From Williamsia sp. (lineage in GTDB: Bacteria; Actinomycetota; Actinomycetes; Mycobacteriales; Mycobacteriaceae): 42,098 nt of DNA. The translations under genes and the position numbers were made by a program. Below, in pieces: positions 1 through 42,098 of this stretch; position 1 is the stretch's first letter, and each line of letters starts with the position of its first letter. Under the pieces are notes generated by a model that worked only from the letters and a program-made list of their open reading frames with translations, made no database searches and was not told the origin of the DNA. Location of the stretch: the NCBI RefSeq assembly GCF_016462415.1, contig NZ_JAEMTF010000024.1:9283-51380 (forward strand), read 5' to 3'.

Positions 1-321
1 GTCGACGTCACCGATGCGCCCGGCCCGCCGGTGGGTTCGCGCGCCGCCGAGGTGGACCTGGTCTCCGGCTCGGGGTTGTCCGCGGTGTATCGCCTCCGGT
101 GGCGACAGCCGCTGCCGGATCCGCGCACCCTCGCACTGGGACGTTCCGGGGACGATCTGCTGGTGACCCTCAGCGGCTTCCGGCACCGTGTCCCGTTGCC
201 CTCGGTGCTGCGCCGGTGCTCGGTGCGGGACGCGCGATGGGAGGATGGGATGCTGAACATCCGATTCCAGCCCGATCCGCGGGTCTGGCCCCGCCACGAG
301 CCCGAGGTCGGCGGGGAGTAG
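1..321 (+). CDS. ArsA-family ATPase, C-terminal fragment (5' end outside window)
   Basis: The frame is open from base 1 to a TAG at 319-321, giving the last 106 residues of a protein whose start lies upstream of the window. The visible part resembles the HSP20-like beta-sandwich found at the C-terminus of actinobacterial ArsA/GET3-like ATPases: alternating strands with YRLRWRQPLPDP, then a dLLVTLSGFRHRVPLP strand pair, then a GMLNIRF strand. The P-loop and ATPase core are not in view, so the assignment rests on this domain and on synteny: in M. tuberculosis the ArsA-like gene Rv2184c precedes homologs of the next genes. A role in energy-dependent handling of a substrate or membrane protein is family-level inference only. 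Confidence 0.7.
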   Translation, partial: VDVTDAPGPPVGSRAAEVDLVSGSGLSAVYRLRWRQPLPDPRTLALGRSGDDLLVTLSGFRHRVPLPSVLRRCSVRDARWEDGMLNIRFQPDPRVWPRHEPEVGGE

Positions 322-400
322 GGCGCCGTCGAGCGCCGGAGTCGAGACGCCTGTGAGCAGGCACGACGAGATGACGACAGCGATCGGGAGGGGAGTGATG

Positions 401-763
401 ATGTCCGACAGTGCCGGGGGCACCACCTCCGACCCGGATCCGGTGCGCACGCTCGTCCTCGGACTCCTCGAGCGGGTCGAACAGTTCGCCACCACCGTGA
501 TCAGCGACCGCGATCCGCGTGAGGGTGGCTCCGGTGACCTCGGACCCGCCATCCGCGCGACCGTCGACACGGTGATCACCGAGATCGGTGAGTTCGTCAA
601 CAACCTGATCGCGGCGATCATCGCGGTGCTCGAGGCCATCTCGGCTGCGCTCGACGAGGCGATGGGTGCGCGCGCTCGTACGGCCCCGGGGCATCCGACC
701 CGCCCGGCCACCGGATTCCAACCCATCGCGGTCGAGGTGGAGATGGGCGAGCCGCAGTTGTGA
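401..763 (+). CDS. Small conserved hypothetical protein (Rv2183c-like position)
   Basis: This encodes about 120 residues with no recognised catalytic motif. An N-terminal acidic stretch is followed by a segment rich in I, V and A (FVNNLIAAIIAVLEAISAAL, about residues 65-85) that could be an amphipathic or membrane-associated helix, and then a basic, proline-containing tail. I chose the ATG at 401 (or 398) because a strong purine-rich ribosome site (GGGAGGGGAG, 386-395) precedes it; a GTG at 353 is possible but lacks such a site. Its TGA overlaps the GTG of the next gene (GTGA), so the two are probably translationally coupled. Position between the ArsA-like ATPase and the acyltransferase matches Rv2183c. 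Function unknown. Confidence 0.7.
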   Translation: MSDSAGGTTSDPDPVRTLVLGLLERVEQFATTVISDRDPREGGSGDLGPAIRATVDTVITEIGEFVNNLIAAIIAVLEAISAALDEAMGARARTAPGHPTRPATGFQPIAVEVEMGEPQL

Positions 764-1740
764 ACAACTCCCACACGATCGGGATCGACATCGGCGGCAC
801 GAGCATCCGTGCCGCGGTGGTCGACGCCCGCGGCGAGATCCTCGACAAGGTGCGGGCGCAGACCCCGCCCACCGCGCAGGCACTGGAGAAGTGCCTGGAC
901 CGACTGGTCGCCGAACTCCGTTCGCGATGGTCGGTCGAGGCGGTCGGCCTTGCGGTGGCGGGATTCCTGACGCCGGACCGGTCGGTGATCCGGTTCTCCC
1001 CGCACCTGCCCTGGCGTGAGGTCGCGGCGGGCGCGGAGATGAGTGCGCGGATCGGGCTGCCGGTCTCGCTCGAACACGACGCCAACGCGGCCGCGGTGGC
1101 CGAGCGCCGTTTCGGGGCGGCGGGCGGCGGCCACAACACCCTCGTGTTGGCCATCGGTACCGGCATCGGGGCCGGACTCCTGCTCGAGGGGAAGTTGTAC
1201 CGCGGTAGCCACGGCGTGGCGCCGGAACTGGGTCACCTGTGCGTCGTCCCCGGTGGACGCGTGTGCTCGTGCGGCAAGTTCGGCTGTTGGGAGCGGTATT
1301 GCAGCGGCACCGCTCTCGTGGACAGCGTGGTCGAACTGGTCGCCGACGGCACCTACCGGTCGAGCCAGCTGGCGCGTGAGACCGCCGAGGACCCCGGTTC
1401 GCTGACCGGGCGGCGCGTCGCCGCGGCGGCAGGCGACGGTGACCCGGTCGGAGTGGCCGCGGTCGCCGAGTTCGCGCGGTGGCTCGGTCAGGGGCTGGCC
1501 ATGATCGGTGACATCTTCGATCCCGACCTGATCGTGTTGGCCGGCGGCGTCGGCGCGTCGAGCGGTCTGTTCCTCGACGAGGCGCGCGATCACTACGGCG
1601 CGATGCTCACCGGATCCGGACACCGGCGGCTCGCGCGGATCCGTGGAACGCAGCTCGGCGAGGCGGCCGGCATGATCGGCGCGGCCGACATTGCGCGCAG
1701 TGATCTGCGCAGGGTGCCCGCGCCGACCGCCGGTGGGTAG
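760..1740 (+). CDS. ROK-family glucokinase
   Basis: A 326-residue sugar kinase of the ROK family. Seen in the sequence: the N-terminal phosphate-binding loop IGIDIGGTSIRAA, the catalytic-region motif LEHDANAAA (Asp as general base), a second glycine-rich ATP loop (AIGTGIGAG), and the ROK zinc cluster EGH-type segment GHLCVVPGGRVCSCGKFGC with His and three Cys. The zinc motif separates it from the mycobacterial polyphosphate glucokinase PpgK, which lacks it, so ATP-dependent phosphorylation of glucose or a related hexose is the likely reaction. The GTG start overlaps the upstream stop by 4 nt. In M. tuberculosis the flanking genes are adjacent without this kinase, so here it sits between Rv2183c- and Rv2182c-like genes. 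Exact sugar is unproven. Confidence 0.85.
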   Translation: MNNSHTIGIDIGGTSIRAAVVDARGEILDKVRAQTPPTAQALEKCLDRLVAELRSRWSVEAVGLAVAGFLTPDRSVIRFSPHLPWREVAAGAEMSARIGLPVSLEHDANAAAVAERRFGAAGGGHNTLVLAIGTGIGAGLLLEGKLYRGSHGVAPELGHLCVVPGGRVCSCGKFGCWERYCSGTALVDSVVELVADGTYRSSQLARETAEDPGSLTGRRVAAAAGDGDPVGVAAVAEFARWLGQGLAMIGDIFDPDLIVLAGGVGASSGLFLDEARDHYGAMLTGSGHRRLARIRGTQLGEAAGMIGAADIARSDLRRVPAPTAGG

Positions 1741-1791
1741 AGTCACACGAGAAATGCGTTGGCACATCGGGTCGATCGGAGTTGCTGGGCT

Positions 1792-2523
1792 ATGTGGTAC
1801 TGGCTGTTCAAGTACGTTCTGTTGGGCCCGATCCTGAACCTGGTCGGTCGGCCCCGCGTCGAGGGCCTGGAGAACCTCCCCGAGAACGGCCCGGCCATCC
1901 TGGCCAGCAACCACCTCGCCGTCGTCGACAGCTTCTATCTGCCGATGGCGAGTCCGCGTCGTATCTACTTCCTCGCCAAGAGCGAGTACTTCACCGGAAC
2001 CGGTCTCAAGGGTCGGTTCCAGAAGTGGTTCTTCACCGCCGTGGGACAGATCCCGATCGACCGATCTGGTGCGGATGCGGCCGAGAACGCCCTGATATCC
2101 GCCCGTCGCAAGCTCGAGTCGGGCGAGCTGATGGGGATGTACCCGGAGGGCACGCGCTCGCCCGACGGTCGGTTGTTCAAGGGCAAGACGGGCCTGGCCC
2201 GGATCGCGATGGAGACCGGCGTGCCGGTCATCCCGGTGGCGATGATCAACACCGACAAGCTCAACCCGCCGGGGACCACGTTCCCGCGCCCCACGAAGAT
2301 CACCGTCCGGATCGGCAAGCCGCTGGACTTCTCCCGCTACGAGGGCATGAACGGAAACCGTTTCATCGAGCGAGCGGTGACCGACGAGATCATGTACGAG
2401 CTCATGCGCCTGAGCGGCCAGAAGTACGTCGACCTCTACGCCGCCAGCCTCAAGAAGGCTGCAGAGGGGACCGCGGAGCCGGTCGTCGAACCCGGGTCGA
2501 CCCGGGCCGAGCCCGCCGCCTGA
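1792..2523 (+). CDS. 1-acyl-sn-glycerol-3-phosphate acyltransferase (PlsC family)
   Basis: This encodes 243 residues and transfers an acyl chain onto lysophosphatidic acid or a related lipid at the inner membrane. The PlsC/LPLAT motifs are visible in order: NHLAVVD (the HX4D catalytic motif), then GTGLKG and the IPIDR block, the YPEGTRSPDG phosphate-binding motif, and the VPVIPVAM block. An N-terminal hydrophobic stretch (MWYWLFKYVLLGPIL) suits membrane attachment. I start at ATG 1792 because homologs such as Rv2182c begin MWYxLFKY; an upstream in-frame start at 1759 adds an unsupported extension. Its 3' end overlaps the convergent mannosyltransferase gene by 74 bp, so the two mRNAs would be antisense at their tails. 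Confidence 0.9.
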   Translation: MWYWLFKYVLLGPILNLVGRPRVEGLENLPENGPAILASNHLAVVDSFYLPMASPRRIYFLAKSEYFTGTGLKGRFQKWFFTAVGQIPIDRSGADAAENALISARRKLESGELMGMYPEGTRSPDGRLFKGKTGLARIAMETGVPVIPVAMINTDKLNPPGTTFPRPTKITVRIGKPLDFSRYEGMNGNRFIERAVTDEIMYELMRLSGQKYVDLYAASLKKAAEGTAEPVVEPGSTRAEPAA

Positions 2524-3766
2524 CGGTGTCGCGACCCACCACGGTGATGGTGACGAGGACCGCCAGGCCCCACAGGCAGTAGGCGTTCCCCGCCACGGCG
2601 TCGAGCGCGTCCCAGACCGCCGGGCGTCGGGGCAGGAACTGGAACGGTCCGACCGCGAACGCCAACACGCCGGTCACCGCGAGGGTGCCGTAGCACCGGC
2701 GCACCGTCCGGTCGGGGGAGCGCACCGCCACGACCGCCAGCGCCAGCACGGCCGGTAGTGACCACACCCAGTGATGGGCCCACGAGGTGGGCGAGACCAG
2801 GAGCGCCCACACCGCCGTCACCGTCACCGGGAGGACGTCGCCGCCGAGCGGCGCGCAGCGTCGGATCGCGACGACCGCGAGCACCGTCAGCGCCACGACG
2901 GCCGCCGCCCACAGCAAGTGCTCGGTGTGCCCCGACCCGCCGAAGAGTCGGACGAGGAAGCCGTTGACGCTCTGGTTGTTCCCGCCGGACAGATCGCCGA
3001 TCCGATCGGTGTGGAACACGGTGTGCGTCCAGTAGCGGACCGAGTCGGCCGGGGCCCACACCGTCGCGACGGCGGCGAGCCCGACGAACGCGCCGACCGC
3101 CCGCAGGGCCGCGCGCCACTCGCCACGGACCAGCAGGATCAGCACGAACGCCATCGGGGTCAACTTGATCGCCGCTGCGACGCCGATGAGCACGCCGCGC
3201 CACGGTGAATCGCGGGGAAGGAGCAACAGGTCGATCGCGACCAACGCCATCAGCACCACGTTGACCTGTCCATAGCCCAGGGTCATCCAGAACGGGTTGA
3301 GCCACAGCGCGCCGGTGGCGACCACGAGCGCGATCCAGAGGCGGTTGTCGGGGGTGCCGACGGAGAGTCGGACCAGGACGAGCCGCGCGATGACCACGGT
3401 CAGGACGACTGTCGACAACGTGATGGCGACACCGGCGATCGCCAGCGGGACCGTGCTGAACGGGAGGAACATCAACGCCGCGAACGGCGGATAGGTGAAC
3501 GGCAGCCAGATGCCGTCGGTGGTGAACGGCATCGACCCCGACGCGTAGAGCGAACCGCCGTTGCGCCACACCTGCGCGCCCATGCGGTAGACGTCGATGT
3601 CGATCCGGTCGAATGCCGGGAACGTCCGGGTGAACGGCAGACCGATCGTGTGGCCGATCGCGGTCAGCGTGAACGCGACGAGGATGAGGCCCATCAGACG
3701 TCGCGAGGGACGCCACGCGGCCAACCCCGCGTCGGCCCTCTCGACGCGGTCGGTGAGGGCGGTCAT
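2450..3766 (-). CDS. Polyprenyl-phosphate-mannose alpha-mannosyltransferase, GT87 family (Rv2181-like)
   Basis: A polytopic protein of about 438 residues with roughly ten hydrophobic segments. Features of the GT87/GT-C fold are visible: an acidic loop after the first membrane helix (FDRIDIDVYRMGAQVW), the LPFTYPPFAAL segment, LGYGQVNVVL, and SPTSWAHHWVWSLP near the C-terminal third. In mycobacteria the orthologue Rv2181 (MptC) adds alpha-1,2-mannose branches to lipomannan and lipoarabinomannan from decaprenyl-phosphomannose on the periplasmic face. I prefer ATG 3766 because AGGTGGA lies 5 nt upstream on this strand; ATG 3784 would add six residues. It diverges from the exoribonuclease gene with only 29 bp between starts, and its end overlaps the acyltransferase gene. 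Confidence 0.88.
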   Translation of the reverse strand: MTALTDRVERADAGLAAWRPSRRLMGLILVAFTLTAIGHTIGLPFTRTFPAFDRIDIDVYRMGAQVWRNGGSLYASGSMPFTTDGIWLPFTYPPFAALMFLPFSTVPLAIAGVAITLSTVVLTVVIARLVLVRLSVGTPDNRLWIALVVATGALWLNPFWMTLGYGQVNVVLMALVAIDLLLLPRDSPWRGVLIGVAAAIKLTPMAFVLILLVRGEWRAALRAVGAFVGLAAVATVWAPADSVRYWTHTVFHTDRIGDLSGGNNQSVNGFLVRLFGGSGHTEHLLWAAAVVALTVLAVVAIRRCAPLGGDVLPVTVTAVWALLVSPTSWAHHWVWSLPAVLALAVVAVRSPDRTVRRCYGTLAVTGVLAFAVGPFQFLPRRPAVWDALDAVAGNAYCLWGLAVLVTITVVGRDTVRRRARPGSTRVRRPAPRSPLQPS

Positions 3767-3783
3767 CGATCCACCTGAACGCA

Positions 3784-3789
3784 TAGGGT
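3784..3789 (+). promoter_or_regulatory. -10 element of a probable leaderless promoter for the exoribonuclease gene
   Basis: TAGGGT ends six bases before the GTG at 3796, which fits a transcript starting at or next to the first codon. No Shine-Dalgarno sequence precedes the GTG and no convincing -35 is seen. Confidence 0.5.
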
Positions 3790-3795
3790 CTGAGT

Positions 3796-4278
3796 GTGCG
3801 CTACTTCTACGATTCCGAGTTCATCGAGGACGGTCAGACCATCGAACTGGTGTCGATAGGGGTGGTCGCCGAGGACGGTCGGGAGTTCTACGCGGTGTCC
3901 TCGGAGTTCGACCCCGCACGTGCTGGGGGCTGGGTGAGATCTCATGTCCTGCCACAATTGCCGTCGCCGTCGTCGAAAGCCTGGCGGTCCAGGCGACAGA
4001 TACGTGACGATCTGCTGAACTTTCTCACCGCCGGTGATGGCGAGATCGAGTTGTGGGCGTGGATCGGCGCGTACGACCATGTGGTGCTCTGCCAGCTGTG
4101 GGGCTCGATGACGGCGCTACCGCGTCCCATCCCGCGGTTCACCCGTGAACTCAAGCAGCACTGGGAGGCCCTCGGTCGCCCGGAACTGCCCGCGCCGCCC
4201 GCCGACGCCCACGACGCGCTGGTCGACGCCCGGCACAACCTGGTGCGATGGCAGTCGATGACGGCCGCCACGAGGTGA
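3796..4278 (+). CDS. 3'-5' exoribonuclease, DEDDh fold (Rv2179c-like)
   Basis: A 160-residue RNase H-fold exonuclease. The first catalytic pair appears at the very N-terminus (RYFYDSEFIEDG, with Asp6 and Glu8). Further acidic residues lie in the WAWIGAYDH segment and in the DAHDALVDAR block near the C-terminus, matching the DEDDh arrangement known for M. tuberculosis Rv2179c, which degrades 3' overhangs of duplex RNA with divalent metal. Length and order match that protein closely. The start is the GTG at 3796, the first in-frame codon after a TAGGGT -10 box, so translation is probably leaderless. It lies between the divergent mannosyltransferase and aroG, as in mycobacteria. Confidence 0.92.
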   Translation: MRYFYDSEFIEDGQTIELVSIGVVAEDGREFYAVSSEFDPARAGGWVRSHVLPQLPSPSSKAWRSRRQIRDDLLNFLTAGDGEIELWAWIGAYDHVVLCQLWGSMTALPRPIPRFTRELKQHWEALGRPELPAPPADAHDALVDARHNLVRWQSMTAATR

Positions 4279-4293
4279 GGCGCCGCCCGCGAA

Positions 4294-5730
<1,437 letters not shown>

Positions 5731-5757
5731 GTGACGGTCGTCGTCCACAACCGTCAC
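5731..5757. terminator. Hairpin after aroG
   Basis: GTGACGGT (5731-5738) pairs perfectly with ACCGTCAC (5750-5757) across an 11-nt loop, starting directly at the aroG stop. There is no T-tract. It lies between convergent genes, so it may act on either strand. Confidence 0.5.
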
Positions 5758-5768
5758 GTCTGGCGATC

Positions 5769-5791
5769 CATCCGGACCTGTCGCCCGGATG
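5769..5791. terminator. Second hairpin between convergent aroG and pknL
   Basis: CATCCGG (5769-5775) pairs with CCGGATG (5785-5791) over a 9-nt loop. Together with the preceding hairpin it could form a bidirectional terminator. No U-tract is present, as is common in actinobacteria. Confidence 0.4.
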
Positions 5792-5835
5792 AGGGCTGAC
5801 CGGTGTTCTCTGTGGACGAGACCTGCGGTGGTGGG

Positions 5836-7092
5836 TCAGGCGATGGACGAGCCCAGCCACCAACCGCCTGCGGCCAGGGCGATCCCGAGGATGAACACGA
5901 GCAGGGTGAACACCTGGGCCCGGCGCCGGGAGCGGCTGCGGATCTCGTCGAAATCCCGTGACATGGCGAGCAGCGCCGGCCGCGGCCGCGCCTCGTCTGG
6001 GAAGTCGTCGCCCGCGAAATCGTCCTCTGGGAAGTCGTCGTCCCGGACGTCGTCGCGGTGCTCGAACCGCGTCGCGGTTCGCGGTGGTCCCACCGGGTCC
6101 GGATCGGCGTCCATCATGCGGGTGGCGTTGCGCGGGGTCGGGGGCAGGGGAGCAGGCGGTGGTGCGACCGGCGCGCGGCCGTTGCGGTAGGCGATGACCG
6201 TCTCGCGCTCGGCCGACCGCGTCGGCGCAGGAACGGTGAACGGGGGCAGACCGAGGTCGGCGACGATGTCGACGAGCGCGTCGAGCATGTCGTCACCGTC
6301 GGCGTAGCGCGCGTCGGGACGGCGAGCGGTCGCGGTGAGGACCAACTCGTCGAACTCACGGGGAACGCCCGGGATGAGGCGGCTCGGGGGCGGCACGTCG
6401 CGGTGGAGTCGGACGTAGGCGAGACCGAGCGCGGTGTCGCCGGTGAACGGGGTTGTTCCGGTGAGCATCTCGAAGATCAGGATGCCCATCGAGTAGATGT
6501 CGCTGCGGGCGTCGGCGTCGGCCGACTCGACCTGTTCGGGCGACAGGTAGGCGGCCGTGCCGAGGATGACGCTGTTCGAGGTGATCCCTGCGGCCGCGAT
6601 CGCACGGACCAGACCGAAGTCGACGACCTTGACCTCACCGTTCTCCGAGATCAGTACGTTCTCCGGCTTCACGTCCCGGTGGACGAGGCCGTGGGCGTGG
6701 GCGGCACCGAGTCCGCCGAGAACCGGGATGGCCACCGCTGCGGCGGCATGCGGCGGCATCGGACCGCGCTCGCGCAGCAACTCGCGCAGCGTCCCGCCCT
6801 CGACGAGTTCCATCACGAGGAAGGCGTAGTCGCCGTCGACGCCCTGGTCGTAGACGGGAACCAGGCCGGGGTCCTTGAGCCGTGCCACCGACCGCGCCTC
6901 GAACTCGAAGCGGGACAGGAACTCCTGGTCGGCGCTGTACCGCGGGTCCATCACCTTGACCGCGACGGGACGGTCGAGGCGCAGGTCCATGCCGAGGTAC
7001 ACGCTCGACATGCCGCCACGGGCGATGAGCGCGTCGATGCGGTAGCGCCGCTCCAGGCGCGCACCGAGCAACACATCGCGGACGGCATTCAT
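5836..7092 (-). CDS. pknL: Transmembrane serine/threonine protein kinase PknL
   Basis: A 418-residue Hanks-type kinase. The glycine-rich loop (ARGGMSSVYLG) is at 24-34, the ATP-binding Lys is K46 in VAVKVMD, the catalytic loop HRDVKPEN has Asp140, and the DFG motif is at 158-160. The activation segment (GITSNSVILGTAAYLSPE) contains the threonines expected to be autophosphorylated. After the kinase domain comes a Pro/Asp-rich juxtamembrane linker and one membrane helix near the C-terminus (about 395-414) with almost no extracellular tail, so there are no PASTA repeats. This architecture and its divergent pairing with an Rv2175c-type gene match M. tuberculosis PknL, whose known substrate is Rv2175c. 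The start is ATG 7092. Confidence 0.94.
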   Translation of the reverse strand: MNAVRDVLLGARLERRYRIDALIARGGMSSVYLGMDLRLDRPVAVKVMDPRYSADQEFLSRFEFEARSVARLKDPGLVPVYDQGVDGDYAFLVMELVEGGTLRELLRERGPMPPHAAAAVAIPVLGGLGAAHAHGLVHRDVKPENVLISENGEVKVVDFGLVRAIAAAGITSNSVILGTAAYLSPEQVESADADARSDIYSMGILIFEMLTGTTPFTGDTALGLAYVRLHRDVPPPSRLIPGVPREFDELVLTATARRPDARYADGDDMLDALVDIVADLGLPPFTVPAPTRSAERETVIAYRNGRAPVAPPPAPLPPTPRNATRMMDADPDPVGPPRTATRFEHRDDVRDDDFPEDDFAGDDFPDEARPRPALLAMSRDFDEIRSRSRRRAQVFTLLVFILGIALAAGGWWLGSSIA

Positions 7093-7146
7093 GGTTGTCA
7101 GGGTAGCGAGTGCGGCCTGCCACCTCCGACAACCGGATCCGACCCG

Positions 7147-7174
7147 TTGCGTAACACACCGTGCTCGGTAGTGT
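7147..7174 (+). promoter_or_regulatory. Probable leaderless promoter of the Rv2175c-like gene
   Basis: TTGCGT (7147-7152) and TAGTGT (7169-7174) are separated by 16 bp. The -10 ends seven bases before the GTG at 7182 and no ribosome site is visible. Confidence 0.5.
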
Positions 7175-7181
7175 CATCGCT

Positions 7182-7547
7182 GTGGTTTCCCTGCCGATGT
7201 CCGATGACTTCCTGCCCGCCGACGAACCCGTTCTCGATGTGTCGGAGGTGTCGAAGCGTCTCCACCTGTCCGCCGGGCGGATCCGCACGATGATCGCCGA
7301 GCACCAGTTGCTCGCCGTCAACCGGTCCGGTGTGCCGATGGTGCCCGCGACCTTCCTCGACGGATCCGAGGTCACCAAGCACCTCGTCGGACTGATCGCG
7401 GTGCTGATCGACGGCGGGTTCAGCCGCAACGCCGCGATGCGGTGGCTGTTCACCGAACAGGACGACATCGGCGAGTGCCCGGCCCACGCCCTGCACGGTC
7501 ACTCCGCGCGCGAGATGATCCGGCGCGCGCAGGCGCTCGCCTTCTAG
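7182..7547 (+). CDS. DNA-binding protein of the Rv2175c family, likely PknL substrate
   Basis: This encodes about 121 residues with an N-terminal winged-helix/excisionase-like segment (VLDVSEVSKRLHLSAGRIRTMI, then LLAVNRSGVPMVPATFL) and a helical C-terminal part (LIAVLIDGGFSRNAAMRWLF, AREMIRRAQALAF). M. tuberculosis Rv2175c has the same layout and length, binds DNA, and loses binding when PknL phosphorylates its N-terminal threonine. Here the protein lies divergent from pknL, supporting the same pairing. The start is uncertain: GTG 7182 fits a leaderless transcript, and ATG 7197 and GTG 7161 are alternatives. Its TAG overlaps the stop of the convergent membrane-protein gene. Confidence 0.85.
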   Translation: MVSLPMSDDFLPADEPVLDVSEVSKRLHLSAGRIRTMIAEHQLLAVNRSGVPMVPATFLDGSEVTKHLVGLIAVLIDGGFSRNAAMRWLFTEQDDIGECPAHALHGHSAREMIRRAQALAF

Positions 7548-7978
7548 GCCGGGGCCGCGGCCATCGTCCGGGACGAGGCGGCTCGGCGGACGAACTGCTG
7601 CACGAGCGCGATGATCAGGGCGACCACGCCGAGGGGAATCGCGACCAGCAGCTCCCCCCACAGTCCTGACCAGTGGGTGACGCCGACGGCGGACACCACG
7701 AACGGGACCACCACCACCGACCATGACACCCACGGCCGCATCAGCACCGCCGCGAACACCGTCGGTGCCACGACGGCCAGAGTGATCGACAGCAACGGCC
7801 ACACCCCGACCAGCGAGATCAACGAGTCGTCGCACCGGACCGTCGACGGTGGGTCGTCGTAGACACCGGTTTTCCGGCACGACAGCGAGACCGACGACAC
7901 CGTGGAGTCGACGGCCGACCAGGCGAGGTATGCGGCGAGCAGTGTGAGGCCCCACCATGCTGCCCGGATGACGGTCAT
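7544..7978 (-). CDS. Small polytopic membrane protein at the end of the carotenoid operon
   Basis: A 144-residue protein I do not recognise. It has a membrane helix near 5-22, a loop of about 30 residues carrying two cysteines (C34 and C49, which could form a disulfide if the loop is outside), then three more hydrophobic segments at about 55-78, 83-100 and 108-128, and a short basic C-terminus. Its ATG overlaps the stop of crtB by 4 nt, so it is probably co-translated with the carotenoid genes. I looked for heterodimeric lycopene cyclase features (CrtYc/CrtYd) because that step is missing nearby, but saw none. A role in carotenoid or envelope metabolism is only suggested by position. Confidence 0.7.
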   Translation of the reverse strand: MTVIRAAWWGLTLLAAYLAWSAVDSTVSSVSLSCRKTGVYDDPPSTVRCDDSLISLVGVWPLLSITLAVVAPTVFAAVLMRPWVSWSVVVVPFVVSAVGVTHWSGLWGELLVAIPLGVVALIIALVQQFVRRAASSRTMAAAPA

Positions 7979-8904
7979 CGTCTCCTGATGACCGCTGACA
8001 TCGCGCGCCGGGCGCGACGTCGGCCGCCGACCGACACGCGACGACCCAGGATCTGATGGTCGACCGCCTCGACTTCGTCGAGGATGTCGCGGTAGAGGTC
8101 GAACGCGGCGCGGATGGCCGGTCGGCTGCGGGGCGCGATCAGCGCCACACCCGGCTCGGCGTCGCGGTAGCGTGACCGCGTGACGGCGATGCAATGCGCC
8201 AGCGCCCGAACGAGTTCCGGGGGACTGACACCGGTGCGGCGAGCCTCGCGCAGCATGTCCTCGTCGACCCCGAACGATGCCAGTTCGTCGGTGGGCAGAT
8301 AGATCCGGTCGCGGTCGAGGTCCTCGCCGACATCGCGGATGAAGTTGGTCAGCTGGAACGCCTCGCCCAGCGCGCGGGCCGGCGCGACCGCCGCGACGGG
8401 GTCGGTGGTCCCCAGGATCGGCAACATCTGCAGACCGATGACCGCGGCCGAGCCGTACATGTACTCGTCGAGTTCGTCGAAGGTGCGATATCGGCTGCGG
8501 AACAACGGACTACCGGGCAGATCCATCCGCATCGACGTCATGAACGCGGAGAAGTAGTCCCGCGGGATGTCGAATCCGACGATCGCGTCGGCCACGGCGA
8601 GGATCTGGTCGTCGACGCCGTTGATGCCGTCGGCCGGTATCGACTTTCGCGGCCCGTCGGCGACCTCGAGGGCGCGCAGCAGCTGCCGGTCCATGTCGTC
8701 GACGGTGCCGACCGGATCGGGGTTGCCGGGGACATCGACCACGTCGTCGACCATGCGCGCGAATCCGTAGAGCGCGTGCACGGCGCGCCGGCGCTCCGGA
8801 GGCAACAGTCGGGTCCCGAGATAGTACGTACGGCCGTGTAGCGCGGTGGATTCACGCGCCGCCCGATATCCGCGCTCCAGGGCGGAGCCGACCTCGGGCG
8901 TCAT
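7975..8904 (-). CDS. crtB: Phytoene synthase
   Basis: A 309-residue squalene/phytoene synthase that joins two geranylgeranyl diphosphates into phytoene, the first committed carotenoid step. The first aspartate-rich motif is visible as ARMVDDVVD near residue 45-52, and the second as NFIRDVGEDLDRDRIYLP. The RTYYLGTRLLPPERRRAV segment near the N-terminus is typical of the family. The ATG at 8904 overlaps the TGA of mptA (ATGA), and its own TGA overlaps the ATG of the next gene, so it sits in the middle of a tightly coupled operon with crtI and a GGPP synthase, which supply and use its substrate and product. Confidence 0.95.
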   Translation of the reverse strand: MTPEVGSALERGYRAARESTALHGRTYYLGTRLLPPERRRAVHALYGFARMVDDVVDVPGNPDPVGTVDDMDRQLLRALEVADGPRKSIPADGINGVDDQILAVADAIVGFDIPRDYFSAFMTSMRMDLPGSPLFRSRYRTFDELDEYMYGSAAVIGLQMLPILGTTDPVAAVAPARALGEAFQLTNFIRDVGEDLDRDRIYLPTDELASFGVDEDMLREARRTGVSPPELVRALAHCIAVTRSRYRDAEPGVALIAPRSRPAIRAAFDLYRDILDEVEAVDHQILGRRVSVGGRRRARRAMSAVIRRR

Positions 8905-10445
8905 CGAGCGCGTCCCAGCACACGCCGCAGCCGCAGCGGGTCCTCGCGGCAGAGCGACCACCCGGCCAGGGCGGCGACAACCGCGGCGAGCACGAGATCG
9001 GTGGGCTCGTACAGCAGGATCGAGTCGTCGGGTTGGAACACGATCAGCATGAACACGCACGCGCCGACGATGAGTGCGAACCACCGGCGGGCGATGGCGG
9101 CAGCCCCGGCGAACACCAGTGCCCAGCTGTAATACCAGGGCAGCGTGGACGGTTCGAGGAGCAGCACCGCGAACATGGCCACGGCCATCCCGACGACAGC
9201 GCTGCGTTCATCGCCTCGAAAACGCCACCACGTCCACACCAACGTCACGGCCAACACCACCGAGCCCACGGTCCTGCTCACCGACAGCACCGGCGCCAGC
9301 GGGATGGCCGTGAACGGTGCCACGACATAGGTGATGAGATGCGCGATCGCGGTGGGCAGGGTCAGCCAGTTGATGATCCGGTCGGCGTACCCCAGACCGT
9401 TGAGCCACCCGAACCCGTGGCCGATGAGCAGGGTGACGACACCGAACACCGCGACCGTCGTCGCCACGGTCACCGCGAAGACGCGCACGACATCACCGGG
9501 GCGGACCTCACGTCGAGCCCGGATGTGCGCCAACCAGATCCAGACGACGAACGGGATGGCGACACCCGCGGTCACCTTGATCGACACGGCGACGCCCAAC
9601 ACCAGCAGTCCGCTCACGTGGCGTCCGCGTAGCGCCAGTACCACCCCCGCGACCAGCACACCCGCCATCAGCATCTCGACGTGTGGACCGGCGACGAGAT
9701 GGATGACGAGCATCGGGTTGAACACGACCAGCCACGCGGCGACGCGCGGGTCCCGTCCGACGTGCGCCGCGAGCCGCGGAACAGCCCAGATCGCCAGCGC
9801 CCACCCGGGCAGCATCACCAGCCGCATCAGCAGGACGCCGGGAATCGTGTGATCGCCGGTGATCTCGGTGACGCCGCGGGTGATGGCGACGAAGAACGGG
9901 CCGTACGGCGCGGTGGTGGTCGCCCAGACCTGCGCCATGCTGTCGAGCAACGGGCCGGGCTGTGAGGCCGGTCCGTCGACGTAGGGGTTCAGTCCATCGC
10001 GCAGCAGCGCTCCCTGTGCGAGGTATGCGTACACGTCGCGGCTGTAGACCGGGACCGCGACCATCAGGGGCGCCGCCCACGCGGCGGCGGCCCAGCGCAG
10101 TTCGCCGACGCCCGACATCGACGCGTCCCCGGTGTCGGGGGCATCGGTGCGCTCGGCGAGCACGACGCGACCGAGACGGACCCAGGCCACGACCATCAGC
10201 GCGACACCGATCCAGAACAGCAACGCCGACAACGACTTCCCGTGGCCGTAGGTGACCCAGGCCATCGACGCATCCTGCAACCAGGGGTTTGCCCTGGGGA
10301 TGTCGCCGACGCCGAAACTGCCGAGGGTGACCAACAGCGATCCGACGAAGCCCAGGCGTGCGGCCCGCCCGACCGGGGTCGTGAGGAATGCCGCGACGCT
10401 CGCGCGACGGGTGCGCGGGACCGCGCTCTCGACACCGACCTCCAT
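8901..10445 (-). CDS. mptA: Alpha-1,6-mannopyranosyltransferase MptA
   Basis: This encodes about 514 residues with a dozen hydrophobic segments. It is a GT-C mannosyltransferase that extends the alpha-1,6 mannan core of lipomannan and lipoarabinomannan using polyprenyl-phosphomannose on the outer face of the plasma membrane. Seen in the sequence: the extracytoplasmic acidic motif VYSRDVYAYLAQGALLRDGLNPY, followed by TTAPYGPFF and GPHVEMLMAG, and STLPWYYSWAL near the C-terminus, all typical of MptA. ATG 10445 is chosen; GTG 10472 is an alternative. It is placed between crtI (47 bp upstream) and crtB (4-nt overlap), so it is probably transcribed with carotenoid genes, whereas in M. tuberculosis it follows idsA2 directly. 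Confidence 0.93.
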   Translation of the reverse strand: MEVGVESAVPRTRRASVAAFLTTPVGRAARLGFVGSLLVTLGSFGVGDIPRANPWLQDASMAWVTYGHGKSLSALLFWIGVALMVVAWVRLGRVVLAERTDAPDTGDASMSGVGELRWAAAAWAAPLMVAVPVYSRDVYAYLAQGALLRDGLNPYVDGPASQPGPLLDSMAQVWATTTAPYGPFFVAITRGVTEITGDHTIPGVLLMRLVMLPGWALAIWAVPRLAAHVGRDPRVAAWLVVFNPMLVIHLVAGPHVEMLMAGVLVAGVVLALRGRHVSGLLVLGVAVSIKVTAGVAIPFVVWIWLAHIRARREVRPGDVVRVFAVTVATTVAVFGVVTLLIGHGFGWLNGLGYADRIINWLTLPTAIAHLITYVVAPFTAIPLAPVLSVSRTVGSVVLAVTLVWTWWRFRGDERSAVVGMAVAMFAVLLLEPSTLPWYYSWALVFAGAAAIARRWFALIVGACVFMLIVFQPDDSILLYEPTDLVLAAVVAALAGWSLCREDPLRLRRVLGRAR

Positions 10446-10492
10446 GGTGGCGATCCTAGTGCCCGACGTCACCCGGACACCTCATGCGGCAC

Positions 10493-12052
10493 TCACCCGG
10501 TGATGCGTTCGGCCGCGAGACGGCCGGAGACCAACACCGGCGGTATGCCGACGCCGGGAACGGTCGAACTGCCCGCGAACACCACGTTGGCCGCCCCCGG
10601 CCACAGGTTCGTGGCGCGCAGCGGCCCGGTCTGGGACAGGGTGTGCGCGGCCGCGAACGGGGTGCCGGCCGACATGCCCGACGCCGCCCACACCCCGGGG
10701 TGGTCGATCCGCTCGATCCTCGCGGTCTCGGCGATGCCGCGGTAACCCCGACTCTCGAGGACCGACAGCACCTCGGCGACGTAGGGCCGGGCGAGCGCAT
10801 CCCAGGGCAGATCGGCGCTGTCGAGGTTGGGGCACGGCGCGAGGACCGTCACCGATTCGCGGCCGTCGACGATGAAGTGGTCCGGGTCGGTCAGACCCGG
10901 GCGGTTGAGCAGCAGAGAAGGATCACTCATCAACCGCCCGGACCGGGCGGTCAGTTCCCGGAACGTCTCCTCCCACGCCTCGCCGAAGTCGATGGTGTGA
11001 TGTCCGCCCGGCCATGCGGCACCGACCTCGGCGGGCACGGTCAGGTGTGTCACCACCGCGCTGGGGGAGTGTCGGGTCCTGCGGCGCGACCGCGTGGCGG
11101 GCACGTCTGCGAGGAGTGCGGCGGTGACCGGGGTGTCGGTGGTCACGATGACCGCGTCGCAGTTGATCTCGCAGGTGTCGGTCTGGACGGCGACCGCACG
11201 GGGCAGGCCGGGCGCGGATCGGTCGAACTCGATCCGCCGCGCGGGGTGGCCGTACAGGATGGTGCCGCCCGCAGCGGTGAACGCCTGTGCCATCACGGCG
11301 CCGATGCGACCCATCCCGCCGCGGGGGTACCAGACCCCCATACCGATGTCCATCTGCGAGATGACCGCGTAGATGGCCAGCGCGCGACTCGGGGGCACTC
11401 CGGCGTAGAGCGCCTGAAAGGTGAACGCGCGCTGCAGCCGGGTGTCGCTGATGAAGCGACCGATCGCGGGCGTGAGGTGACGAACGGCGCCCATCCGCAC
11501 GAGTTGACCGACCCGGGTGCGCATCTCGGAGTTGTCGACGAAGTCGGTGAGACGGTCGAAGTTCCGGTCGATGAAGTCGTCGAACTCGACGTCGTAGAGG
11601 TGCTCGAGCCACGTACGCAGCCGGCGATATCCCTGTTCCTGGGCCGACCCGAACACCGATCCGATGGAGGACGCGAGTGCGTCGGTGTCCCGATCGACGG
11701 CGAAGTCGGTGCCGTCGGCGTACCGCAGGTGATAGGTCGGGTCCAGTGGGCTCAGGTCGAGCAGCGCGCGGGTGCTGGCGGCGGAGATACCGACCGCGGA
11801 CATCGGCGCCTCGATCAACGACGGCATGGTCAGCACCGACGCGCCGGTGTCGAACAGATGCCCGCCCAACGACTCCGTGCGAACCCGACCACCCGGCGTC
11901 CGCTGCGCCTCGATCACGGTGACCTGGTGGCCCTCGCCGCGCAGGTACAGCGCGGCGGCCAGCCCCGACAACCCCGCCCCGATGACCACGACGTGGTCGG
12001 TGGGGCCGGCGACCTGACGGACGCCGGCGCGATTCGCGCTGCGGCGGCTCAT
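10493..12052 (-). CDS. crtI: Phytoene desaturase
   Basis: A 519-residue FAD-dependent desaturase converting colourless phytoene to lycopene or a shorter polyene. The N-terminal dinucleotide-binding fold is clear (VVVIGAGLSGLAAALYL, then the acidic strand end VIEAQRTPGGRVRTE), and the C-terminal FAD motif VFAGSSTVPGVGIPPVLVSG is diagnostic of bacterial CrtI. Internal family segments include FDTGASVLTMP and WYPRGGMGRIGAVM. The ATG at 12052 overlaps the TGA of the GGPP synthase gene by 4 nt. It belongs to the same operon as crtB and differs from the second amine-oxidase-type enzyme in the window (crtO), which has a different C-terminus and lies in the other cluster. Confidence 0.94.
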   Translation of the reverse strand: MSRRSANRAGVRQVAGPTDHVVVIGAGLSGLAAALYLRGEGHQVTVIEAQRTPGGRVRTESLGGHLFDTGASVLTMPSLIEAPMSAVGISAASTRALLDLSPLDPTYHLRYADGTDFAVDRDTDALASSIGSVFGSAQEQGYRRLRTWLEHLYDVEFDDFIDRNFDRLTDFVDNSEMRTRVGQLVRMGAVRHLTPAIGRFISDTRLQRAFTFQALYAGVPPSRALAIYAVISQMDIGMGVWYPRGGMGRIGAVMAQAFTAAGGTILYGHPARRIEFDRSAPGLPRAVAVQTDTCEINCDAVIVTTDTPVTAALLADVPATRSRRRTRHSPSAVVTHLTVPAEVGAAWPGGHHTIDFGEAWEETFRELTARSGRLMSDPSLLLNRPGLTDPDHFIVDGRESVTVLAPCPNLDSADLPWDALARPYVAEVLSVLESRGYRGIAETARIERIDHPGVWAASGMSAGTPFAAAHTLSQTGPLRATNLWPGAANVVFAGSSTVPGVGIPPVLVSGRLAAERITG

Positions 12053-13170
12053 CGTTGGCGTCCGGCGATGGCGGTGGCGACGGTGACGAGTTCGGCACGA
12101 GCGGACGGGTCGACCGCGGCCGCGTCGAGGGCCTCGAACGACTCGGCGACGAGCCGGTCGATGTGATCCTCGACGGAGCGCTCGGCTCCGACGTCGCGCA
12201 GGATGAACCGCGCGCGGTCGAGTTCGTCGTCGGTCAGTGGTCGTCCGATCATCGCGCGGAGTTCCGCGGCTGCTGCCGGGTCGTCGGCGTCGGCGGCCTG
12301 CAGTCCGAGTGCGAGCAGGGCGGTGCGTTTGCCCGCGACGAGGTCGTCGCCGGACGGTTTCCCGGTCTGCGCCGGGTCGCCGAACACGCCGAGGAGGTCG
12401 TCGCGCAGCTGGAATGCGATCCCCAGACCGTCACCGACGGCACCGAGCTCGTCGGAGACGGTCTCGTCGGCACCGGCGAGCGCCGCCCCCAACTGCAGCG
12501 GTCGGGCGACGGTGTAGCCGGCGGTCTTGTAGCGCATGACGCGGAAGGCGGCCTCGACCGATTCGTCACCGGATGCCTCACCGACCACGTCGAGCAACTG
12601 CCCGGCGAGGACCTCGGTGCGCATGGCGGCCCAGATCGGCTGCACCCGATCACGGATCCCGGCGGGCAGGTTCGGGCTCGCGACCACATCGTCGGCCCAG
12701 CTCAACGCGAGATCGCCGAGGAGTATGGCGGTCGACACCCCGTAGTGGCCGGCATCACCGGTCCACGTCTGATCGACATGTGCGGCCTCCAGGGCCCGAT
12801 GCACCGTGGGCCGACCGCGGCGGGTGTCCGAGCGGTCGATGATGTCGTCGTGGATCAGCGCGCAGGCCTGGATCAGCTCGAGCGAGGCGCACACGGTCAG
12901 CGCCTGGAGTGCCGGCGCCCCGTCGGTGTCACCGCCCGCGCAGCGATAACCCGACCACGCGAACGTCGGTCGGACACGTTTGCCGCCGTTGAGCGTGAAG
13001 GCGGCGAGCTGGTCGACCAGCGTCGCGATGACCGGTGAGATCTCCGCGGTCGTCGCCCGGTGGGCGTCGAACATCTGGCGAAGGACGGTCTCGGCGGCGG
13101 ACGGGACCCCCTGCACGCTGTCCGGCACACGAACCGCCGACGACGAGGTGATCTCCGAGGTCGGGGTCAC
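12049..13170 (-). CDS. idsA2: Geranylgeranyl diphosphate synthase (IdsA2/CrtE type)
   Basis: An all-trans polyprenyl diphosphate synthase of about 373 residues that condenses isopentenyl diphosphate with allylic primers. The motifs run in order: GGKRVRPTFAW, the first aspartate-rich motif ALIHDDIIDRSDTRRGRPT, the LLGDLALSWAD block, and the second aspartate motif FQLRDDLLGVFGD followed by GKPSGDDLVAGKRT. Two features favour a GGPP product for carotenoid synthesis: it heads the operon with crtI and crtB, and its position matches idsA2 (Rv2173). I prefer GTG 13170, preceded by TGGAG at a good distance; a TTG at 13212 gives a 14-residue extension. Its divergent partner is metF. Confidence 0.92.
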   Translation of the reverse strand: MTPTSEITSSSAVRVPDSVQGVPSAAETVLRQMFDAHRATTAEISPVIATLVDQLAAFTLNGGKRVRPTFAWSGYRCAGGDTDGAPALQALTVCASLELIQACALIHDDIIDRSDTRRGRPTVHRALEAAHVDQTWTGDAGHYGVSTAILLGDLALSWADDVVASPNLPAGIRDRVQPIWAAMRTEVLAGQLLDVVGEASGDESVEAAFRVMRYKTAGYTVARPLQLGAALAGADETVSDELGAVGDGLGIAFQLRDDLLGVFGDPAQTGKPSGDDLVAGKRTALLALGLQAADADDPAAAAELRAMIGRPLTDDELDRARFILRDVGAERSVEDHIDRLVAESFEALDAAAVDPSARAELVTVATAIAGRQR

Positions 13171-13312
13171 GCGATCTCCACATGCTGCGGATGGGAGCGG
13201 GGCATTCTTCAAACCCTACCGATGGTCGGCGTCGGTCCGGTGTGGGCAGGGCGCCCACCCCGATCGTTCGATCGGCGTACGAGACGCCGCGCACCCGGTC
13301 ACAGGGTGTCCG

Positions 13313-13318
13313 TATGCT
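13313..13318 (+). promoter_or_regulatory. -10 element of a probable leaderless promoter for metF
   Basis: TATGCT ends six bases before GTG 13325 (three before GTG 13322). No Shine-Dalgarno sequence lies in this gap and no clear -35 is seen. Confidence 0.45.
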
Positions 13319-13324
13319 GGCGTG

Positions 13325-14260
13325 GTGATCACACCGTCTGGACCACCCTCTGTCGTCTCGCAGTTGTCGCAGCCACACAGCGGTCCCGTGCCGTTCTCGG
13401 TCGAGTTCTTCCCGCCCAAGGACGAGGCCGGCGAGGAGCGACTCTGGCGTGCGGTACGGATCTTCGAACAGCTGCGTCCGGCGTTCGTGTCGATGACCTA
13501 CGGCGCCGGTGGCGGTACGCGTGACCGCACCGTCCGGATCGCCGGGCAGCTGGCCCGCGACACCACACTGCTGACCGTCGCGCATCTCACCGCGGTCAAC
13601 CACAGCCTCACCGAACTGCGTGCGCTGATCGGCTCGTACGCCGACCAGGGCATCACCAACATCCTCGCGCTGCGCGGCGATCCGCCGGGGAACCCGTTGG
13701 GCGAGTGGGTCAAGCATCCCGACGGCGTCGCCTACGCAGAGGAACTCGTGCGTTTCGTCGACGAGCTCGGCGACTTCCAGGTCGGGGTCGCGTCGTTCCC
13801 CGAGGGGCATCACCGCGCGCCCACCCTGGAGGACGACACCAAGTACCTGGTCGCGAAACTGCGGGCGGGTGCGGAGTACTCGATCACCCAGATGTTCTTC
13901 GACGTGGACGACTACCTGCGTCTGCGGGATCGGGTGGTCGCGGCCGACCCCGAGCAGGGCGCCAAGCCGATCATCCCGGGCATCATGCCGATCACCTCGC
14001 TGGCGTCGGTGCGCCGGATGCTCGAGCTGTCCAACTCGACGCTGCCCGCCGACGTCGACGAGCGCCTGTCGCGGGCCGCGGGTGACGACGAGGACCGCAA
14101 CCGGGAGGCCGTTCGCGCGGTCGGTATCGACCTGGCCACCGAGATGTCCGAACGCCTCATCGCCGAGGGCGTGCCCGGTCTGCACTTCTGCAGCCTGAAC
14201 TTCGCCCGTGCGACCACCGAGGTGCTACAGCGTCTCGGGATGGACGTCCTCGTCCCCTGA
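13325..14260 (+). CDS. metF: Methylenetetrahydrofolate reductase (MetF-like, Rv2172c type)
   Basis: This encodes about 311 residues forming a TIM-barrel reductase that converts 5,10-methylene- to 5-methyl-tetrahydrofolate for methionine synthesis. Visible family segments: SVEFFPPKDEAGE with the catalytic Glu, FVSMTYGAGGGTRDRT, the ILALRGDPP folate/flavin motif, FQVGVASFPEGHHRAP, TQMFFDVDDY, and PIIPGIMPIT; the C-terminus ends in the GLHFCSLNFARAT block. The order and length match MetF. The orthologous slot in M. tuberculosis (Rv2172c) carries an MTHFR-like protein. GTG 13325 is chosen for its position after a -10 box; 13322 is also possible. Its last 36 bp overlap the convergent glycosyltransferase gene. 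Confidence 0.93.
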   Translation: MITPSGPPSVVSQLSQPHSGPVPFSVEFFPPKDEAGEERLWRAVRIFEQLRPAFVSMTYGAGGGTRDRTVRIAGQLARDTTLLTVAHLTAVNHSLTELRALIGSYADQGITNILALRGDPPGNPLGEWVKHPDGVAYAEELVRFVDELGDFQVGVASFPEGHHRAPTLEDDTKYLVAKLRAGAEYSITQMFFDVDDYLRLRDRVVAADPEQGAKPIIPGIMPITSLASVRRMLELSNSTLPADVDERLSRAAGDDEDRNREAVRAVGIDLATEMSERLIAEGVPGLHFCSLNFARATTEVLQRLGMDVLVP

Positions 14261-15415
14261 TCGACCGACCGGACGTCCCTTCCAGCGCAGAGCACCCGAG
14301 CGGGTGAGCCGAGCGGAGTCGACGAGCACTGCGGCGGTGATGGTCGTCGCCGCGGGATGGCCCACAGCGGACATCACATCGGTACGGGTGATCCGCCCGG
14401 CCTCGTGTCCCCGCGCGGCCAGGCGCGACCCCGCGGCCAAGGCCAGGGCCGCTGCGCCCGGCCGCCGGGATCCGGTGGCCAGCGCGGCCACCGGCCAGAC
14501 GTACCCGACCAGGGCGAGGCCGGCGACCACGAGCGCGCCTGCGGTCCCGCCGACCTCGGTGGCCAACCACCGTCGATATCCGGATCGCAGTTCGCCTGCA
14601 CCGCCGTACATCCGGCAGCAAATGTCGTCGTGTCCCGCACGGACGTGCGTGGTGAACCCGGCCTGCCGGTAGGCGCGCGCGAGGTCCAGATCGTCGGTGA
14701 GACTGCCGGCCACCGCACGGTGTCCGCCGACCCGGGAGTGACGTGAGCGTGTGGTCAGCAGGAACTGCCCGTTGGCGACGGCGGTGGACGGACGCAGGTG
14801 GCGTTCGGTGATCATCAGGGGCAACAGCGCGAACCACGACCAGGACAGCAGCGGCTGGACGAGGGCCTCCGCCGCCGAACCGGAGAGCTGTTGCGGCCAC
14901 ACCGACAGCAGTCCCGGCGAGCGCCGGGTGCCCGCGTCGTCCAGCGCGGCGAACGCGTGCACCGCCCGGGCCAGCGCGTCCGGGCCGAGGCGGACGTCGG
15001 CGTCGACGAAGCACAGGTGGGTCTCGGTGGGTGGCAGGGTCTCGGTGAGCCGGTGCAGGGCCCACGCCTTGCCCGTCCACCCCGGCGGCGGTGGTGTCGC
15101 CGCGCCGGACACGAGCGTGATGCGGTCGTCGTCGTCGATGGCCGCGCGTGCGCGCTCGGCGGTGTCGTCGGTCGAACCGTCGTCGTAGACGATCACCCGG
15201 AGGTCGGGCACGCCGCGTTGCGCGCGCAGATCGGCGATCAGGTCGCCGATCCGGGGGCCCTCGTCGCGGGCGGGAACGCACACCACGAGTTGTCCGGAGA
15301 TCGCAGCGGAGGCGGCGGGCAGCCCGCGGAAACGTCGCGTGTTGACCAGGGCCATGAACGCGTTGAGGGCACTGAGCCCGAGCGAGAACCGGGTGAGGAC
15401 GGTCCCCACCGTCAC
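14225..15415 (-). CDS. Family 2 glycosyltransferase, probably carotenoid glycosyltransferase (CruG/CrtQ-like)
   Basis: A 396-residue GT-A enzyme with an N-terminal hydrophobic stretch, the nucleotide-sugar fold (VVCVPARDEGPRIGDLI, VIVYDDGSTDDT), a DxD-type metal motif (LCFVDADVRLGP), and a downstream GSLTDDLDLARAYRQAG acceptor/catalytic segment (ED/DD motif). C-terminal membrane helices follow. This layout fits membrane-bound GT2 enzymes that glycosylate carotenoids, such as CruG and diaponeurosporenoate glycosyltransferase. Its gene follows crtO, a cruF-like gene and lppM on the same strand, so glucosylation of the hydroxyl made by the CruF-like hydratase is the most economical role. Acceptor and sugar are inferred. 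The start is GTG 15415, five bases after the lppM stop. Confidence 0.8.
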   Translation of the reverse strand: MTVGTVLTRFSLGLSALNAFMALVNTRRFRGLPAASAAISGQLVVCVPARDEGPRIGDLIADLRAQRGVPDLRVIVYDDGSTDDTAERARAAIDDDDRITLVSGAATPPPPGWTGKAWALHRLTETLPPTETHLCFVDADVRLGPDALARAVHAFAALDDAGTRRSPGLLSVWPQQLSGSAAEALVQPLLSWSWFALLPLMITERHLRPSTAVANGQFLLTTRSRHSRVGGHRAVAGSLTDDLDLARAYRQAGFTTHVRAGHDDICCRMYGGAGELRSGYRRWLATEVGGTAGALVVAGLALVGYVWPVAALATGSRRPGAAALALAAGSRLAARGHEAGRITRTDVMSAVGHPAATTITAAVLVDSARLTRSGALRWKGRPVGRSGDEDVHPETL

Positions 15416-15420
15416 GGGCG

Positions 15421-16137
15421 TCAGCTTCGCCGGGCCGGTGCCCCGGGGCGGGGTGAGGTGTCGCGGGCGAGGTAGGCGATACCGCCGACGACCAGGACGA
15501 CGGCCAGCGTCAGCCCGGCCAGCACCCAGGTCCAGTCACCGAACGCGGCGGTCCCCGGATCGGCGTAGGTCGCCTCCGCGGTCAGGTCACTGACCTTGCC
15601 CGCCTCCGGTTTCCAGGTCACGGTGTCGTCGGACGACTGGGTTCCGTTGGTCGCGCTGATGCCGCCTGCGAACTGCACCGTCAGCTCCAGCAGGTCTTGT
15701 CCCGGGGTGAGGCTCGCGAGGTCGGCGTTGCCGCGGAACCGGACCACGTCGCCGCTGCGCTTGGTGGTGAGCTGCAGGCTCACCGCGGAGTTCGGGTAGG
15801 CCTCGAGCAGCAGGTCGCCGAGCTGATTGAACTGGCCGACGGGCAGGGCGGTGTAGGTGACGCGGGTACCGACCATGCCGTTCTCGTCGTAGGCCGCGGC
15901 GACGACACTGCCGGCCATGGACTGCGGGACCTCGATCTGCGGGCCCTTGGTCGACTGCCCCTGCCCGGTCGACTTCTCCGCCACGACCAGATCGCCCCAG
16001 AGCCGGTCGCCGACGTAGGGGGAGCGGTCCATACATGAGCTCAGCGCCACCGTGCACAGAGCCGCGATCAGCGCCGCGAGCACGACCCGCAGCCCACGGT
16101 GTGTCGATGGTGAGCGCTTCTGCGACGCCGATCTCAT
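15421..16137 (-). CDS. lppM: Lipoprotein LppM
   Basis: A 238-residue lipoprotein. A basic N-terminus, a hydrophobic core (VVLAALIAALCTVAL) and the lipobox LSSC place the lipidated Cys at residue 35. The mature part is a single domain (family DUF3153/LppM) rich in beta strands, and one hydrophobic segment (WTWVLAGLTLAVVLVVGGIAYL, about 205-226) anchors the C-terminus, followed by an arginine-rich cytoplasmic tail. M. tuberculosis LppM (Rv2171) has the same dual-anchor layout and affects phagosome interaction and surface glycolipids. Here lppM sits between a cruF-like gene (35 bp upstream) and a glycosyltransferase (5 bp downstream), so it is embedded in the second carotenoid cluster. Confidence 0.9.
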   Translation of the reverse strand: MRSASQKRSPSTHRGLRVVLAALIAALCTVALSSCMDRSPYVGDRLWGDLVVAEKSTGQGQSTKGPQIEVPQSMAGSVVAAAYDENGMVGTRVTYTALPVGQFNQLGDLLLEAYPNSAVSLQLTTKRSGDVVRFRGNADLASLTPGQDLLELTVQFAGGISATNGTQSSDDTVTWKPEAGKVSDLTAEATYADPGTAAFGDWTWVLAGLTLAVVLVVGGIAYLARDTSPRPGAPARRS

Positions 16138-16172
16138 TCCCAGCACACGCACATCGTGCCAGGCCGGTGCCG

Positions 16173-17012
16173 TCAACGGCGACATCCGGTGGCCGTGGCG
16201 AGTGCGGGCACCCCGAGCACGGCCATCGCGACGAGGGCGTAGGGGATCCCGGACCGCAGGGTGCCGTCCTCGAGGAAGAAGACCTGAGCGACCGCGGATC
16301 CGAGCCACGTCCAGGCGAACCACGTCAGCGGGACCACGGGCACACGCGCGGTCGTGTCGTGCGGTCGGGGGACACCGGTGCGGTCGGGGGCGTCGATCAG
16401 CGACAGCACGCCGAACACCACGAGCCCCAGCAGCGCCCATCCCGCGTAGTTGGTGAGCGGGATCTGCTCGATACCCGGCAACCCCGCGTCGTCGACGCCC
16501 CATCGCCACAGTCCGGCGGCGACCATCTGCGGATCGAGGTACAGATCCCACCCCACCAGGGCGACGATCGCGGCGAGCATCCGCAGGACGGGCCGATGCG
16601 GCAGCACGAACACCGACACCCGCCACACGCTGTAGGCGCCGACGAACCAGGCCGCCGAGATCAGGATCGGCACCGTCGCGATGGACGGCCCGATCCGACC
16701 CTGGGTGTAGGTGTAGTCCCCGAACGGGATCCCGGTCCGTGTGCCGACGACCTCGAAGGCGAACGCGAGTACGGCGATCGCGAGGATGACCAGGGCCCCG
16801 CGCAGTGCACCCCGTCGGCCGACGGCATCGGCGGCCATGGCGATGACGCCGGCACACAGGACCACCATCGTCGTCGCGTCCCGCGTCGAGCCGTGCACAA
16901 GGGGGTAGACGATCTGGGCGCCGATCGTCACCGCGAGTCCGGTGACGGCCAGGGTGTGGATCGACGCGGACCGCGCGGTCCGGGTCGCGACGGTGGCGGT
17001 GTCGCCGGTCAC
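16173..17012 (-). CDS. cruF: Carotenoid 1,2-hydratase of the CruF (DUF422) family
   Basis: A 279-residue protein with about seven membrane helices. The DUF422 signatures are present: FEVVGTRTGIPFGDYTYTQGRIGP, then a VPILISAAWF helix, and VGWDLYLDPQMVAAGLWRW. In cyanobacteria and Deinococcus CruF adds water across the 1',2' double bond at the open (psi) end of gamma-carotene or lycopene; related halophile proteins hydrate bisanhydrobacterioruberin. The GTG start overlaps the crtO stop by 4 nt, so the ketolase and hydratase are translationally coupled. With the downstream glycosyltransferase this predicts a 1'-hydroxylated, glycosylated carotenoid. Regiochemistry is inferred from the family. 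Confidence 0.85.
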   Translation of the reverse strand: MTGDTATVATRTARSASIHTLAVTGLAVTIGAQIVYPLVHGSTRDATTMVVLCAGVIAMAADAVGRRGALRGALVILAIAVLAFAFEVVGTRTGIPFGDYTYTQGRIGPSIATVPILISAAWFVGAYSVWRVSVFVLPHRPVLRMLAAIVALVGWDLYLDPQMVAAGLWRWGVDDAGLPGIEQIPLTNYAGWALLGLVVFGVLSLIDAPDRTGVPRPHDTTARVPVVPLTWFAWTWLGSAVAQVFFLEDGTLRSGIPYALVAMAVLGVPALATATGCRR

Positions 17013-18652
17013 CGCGAGCCCGGCATCCGGCGACGCAAGGGTGCGGTCACCGCCGCCACGGTCCGACGTACCCCGCCGGCGACACCGTCGGCGTCGCGGA
17101 TCACCAGGTCGGCCGCCAGCGCGCCGCTGATGCCGCTCACCCCGCCGCCGGGATGGGTGGACGCCCCCGCGAGGAACAGGTGGGGGACACCGGGCACCCG
17201 GTGGCCGCCCAGATCCGGGTGTGGTCGGAACATGAACATCTGGTCCAGCGACATCTCGACGTGCATCACGTTGCCGCCGACGAGGCCGAGCTCGTCCTCG
17301 ATCCGATCAGGCGTCTGGGTGTACACGTGCTCGATCTGCTGCCCGAAACCCGGTGCGTGCCGATCCATCTCGGCGACGATGTCGTCGGTGGCCCGATCGG
17401 CGATCTCCGCCCAACTGCGGCCGCCGGAGAGATGCCGGGGATACCACTGGGCCCACAGCGTGACCAGATGACGGTCGGCGGGGGCCAGGGTGGGATCGAT
17501 CGCCGAGTAGCTCATCGCGACCAGTGCCGGCCGGCGCGGCGCCTCGCCTGCCCGCGCGTCGCCGTACGCGGCCGCGAGATGCGCGCGGTCGGACACCAAC
17601 AGTCCGAGGCCGGAGTGGACGCCGTGCGCGGGTAGCCCCTCGGGCAGTCCGGTGTAGGCGGGCAGCGCCGTCGTCGCCACCCGGATCGCGCTTCCGATGC
17701 CCGGTCCGATCTCGATGCGGGACCGCCAGCGACCGACGGTGTCGGCGTCGTACCCGCCCGCCGACAACGCGTCCAGCGTGGTGACGATGTGACACGCGGA
17801 GACGACCGAACGCGCCCGATGGACCGTGCCGTCACCGGTGGTGACCTGCCAGTGATCTCCCGACCAGGTCATCGCCGTGACGGGCTGCTCGAGGGCGAGT
17901 TCGCCGCCGCCGCTGCGCAGTCGGCTGACCAACGCATCGGTGAGCGCGCCGCTGCCGCCGATCGCGCGTCCCGGGCCCAGGGTGTGCATCAGTGCGGCGA
18001 TGCCCACCATCGGGGCCGTGCCCGGTTCGCTCATCGGCGGCCCGGACTGGGCGCCGAACCACGCCAGCGCCGCCTTGAGTCGTTCGGAGTCGAACCAGCT
18101 GTCCAACAGGGCGTCGCCGGAGCGGAGGAACTCCTGGGACAGGTTCATCCCGGCCGCTCGACCCGACACCCCGTCACGCGTCGGCATGCCCCAGAAGGCG
18201 CGGGCGAACGAGCCGGCGGTCGGATGTGAACCGAACATCGTCATCACCGACGCCGACCGCGGGCCCCACACGCCGACGAACCGGCGGTAGGCGTCGGCGT
18301 CGGACGCCCCGCAGGAGGCCTCGATCGACGCGCAGGTGGCGTCGAGGCTGCTGTGGAAGACGATGGCCTCACGACCGTCGGCGGCGGGCGCGAACGCCCA
18401 CGGGTCGCAGTCGATGTAACGCAGTCCGTGGGCGTGCAGATCGAGGTCGTCGATGATCGGCGTGTGTCGGATCATGATGTGGGCCGAGGAGCCGCGGTCG
18501 ACGCGGTACCCGGGGAACCGCTCGACGGTGGACACCGCCCCACCCGGGATCGAATCCCGTTCCAACACCAGGACGTCGCGTCCCGCCCGGACGAGGTACC
18601 CGGCGGCTACGAGACCGTTGTGTCCCGCGCCGATGACGATCGTGTCGCGCAT
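17009..18652 (-). CDS. crtO: Beta-carotene ketolase, CrtO type
   Basis: A 547-residue FAD-dependent enzyme of the phytoene-desaturase superfamily. The N-terminal nucleotide fold reads IVIGAGHNGLVAAGYL, followed by the CrtO-typical GGAVSTVERFPGYRVDRGSS and later WFGAQSGPPMSEPGTAPMVG; the C-terminus has NVMHVEMSLDQMFMFRP and GASTHPGGGVSG. These segments closely match, from memory, CrtO of Rhodococcus erythropolis, which puts 4-keto groups on beta-rings, rather than CrtI. The start ATG 18652 lies 68 bp after the GNAT gene; a long in-frame extension upstream is a shadow of that gene. It overlaps the cruF-like gene by 4 nt. The beta-ring it needs must come from a lycopene cyclase not found in this window. 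Confidence 0.87.
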   Translation of the reverse strand: MRDTIVIGAGHNGLVAAGYLVRAGRDVLVLERDSIPGGAVSTVERFPGYRVDRGSSAHIMIRHTPIIDDLDLHAHGLRYIDCDPWAFAPAADGREAIVFHSSLDATCASIEASCGASDADAYRRFVGVWGPRSASVMTMFGSHPTAGSFARAFWGMPTRDGVSGRAAGMNLSQEFLRSGDALLDSWFDSERLKAALAWFGAQSGPPMSEPGTAPMVGIAALMHTLGPGRAIGGSGALTDALVSRLRSGGGELALEQPVTAMTWSGDHWQVTTGDGTVHRARSVVSACHIVTTLDALSAGGYDADTVGRWRSRIEIGPGIGSAIRVATTALPAYTGLPEGLPAHGVHSGLGLLVSDRAHLAAAYGDARAGEAPRRPALVAMSYSAIDPTLAPADRHLVTLWAQWYPRHLSGGRSWAEIADRATDDIVAEMDRHAPGFGQQIEHVYTQTPDRIEDELGLVGGNVMHVEMSLDQMFMFRPHPDLGGHRVPGVPHLFLAGASTHPGGGVSGISGALAADLVIRDADGVAGGVRRTVAAVTAPLRRRMPGSR

Positions 18653-18720
18653 CGGTCCATTGCTCCTGTCCGCGGCCCCTCGGTGGATGGCCGTGTCGGT
18701 CGCCCTCGTCACCGGGGGCG

Positions 18721-19350
18721 TCAGTTCATGGGCAGGCGACGGCCGAGCACCGCGAACGGGCGCGGGTCGCCGGTGAAACCGAAATGGCGCAGCATGTCCC
18801 CGAAGCCGAGCCGTCGGTACAGACGCCAGGCGCGGTTGTCGTCGCCGGGCACCTCCGGGGTGGACAGCAACACGCTGTCCTCCGGGCGGTCGGCCAGTAG
18901 TCGGGTCAGCATCCGCTGGCCGGTTCCGGTGCCCTGCATCGACGGGTGCACGTGCAATTCCGTGAGCTCGAAATAGTTGCGCGTGATGTCGTCGATCTGT
19001 GTTCGTGTGTACCCGCCCTGACGGAGTCCCGCACGCAGCTGCTGGTTCCACCACTGATCTTCGGCGCCGCGGTAGCCGTAGGCGATGCCGATCAGGGTCT
19101 CGGTGGTCGACCCCGCGAGCGTCGGGGGATCGCCGACGAAGGTGCCCGCCGGGCTCACCGGCGTGGACACGGTGGTCTCCACGGCCCCCACGGCCTGCCA
19201 CCCGGGACGGTTCATGTGGTCCCGCCACAGCGGCGTGCGGTGCGTCTGGGTGCCGCGGGGATAGTTCATCGCCGCGACGTACACGTCGAGCGCAGGCCCC
19301 AGCCAACGATGGACATCGTCGGCCGTGAGGTCCACCAAGCGGACGGACAC
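18721..19350 (-). CDS. GNAT-family N-acetyltransferase (Rv2170-like)
   Basis: A 209-residue acetyltransferase. The acetyl-CoA pyrophosphate-binding motif is visible as VHPSMQGTGTGQRMLTRLL (Q-x-x-G-x-G type), preceded by the YFELTELHV beta strand and followed by NRAWRLYRRLGFGDM, the classic GNAT motif B. The substrate cannot be told from sequence; the M. tuberculosis orthologue Rv2170 has been reported to acetylate isocitrate dehydrogenase and to act on isoniazid. The start is GTG 19350, with a strong purine-rich site (AAGAGGAGG, 19361-19369 on this strand) ten bases upstream. A perfect LexA box sits within its predicted promoter, suggesting DNA-damage induction. It probably heads the crtO cluster, 68 bp upstream of it. 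Confidence 0.85.
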   Translation of the reverse strand: MSVRLVDLTADDVHRWLGPALDVYVAAMNYPRGTQTHRTPLWRDHMNRPGWQAVGAVETTVSTPVSPAGTFVGDPPTLAGSTTETLIGIAYGYRGAEDQWWNQQLRAGLRQGGYTRTQIDDITRNYFELTELHVHPSMQGTGTGQRMLTRLLADRPEDSVLLSTPEVPGDDNRAWRLYRRLGFGDMLRHFGFTGDPRPFAVLGRRLPMN

Positions 19351-19673
19351 GAGTTCATCGCCTCCTCTTGAGACCTGTGCGGGGGATGGCTATATTGAAT
19401 ATGTCGAACGGGTGTTCGAATACTCAACCTCCGCGACGAGTCAATCGTTACCCGACGACCGAGGTCGGCTCGGCGGTGAACGAGGGAAGCGTTTGCCGCC
19501 GGGTCGGTCCGATGTCCACATCGTCGTCGTACACCGGTTGTGTCGGTGGTGCCGAGTAGACCTGCAGACAACGGATCGACACGGACGTGACCGATCTGAC
19601 GCCGCGGATCGGATGCAGAACGGACCCGGCTCGTGTTGGAACAGAGTGAACGCACATCGAAGGGGTGATCGAC
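19351..19673. other. Divergent intergenic region with SOS promoter
   Basis: This 323-bp gap separates the GNAT and HEPN genes. Its left third is AT-richer than its surroundings (19390-19430) and carries two face-to-face promoter-like elements around one LexA box. The remaining 240 bp would be the 5' leader of the HEPN mRNA. It contains short frames on both strands (for example 19448-19675 on minus), none with convincing start signals. I see no tRNA or repeat. Confidence 0.6.
19404..19419. promoter_or_regulatory. LexA (SOS) box inside overlapping divergent promoters
   Basis: TCGAAC-GGGT-GTTCGA is a perfect 6+4+6 palindrome matching the actinobacterial LexA operator. On the minus strand it fills the 18-bp spacer between TTGAGT (19427-19422) and CATATT (19403-19398), pointing at the GNAT gene. 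On the plus strand it lies in the 18-bp spacer of TTGAAT (19395-19400) and AATACT (19419-19424), pointing at the HEPN gene. Binding would block both promoters. Confidence 0.8.
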
Positions 19674-20132
19674 ATGGCTGCACCGCAGCGGACGACGCCG
19701 GATCCACGTGTGGTGACCCGCGCACGTGACCTCCTCGAGAAGGCCGATTCGCTCGCGACCCTGGCTGCAGACGCGCCGGGCCCCGCCGATCAGCTCCGGG
19801 AGCTGTACGTCTCCGCGCTGCGCGCGGCCGGGGCTGCGTTGGCGATCGGCGAGTCCTCGCTCGGGCCTCGTCGCGGGACCGCGAACGCCTGGGCCCGGCT
19901 GCCGCGGGCGATCCCGTCCATGACCACCTGGGCCACCTACTTCGCCGGTCTGTCCCGTCTGCGGGCCGACATCGAGGTCGGCATCGTCCGTGAGGTCGAC
20001 GCGCTGCGGGTGCGCGAGACACGGGCGCGCCTGCAGGATTTCCTGGATGACGTCGAGGCGCAGGTCCTCGCGTACGAACAGGGCCGCCCCGGTCCGACCT
20101 CTCCCGCACACAGCCCGGCACGGTCGGCGTGA
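19674..20132 (+). CDS. SAV_6107-family HEPN-domain protein
   Basis: A 152-residue, mostly helical protein. The middle part (ADQLRELYVSALRAAGAALAIGES, then AWARLPRAIPSMTTWATYFAGLSRLRADIE) fits the SAV_6107 HEPN family of actinobacteria, a group of small alpha-helical proteins related to HEPN toxins and RNases, although most members have no demonstrated activity. I do not see a clean RxxxxH nuclease motif, so ribonuclease function is doubtful. ATG 19674 is chosen with AAGGGG eight bases upstream; GTG 19665 would place the site too close. An upstream promoter overlapping a LexA box could make it part of the SOS response. The next gene is 203 bp downstream. Confidence 0.75.
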   Translation: MAAPQRTTPDPRVVTRARDLLEKADSLATLAADAPGPADQLRELYVSALRAAGAALAIGESSLGPRRGTANAWARLPRAIPSMTTWATYFAGLSRLRADIEVGIVREVDALRVRETRARLQDFLDDVEAQVLAYEQGRPGPTSPAHSPARSA

Positions 20133-20335
20133 GTGCCGCGGGCTCGCCGACGGGTCTCGACGGTCACCCGGTCGAGGTCGTTTCCGAACTCGGGGCGGGT
20201 AATAGTGGTCGAGTTGTCGATCACCTCGTATCATCGAGTCAACGGCCCGTAACGCGGGCCAGGGCTGCCCGGACACATGGTTCCGGACAACCGCTCGAGT
20301 CGTCCGGCCACGGACCTAGTGCTGAAGGAGGGGCG

Positions 20336-20743
20336 GTGCCACTCTCGGAGCACGAGCAGCGAATGCTCGAACAGATCGAGAACGCGCTGTACGCCGAAGA
20401 TCCCAAGTTCGCGTCGAACGTTCGTCGTCGCCGCATGGGCGGATCGACGGCTCGCCGTCGTCTGCAGGCGGCAGTCGTTTTCGTCATCGGCCTGGTCCTC
20501 CTCATCGGAGGTCTGGTCGTCGACATCACCGTCGGCGGGTTCCCGATCCTGAGTCTCGTCGGCTTCCTGGTGATGTTCGCCGCCGGCCTGTTCGCCCTCT
20601 GGGGTGTCGGGTCGTCGTCGGCGCCGGAGTCCGCGGGACCCACGTCGCAGTCCTCGGGTGGGCGACGAGCGCGCGGCGGACCGTCGCGCAAGTTCAGTGA
20701 GCGGATGGAAGAACGTTTCAACCGTCGCTTCGAGCAGGAGTAG
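20336..20743 (+). CDS. DUF3040 membrane protein (Rv2169c-like)
   Basis: A 135-residue protein matching the actinobacterial DUF3040 family. Its N-terminus PLSEHEQRMLEQIENALYAEDPKFA is the diagnostic family start, followed by a basic stretch, two adjacent membrane helices (about residues 42-63 and 67-88) and a hydrophilic, basic C-terminal tail with an RFNRRFEQE end. GTG 20336 is preceded by AAGGAGGGG at suitable spacing; the longer upstream frame has no support. Position just before mraZ matches Rv2169c. Function is unknown; proximity to the dcw cluster suggests an envelope role, but a strong hairpin separates it from mraZ. Confidence 0.88.
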   Translation: MPLSEHEQRMLEQIENALYAEDPKFASNVRRRRMGGSTARRRLQAAVVFVIGLVLLIGGLVVDITVGGFPILSLVGFLVMFAAGLFALWGVGSSSAPESAGPTSQSSGGRRARGGPSRKFSERMEERFNRRFEQE

Positions 20744-20765
20744 CACCGCTCCACACACGCCACCA

Positions 20766-20801
20766 CAGCAGCCGCGCATCGACACAGATGCGCGGCTGCT
20801 G
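20766..20801 (+). terminator. Strong 15-bp hairpin after the DUF3040 gene
   Basis: CAGCAGCCGCGCATC (20766-20780) pairs perfectly with GATGCGCGGCTGCTG (20787-20801) over a 6-nt loop. It starts 22 bases after the stop codon and has no T-tract, consistent with an actinobacterial I-shaped terminator. Confidence 0.8.
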
Positions 20802-21007
20802 TCGTCTACGGCCCGTCCCTGAATTCCCCACTTCTCTCCACCACGTACCCCGCTGGGCCGATCCGTGCCCGGCGGGGCGATGTGGCGTCGCATAACCCCA
20901 GGTGGGGATCGTGTGATGACCTGCGTGCGGACAATTTCCCCCCACGCTGTTTATGCCCCCTGAACTGCTGATATGTGTCGGCTGTAGGTGTGGAACCCGA
21001 TATGGGG

Positions 21008-21038
21008 GTGGAAAGTGGGGGGAAGTGGGGTAGTGTGG
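21008..21038 (+). promoter_or_regulatory. MraZ operator: four GTGG boxes
   Basis: GTGG occurs at 21008, 21015, 21025 and 21035; the last three are exactly 10 bp apart, one helical turn. MraZ proteins bind tandem TGGG/GTGG repeats of this period upstream of their own gene. The cluster ends 55 bp before the mraZ ATG and so probably mediates autoregulation of the dcw operon. Confidence 0.75.
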
Positions 21039-21093
21039 TGCCCGGAGGAAGGGAGTGCCGGACTCGCTCCTCCGCCCGGCAGGAGGTGTCGAC

Positions 21094-21525
21094 ATGTTTC
21101 TCGGCACCTACACGCACAAGTTGGATGACAAGGGACGGCTCACGCTTCCCGCGAAGATCCGAGATCAGTTGGCGGAAGGGATGATGGTGACTCGTGGTCA
21201 GGACCGCTGCCTCGCGATCTACCTCCCCGTCGATTTCACGGGCCTCGCGCAGCGCGCCGCCGCTGCATCCAAGGTCGACGAGAAGGCGCGCATGTTCCAG
21301 CGCGGCTTGGCGTCGAGCACCGAGGAGATGACCCCGGACGCGCAGGGTCGGATCACGTTGTCGGGCAAGCACCGGGAGTATGCCGGGCTGACCAAGAACT
21401 GCGTGGTGATCGGCAACATCGATCACGTGGAGATCTGGGACGCCGACGCCTGGGAGCAGTACGACAACCAGCACGAGGAGAGCTTCTCTCGTGCCGACAA
21501 CCCCGCACTCGGAGCAATCCTGTGA
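21094..21525 (+). CDS. mraZ: Transcriptional regulator MraZ
   Basis: A 143-residue protein with two SpoVT/AbrB-like MraZ half-domains. The first is at the N-terminus ([23 protein letters not shown]) and the second at about residues 75-100 ([26 protein letters not shown]), each with the conserved D-x-x-GR-[IL]-TL[PS] core. MraZ forms rings that bind repeated GTGG-type boxes upstream of itself and modulates the division/cell-wall cluster. ATG 21094 follows AGGAGG at 21081-21086; upstream in-frame codons are not needed. The operator boxes lie directly upstream, and a structured leader separates mraZ from rsmH. Confidence 0.96.
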
Positions 21526-21594
21526 CGGACGCGGTACCCCCGACCCCAGCCGGTTAGCACGATGTCGGACGGCGAGTCGAGGCCTCTGCCCGAG

Positions 21595-21665
21595 ATGACC
21601 CTGGCGCACTTCCCCAGTGCCAGGTGCATCATGACGACCCTGGCGCACTTCCCCCGCGCCAGGTG
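21595..21665 (+). ncRNA. Tandem hairpin leader of rsmH (candidate mraW RNA motif)
   Basis: Two near-identical units 40 bp apart. Each forms an 8-bp stem CCTGGCGC/GYGCCAGG (21599-21606 with 21616-21623; 21639-21646 with 21656-21663) and a 9-nt loop ACTTCCCC plus A or C. One stem position changes from G-U to G-C between copies, which keeps pairing. Location in the 5' leader of rsmH (mraW) in an actinobacterium matches the published mraW RNA motif; I assign it by position and a partly remembered consensus. Confidence 0.65.
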
Positions 21666-21807
21666 CGTCGCCGGGCAGAGACCCGGACTCACCGCTCGAA
21701 CCCACCGGCCCCGCCGACAGCACGGGCACATCCCGTGCTGCCGGCGACCGGGGTCGGCACCACAGCACCACCGACGGAACATCCCGTCGCAGGCGGAGAG
21801 GCGTTCC

Positions 21808-22797
21808 GTGGCCAGACGATCGGGCGAGCACGGTCACGTGCCCGTGATGGCCGCACGCATGCTCGATCTGATCAGCCCGGCGCTCACCGCGGAGTCCCCG
21901 GACGGCAGCGGCGCGGTCTTCGTCGACGGCACCCTCGGCGCCGGCGGACACAGCGAGCTCGTCCTCTCCACGTTCCCGGGCGTCCACGTCGTCGCGATCG
22001 ACCGCGATCACAACGCCATCGCCTCGGCGTCGGAGCGGTTGTCGCAGTTCTCCGACCGGATCACGTTCGCACGCAACCGATACGACGAGATCGCAGAGGT
22101 GTTGGTCGAGACCGGGCACGACACCTACCAGGCGGGGCTGTTGGACCTGGGGGTGTCCTCGATGCAGCTCGACCAGGCCGAGCGTGGGTTCGCCTACTCC
22201 GTCGACGCGCCGCTCGACATGCGCATGAACGCCGACGATCCCCTCACCGCCGCCGACGTCCTCAACACCTACGGCCATGGCGAACTGGCCAGGGTCCTCT
22301 CCGAGTACGGCGAGGAACGGTTCGCGGGCAAGATCGCGTCCGCCGTGTTGCGTGAACGCGAGGATCGCCCGTTCGACACCAGTGCACGGCTCGTCGAACT
22401 CCTGTACCGCGCCATCCCGGCGGCGACCCGACGCACCGGAGGACACCCGGCCAAGCGCACGTTCCAGGCGTTGCGGATCGAGGTCAACGGCGAGATGGAC
22501 TCGCTGCGACGTGCGGTACCCGCGGCGTTGGACGCACTCGCGGTCGGTGGGCGGCTCGTGGTGATGAGCTACCAGTCGCTCGAGGACCGCATCGTCAAAC
22601 GCGAGTTCACCGAACGCATCTCGTCGAGCTCGCCGCCCGGACTCCCGTTCGACCTACCCGGCACCGCGCCGGAGTTCGCGGCGCTCACACGGGGTGCAGA
22701 GCAGGCCGACGCCGACGAGATCGAGTCCAATCCGCGGTCGGCGCCGGTCCGCCTGCGCGCCGTCGAACGCATCGAGATCAGCAGGGAGAAGCGATGA
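21808..22797 (+). CDS. rsmH: 16S rRNA (cytosine(1402)-N4)-methyltransferase RsmH
   Basis: A 329-residue SAM-dependent methyltransferase acting on C1402 of 16S rRNA. Visible: the N-terminal [13 protein letters not shown] block, the SAM motif [69 protein letters not shown] and [12 protein letters not shown]. All are standard RsmH motifs in order. I start at GTG 21808, with GGAGAGG just upstream, because homologs start a few residues before HVPVM. A longer open frame reaching 21562 runs through the hairpin leader and is not credible as protein. The stop overlaps the ftsL ATG (ATGA), and expression is probably controlled by the leader. Confidence 0.95.
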
Positions 22798-23630
22798 CCG
22801 TCACCGACGGCAGTGTCACGATCGGTGACGAGGGGCCGGTCGACGACCTCGACGAGGCCGCGGCGACGAACCGTCGTCGACGCGCCGACCGAACCGGCGT
22901 CGCCGACCGCCCGCGCGAGAACCGGTCGCCGGCGGCGCAGCGCGCCATCGACCGCAGGCGCAAGCGCGCGACCCAGCGGTCGACCGCGACCATCGCGGGC
23001 CGACGGCGCCACGACGAGAACTTCCTGCAGCGAGTCAGCCGCTCGCCCGGCGACATGGTCCGGCGGGTGCCCTTCGTCGTCCTGGTGATCGGCATCTTTT
23101 CGGTCGGACTCGGATTGACGTTGTGGTTGTCGACGACCGCGGCCCAGGACTCCTACGAGTTGTCCGTCGCCAAGCAGAACAACCAGGATCTCTCTGATCG
23201 TCGAGACGCGCTCAAGAAGGAATTCGAGGCCGGCAACTCTGCACCCGAGATCGCCGAGAAGGCAACGAAACAGGGGATGATCCCCGCCAAGGACGTGGCC
23301 CGCCTGGTCGTCGGTCCGGACGGCCGGAGTCGCGTGGTGGGGGAGATCACCGCGGCGACCGGGTCACCCGCGCCGTCATTGAGCGGGGGGTCGACCGGGA
23401 ACACCGTTGTCCCGCAGCCGGGCTCGACCGCCGGTGACAATTCGGCGCGGAACACCTCGACGCAGACCGCGCCCGGTGCCGACCTCAGCGGTGACGGTAC
23501 CCAGCCCACCGGCCCGATCGCGGCCAATGTGTTGCCACAGGCGTCGGCGCCGGCCGCGGCGTCCGGGTCCACGGCTGTCGCGCCGCAACTCCCCGGTGCG
23601 CAACCCGCGGCGTCACAGCAGGCGCGATGA
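22794..23630 (+). CDS. ftsL: FtsL-like septal protein (Rv2164c-like)
   Basis: A 278-residue bitopic protein in the ftsL slot of the cluster. The cytoplasmic N-terminus (about 1-90) is strongly basic and Arg-rich. One membrane helix follows (about 92-113, [21 protein letters not shown]), then an extracytoplasmic coiled-coil-like segment ([21 protein letters not shown]) as expected for FtsL/DivIC pairing, and the xxMIPAK motif after it. The last 110 residues are low-complexity Ala/Ser/Pro/Gly/Thr, much longer than in E. coli FtsL. It would bridge FtsQ, FtsW and FtsI in the divisome. ATG 22794 overlaps the rsmH stop. Confidence 0.85.
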
Positions 23631-23696
23631 TCTGCCGCGACGCCACGCCGAGCCGGGTGTGCGTCGAAAACGTTTACAGAGTGGACAATTGAGGTC

Positions 23697-23759
23697 ATGA
23701 CGACGAGCACCGACACCCACCGGTCGACCGCCGGCCTGTTCTCGGGACGTACGCGGTGA
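23697..23759 (+). CDS. Possible 20-codon leader ORF overlapping the ftsI start
   Basis: ATG 23697 opens a 20-residue frame (MTTSTDTHRSTAGLFSGRTR) whose TGA at 23757-23759 overlaps the GTG start of ftsI (GTGA). GAGG lies just upstream. The 126-bp ftsL-ftsI gap is unusual in this cluster, where most genes overlap. It could couple ftsI translation or be chance. No homology is recognised. Confidence 0.3.
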   Translation: MTTSTDTHRSTAGLFSGRTR

Positions 23760-25696
23760 GCGCGGGGAACCGCCGCCGCCCGCCGTCGAGCGCGCGCAAC
23801 TCGACGCGGTCCGGTGCCCGCAATCGCTCCGATTCGACGGGGCATCCGCGCCGCGCACACTCTGGTCCGATCCGGTCCGATGCGACCGTCACCGCGCGCG
23901 GTGACGGTGTGGCGCAGTTCATCACACGTACCCGACTCGGTGTGGTGGTCCTCGGTGTCGCCGTCGCGTTGGTGGCGGGCAAGCTGCTCATGGTGCAGAC
24001 CGTCGAATCCTCCGGGCTGTCGGCCGAGGCGGCCGATCAGCGCACGGTCACCGAGGTGCTCCCCGCCAAGCGCGGCGCCATCGAGGACCGCAACGGCAAC
24101 CCCATCGCCTACACCGACGAGGCCAAGGCGTTGACGTTCCAGCCGATCAAGGAACGCAAGGCGATGGACGAGGCGCACGCGAAGAACGCCTCGTCGCCCG
24201 ATGCCTCGACCCGACTCAAGCAGATCGCCCAGGGCGTGCAGGACGCCCTCGGTGGAGCCGTCTCGGCGGACTCGGTGCTCGCGCAGCTCACCAGCAACGA
24301 GACCTTCGTCTACCTCGCGCGATCGGTCAGTCCCGAGGCGGCGGGCAAGATCACCGACGAGTTCCCCGAGGTCGGTGCCGAACGCCAGGACATCCGTCTC
24401 TACCCGGGTGGCCCGCTCGCGGCCAACATCGTCGGCGACGTCGACTTCGACGGCAACGGCCTCATCGGTCTCGAGTCGTCGATGGACTCCAGCCTGGCCG
24501 GTGCGGACGGTTCGCAGACCTACGATCGCGGCTCCGACGGCGCAGTGATCCCGGGGAGCACCCGCAACGTGCATCCCGCGCAGAACGGCAAGACCGTCGC
24601 GCTGACCATCGACTCCGACATCCAGTGGTTCGTCCAGCAGCAGGTCCAGCTGGCCAAGGACCGTTCCGGCGCGAAGAACGCCTCCGCGGTGGTGCTGGAC
24701 GCCAAGACCGGCGAGGTGCTGGCCCTGGCCAACGACAACACCTTCAACCCCGCCAAACCCCTTGCCGAGCAGCCGAATGCCCAGCTCGGCGATCTCCCGG
24801 TCACCTCACCGTTCGAACCCGGATCGGTCAACAAGCTGGTCGCGGCGTCCGCGGCCATCGAGTACGGGATCACCACGCCGGACCAGGTCCACCAGGTCCC
24901 CGGCAACATCTCGCTGGCCGGGGTCACGGTGAACGATGCCTGGTCGCACGGGGTCGCGCCGTACACCACCACCGGCATCTTCGGTAAGTCCTCGAACGTG
25001 GGAACCCTCATGCTGGCCAAGCAGATCGGTGAGGACCGCTACGCGAACATGCTGCAGCGCTTCGGACTCGGACAGCGCACCGGCGTCGACCTGCCCGCCG
25101 AGAGTGCGGGCGACGTCCCCGCCCGCAGTCAGTGGTCCGGCGGGACCTTCGCCAACCTGCCCATCGGACAGGGCCTCTCGATGACGCTGCTGCAGATGAC
25201 GAGCATGTACCAGGCCATCGCCAACGACGGTCTCCGTGTGCCGCCCCGGATCCTGAAGTCGGTCTCCGGGAGCGACGCACCGGACGCGCCGGCGGGTGTC
25301 CGCGTCGTCAGCCCGCAGACCGCGACGACGGTCCGTGACATGTTCCGCGCCATCGTGCAGTCCGATCCCACCGGCGAACAGCAGGGCACCGGCTCCAAGG
25401 GAGCGATCCCCGGCTACCAGGTGAGCGCCAAGACCGGCACCGCGCAGCAGGTCAACCCGAACTGTGGCTGCTATTCCAACTCGAGCTACAACATCACTTT
25501 CGCCGGGATCACCCCCGCCGATCACCCGAAGTTCGTGGTCGGGATCATGCTCGACAACCCGTCACGCAGCAGCGACGGTACGGGCGGTCAGTCCGCGGCG
25601 CCGCTGTTCGAGACCATCGCGTCGTGGATGCTGCAGCGCGAGCGCATCCCGCTGTCGTCGGCCCCGACCCCGAAGCTGGTCCTGCAGGGCACCTAG
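23756..25696 (+). CDS. ftsI: Septal peptidoglycan transpeptidase FtsI / PbpB (class B PBP)
   Basis: A 646-residue penicillin-binding protein that crosslinks septal peptidoglycan with FtsW. A basic cytoplasmic tail of about 55 residues is followed by a membrane helix (about 60-82, LGVVVLGVAVALVAGKLLMV). The dimerisation/pedestal domain carries RGAIEDRNGNPIAYT and the NIVGDVDFDGNGLIGLE motif. In the transpeptidase domain the three active-site motifs are present: SxxK with Ser357 (GSVNK), SxN at 412-414 (SSN), and KTG with Lys559 (SAKTGTAQQ). The start is GTG 23756; the small frame upstream may couple to it. A hairpin after the stop separates it from murE. Confidence 0.96.
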   Translation: MSAGNRRRPPSSARNSTRSGARNRSDSTGHPRRAHSGPIRSDATVTARGDGVAQFITRTRLGVVVLGVAVALVAGKLLMVQTVESSGLSAEAADQRTVTEVLPAKRGAIEDRNGNPIAYTDEAKALTFQPIKERKAMDEAHAKNASSPDASTRLKQIAQGVQDALGGAVSADSVLAQLTSNETFVYLARSVSPEAAGKITDEFPEVGAERQDIRLYPGGPLAANIVGDVDFDGNGLIGLESSMDSSLAGADGSQTYDRGSDGAVIPGSTRNVHPAQNGKTVALTIDSDIQWFVQQQVQLAKDRSGAKNASAVVLDAKTGEVLALANDNTFNPAKPLAEQPNAQLGDLPVTSPFEPGSVNKLVAASAAIEYGITTPDQVHQVPGNISLAGVTVNDAWSHGVAPYTTTGIFGKSSNVGTLMLAKQIGEDRYANMLQRFGLGQRTGVDLPAESAGDVPARSQWSGGTFANLPIGQGLSMTLLQMTSMYQAIANDGLRVPPRILKSVSGSDAPDAPAGVRVVSPQTATTVRDMFRAIVQSDPTGEQQGTGSKGAIPGYQVSAKTGTAQQVNPNCGCYSNSSYNITFAGITPADHPKFVVGIMLDNPSRSSDGTGGQSAAPLFETIASWMLQRERIPLSSAPTPKLVLQGT

Positions 25697-25767
25697 GAGC
25701 CCTGTCGAGACATCGCGACCTGCGGCGGTGGACGACGGTGTCGGCACGCGCAGTATGTTGACCGGTG

Positions 25768-25790
25768 GGCTCGGCGGCTGACGCCGAGCC
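25768..25790 (+). terminator. 9-bp hairpin between ftsI and murE
   Basis: GGCTCGGCG (25768-25776) pairs perfectly with CGCCGAGCC (25782-25790) over a 5-nt loop, 71 bases after the ftsI stop. With no T-tract it may be a weak or partial terminator, or a processing site, inside the cluster. Confidence 0.55.
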
Positions 25791-25835
25791 GTCGAAACGG
25801 ATGATTCTCAGTCGATCAGGAGGTGTGTGGGAAGC

Positions 25836-27428
25836 ATGGCCGCCGCCGCACGCCACACCGACCCGACCCGACCGGTGCACGTCGAACCCCACCCGGTACA
25901 GATCCTCGCGACGTCGTGTCACGCCCGACTCGATCTCATCGGCGCCGCCACCGGGGAGCTCGGGGTCACCGGCGTGACCCTGCGCGCACAGGACGCCCTG
26001 CCCGGGGATCTGTTCGCAGCCCTGCCCGGCGCGCGCGCACACGGCGCACACTTCGCCGCCGACGCGATCGGCGCCGGGGCGGTCGCGGTCCTCACCGACC
26101 CTGCCGGTGCCGCGATCGTGTCCTCCGCCGTCCCCGCCGGTGCGGATCTCGCAGTGCTGGTGCACCCCGACCCGCGCAGTGTCCTGGGAGCGGTCAGTGC
26201 CCGGGTCTACTCCAATCCCTCACTGCGCCTGCGTCTGATCGGCATCACCGGCACCTCCGGCAAGACGACATCGGCCTACCTCACCGAGGCGGCGTTGATG
26301 GCCGCCGGCCACACGGTCGGGCTGATCGGCACCGTCGAGACGCGGATCGCCGGTGTGCGGCAGAAGAGTTCGCTCACCACACCGGAGGCGCCAGCGCTGC
26401 AGGGCCTCTTCGCCGCGATGCTCGAGAAGGGTGTCGACACCGTGGTGATGGAGGTGTCGAGTCACGCCCTGGCGCTGGGCCGGGTTCGCGGGAGCCACTT
26501 CGCCATCGGCGCGTTCACCAATCTCTCGCAGGACCATCTCGACTTCCACCCGACGATGGCCGACTACTTCGACGCGAAGTCGCTGCTGTTCCGCTCCACG
26601 TCGTCCGAACACGCCAACCGGTCGGTCGTCTGCGTCGATGACGAATGGGGTCAGCGGATGGCCGAGATCGTGGGCCAGGGCGTCGTCACCGTCTCCACCC
26701 GCACGAGCGCCGCGCAGTGGTTCGCCGGCCCGTCGGAGTCCCGCGATGACGGTTCGCAGATCGTCGCCGTCCGGGATCCGGTGGGTGAGACCCACACCAT
26801 GGCTGTCCCACTGCCCGGTCGCTACAACGTCGCGAACGCGCTGATCGCCGTCGCCGTCGCCCACACGGCGGGCGTGTCCGTCGCCGATGCGATCGCGGGG
26901 ATCGGCGACGTCCGTGTGCCCGGCCGTGTCGAACTCGTCGACGCCGGTCAGGATTTCCTCGCGGTCGTCGACTACGCCCACAAGCCGGCCGCACTCGACG
27001 CCGTCATCTCCACCCTGCGGGCCCAGACCGCCGGCCGCGTCGCGGTGGTCGTCGGCGCCGGTGGCAATCGCGACACCGGCAAGCGGCCGGTCATGGGCGC
27101 GGCCGCCGCGCGCGGCGCCGAGTTGGTCGTCATCACCGACGACAACCCCCGAGACGAGGACCCGGCGGCGATCCGGGCCGCGGTGGTCGCGGGCGCGACC
27201 GAGGTCGCCGAGGCCGACCGACCGGCCGGATCGGAACCGATCGTCGAGATCGGCGACCGTGCTGCGGCCATCGCCCACGCCGTCGCCTGGGCACGCACCG
27301 GCGACGTCGTCCTGGTGGCCGGCAAGGGACACGAGACCGGTCAGGAGATCCACGGGGTGAAGACGCCGTTCGACGATCGTGCAGTACTCGCCGAGGCACT
27401 GGCGACACGCGGGAACGGGGCAGGATGA
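25836..27428 (+). CDS. murE: UDP-MurNAc-L-Ala-D-Glu:meso-diaminopimelate ligase
   Basis: A 530-residue Mur ligase that adds meso-DAP to the cell-wall precursor. The N-terminal UDP-binding domain includes VTLRAQDALPGDLFAALPG; the ATP loop is GITGTSGKTTSAYL; then TTPEAPALQ, MEVSSHALALGR, FTNLSQDHLDFH, and the C-terminal specificity motif DDNPRDEDP, whose DNPR Arg binds the free end of meso-DAP. All expected motifs are present. AGGAGG (25818-25823) lies 12 bases before ATG 25836, slightly far; GTG 25827 is an alternative. Its TGA overlaps the ATG of the murF remnant, where a full murF would be expected. Confidence 0.95.
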   Translation: MAAAARHTDPTRPVHVEPHPVQILATSCHARLDLIGAATGELGVTGVTLRAQDALPGDLFAALPGARAHGAHFAADAIGAGAVAVLTDPAGAAIVSSAVPAGADLAVLVHPDPRSVLGAVSARVYSNPSLRLRLIGITGTSGKTTSAYLTEAALMAAGHTVGLIGTVETRIAGVRQKSSLTTPEAPALQGLFAAMLEKGVDTVVMEVSSHALALGRVRGSHFAIGAFTNLSQDHLDFHPTMADYFDAKSLLFRSTSSEHANRSVVCVDDEWGQRMAEIVGQGVVTVSTRTSAAQWFAGPSESRDDGSQIVAVRDPVGETHTMAVPLPGRYNVANALIAVAVAHTAGVSVADAIAGIGDVRVPGRVELVDAGQDFLAVVDYAHKPAALDAVISTLRAQTAGRVAVVVGAGGNRDTGKRPVMGAAAARGAELVVITDDNPRDEDPAAIRAAVVAGATEVAEADRPAGSEPIVEIGDRAAAIAHAVAWARTGDVVLVAGKGHETGQEIHGVKTPFDDRAVLAEALATRGNGAG

Positions 27429-27913
27429 GCGACACCGGGATCTGGATCCTCGACACCGGTGGCCGGGACGGGACCGACATCGACCACGACACCGTCCGCG
27501 GACTGATCCGCGATCTCGTCGGGATGACCCGCGATCGGGGTGTCGGACGCAGCTGGGCGGTGCTCGCCGAGCTCGACGCGCCCGAGATGACCGACGAGAA
27601 CGACCGGGCACTGGCCCACGACCGGGTCGGTCGGCTCGCCGTCCGCCTCGCGGTCGACACCGTCATCAGCGTGGGGGAGTCGCGTTCGGTTCGGGCTCTG
27701 CACCAGGGAGCGGTGATGGAGGGGTCGTGGGGCGAGGAGGCCCTGCTCGTCGCCGATGCCGCCGAGGCTCTCGAGATCCTCGACGCCCAGATCGGCGACG
27801 GTGACGTCGTGCTCATCGCGGCCGGTCGGGCAGGCGATTTGTCGGCGGTGACGAACGCACTGTTGGATAGCGACCGATGGACTGCGACCCTGACGGCGGC
27901 GCCCGAACGGTGA
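27425..27913 (+). CDS. Truncated MurF: stand-alone C-terminal (ligand-binding) domain
   Basis: A 162-residue protein in the murF slot. From about residue 42 it follows the MurF C-terminal domain: GRSWAVLAELD, AHDRVGRLAVRLAV, VISVGESRSVRALHQGAVME, GSWGEEALLVADAAEAL and GDGDVVLIAAGRAGDL. The family's GEM, EHDRIGRLAVRL and KASxxxGL motifs are recognisable but partly changed (KAS replaced by IAAGR). The N-terminal UDP-binding domain and the whole ATP-binding domain with its GxxGKT loop are missing. The DxYNANP motif that should open the domain is not recognisable in the first 40 residues. The ATG overlaps the murE stop by 4 nt and codon use is normal, so it is probably translated. It cannot itself be a D-Ala-D-Ala ligase. 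Confidence 0.75.
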   Translation: MSDTGIWILDTGGRDGTDIDHDTVRGLIRDLVGMTRDRGVGRSWAVLAELDAPEMTDENDRALAHDRVGRLAVRLAVDTVISVGESRSVRALHQGAVMEGSWGEEALLVADAAEALEILDAQIGDGDVVLIAAGRAGDLSAVTNALLDSDRWTATLTAAPER

Positions 27914-27972
27914 GAACACCGATCGGCGGCGAGGGGCACGCGTGAGGCGAGGCGACGGATGGGACTGAGCAG

Positions 27973-29070
27973 GTGACGCAGATCTTGATAGCGGGCGCCG
28001 TCGCGTTGGCGGTGTCGATCCTGCTCACGCCGGTCCTGATCAAGTTCTTCTCCCGGCAGGGCTTCGGCCAGGAGATCCGGGTCGAGGGGCCGCAGAGCCA
28101 TCAGACCAAGCGCGGCACACCGTCGATGGGTGGCGTGGCCATCATCGTCGCGCTGTGGGCCGGCTACTGGGCCTCGCACATCGTGGGTGCCTTCAACGGC
28201 GGCCAGGGACCCAGCGCCTCCGGTGTGCTGGTCCTGTCGCTGGCGACGGTCCTCGGCGGTGTCGGCTTCCTCGACGACTTCATCAAGATCCGCAAGGGCC
28301 GCAACCTGGGGCTGAACAAGACCGCCAAGTCGGTCGGTCAGCTCATCGCGGCGCTGCTCTTCGGAGTCCTCGCCCTGAACTTCCGCAACGGCAACGGCGA
28401 CGCCCCGGCGAGCGCCAACCTGTCCTACGTCCGCGACATCCCCGCGGTGACGCTGGGGTCGGTGGCGTTCGTCATCTTCTGCTGGCTCGTCGTCGCGGCC
28501 TGGTCCAACGCGGTCAACTTCACCGATGGACTCGACGGACTCGCCGCCGGCTCGATGGCCATGGTCCTGGGGTCCTACGTGCTGGTCACGTTCTGGCAGT
28601 ACCGCAACGCGTGCGCGGGCGGACCCAAGGTCGGCGGCGACGTGAGCCCCGGCTGCTACCACGTCCGCGACCCGCTCGACCTCGCCCTCATCGCGGTGGC
28701 CGGCGGCGGTGCCTGCCTCGGCTTCCTGTGGTGGAACGCCGCGCCCGCGAAGATCTTCATGGGCGACACCGGGTCGCTGGCACTCGGCGGCATGCTCGCC
28801 GGTCTGTCCATCACCACTCGCACCGAACTGCTCATGGTGGTCGTCGGCGCGCTGTTCGTCGCCGAGATCGTCTCGGTGGTCCTGCAGATCGCGTTCTTCC
28901 GGACCACCGGACGCCGTGTGTTCCGGATGGCGCCGTTCCACCACCACTTCGAACTCGGGGGCTGGGCCGAGACCACGGTCATCATCAGGTTCTGGTTGCT
29001 GACCGCCATCGCCTGCGCGCTGGGTCTGTCCCTGTTCTACAGCGAGTTCCTGGCCTCCAACGGTGGCTGA
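27973..29070 (+). CDS. mraY: Phospho-MurNAc-pentapeptide transferase
   Basis: A 365-residue polytopic enzyme that moves phospho-MurNAc-pentapeptide onto undecaprenyl (or decaprenyl) phosphate to form lipid I. Diagnostic blocks: [37 protein letters not shown] (catalytic Asp cluster), [14 protein letters not shown] and [15 protein letters not shown] (HHH motif). About ten membrane helices are evident. The start is GTG 27973, 59 bp after the MurF fragment; nearby ATG 27959 is out of frame. Its stop overlaps the murD start by 8 bp. The precursor it uses requires a complete MurF encoded elsewhere. Confidence 0.96.
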
Positions 29071-30664
29071 CGTGGCCGCCGACCCGGCGTCCGACCAGCT
29101 CCCATCTCTGCCCGGCTTGCGCGTCCTGGTCGCCGGGGCCGGTACCGCGGGCGTCTCGGCGGCCCTGTTCCTCGCCGTGCACCAGGCGCACGTCACCGTC
29201 TGCGACGGTCGCACCCACGACCGTCCCGTTCTGGCGGAGGCAGGTGTGGATGTCATCTCCACCGACACCGTCACCCGGGAGTCGGTGCTGCGTTTCGACC
29301 TCGTCGTCGTCTCACCCGGCTTTCGCCCCGATTCCGCCGTCGTCGTCGCCGCGCGGTCGGCGGGCCTGCCCGTGTGGGGCGAGGTCGAACTCGCCTGGCG
29401 TGTCGACCACAGCGGCCTGCTCGGAGCCCCACGCACCTGGTTGGTGATCACCGGCACCAACGGCAAGACCACCACGACGTCGATGGTCGAGGCCATCGTC
29501 TCCGTCTCGCCGCGTTCGGTGGTGGCGTGCGGCAACATCGGCCTGCCCGTGCTCGACGCGCTCACCCTCGACCCGCGGGTCGACGTGCTCGCCGTCGAAC
29601 TGTCGTCGTTCCAGCTCCACTGGGCGCCGTCGGTGATCCCGGACGCCGGTGTCGTCCTCAACATCGCCGAGGATCATCTGGACTGGCACGGTTCGATGGA
29701 CGCCTACGTCGCGGCGAAGGCCGGTGCGCTGCGCGGGCCGATCGCCGTCATCGGTGCCGACGACCCGATCGCCGGCGGGTTGTCGGCGTCGACCCCCGGC
29801 GCGCGCACGGTCGCCGTGCGACTCGGAGAACCGGCCGTCGGCGAGGTGGGTGTGGTCGGCGACGAACTCGTCGATCGTGCGTTCGCACCCGGCGCCGACG
29901 GCGCCGGTGTCGCGGTGGGCACGACCGCGTCCATCCGCCCCGTGGGACCGTCCGGGCTGACCGACGCCCTCGCCGCGGCGGCACTGTGTCGCGCGGTGGG
30001 CATCGGCGCCGCCGACGTCGCCCGCGGGCTCGCGGGATTCCGTCCCGGCCGCCACCGCGGCGAGGTGGTGGCCTCGCTCGACGGCATCGATTTCGTCGAC
30101 GACTCCAAGGCGACCAACCCGCACGCCGCCGCCGCGTCGATCCGAGCGCACCGCCGGGTGGTACTCATCGCCGGCGGACTGCTCAAGGGGGCGGCGGTCG
30201 ACGACCTCGTCGTCGAGACCGCCGATCGGCTCGCCGCGGTCGTACTGCTCGGAACCGACCGGGATCTGTTGGCCGCGGCGATTGCGCGACACGCCCCTTC
30301 AATCCCAACAGTCACACTGTTCACAGGAGACGATGGCCGGGTGATAGCCACGCCGGTTCTGCCCGATGCCGCCGCCGACAGTGCGCACAGTCCGTCCACC
30401 AGCAACGATGCGCTGCGCACGCTCACTGTGGGCGCGGCCGATCCCACACTCGACACCGCAGGCAACGTGATGAACGCTGCCGTGGCGATCGCGTGGCATC
30501 TGGGCGCCGCCGACGCCGACCGACCCGACGCGATACTGCTCGCCCCCGCCGCCGCATCGCTCGACATGTTCAGCGGATACGGAGTGCGCGGTGACGCGTT
30601 CGCCCACGGCGCGCTGGCCGTCGGTGCGACCACGAGTCGCGACAACGGGACGACCGAGTCGTGA
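29063..30664 (+). CDS. murD: UDP-MurNAc-L-alanine:D-glutamate ligase
   Basis: A 533-residue Mur ligase. A Rossmann-like N-terminal domain ([19 protein letters not shown], then [10 protein letters not shown]) precedes the ATP loop [14 protein letters not shown]. The motifs [53 protein letters not shown] and, near the end, [22 protein letters not shown] complete the MurD set. It is longer than mycobacterial MurD because of linker segments, notably a low-complexity Ser/Thr/Asp-rich stretch around residues 430-455. The GTG start overlaps the mraY stop and the GTGA at its end starts ftsW, so the three are translationally coupled. Confidence 0.95.
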
Positions 30665-32283
30665 GCCTGACCGCGGATGCTCCCGAGGCCACCGCCGGGG
30701 CCGACAAGCAGGCCCCTCGTCGCGCCGGATCCTGGTGGGACGGACCACGCGGGGTCATCGACGCCGTGCTCCGCCGCCCCCTTGCCTCGTTCCACCTGAT
30801 CATCACGCTCACGGTGCTGCTCACCGTCTTCGGTCTGATCATGGTGCTCTCCGCGTCCTCGGTGGAGGGCTACTCCAAGAACGGCTCGGCGTACGGGCTG
30901 TTCACCACCCAGGTGGTCTTCGCCGTGCTCGGCACGATCCTGTTCTACGTCGCTCTGCGGATGCCGGTGCGCTACATGCGCAAACTGGCCGCACCGGCGA
31001 TCATCATCACCACGCTGATGCTGGTCGCGGTGCTCATCCCGGGCGTCGGCACGCTCAGCGGTGGTGCCCGTCGCTGGTTCGTCGTCGCCGGGTTGTCGGT
31101 GCAGCCGTCCGAACTCGTGAAGCTCGCCCTGTGCGTGTGGGGAGCGCACCTGCTGTCGTCCCGCATCCGTGACCGTGCCTCGCTGCGCGAGCTGTTGGTA
31201 CCGCTCATCCCGGTCGCGATCCTGGTGTGCGCACTGATCATGCTCGAGCCGAACCTGAGCACGACGATCACGATCGCCATCATCGTCGGCACCCTGCTCT
31301 GGTTCGCCGGTCTGAGTCTCAAGGTGTTCGCGGTCTTCGTGATCTCCGGTATCAGCCTGGCGGTGCTGCTCGCGATGGTCGAGGGATACCGCTCCGAGCG
31401 GGTGCAGAGCTTCCTGGGCAACATCGACGACCCCCAGGGCGCGGGATATCAAGCGCGACAGGCGCAGTTCGCGCTCGCCAACGGCGGCACATGGGGCGTC
31501 GGCCTCGGACAGAGCCGGGCCAAGTGGAACTACCTGCCCAATGCGCACAACGACTTCATCTTCGCGATCATCGGAGAGGAACTCGGACTGATCGGCGGCC
31601 TGTTGGTCGTCGCCCTGTTCGTCCTGCTGGCCTTCGTCGGCCTGCGCATCGCGCTGCGCGCCGTCGACCCGTTCCTGCGCCTGATGACCGCGACCATCAC
31701 CATCCTGATCAGCGCGCAGGCGCTCATCAACATCGGATACGTGATCGGGTTGCTGCCGGTCACAGGTATCCAGCTGCCGCTGCTGTCGGCCGGTGGCACA
31801 TCGACGTTCACCGTCCTGGTGATGTTGGGACTGCTGGCGAACGCGGCCCGACACGAACCCGAGGCGGTCGCCGCGTTGGCCGCCGGTGACGACGGCCGGA
31901 TCGGTCGCTTCCTGCGTCTGCCCCAGCCGGAGACCTACGCCCCCACCCGGGTCCAGGCCTGGCGTGCCCGGCGCGACGTCGGGGACGGCCGCGCCGCGCC
32001 GCGCAAGCGCCCGGCCGCCGACACCTCGCGGGCACCGCGGGGCAACCCTGCCTCGTACTTCGGGTTCGGTGGCCACCCCGAGCCGCCGCGGCAACCGCAG
32101 CAGCGATCGGGGCGGGTCCGAGAGCGCACCGGCCCATCGCATCCGCGTGCCCGATACCGCACCACACCACCGGATTTCGCCACCGCCGAGTACGACCCTC
32201 GCCGCGACTGGCGGTCCGACGCGCGCCGTGAGACGCACCGCGTCGAGCCACGTCGTGGTGCGCCGTCGAGGTCGCGCCGATGA
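30661..32283 (+). CDS. ftsW: Septal SEDS glycosyltransferase FtsW
   Basis: A 540-residue SEDS-family protein that polymerises lipid II at the septum as partner of FtsI. Ten or so membrane helices occupy about residues 40-400. Conserved SEDS segments are present: [25 protein letters not shown], the [24 protein letters not shown] loop, [22 protein letters not shown] and [13 protein letters not shown]. After the last helix comes a C-terminal tail of about 130 residues, rich in Arg and Pro, which is cytoplasmic and may contact FtsZ or other partners as in mycobacteria. The GTG start overlaps murD; the ATGA at the end begins murG. Confidence 0.95.
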
Positions 32284-33416
32284 CCCGCCGACGCAGCGCG
32301 GACGACCCGGTGTCGGTGGTCGTCGCCGGTGGGGGCACCGCAGGCCACATCGAGCCGGCGCTCGCGGTCGCCGACGCCGTGCGCGTCCTCGACCCGACCG
32401 CGCGCATCACGGCACTGGGCACCGAGCGCGGTCTCGAACGCACCCTGGTACCCGAGCGCGGGTACACCCTCGAACTCATCCCGCCGGTTCCGTTGCCCCG
32501 CAAGGTCAACCGAGATCTGTTCTCGGTACCGCTGCGGCTGCGGCGCTCGGTGCGTGCGACGCGCGGGATCCTCGCCGCCGTCCGTGCCGACGTCGTCATC
32601 GGCTTCGGCGGGTACGTCGCGTTGCCCGCCTATCTCGCCGCGCGCGGTCGGATGAAAGGCGGGTCGCGGGTCCCGGTGGTCATCCACGAGGCCAACGCCA
32701 GCGCCGGCATCGCCAACAAGGTCGGCGCGCGGTTCGCCCAACGTGTCCTGGCCGCGGTCGACGGCTCCGGGCTCGACGCCGAGGTGGTCGGGATCCCGGT
32801 CCGCGGTTCGCTGACCGGACTCGACCGCGCCGCCACACGCGCGCAGGCGCGGCACTACTTCGGACTCGACCCGGACGCCCCGACGCTGTTGGTGTTCGGC
32901 GGGTCGCAGGGCGCACGGACGATCAACGAGGCCGTCGCCAACGCGGCCGGCGACCTCGGTGCCGCCGGGGTCGGGGTGCTCCACGCGCACGGACCCAAGA
33001 ACGCCATCGCCCCGGTGTCGCCGCCGGGAGCGCCGCCGTACGTCTCGGTGGGATACCTCAAGCGCATGGATCTCGCCTACGCCGCAGCCGATCTCGTCGT
33101 GTGCCGGTCCGGTGCGATGACCGTCGCGGAGATCTCCGCGACCGGTCTGCCCGCGGTGTATGTCCCGCTGCCCCACGGCAACGGCGAACAGCGCCTCAAC
33201 GCCCTCCCCGTGGTCGCCGCAGGTGGCGGGATCCTCCTCGACGACGCCGACCTCACCTCCGAGTGGGTCGCCTCGACGGTGCCCGAACTCCTCGCCGACA
33301 GCGCCCGTCTCGCCGAGATGTCCCGCGGCGCACGACAGGTGGGACACGCCGACGCCGCCGCGGCCGTCGCCGCCGCGGGCCTGGAGTTGGCGCGCGCATT
33401 CCGAGACGAGCGGTGA
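32280..33416 (+). CDS. murG: Lipid II synthase MurG (UDP-GlcNAc transferase)
   Basis: A 378-residue GT28 glycosyltransferase that adds GlcNAc to lipid I on the inner face of the membrane. Three glycine-rich loops are seen: [20 protein letters not shown] at the N-terminus, [14 protein letters not shown], and [17 protein letters not shown] in the second domain. The sugar-nucleotide site is [35 protein letters not shown]. Length and order match the family. The ATG overlaps ftsW (ATGA) and its stop overlaps the murC GTG. Confidence 0.96.
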
Positions 33417-34936
33417 CGCTCGTGTCCGAGACACACGACGACCCGACCGCGCCGTCGGTCCCACCGCTGCCCCAGGCACTCACCCGGGTGCACATGGTGG
33501 GCATCGGCGGGGCCGGCATGTCGGGTCTGGCCCGCATCCTGCTCAGCCGGGGTGCGCAGGTCTCGGGGTCCGACGCCAAGGAGAGCCGCGGCGTGCTCGC
33601 GCTGCGGACCCGCGGAGCCCGGGTCCAGATCGGGCACTCGCCGGGTGCGCTGGACCTGCTGCCCGGCGGGCCGACGGTCGTCGTCACGACCCACGCCGCG
33701 ATCCCGAAGACCAATCCTGAACTGGTGGAGGCGAACCGACGCGGGATCCCGGTGATCCTGCGGCCCGCGGTCCTCGCCACCCTGATGGATGACTACCGCA
33801 CCGTCCTGATCGCAGGCACCCACGGCAAGACCTCCACGACGTCGATGGTCGTGGTGGCCCTGCAGCACTGCGGGCTCGACCCGTCCTTCGCCGTCGGCGG
33901 TGAGCTCAACGAGTCCGGCACCAACGCGCACCACGGCAGCGGCGACATCTTCGTCGCCGAGGCCGACGAGAGCGACGGCTCACTGCTGCAATACCGGCCC
34001 GATGTCGTCGTGGTGACCAACGTCGAGTCCGACCACCTCGACCACTTCGGCACCGTCGAGGCCTACGTCGCGGTGTTCGACGACTTCCTCGACCGCCTCG
34101 ACACCGGTGGCACTCTGGTCATCTGCCTCGACGACGAGGGTGCGGTGGCGCTGGCCGAGCGCTCGGCGCCGCGGCTGATCGAACGCGGGGTCGCGGTCCT
34201 CGGCTACGGGTTCGGCCGCCTCGCCGACCGCGTCCCGATGGTCGAGAACTGCGCCGTGCTGCTCGACTGGCAGGTCCACGGTGTCGGTGGCAGGGCCCGG
34301 ATCGCCCTGCGTCCTCCGCTGGGGCCGGACACCGACGACGGTTCGGTCGTCGAACGCGATGTGACCCTGGCGATCCCGGGGGTGCACATGGCCCTCAACG
34401 CCCTCGGGGCCGTTGCGGCCGGCGTCGCCGCAGGCGGGCCGGTCGACGATGTCGTCCACGGCGTCGAGACGTTCACCGGGGTGCACCGCAGGTTCGAACT
34501 GCGCGGCCGCGTCCGCGACATCGCCGTCTACGACGACTACGCACACCACCCGACCGAGGTGACCGTCGTGCTGACCGCGGCCCGTGAACTGGTGGCCGAC
34601 ACGACCGGGGGACGGGTGATCGCGGTGTTCCAACCCCATCTGTATTCACGCACCGCCGCCTTCGCCACCGAGTTCGCCCGCGCTCTCGACCTCGCCGACG
34701 AGGTGGTCGTCCTCGACGTCTACGGCGCGCGCGAAGAGCCCCTGGACGGGATCAGCGGACGGACCATCGCCCAACAGGTGAGCGTTCCGGTCGTCTTCGT
34801 CCCCGACTTCTCCCGGGTGGCCGAGACCGTGGCGGGACTGGCCCGGTCGGGCGATGTCGTCCTCACCCTCGGCGCGGGTGACATCACGATGCAGGGGCCG
34901 GAGATCGTCGACGCGCTGGCCCGACGAGGAGACTGA
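33413..34936 (+). CDS. murC: UDP-N-acetylmuramate:L-alanine ligase
   Basis: A 507-residue Mur ligase adding the first stem-peptide residue. The N-terminal nucleotide motif [17 protein letters not shown], the ATP loop [46 protein letters not shown] and [11 protein letters not shown] are all present. GTG 33413 overlaps the murG TGA; GTG 33422 is a nearby alternative. The same frame stays open far upstream through murG, which is an artefact of high GC. A GAGGAG site near the 3' end serves ftsQ two bases beyond the stop. Confidence 0.96.
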
Positions 34937-34938
34937 CC

Positions 34939-35793
34939 ATGCCCGACAATCAGACGATGCCTCGGATGCGCGGACGGACCGATCGTGGTCGCGACGACCG
35001 TGACCGGCGCGCTGACCCCGACGCCGCATTCGACGACCGGTACCCGGACGACGATCTGGACGACCGTGATCTCGATGAGGGCGAGGACAGTCCGGCGTCG
35101 GCCGGGCGGTCGCGCCGCGCCGGGCGACGTCCCGTGCGGGGGACCCGGATGCTCATCGGCATCATCGCCACCGTGATCCTGCTGATCGCAGCCGGGTTGG
35201 TCGCGTACTTCACCCCGCTGATGTCGGTGCGGTCGGTGGAGGTGTCGGGCACGTCGGTGGTCAGCCGTGACGACATCGTCGCGGCCGCCCGGATCGCGAC
35301 GGGAACACCGCTGCTGCAGGTCGACACCCGACCCGCCGCCCAGCGCATCGCCGCGATCCCGCGGATCAAGACCGTCCGGGTCGCCCGCGGTTACCCGTCG
35401 AGCATCGACATCACCGTCGTCGAACGCACCGCCGTGGCGTTCGAGGACCGATCGGGGACCGCGCATCTCTACGACGTCGACGGGGTCGACTTCGCCCAGC
35501 AGCCCAAGGCCCCCGCGCTGCCGCGACTGACCTCGGGTACCGACGTCTCCGACGCCGCCCGCCGGGCGGCTCTCGAGGTCGTCGCCGGGCTCCCGGATTT
35601 CCTGTCCCGACAGGTCGTCTCGGTCGCCGCGTCCTCGCCGTCCGACGTCCGGCTCACGCTGCGCGACCGCAAGACCGTCGTGTGGGGGGACGCCGACAGG
35701 GGAGCGGACAAGGCGCGCACCCTGCGATTCGTACTGCCGCGCGCCGACGACGAGGTCAACGTCTCCGCGCCCGAATACCCGACCTTCCGCTGA
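34939..35793 (+). CDS. ftsQ: Divisome protein FtsQ
   Basis: A 284-residue bitopic protein. The acidic, Arg/Asp-rich cytoplasmic N-terminus of about 70 residues is followed by one membrane helix (about 71-92) and the extracytoplasmic POTRA domain (SVRSVEVSGTSVVSRDDIVAAA, then IAAIPRIKTVRVARGYPSSIDITVVERTAVAF), which in other bacteria recruits FtsL/FtsB. The C-terminal beta domain (SDVRLTLRDRKTVVWGD, KARTLRFVL) is also recognisable. ATG 34939 follows GAGGAG and starts two bases after the murC stop. It is separated from ftsZ by a 223-bp regulatory region. Confidence 0.93.
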   Translation: MPDNQTMPRMRGRTDRGRDDRDRRADPDAAFDDRYPDDDLDDRDLDEGEDSPASAGRSRRAGRRPVRGTRMLIGIIATVILLIAAGLVAYFTPLMSVRSVEVSGTSVVSRDDIVAAARIATGTPLLQVDTRPAAQRIAAIPRIKTVRVARGYPSSIDITVVERTAVAFEDRSGTAHLYDVDGVDFAQQPKAPALPRLTSGTDVSDAARRAALEVVAGLPDFLSRQVVSVAASSPSDVRLTLRDRKTVVWGDADRGADKARTLRFVLPRADDEVNVSAPEYPTFR

Positions 35794-35910
35794 TCTGCGG
35801 GCCACAACCCCCTGCGGGCGGGCCGACCGGGACCGATCTGCGCGACACGCCGCCAGCCTGCGCGACGTCGGCGGGTTTCCTGCCTAGCGTTTCCCCCAAC
35901 AGTCATCTAC

Positions 35911-35946
35911 TTGACATAACTCTAAGCCTATGGTTTAGGTTGAGGG
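35911..35946 (+). promoter_or_regulatory. ftsZ promoter region with inverted repeat
   Basis: A good -35 (TTGACA, 35911-35916) is followed by candidate -10 boxes TTTAGG (35934, 17-bp spacer) or TAGGTT (35936, 19-bp spacer). An imperfect palindrome CTAAGCC-TAT-GGTTTAG (35922-35938; 6 of 7 pairs) covers the spacer and the -10, a likely operator. The region is much AT-richer than its surroundings. Confidence 0.65.
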
Positions 35947-36016
35947 TTTTGTCCGGCGGCTGTGCAGGTCCCATCCGAGCCCCGAGGCATCCGATCGACA
36001 AGAAGGCGAGTCTCAC

Positions 36017-37165
<1,149 letters not shown>

Positions 37166-37166
37166 G

Positions 37167-37913
37167 GTGTCGGTTCGACCCGGTGACGGTGCCGCCATGC
37201 GGGTCCGTCGCGTCACCACCACGCGTAAGGGTGGTGCCTCTCTGTCCCCGTATGACGAGTTCAACCTCGGCGACCACGTCGGTGACGACCCGGACGCAGT
37301 CCGCGCGAACCGGATCCGCCTGGCCGAGAAGATCGGCGTCGGGCCGGACCGCATGGTGTGGATGGAACAGATCCACAGCCGCAACGTGGTCATCGTCGAC
37401 GGCCCCCGTGACGAACCCGTTCCCGCCACCGACGCGGTGGTCACCACGGTCACCGATCTGGCGCTGGTGGTCGTGACCGCCGACTGTGTCCCGGTACTGC
37501 TCAGCGATGACACCGCCGGTGTCATCGGTGCCGCGCACGCCGGCCGCATCGGGGCCCGGATCGGGATCATCCCGCGGCTGCTGGAGGCCATGATCTCCTG
37601 CGGTGCCGACCCCGCGCGCATCGGCGGGTTCCTCGGACCGGCCGCCAGCGGGGAGAAGTACGAGGTGCCCGCCGACATGCAGGCCGACGTGGAGGCGCAC
37701 CTGCCGGGTAGTGCCACCCGCACCGACCGCGGAACGCCCGGCCTCGATCTGCGTGCGGGCATCCGGCGTCAGCTGTTGGCCGCCGGTGTCCCCGCGGTCG
37801 CCCAGGATCCGCGGTGCACCATCACCGATCCCACCCTGTTCAGTCATCGCCGCGGCGCCCCCACGGGACGTCTCGCCTCGGTGATCTGGATGGATACCAC
37901 CGGGCGCGCATGA
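37167..37913 (+). CDS. yfiH: YfiH/multicopper-polyphenol-oxidase (DUF152) family protein
   Basis: A 248-residue protein of the DUF152 family, members of which act as purine nucleoside phosphorylase/adenosine deaminase or peptidoglycan-precursor editing enzymes. The metal ligands are visible: His in MEQIHSRNVV, Cys in VVTADCVPVLLSD and His in GAAHAGRIGARIG. The GFLGPAASGEKYEV and SHRRGAPTGR segments near the end are typical of actinobacterial members next to ftsZ. GTG 37167 lies one base after the ftsZ stop; ATG 37197 is an alternative. Its TGA overlaps the ATG of the next gene. Proximity to ftsZ and mur genes favours a cell-wall editing role. Confidence 0.88.
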   Translation: MSVRPGDGAAMRVRRVTTTRKGGASLSPYDEFNLGDHVGDDPDAVRANRIRLAEKIGVGPDRMVWMEQIHSRNVVIVDGPRDEPVPATDAVVTTVTDLALVVVTADCVPVLLSDDTAGVIGAAHAGRIGARIGIIPRLLEAMISCGADPARIGGFLGPAASGEKYEVPADMQADVEAHLPGSATRTDRGTPGLDLRAGIRRQLLAAGVPAVAQDPRCTITDPTLFSHRRGAPTGRLASVIWMDTTGRA

Positions 37914-38647
37914 CGCGCCCGGACGCCACGCGCGTCGGCGAGCTCGCATCGACCCTGCAGTCGGCCCAGGAGCGGCTACGGGCCGCGTGCGTCGCGGCCG
38001 ACCGGCCGGCCGACGACGTCGATCTGCTCGTCGTGACCAAGTTCTTCCCGGCGTCGGACGTGCTCGCTCTGGTCGATCTCGGGTGTCGGGCGTTCGGTGA
38101 GTCGCGCGAACCGGAGGCCGGTCGTAAGGCGGCAGAGGTCCGCGACGCAGTCGACGCGACCCTGTCGTTCCACATGATCGGGCAGATCCAGACCAAGAAG
38201 GCCAAGACCGTCGGACGGTGGGCCGATCGGGTGCACTCGGTGGACACCATCCGCCTCGCCGACGCACTCGACGACGCCGCGACCAAGGCTCTCGACAGCC
38301 ATGATCGATCCGCACCCCTGGATGTGCTGCTGCAGATCAACCTCGACGGTGCGCCGGACCGCGGTGGCGTCGGAGTCGACGACCTCGGGGCCTTGGCCGC
38401 GCACGTGGACACACTGTCGGCGGTGCGACTGCGCGGGCTGATGGTCATCGCTCCCCAGGAGGGCACAGCCGAGCAGTGGATGGCCCGGGCGGCGGAGATC
38501 CGTGCGTCGTTCCTCGCCGGTCATCCTGACGCGACGGAGTTCTCCGCAGGCATGTCGGGTGACCTCGAAGAAGCCGTGGCACACGGATCGACGTGCGTGC
38601 GTGTCGGTACCGCGATCATGGGTTCTCGGCCGATAGTGTCGCCCTAG
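37910..38647 (+). CDS. yggS: YggS-family pyridoxal-phosphate homeostasis protein
   Basis: A 245-residue TIM-barrel PLP-binding protein related to alanine racemase domains but lacking the second domain. The PLP lysine is in LLVVTKFFPASDV; FGESREPEAGRK, SFHMIGQIQTKKAK, SVDTIRLADAL, LLQINLDG and FSAGMSGDLEEAVAHGSTCVRVGTAIMG are the family blocks. Members keep free PLP and amino-acid pools in balance. ATG 37910 overlaps the yfiH stop (ATGA); the longer frame from 37814 is a shadow. The following 97 bp carry a C/A-rich leader for sepF. Confidence 0.94.
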   Translation: MTRPDATRVGELASTLQSAQERLRAACVAADRPADDVDLLVVTKFFPASDVLALVDLGCRAFGESREPEAGRKAAEVRDAVDATLSFHMIGQIQTKKAKTVGRWADRVHSVDTIRLADALDDAATKALDSHDRSAPLDVLLQINLDGAPDRGGVGVDDLGALAAHVDTLSAVRLRGLMVIAPQEGTAEQWMARAAEIRASFLAGHPDATEFSAGMSGDLEEAVAHGSTCVRVGTAIMGSRPIVSP

Positions 38648-38744
38648 ATCACATGAGTCACATACGAACCAGCAACACCAGCACTCCCATAAACACCAGT
38701 CACAACCCGTCCCCAGGGCGCGCCGAGGGTGAGGAACTCCAACG

Positions 38745-39467
38745 ATGAGCTCTATGCAGAAGTTCAAGGCATATTTCGGCATGGTCCCGCCCGGTGACTA
38801 TGAAGACGACTACCTCGACGAGCCGGGTCATCCCCGTCGCGACAGCTACGAGCGCGACTATCGCGACGAGTACTACGGCCGGTCCTCCTACCGGACCGAC
38901 CGTGGGTTCGAGTCCGACGGGTACGACGACGAGGTCGAGTTCGACCGTGTCCCCGAGTACGCCTACGCCGGTCCGGTGCGTTCGTCGGTCGCCGACCGCG
39001 TGATGGCCGAGCGCTCCGCGCCCATGGAGCGTCTGGGCCGCCCGAGTCGGCTCGAGCCCCTCGCCGGTGGCGGCATGTCGGCCCGTGCCGGCGGAGTCCC
39101 GCGCGGCGCCGGTCGGACCACCACCCGTGGCGCTCTCGCCATGGACAGCCACGAGTCGCTGGACCGTGTGTTCGAGGAGGGCAACCCGTTGGCGAAGATC
39201 ACCACGCTGCGTCCTCGGGACTACAGCGAGGCGCGCACCATCGGTGAACGCTTCCGCGACGGCAGCCCGGTGATCATGGACCTGGTCGAGATGAGCAACG
39301 AGGACGCCAAGCGTCTCGTCGACTTCGCCGCCGGGCTCGCGTTCGCGCTGCGTGGTGCATTCGACAAGGTGGCCACGAAGGTGTTCCTGCTCTCGCCCGC
39401 CGACATCGACGTCTCGGCCGAGGATCGTCGCAAGATCGCCGAGACCGGCTTCTACAATCACAGCTGA
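38745..39467 (+). CDS. sepF: FtsZ-anchoring protein SepF
   Basis: A 240-residue protein that tethers FtsZ to the membrane in actinobacteria, which lack FtsA. The N-terminal amphipathic helix MSSMQKFKAYFGM is the membrane anchor, followed by a disordered acidic Tyr/Asp/Arg-rich linker to about residue 140. The C-terminal SepF domain includes ITTLRPRDYSEARTIGERF, VIMDLVEMSNEDAKRLVDFAAGLAFAL and KVFLLSPADIDV. The linker is long and rich in YDDE repeats. ATG 38745 is chosen; the nearest purine-rich sequence (GAGGAA) lies at 38731-38736. Confidence 0.95.
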   Translation: MSSMQKFKAYFGMVPPGDYEDDYLDEPGHPRRDSYERDYRDEYYGRSSYRTDRGFESDGYDDEVEFDRVPEYAYAGPVRSSVADRVMAERSAPMERLGRPSRLEPLAGGGMSARAGGVPRGAGRTTTRGALAMDSHESLDRVFEEGNPLAKITTLRPRDYSEARTIGERFRDGSPVIMDLVEMSNEDAKRLVDFAAGLAFALRGAFDKVATKVFLLSPADIDVSAEDRRKIAETGFYNHS

Positions 39468-39535
39468 GTTCACCGGTCCCAGCGTCGTCACCAGCGGTTT
39501 TCTCATACCGTGACCGAATCAGGCAGAGTTGACGC

Positions 39536-39817
39536 GTGACGTTAGCGCGAGAGGTCATCTACTACCTCCTGTTCATCTACTGGCTGCTGCTCCTGGGGCG
39601 CCTGGTGATCGAACTGGTACGGACTTTTGCCAGGGAATGGCGCCCGACCGGCTTCTCGGTCGTGGTCATCGAGGCGGTGTTCACCACCACGGATCCGCCG
39701 ATCAAGGCGCTGCGGCGTCTGTTGCCGCCGATCCCACTCGGGCCGGTCCGCCTGGATCTGTCGCTGATGATCACCATGGTCGTGGTCCTGATCGCCATGT
39801 CGCTCGTCGCGCCCTGA
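39536..39817 (+). CDS. YggT-family membrane protein
   Basis: A 93-residue integral membrane protein. The first hydrophobic segment (IYYLLFIYWLLLLGRLVIELV) and the second near the C-terminus (LSLMITMVVVLIAMSLVA) flank the family motif TDPPIKALRRLLPPIPLGPVRLDLS. In actinobacteria it lies between sepF and wag31 (Rv2146c slot), and in other bacteria YggT proteins have been linked to osmotic tolerance and nucleoid or division organisation. The start is GTG 39536 with no clear ribosome site. Function is unassigned. Confidence 0.9.
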   Translation: MTLAREVIYYLLFIYWLLLLGRLVIELVRTFAREWRPTGFSVVVIEAVFTTTDPPIKALRRLLPPIPLGPVRLDLSLMITMVVVLIAMSLVAP

Positions 39818-39960
39818 GCCCGCAGGCCACCCGTGATGACGCCACAGCGGGGGCGGCCGGATATTGTGACGACGGCTCTCGTGCGTAGTGGTGAGTCGTC
39901 GACGTGAAGACCGAGCGGATTTCGCTCAATGCCTCGACGAAGTGCGACGAACGGTTCTAA

Positions 39961-39988
39961 TGTGACAGGATAGGACGCCAGTTACACT
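39961..39988 (+). promoter_or_regulatory. Candidate wag31 promoter
   Basis: TGTGAC (39961-39966) and TACACT (39983-39988) are separated by 16 bp in the 275-bp gap between yggT and wag31. The leader to the ATG at 40093 would be about 98 nt. The rest of the gap shows no gene; an 18-codon GTG frame (39904-39960) has no ribosome site. Confidence 0.5.
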
Positions 39989-40092
39989 GTGAATCCCGTG
40001 GGCGACACAGATCGCGTCGTTCAGGTGATTTCGAGCGACTCGCACCGTGGCCTAGACACATGACAAGAATGACGATATTTAAGGGGACCGAC

Positions 40093-40941
40093 ATGCGGCT
40101 CACACCAGCTGATGTGCACAACGTCGCGTTCAGCAAACCGCCGATCGGTAAGCGTGGCTACAACGAGGACGAGGTCGATCAGTTCCTCGATTTCGTGGAG
40201 GCCGAACTCGCACGTCTTCTCGAAGAGAACACCGACCTGAAGCAGCGCGTCGAGGAGCTCGAGGGTGACCTGGCCACGGCCAAGTCCAGTGCTCCCGCGT
40301 CGTCCGCGCGGTCTGATGAGAACGCCTCGGCCACACAGGCTTTCAGCACTCCGGCGCCCGCCTACTCCGAGGCGCCGCCCGCGGCGGCCCCCGCGGCGGC
40401 GTCGAACGACGATCACCACGTCCGCGCCGCCAAGGTGCTGAGCCTGGCCCAGGACACCGCCGACCGCCTCACCGGGAACGCGCGTACCGAGTCCGAAGGC
40501 GTGCTCGCCGACGCCCGGAGTCGCGCCGACGCCATGATCGGCGACGCCCGCGGCAAGTCCGAGGCCATGCTCGCCGACGCCCGGCAGCGCTCCGAGGCGA
40601 TCCTCGCCGATTCGCAGACGCGCGCCGAGGCCACCACGCGTGGTGCCCAGGAGAAGGCCGACGCCCTCCAGGCCGACGCCGAGCGCAAGCACACCGAGAT
40701 CATGGGGACGATCAACCAGCAGCGGTCGGTCCTCGAGGGCCGTATCGAGCAGCTCAAGACGTTCGAGCGTGAATACCGGACCCGTCTCAAGACCTACCTG
40801 GAGTCGCAGCTCGAAGAGCTGCAGCAGCGCGGCAGTGCCGCACCGGTGGACAACGCCCGCTCCGGTGGGGACGCGTTCTCGTCCGATCCCGGCAACGGTG
40901 GCTTCACCAACTCGGGTGGATTCGCCAAGCCCTCGAACTGA
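40093..40941 (+). CDS. wag31: Polar growth scaffold Wag31 / DivIVA
   Basis: A 282-residue DivIVA protein that marks poles and directs tip growth. The N-terminal lipid-binding domain [42 protein letters not shown] is nearly identical to mycobacterial Wag31. A Ser/Ala/Pro-rich linker (about 75-112) separates it from a long coiled coil with a repeated [ADx]AR-x-[KRS]-x-EAM pattern (about 130-245), and the tail is Gly/Asn-rich. ATG 40093 is preferred over 40060 because homologs start [10 protein letters not shown] and AAGGGGACC precedes it. It probably has its own promoter. Confidence 0.97.
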
Positions 40942-40989
40942 CCCGGCTCCGGCCGGTCGCCGCCTCGTAGACGTCCAGGGGTCCATGTC

Positions 40990-41520
40990 GTGCTCGTGAT
41001 GGCCCTCGCAGCCACGCTCGTCGGGTTCGGGCTGCTCGTGGTCGCCCTGATCACCGGCACGCTCTGGCTCGCGGTGGCCTGCATCGTGATCTGCATCATC
41101 GGTGGCGTCTTCCTGCTGGCCGACCTGCTGGGCCTCGGACATGCTCTGACCATCCGTCGCTCCCGCCACCCGGGAGCGACGGATTCGTCGGATCAGGGTG
41201 GCGCGACCGACGACTCGGACGGCCCCACCACCGGATCGGCACGCCCCGACGATCTCTCCGACACCGAGATCACCACCGAGTTCCCCCGAGCCGTCACCGA
41301 CGAGCCGACGGTGACCCTCGACGACCCGAACTCGGCGTGGCACGCCGACATCGCCGATTCGCCCGCATACGACCACGCGCCGACGCACCGACACTCCGCG
41401 CCCGAGAGCGCCGCCGGGACCTCGGGGACGTCGCAGGCCTCGTCGGCGTGGCACGGCAGGCACGAGTCGCCGGAGTCCGAGCCCGAGCGGCCTCGGACAC
41501 CGAGGCACGGCGGTAGCTGA
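40990..41520 (+). CDS. Small two-helix membrane protein with acidic tail (Rv2144c-like)
   Basis: A 176-residue protein I recognise only by position. Two adjacent hydrophobic helices (about 3-23 and 25-48) are followed by a basic cluster (IRRSRHPG) and a disordered Asp/Ser/Thr-rich cytoplasmic tail of 120 residues containing two similar SAWH segments (NSAWHADI and SSAWHGRH). Its place directly after wag31 corresponds to Rv2144c. GTG 40990 and ATG 40999 are both possible starts, 3 codons apart. Function unknown. Confidence 0.7.
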   Translation: MLVMALAATLVGFGLLVVALITGTLWLAVACIVICIIGGVFLLADLLGLGHALTIRRSRHPGATDSSDQGGATDDSDGPTTGSARPDDLSDTEITTEFPRAVTDEPTVTLDDPNSAWHADIADSPAYDHAPTHRHSAPESAAGTSGTSQASSAWHGRHESPESEPERPRTPRHGGS

Positions 41521-41575
41521 GATCCACCCGGTCAGTCGTGATGAAAGTCCGTTGCGCACCTGGCCTACACTGATG

Positions 41576-41760
41576 TCTGCGACGATCCGGCCATCACCGG
41601 GGAGCATCCGGAAGAACCGGTACCGACCGCATCTCGCGGCCGTGCCGAACTAGACCCGGACGGCCGCGGCCCGACACAGCCGCACATCGAGAGGCGTCGG
41701 ATCGACCGGCGCAAGCGGGGTGGTACCGCGGCGAGCAATCGTCGTCCCCGTGCCCACGGG
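41576..41760 (+). ncRNA. T-box riboswitch leader of ileS (translational, short Stem I type)
   Basis: The diagnostic T-box sequence GGGTGGTACCGCGG is at 41718-41731, followed by the partner GTCGTCCCC (41741-41749). Upstream, 41581-41620 has CCGG-bounded hairpins with an ATC at 41593-41595, a candidate isoleucine specifier. A TACACT -10 (41566-41571) fits a start near 41578. In actinobacteria this class controls ileS translation by sensing uncharged tRNA-Ile. Confidence 0.88.
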
Positions 41761-41796
41761 TCGCAGCCGCGACCGAACCGGCACGAGGAGATGCGA

Positions 41797-42098
41797 ATGA
41801 CCACCGAACCCGGCACGAATCCGAACTCGGCGCGCGAGCGCGTATACCCGATCGTCGATGTCGTGGGCACCGGATCGGCCGTGCCCTCGTTCCCCGATCT
41901 CGAGACCCGCGTCCTGGACTACTGGGCCGCCGACGACACCTTCGTCGCCTCGGTGCAGCAGCGGTCCGACGCCGAGGAGTTCGTCTTCTACGACGGCCCG
42001 CCGTTCGCCAACGGTCTGCCGCACTACGGCCATCTGCTGACCGGCTACGTCAAGGATCTCGTCCCGCGGTTCCAGACCATGCGCGGCAAGAAGGTCGA
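41797..42098 (+). CDS. ileS: Isoleucyl-tRNA synthetase, N-terminal fragment (continues beyond window)
   Basis: The first 100 codons of a class I tRNA synthetase are visible, open to the window end. The adenylate-binding HIGH motif appears as HYGH within [37 protein letters not shown], which is diagnostic of IleRS. ATG 41797 lies 6 bases after GAGGAG; ATG 41791 in the same frame is too close to it. A T-box leader lies directly upstream, so isoleucine starvation should raise its translation. Being in the Wag31 neighbourhood rather than elsewhere is as in Rhodococcus- and Nocardia-like genomes, to my recollection. Confidence 0.95.

What the first reader, a model, noticed from the sequence alone, without database searches (positions are those of the whole stretch)
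27425..27913. MurF in the dcw cluster is reduced to its C-terminal domain
Between murE and mraY, where a roughly 500-residue MurF is expected, there is only a 162-residue ORF. It retains the MurF third-domain signatures (HDRVGRLAVRL, ALHQGAVMEGSWG, GDVVL) but has no UDP-binding domain, no GKT ATP loop and no DxYNANP motif. The start overlaps the murE stop by 4 nt, so it is not a random decay product in a gap, and there is no room for the missing 350 residues. Either full-length MurF moved elsewhere and this domain was kept for a new role (scaffold, regulator, substrate sensor), or it works in trans with a split N-terminal part. MurF activity is essential, so another locus must exist.
Basis: partly seen in the sequence, partly recalled or inferred. 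Interest (0 to 1): 0.82.

Follow-up and report, generated by a model that had tools for sequence, protein, structure and literature searches.

The report
Enzyme's tail domain outlived its enzyme
In a group of soil actinobacteria the native gene for an essential cell-wall enzyme has shrunk to its last third while an imported gene does the catalysis, yet the leftover piece stays tightly conserved and in some species is fused to the neighbouring enzyme, which suggests that this domain has a second job of its own.

Summary
Confirmed, and not a local oddity. The genome is Williamsia-like. The 162-residue ORF is MurF domain 3 alone, lacking the UDP-binding domain, ATP loop, DxYNANP and KAS motifs. 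A complete MurF lies on another contig beside ddl. In a 301-genome family sample, 49 genomes (Williamsia, Gordonia, Jongsikchunia) carry that second MurF; all 49 keep only domain 3 at the native site, 41 as a separate ORF and 8 fused in frame to MurE. The second MurF groups with MurFs of another class of the same phylum, where it is likewise divergent from ddl (12 of 13 loci): a ddl-murF pair apparently acquired horizontally. The leftover domain is under purifying selection (median dN/dS 0.12 in 15 pairs; murE 0.09); its HD..GR..EGSWG core is kept in 49 of 49 while catalytic motifs are gone. One Mycobacterium genome shows the same reduction, apparently independently. So native MurF domain 3 probably has a second, non-catalytic role; my best guess is an adaptor tied to MurE. 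That function is inferred, not shown. My literature searches found no description. 'Kept for a new role' is supported, 'moved' should read 'replaced', and a split MurF in trans is not supported. No structure could be predicted (server busy).

The parts
27425..27913 (+). stand-alone MurF domain 3 protein (162 aa), non-catalytic remnant of the native dcw murF
27425..27428 (+). ATGA start/stop overlap with murE; also present in 41 of 41 full-length native murF genes examined, so the original murF start position appears to be kept
27425..27547 (+). N-terminal part (residues 1-41) where native MurF has DxYNANP; motif absent and poorly conserved here (mean top-residue fraction 0.46 in 49 genomes)
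27617..27739 (+). conserved core, residues 65-105 (HDxxGRxxVRL ... QGAVMEGSWGxE); mean top-residue fraction 0.82
27719..27733 (+). EGSWG, residues 99-103, present in 49 of 49 clade genomes; absent from 30 of 30 second MurFs examined
27815..27829 (+). stretch (residues 131-135) where native MurF has the KAS motif; K, A and S lost
25827..27428 (+). murE (ORF as listed), the upstream neighbour; in 8 of 49 clade genomes the domain is fused to its C-terminus
27973..29070 (+). mraY, the downstream neighbour; the 4-nt overlap that native murF has with it (41 of 41) is lost here, leaving a 60-nt gap

Best explanation
Shown or strongly inferred: the common ancestor of Williamsia, Gordonia and Jongsikchunia acquired a divergent ddl-murF pair from another class of Actinomycetota. 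The imported MurF has every catalytic motif. The native murF between murE and mraY then lost domains 1 and 2 but kept its start position and domain 3. Domain 3 lost the catalytic DxYNANP and KAS elements yet kept a core (HDxxGRxxVRL, GAVMEGSWGxE) typical of native MurFs in this family, and selection still keeps it at protein level. Inferred function: native MurF domain 3 carries a second, non-catalytic task, most likely a protein-protein contact that ties the MurE-MurF-MraY end of the precursor pathway together, or ties it to a regulator. The ORF is that adaptor freed from its enzyme, made next to MurE and, in one Gordonia lineage, covalently part of it. I hold the origin at about 0.9 and the adaptor function at about 0.45.
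For: Co-occurrence: 49 of 301 family genomes score at least 525 bits with the second MurF while the other listed matches score at most 311, and all 49 have only domain 3 at the native site. Tree: native MurFs split from second MurFs plus most other-class MurFs with 100/97 support; second MurFs form one group, 93/85. ddl is divergent from the second murF in 30 of 30 clade loci examined and in 12 of 13 other-class loci examined. Purifying selection: dN/dS 0.035-0.315, median 0.12 in 15 pairs; murE 0.052-0.136 in the same pairs. Catalytic motifs absent in 33 of 33 named remnants against present in 41 of 41 full native MurFs. EGSWG kept in 49 of 49 with codons varying at every motif position other than M and W, so the protein and not the DNA is conserved. 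MurE association: 37 of 41 separate ORFs keep the 4-nt overlap; 8 MurE fusions form one clade, 100/99. The same reduction in Mycobacterium sp. MYCO198283, whose MraY groups with Mycolicibacterium at 100/100.
Against: No functional or interaction data exist. The MurE fusion is a single event, and the murE overlap is inherited from full-length murF (41 of 41), so neither proves contact with MurE. In M. tuberculosis a fragment-complementation study reports no interaction among the Mur synthetases (PMC3605390, passages read; figure corrected in PMC10965061). Selection is weaker than on mraY (at most 0.050). In more distant pairs the core is less conserved in remnants than in full-length MurFs (0.70 against 0.82 at MraY identity 0.84-0.88; 0.60 against 0.81 without the scan-pattern columns); only in closer pairs are they equal. 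The Mycobacterium case is one genome whose catalytic MurF I could not identify. No structure was obtained.
Confidence: 0.47

Rival explanations
1. Adaptor for the imported MurF: the remnant binds the foreign MurF and lends it the native docking surface that it lacks, so that the foreign enzyme joins the native complex.
For: The imported MurF lacks the EGSWG element (0 of 30) that the remnant keeps (49 of 49), and the two co-occur in 49 of 49 genomes.
Against: No interaction data; the imported gene is not near the remnant gene; co-occurrence is also expected if the import merely freed native murF to shrink.
Confidence: 0.2
2. Ligand sensor: the remnant binds a pathway metabolite (such as D-Ala-D-Ala or a UDP-MurNAc-peptide) and tunes MurE.
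For: Mur ligase domain 3 takes part in substrate binding in general (recalled, not from a call), and the core is conserved.
Against: The motifs most clearly tied to catalysis are lost, and nothing tested here points to a ligand.
Confidence: 0.18
3. Kept only for operon reasons: the ORF couples translation of murE to mraY or supplies spacing or an RNA element.
For: The 4-nt overlap with murE is kept in 37 of 41.
Against: Codons vary under an invariant peptide; the overlap with mraY is lost in most cases (-3 in 2 of 41, otherwise gaps of 0 to 169 nt); fusion to MurE removes the gene boundary but keeps the peptide.
Confidence: 0.06
4. A decaying pseudogene or an assembly error.
For: The ends of the protein vary freely, and the Pfam score is below cut-off.
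Against: Present as an open frame in 49 of 49 clade genomes, dN/dS median 0.12, 23 positions the same in at least 46 of 49 genomes.
Confidence: 0.02

Closest known systems
MurF (TIGR01143), UDP-MurNAc-tripeptide--D-Ala-D-Ala ligase
   Same: homologous domain 3, same position between murE and mraY, same start overlap with murE
   Different: no domains 1 and 2, no DxYNANP, no KAS: cannot be an active MurF
Bifunctional MurE-MurF fusion of Bordetella (PRK11929/NF008896; PMC6420597, passages read)
   Same: MurE carries MurF-derived sequence at its C-terminus; that study found binding to MurG and proposes a scaffolded complex
   Different: there a whole active MurF is fused; in the Gordonia fusions only a non-catalytic domain 3 is
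PAP11, MurE-like subunit of the plastid RNA polymerase (PDB entries listed; function recalled)
   Same: a Mur ligase fold kept as a structural subunit
   Different: whole ligase rather than one domain, and an unrelated complex
MurT/GatD (recalled; PMC8210147, PMC6113224 and PMC6085368 seen in a search listing only)
   Same: Mur-ligase-like protein working as a subunit with a partner
   Different: MurT keeps the ATP domain and is an active subunit

Membership tests
MurF enzyme | UDP-binding domain 1 (PF01225) | tested here: not met
   no match in P0001; the PF01225 hits of the genome are in murC, murE and the C104 murF
MurF enzyme | ATP-binding middle domain with GKT loop (PF08245) | tested here: not met
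   no match in P0001; protein sequence
MurF enzyme | DxYNANP motif | tested here: not met
   0 of 33 named remnants, 41 of 41 full native MurFs, 30 of 30 second MurFs
MurF enzyme | K[AG]S motif near the C-terminus | tested here: not met
   0 of 33 remnants, 41 of 41 full native MurFs, 28 of 30 second MurFs by the pattern used
MurF domain 3 homologue | sequence homology to MurF domain 3 rather than to that of another Mur ligase | tested here: met
   hhalign probability 100 and 94.3 for two MurF profiles, 10.5 for MurE, 0.6 for a single-sequence MurD control
Pfam Mur_ligase_C (PF02875) | score above the gathering cut-off | tested here: not met
   23.1 against 28.4 bits; of 4 remnants given, 3 match weakly and 1 not at all
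MurF domain 3 homologue | domain 3 fold | not tested
   structure prediction asked 15 times, server busy each time
MurE-MurF bifunctional fusion | both ligases complete in one chain | tested here: not met
   8 of 49 clade genomes have MurE fused to domain 3 only
pseudoenzyme (non-catalytic, selected relative of an enzyme) | catalytic residues lost while the protein stays under purifying selection | tested here: met
   lack of activity itself not assayed

The most novel reading that the evidence does not exclude
Domain 3 of actinobacterial MurF is a separable, non-catalytic module of the peptidoglycan-precursor machinery. Import of a foreign ddl-murF pair relieved native MurF of catalysis and exposed this second function, which then persisted as a free subunit, was fused to MurE in one lineage, and was reached a second time independently in a Mycobacterium. 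If so, full-length MurF in this family is a bifunctional protein whose second function has been overlooked.
Probability: 0.4. Interest if true: 0.85.

Novelty: new variant of a known kind. Interest (0 to 1): 0.72.

Why it matters
Whether cytoplasmic Mur ligases form a working complex is a long-standing question with conflicting data (PMC3605390 reports no contacts among the four Mur synthetases in M. tuberculosis; PMC6420597 reports MurE-MurF binding MurG in Bordetella; passages read in both). Here evolution appears to have separated the catalytic job of MurF from whatever else its third domain does, and kept the second part. This gives a small protein, a defined conserved surface (EGSWG and HDxxGR) and a clean genetic test in organisms where removing it would not remove MurF catalysis. 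It also records an apparent replacement of an essential dcw-cluster enzyme, with its D-Ala-D-Ala-ligase neighbour, across classes.

Tried and rejected
Split MurF in trans: own-genome searches with PF02875, PF08245, PF01225 and TIGR01143 gave one full MurF and no lone N-terminal part. Two Mur-ligase-like frames, C138 (708 aa) and C209 (729 aa), were not identified.

Further independent remnants: among 98 genomes of the genus of MYCO198283 (94 with a match) three more short frames were looked at. G346 is a murF split by shifted frames; G398 and G349 are partial; all three keep DxYNANP and KAS, so none is a remnant.

Ascertainment: the 80 named loci (33 remnants, 6 fusions, 41 full) were found with patterns that include MEGSWG, so their 41 of 41 EGSWG is biased. 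In 19 native MurFs of other genera, picked by me from places listed by a search with the second MurF, 14 have EGSWG; the misses are two of group g3, two of g5 and one EGSWD variant. In 16 loci of other families, picked from a capped list, 12 have EGS[WF]; three lack it and one was read in the wrong frame. The 49 clade genomes were found by profile, not by the pattern.

MYCO198283: the best other MurF match is 191.8 bits, under the cut-off; that 507-aa protein has the middle and third domains but no PF01225 match. Whether it is the working MurF is open. A plasmid search with it gave only matches under 60% identity and no record covering 80% of it.

PDB sequence search with the remnant profile gave only chance hits. 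Literature searches that found no description: (open-licence PMC papers only).

Full report
Observation. The ORF at 27425-27913 exists as described: 162 residues, ATG start overlapping the murE stop by 4 nt, followed by mraY after 60 nt. By HMM it matches only the end of MurF (TIGR01143 positions 342-418, 34.7 bits) and, below its cut-off, Mur_ligase_C (23.1 against 28.4 bits). Two weaker tests fail: BLASTP against the full MurF of the same genome (E 0.28) and a PDB profile search. Profile-profile alignment settles it: probability 100 against native MurFs and 94.3 against the second MurF, in both cases on domain 3, but 10.5 against MurE; the MurD control (0.6) was a single sequence.

The other MurF. 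The genome (4.95 Mb, 243 contigs, 99.98% complete, 2.11% contamination) has one MurF over the family cut-off, at C104:13308-14633, 442 aa with all three domains, divergent from a D-Ala-D-Ala ligase gene. Among the nine MurFs aligned its catalytic motif positions are invariant.

Who has this. The nearest named relative of the fragment is Williamsia maris at 93% (records very near the window may be left out there). All 8 genus genomes have the fragment. In 301 family genomes, drawn evenly from a larger group, the second MurF scores 525-900 bits in 49 and at most 311 bits in the rest of the matches: genus groups g1 8, g9 29, g11 9, g7 1, g13 1, g17 1. All 49 were fetched: 41 have a separate ORF of 142-215 aa, 8 have the domain fused in frame to the C-terminus of MurE, none has a full murF at this site. 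Of the separate ORFs 37 keep the 4-nt murE overlap; three start further downstream and one starts just after the murE stop in my reading. In the named set of 80 loci, 33 are separate remnants (16 Gordonia, 14 Williamsia, 1 Jongsikchunia, 1 labelled Kitasatospora arboriphila, 1 Mycobacterium), 6 are Gordonia fusions and 41 have a full murF; the named and unnamed sets overlap.

Origin of the second MurF. In 396 genomes of the phylum the best matches outside the clade are in another class: 536 bits (66% identity) for G768, and 420-455 bits for several families; no non-clade genome of the own family passes E 1e-85. In a tree of 76 rows native MurFs (with two other-class rows) split from second MurFs plus 15 other-class rows at 100/97; second MurFs form one group at 93/85, whose nearest neighbours are G768 and G761 at 85/84. 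ddl is divergent from the second murF in 30 of 30 clade loci and in 12 of 13 other-class loci tested (of 17 fetched). I read this as import of a ddl-murF pair from another class. The donor is unnamed, and whether a native ddl remains was not tested.

What selection keeps. In 15 close pairs dN/dS is 0.035-0.315 (median 0.12); murE in the same pairs 0.052-0.136 (median 0.09), mraY at most 0.050. Compared with 41 full native MurFs, 33 remnants lack DxYNANP and KAS entirely. Across 49 genomes, 23 positions have the same residue in at least 46; all lie between residues 42 and 127, densest in 65-105. EGSWG is in 49 of 49; 48 have MEGSWG and G191 has QEGSWG. Codons vary under the invariant residues, so this is not a DNA or RNA element. 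At MraY identity 0.88-0.93 the core is as conserved in remnants as in full-length MurFs (0.84 against 0.82), while the DxYNANP region (0.32 against 0.77) and the KAS region (0.39 against 0.74) have let go. Against this reading, in wider pairs (MraY 0.84-0.88) the core too is lower in remnants: 0.70 against 0.82, or 0.60 against 0.81 without the columns used by the scan patterns. The core is therefore constrained but somewhat relaxed or lineage-specific.

Is the core general? EGSWG is absent from 30 of 30 second MurFs. It is in 14 of 19 native MurFs of other genera chosen without the motif; misses are groups g3 and g5 and one variant. EGS[WF] is in 12 of 16 loci from other families, which were picked from the stronger matches. 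So it looks like an old feature of MurF in this class that MurF catalysis as such does not need.

Link to MurE. Full native murF overlaps murE and mraY by 4 nt in 41 of 41 loci. The remnant keeps the first overlap and mostly loses the second: 2 of 41 still overlap mraY and the others have gaps of 0-169 nt. The 8 fusions form one clade (100/99), so fusion happened once. In the six named fusions whose ends I read, the MurE part keeps its DNPR motif and the domain keeps MEGSWG.

A second case. Mycobacterium sp. MYCO198283 has a 139-aa domain 3 ORF at the same site, with MEGSWG and without DxYNANP or KAS; its MraY groups with Mycolicibacterium at 100/100. It looks independent, but it is one genome, and its catalytic MurF could not be identified: the best other match is a 507-aa Mur ligase without PF01225, beside a ddl-like gene.

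Function. The data show that native MurF domain 3 is worth keeping without catalysis; they do not show what it does. I favour an adaptor role because the gene stays with murE, was fused to it once, and keeps a compact core rather than catalytic residues. M. tuberculosis MurF is reported to contact NamH, DdlA, PknA/B and division proteins, but not the other Mur synthetases (PMC3605390, passages read; correction PMC10965061 read whole). Direct MurE contact is therefore not the only option; NamH, the kinases or the division proteins are candidate partners. An adaptor that anchors the imported MurF, and a metabolite sensor, remain open.

Novelty. I found no description of a stand-alone MurF domain 3 or a MurE-domain 3 fusion in open-licence PMC papers; subscription papers were not searched. 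I file it as a new variant of a known kind: a pseudoenzyme made from one domain of a Mur ligase.

Noticed in passing
L024:8117-10637 (G000:C104): The complete murF is divergent from ddl, an arrangement shared with another class of the phylum; apparently a horizontally acquired pair.
   Followed up: yes
L103, L106, L119, L131, L153, L163 and unnamed G015, G062, G078, G171, G181, G191, G263, G269: In a Gordonia sub-clade MurE carries MurF domain 3 fused in frame at its C-terminus (some named and unnamed entries are the same genomes).
   Followed up: yes
L195:287-3706 (Mycobacterium sp. MYCO198283): A hydrolase-like ORF, a 507-aa Mur ligase whose N-terminus looks membrane-bound and which has no UDP-binding domain match, and a ddl-like gene lie together; this may be the working MurF of that genome.
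   Followed up: partly
G220:C42:52062-53414 (inside L221): A genome of group g22 has a second MurF-like gene beside a full native murF, possibly an intermediate state; my reading of its frame went wrong.
   Followed up: no
L259 (G346:C1:2561200-2567200): murF of this Mycobacterium-group genome is split over shifted reading frames, keeping all motifs; described only.
   Followed up: partly
L204, L212, L214, L215: Native MurFs of small-genome groups g3 and g5 (Corynebacterium-like by size, my guess) lack the EGSWG core that the rest of the family sample has.
   Followed up: partly
L092 and L141: Records labelled Kitasatospora arboriphila NRRL B-24581 and Acidobacteriaceae bacterium BOG_194 hold dcw loci that fall within this family; probably mislabelled or contaminated.
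   Followed up: no
window about 21590-21680: Between mraZ and rsmH the ORF translation shows a short repeated peptide (TLAHFPxARC twice), likely a repeated DNA element upstream of the true rsmH start.
   Followed up: no
G000:C138:98139-99281 and G000:C209:19852-20469: Two further proteins with Mur ligase middle-domain matches in the own genome, not identified.
   Followed up: no
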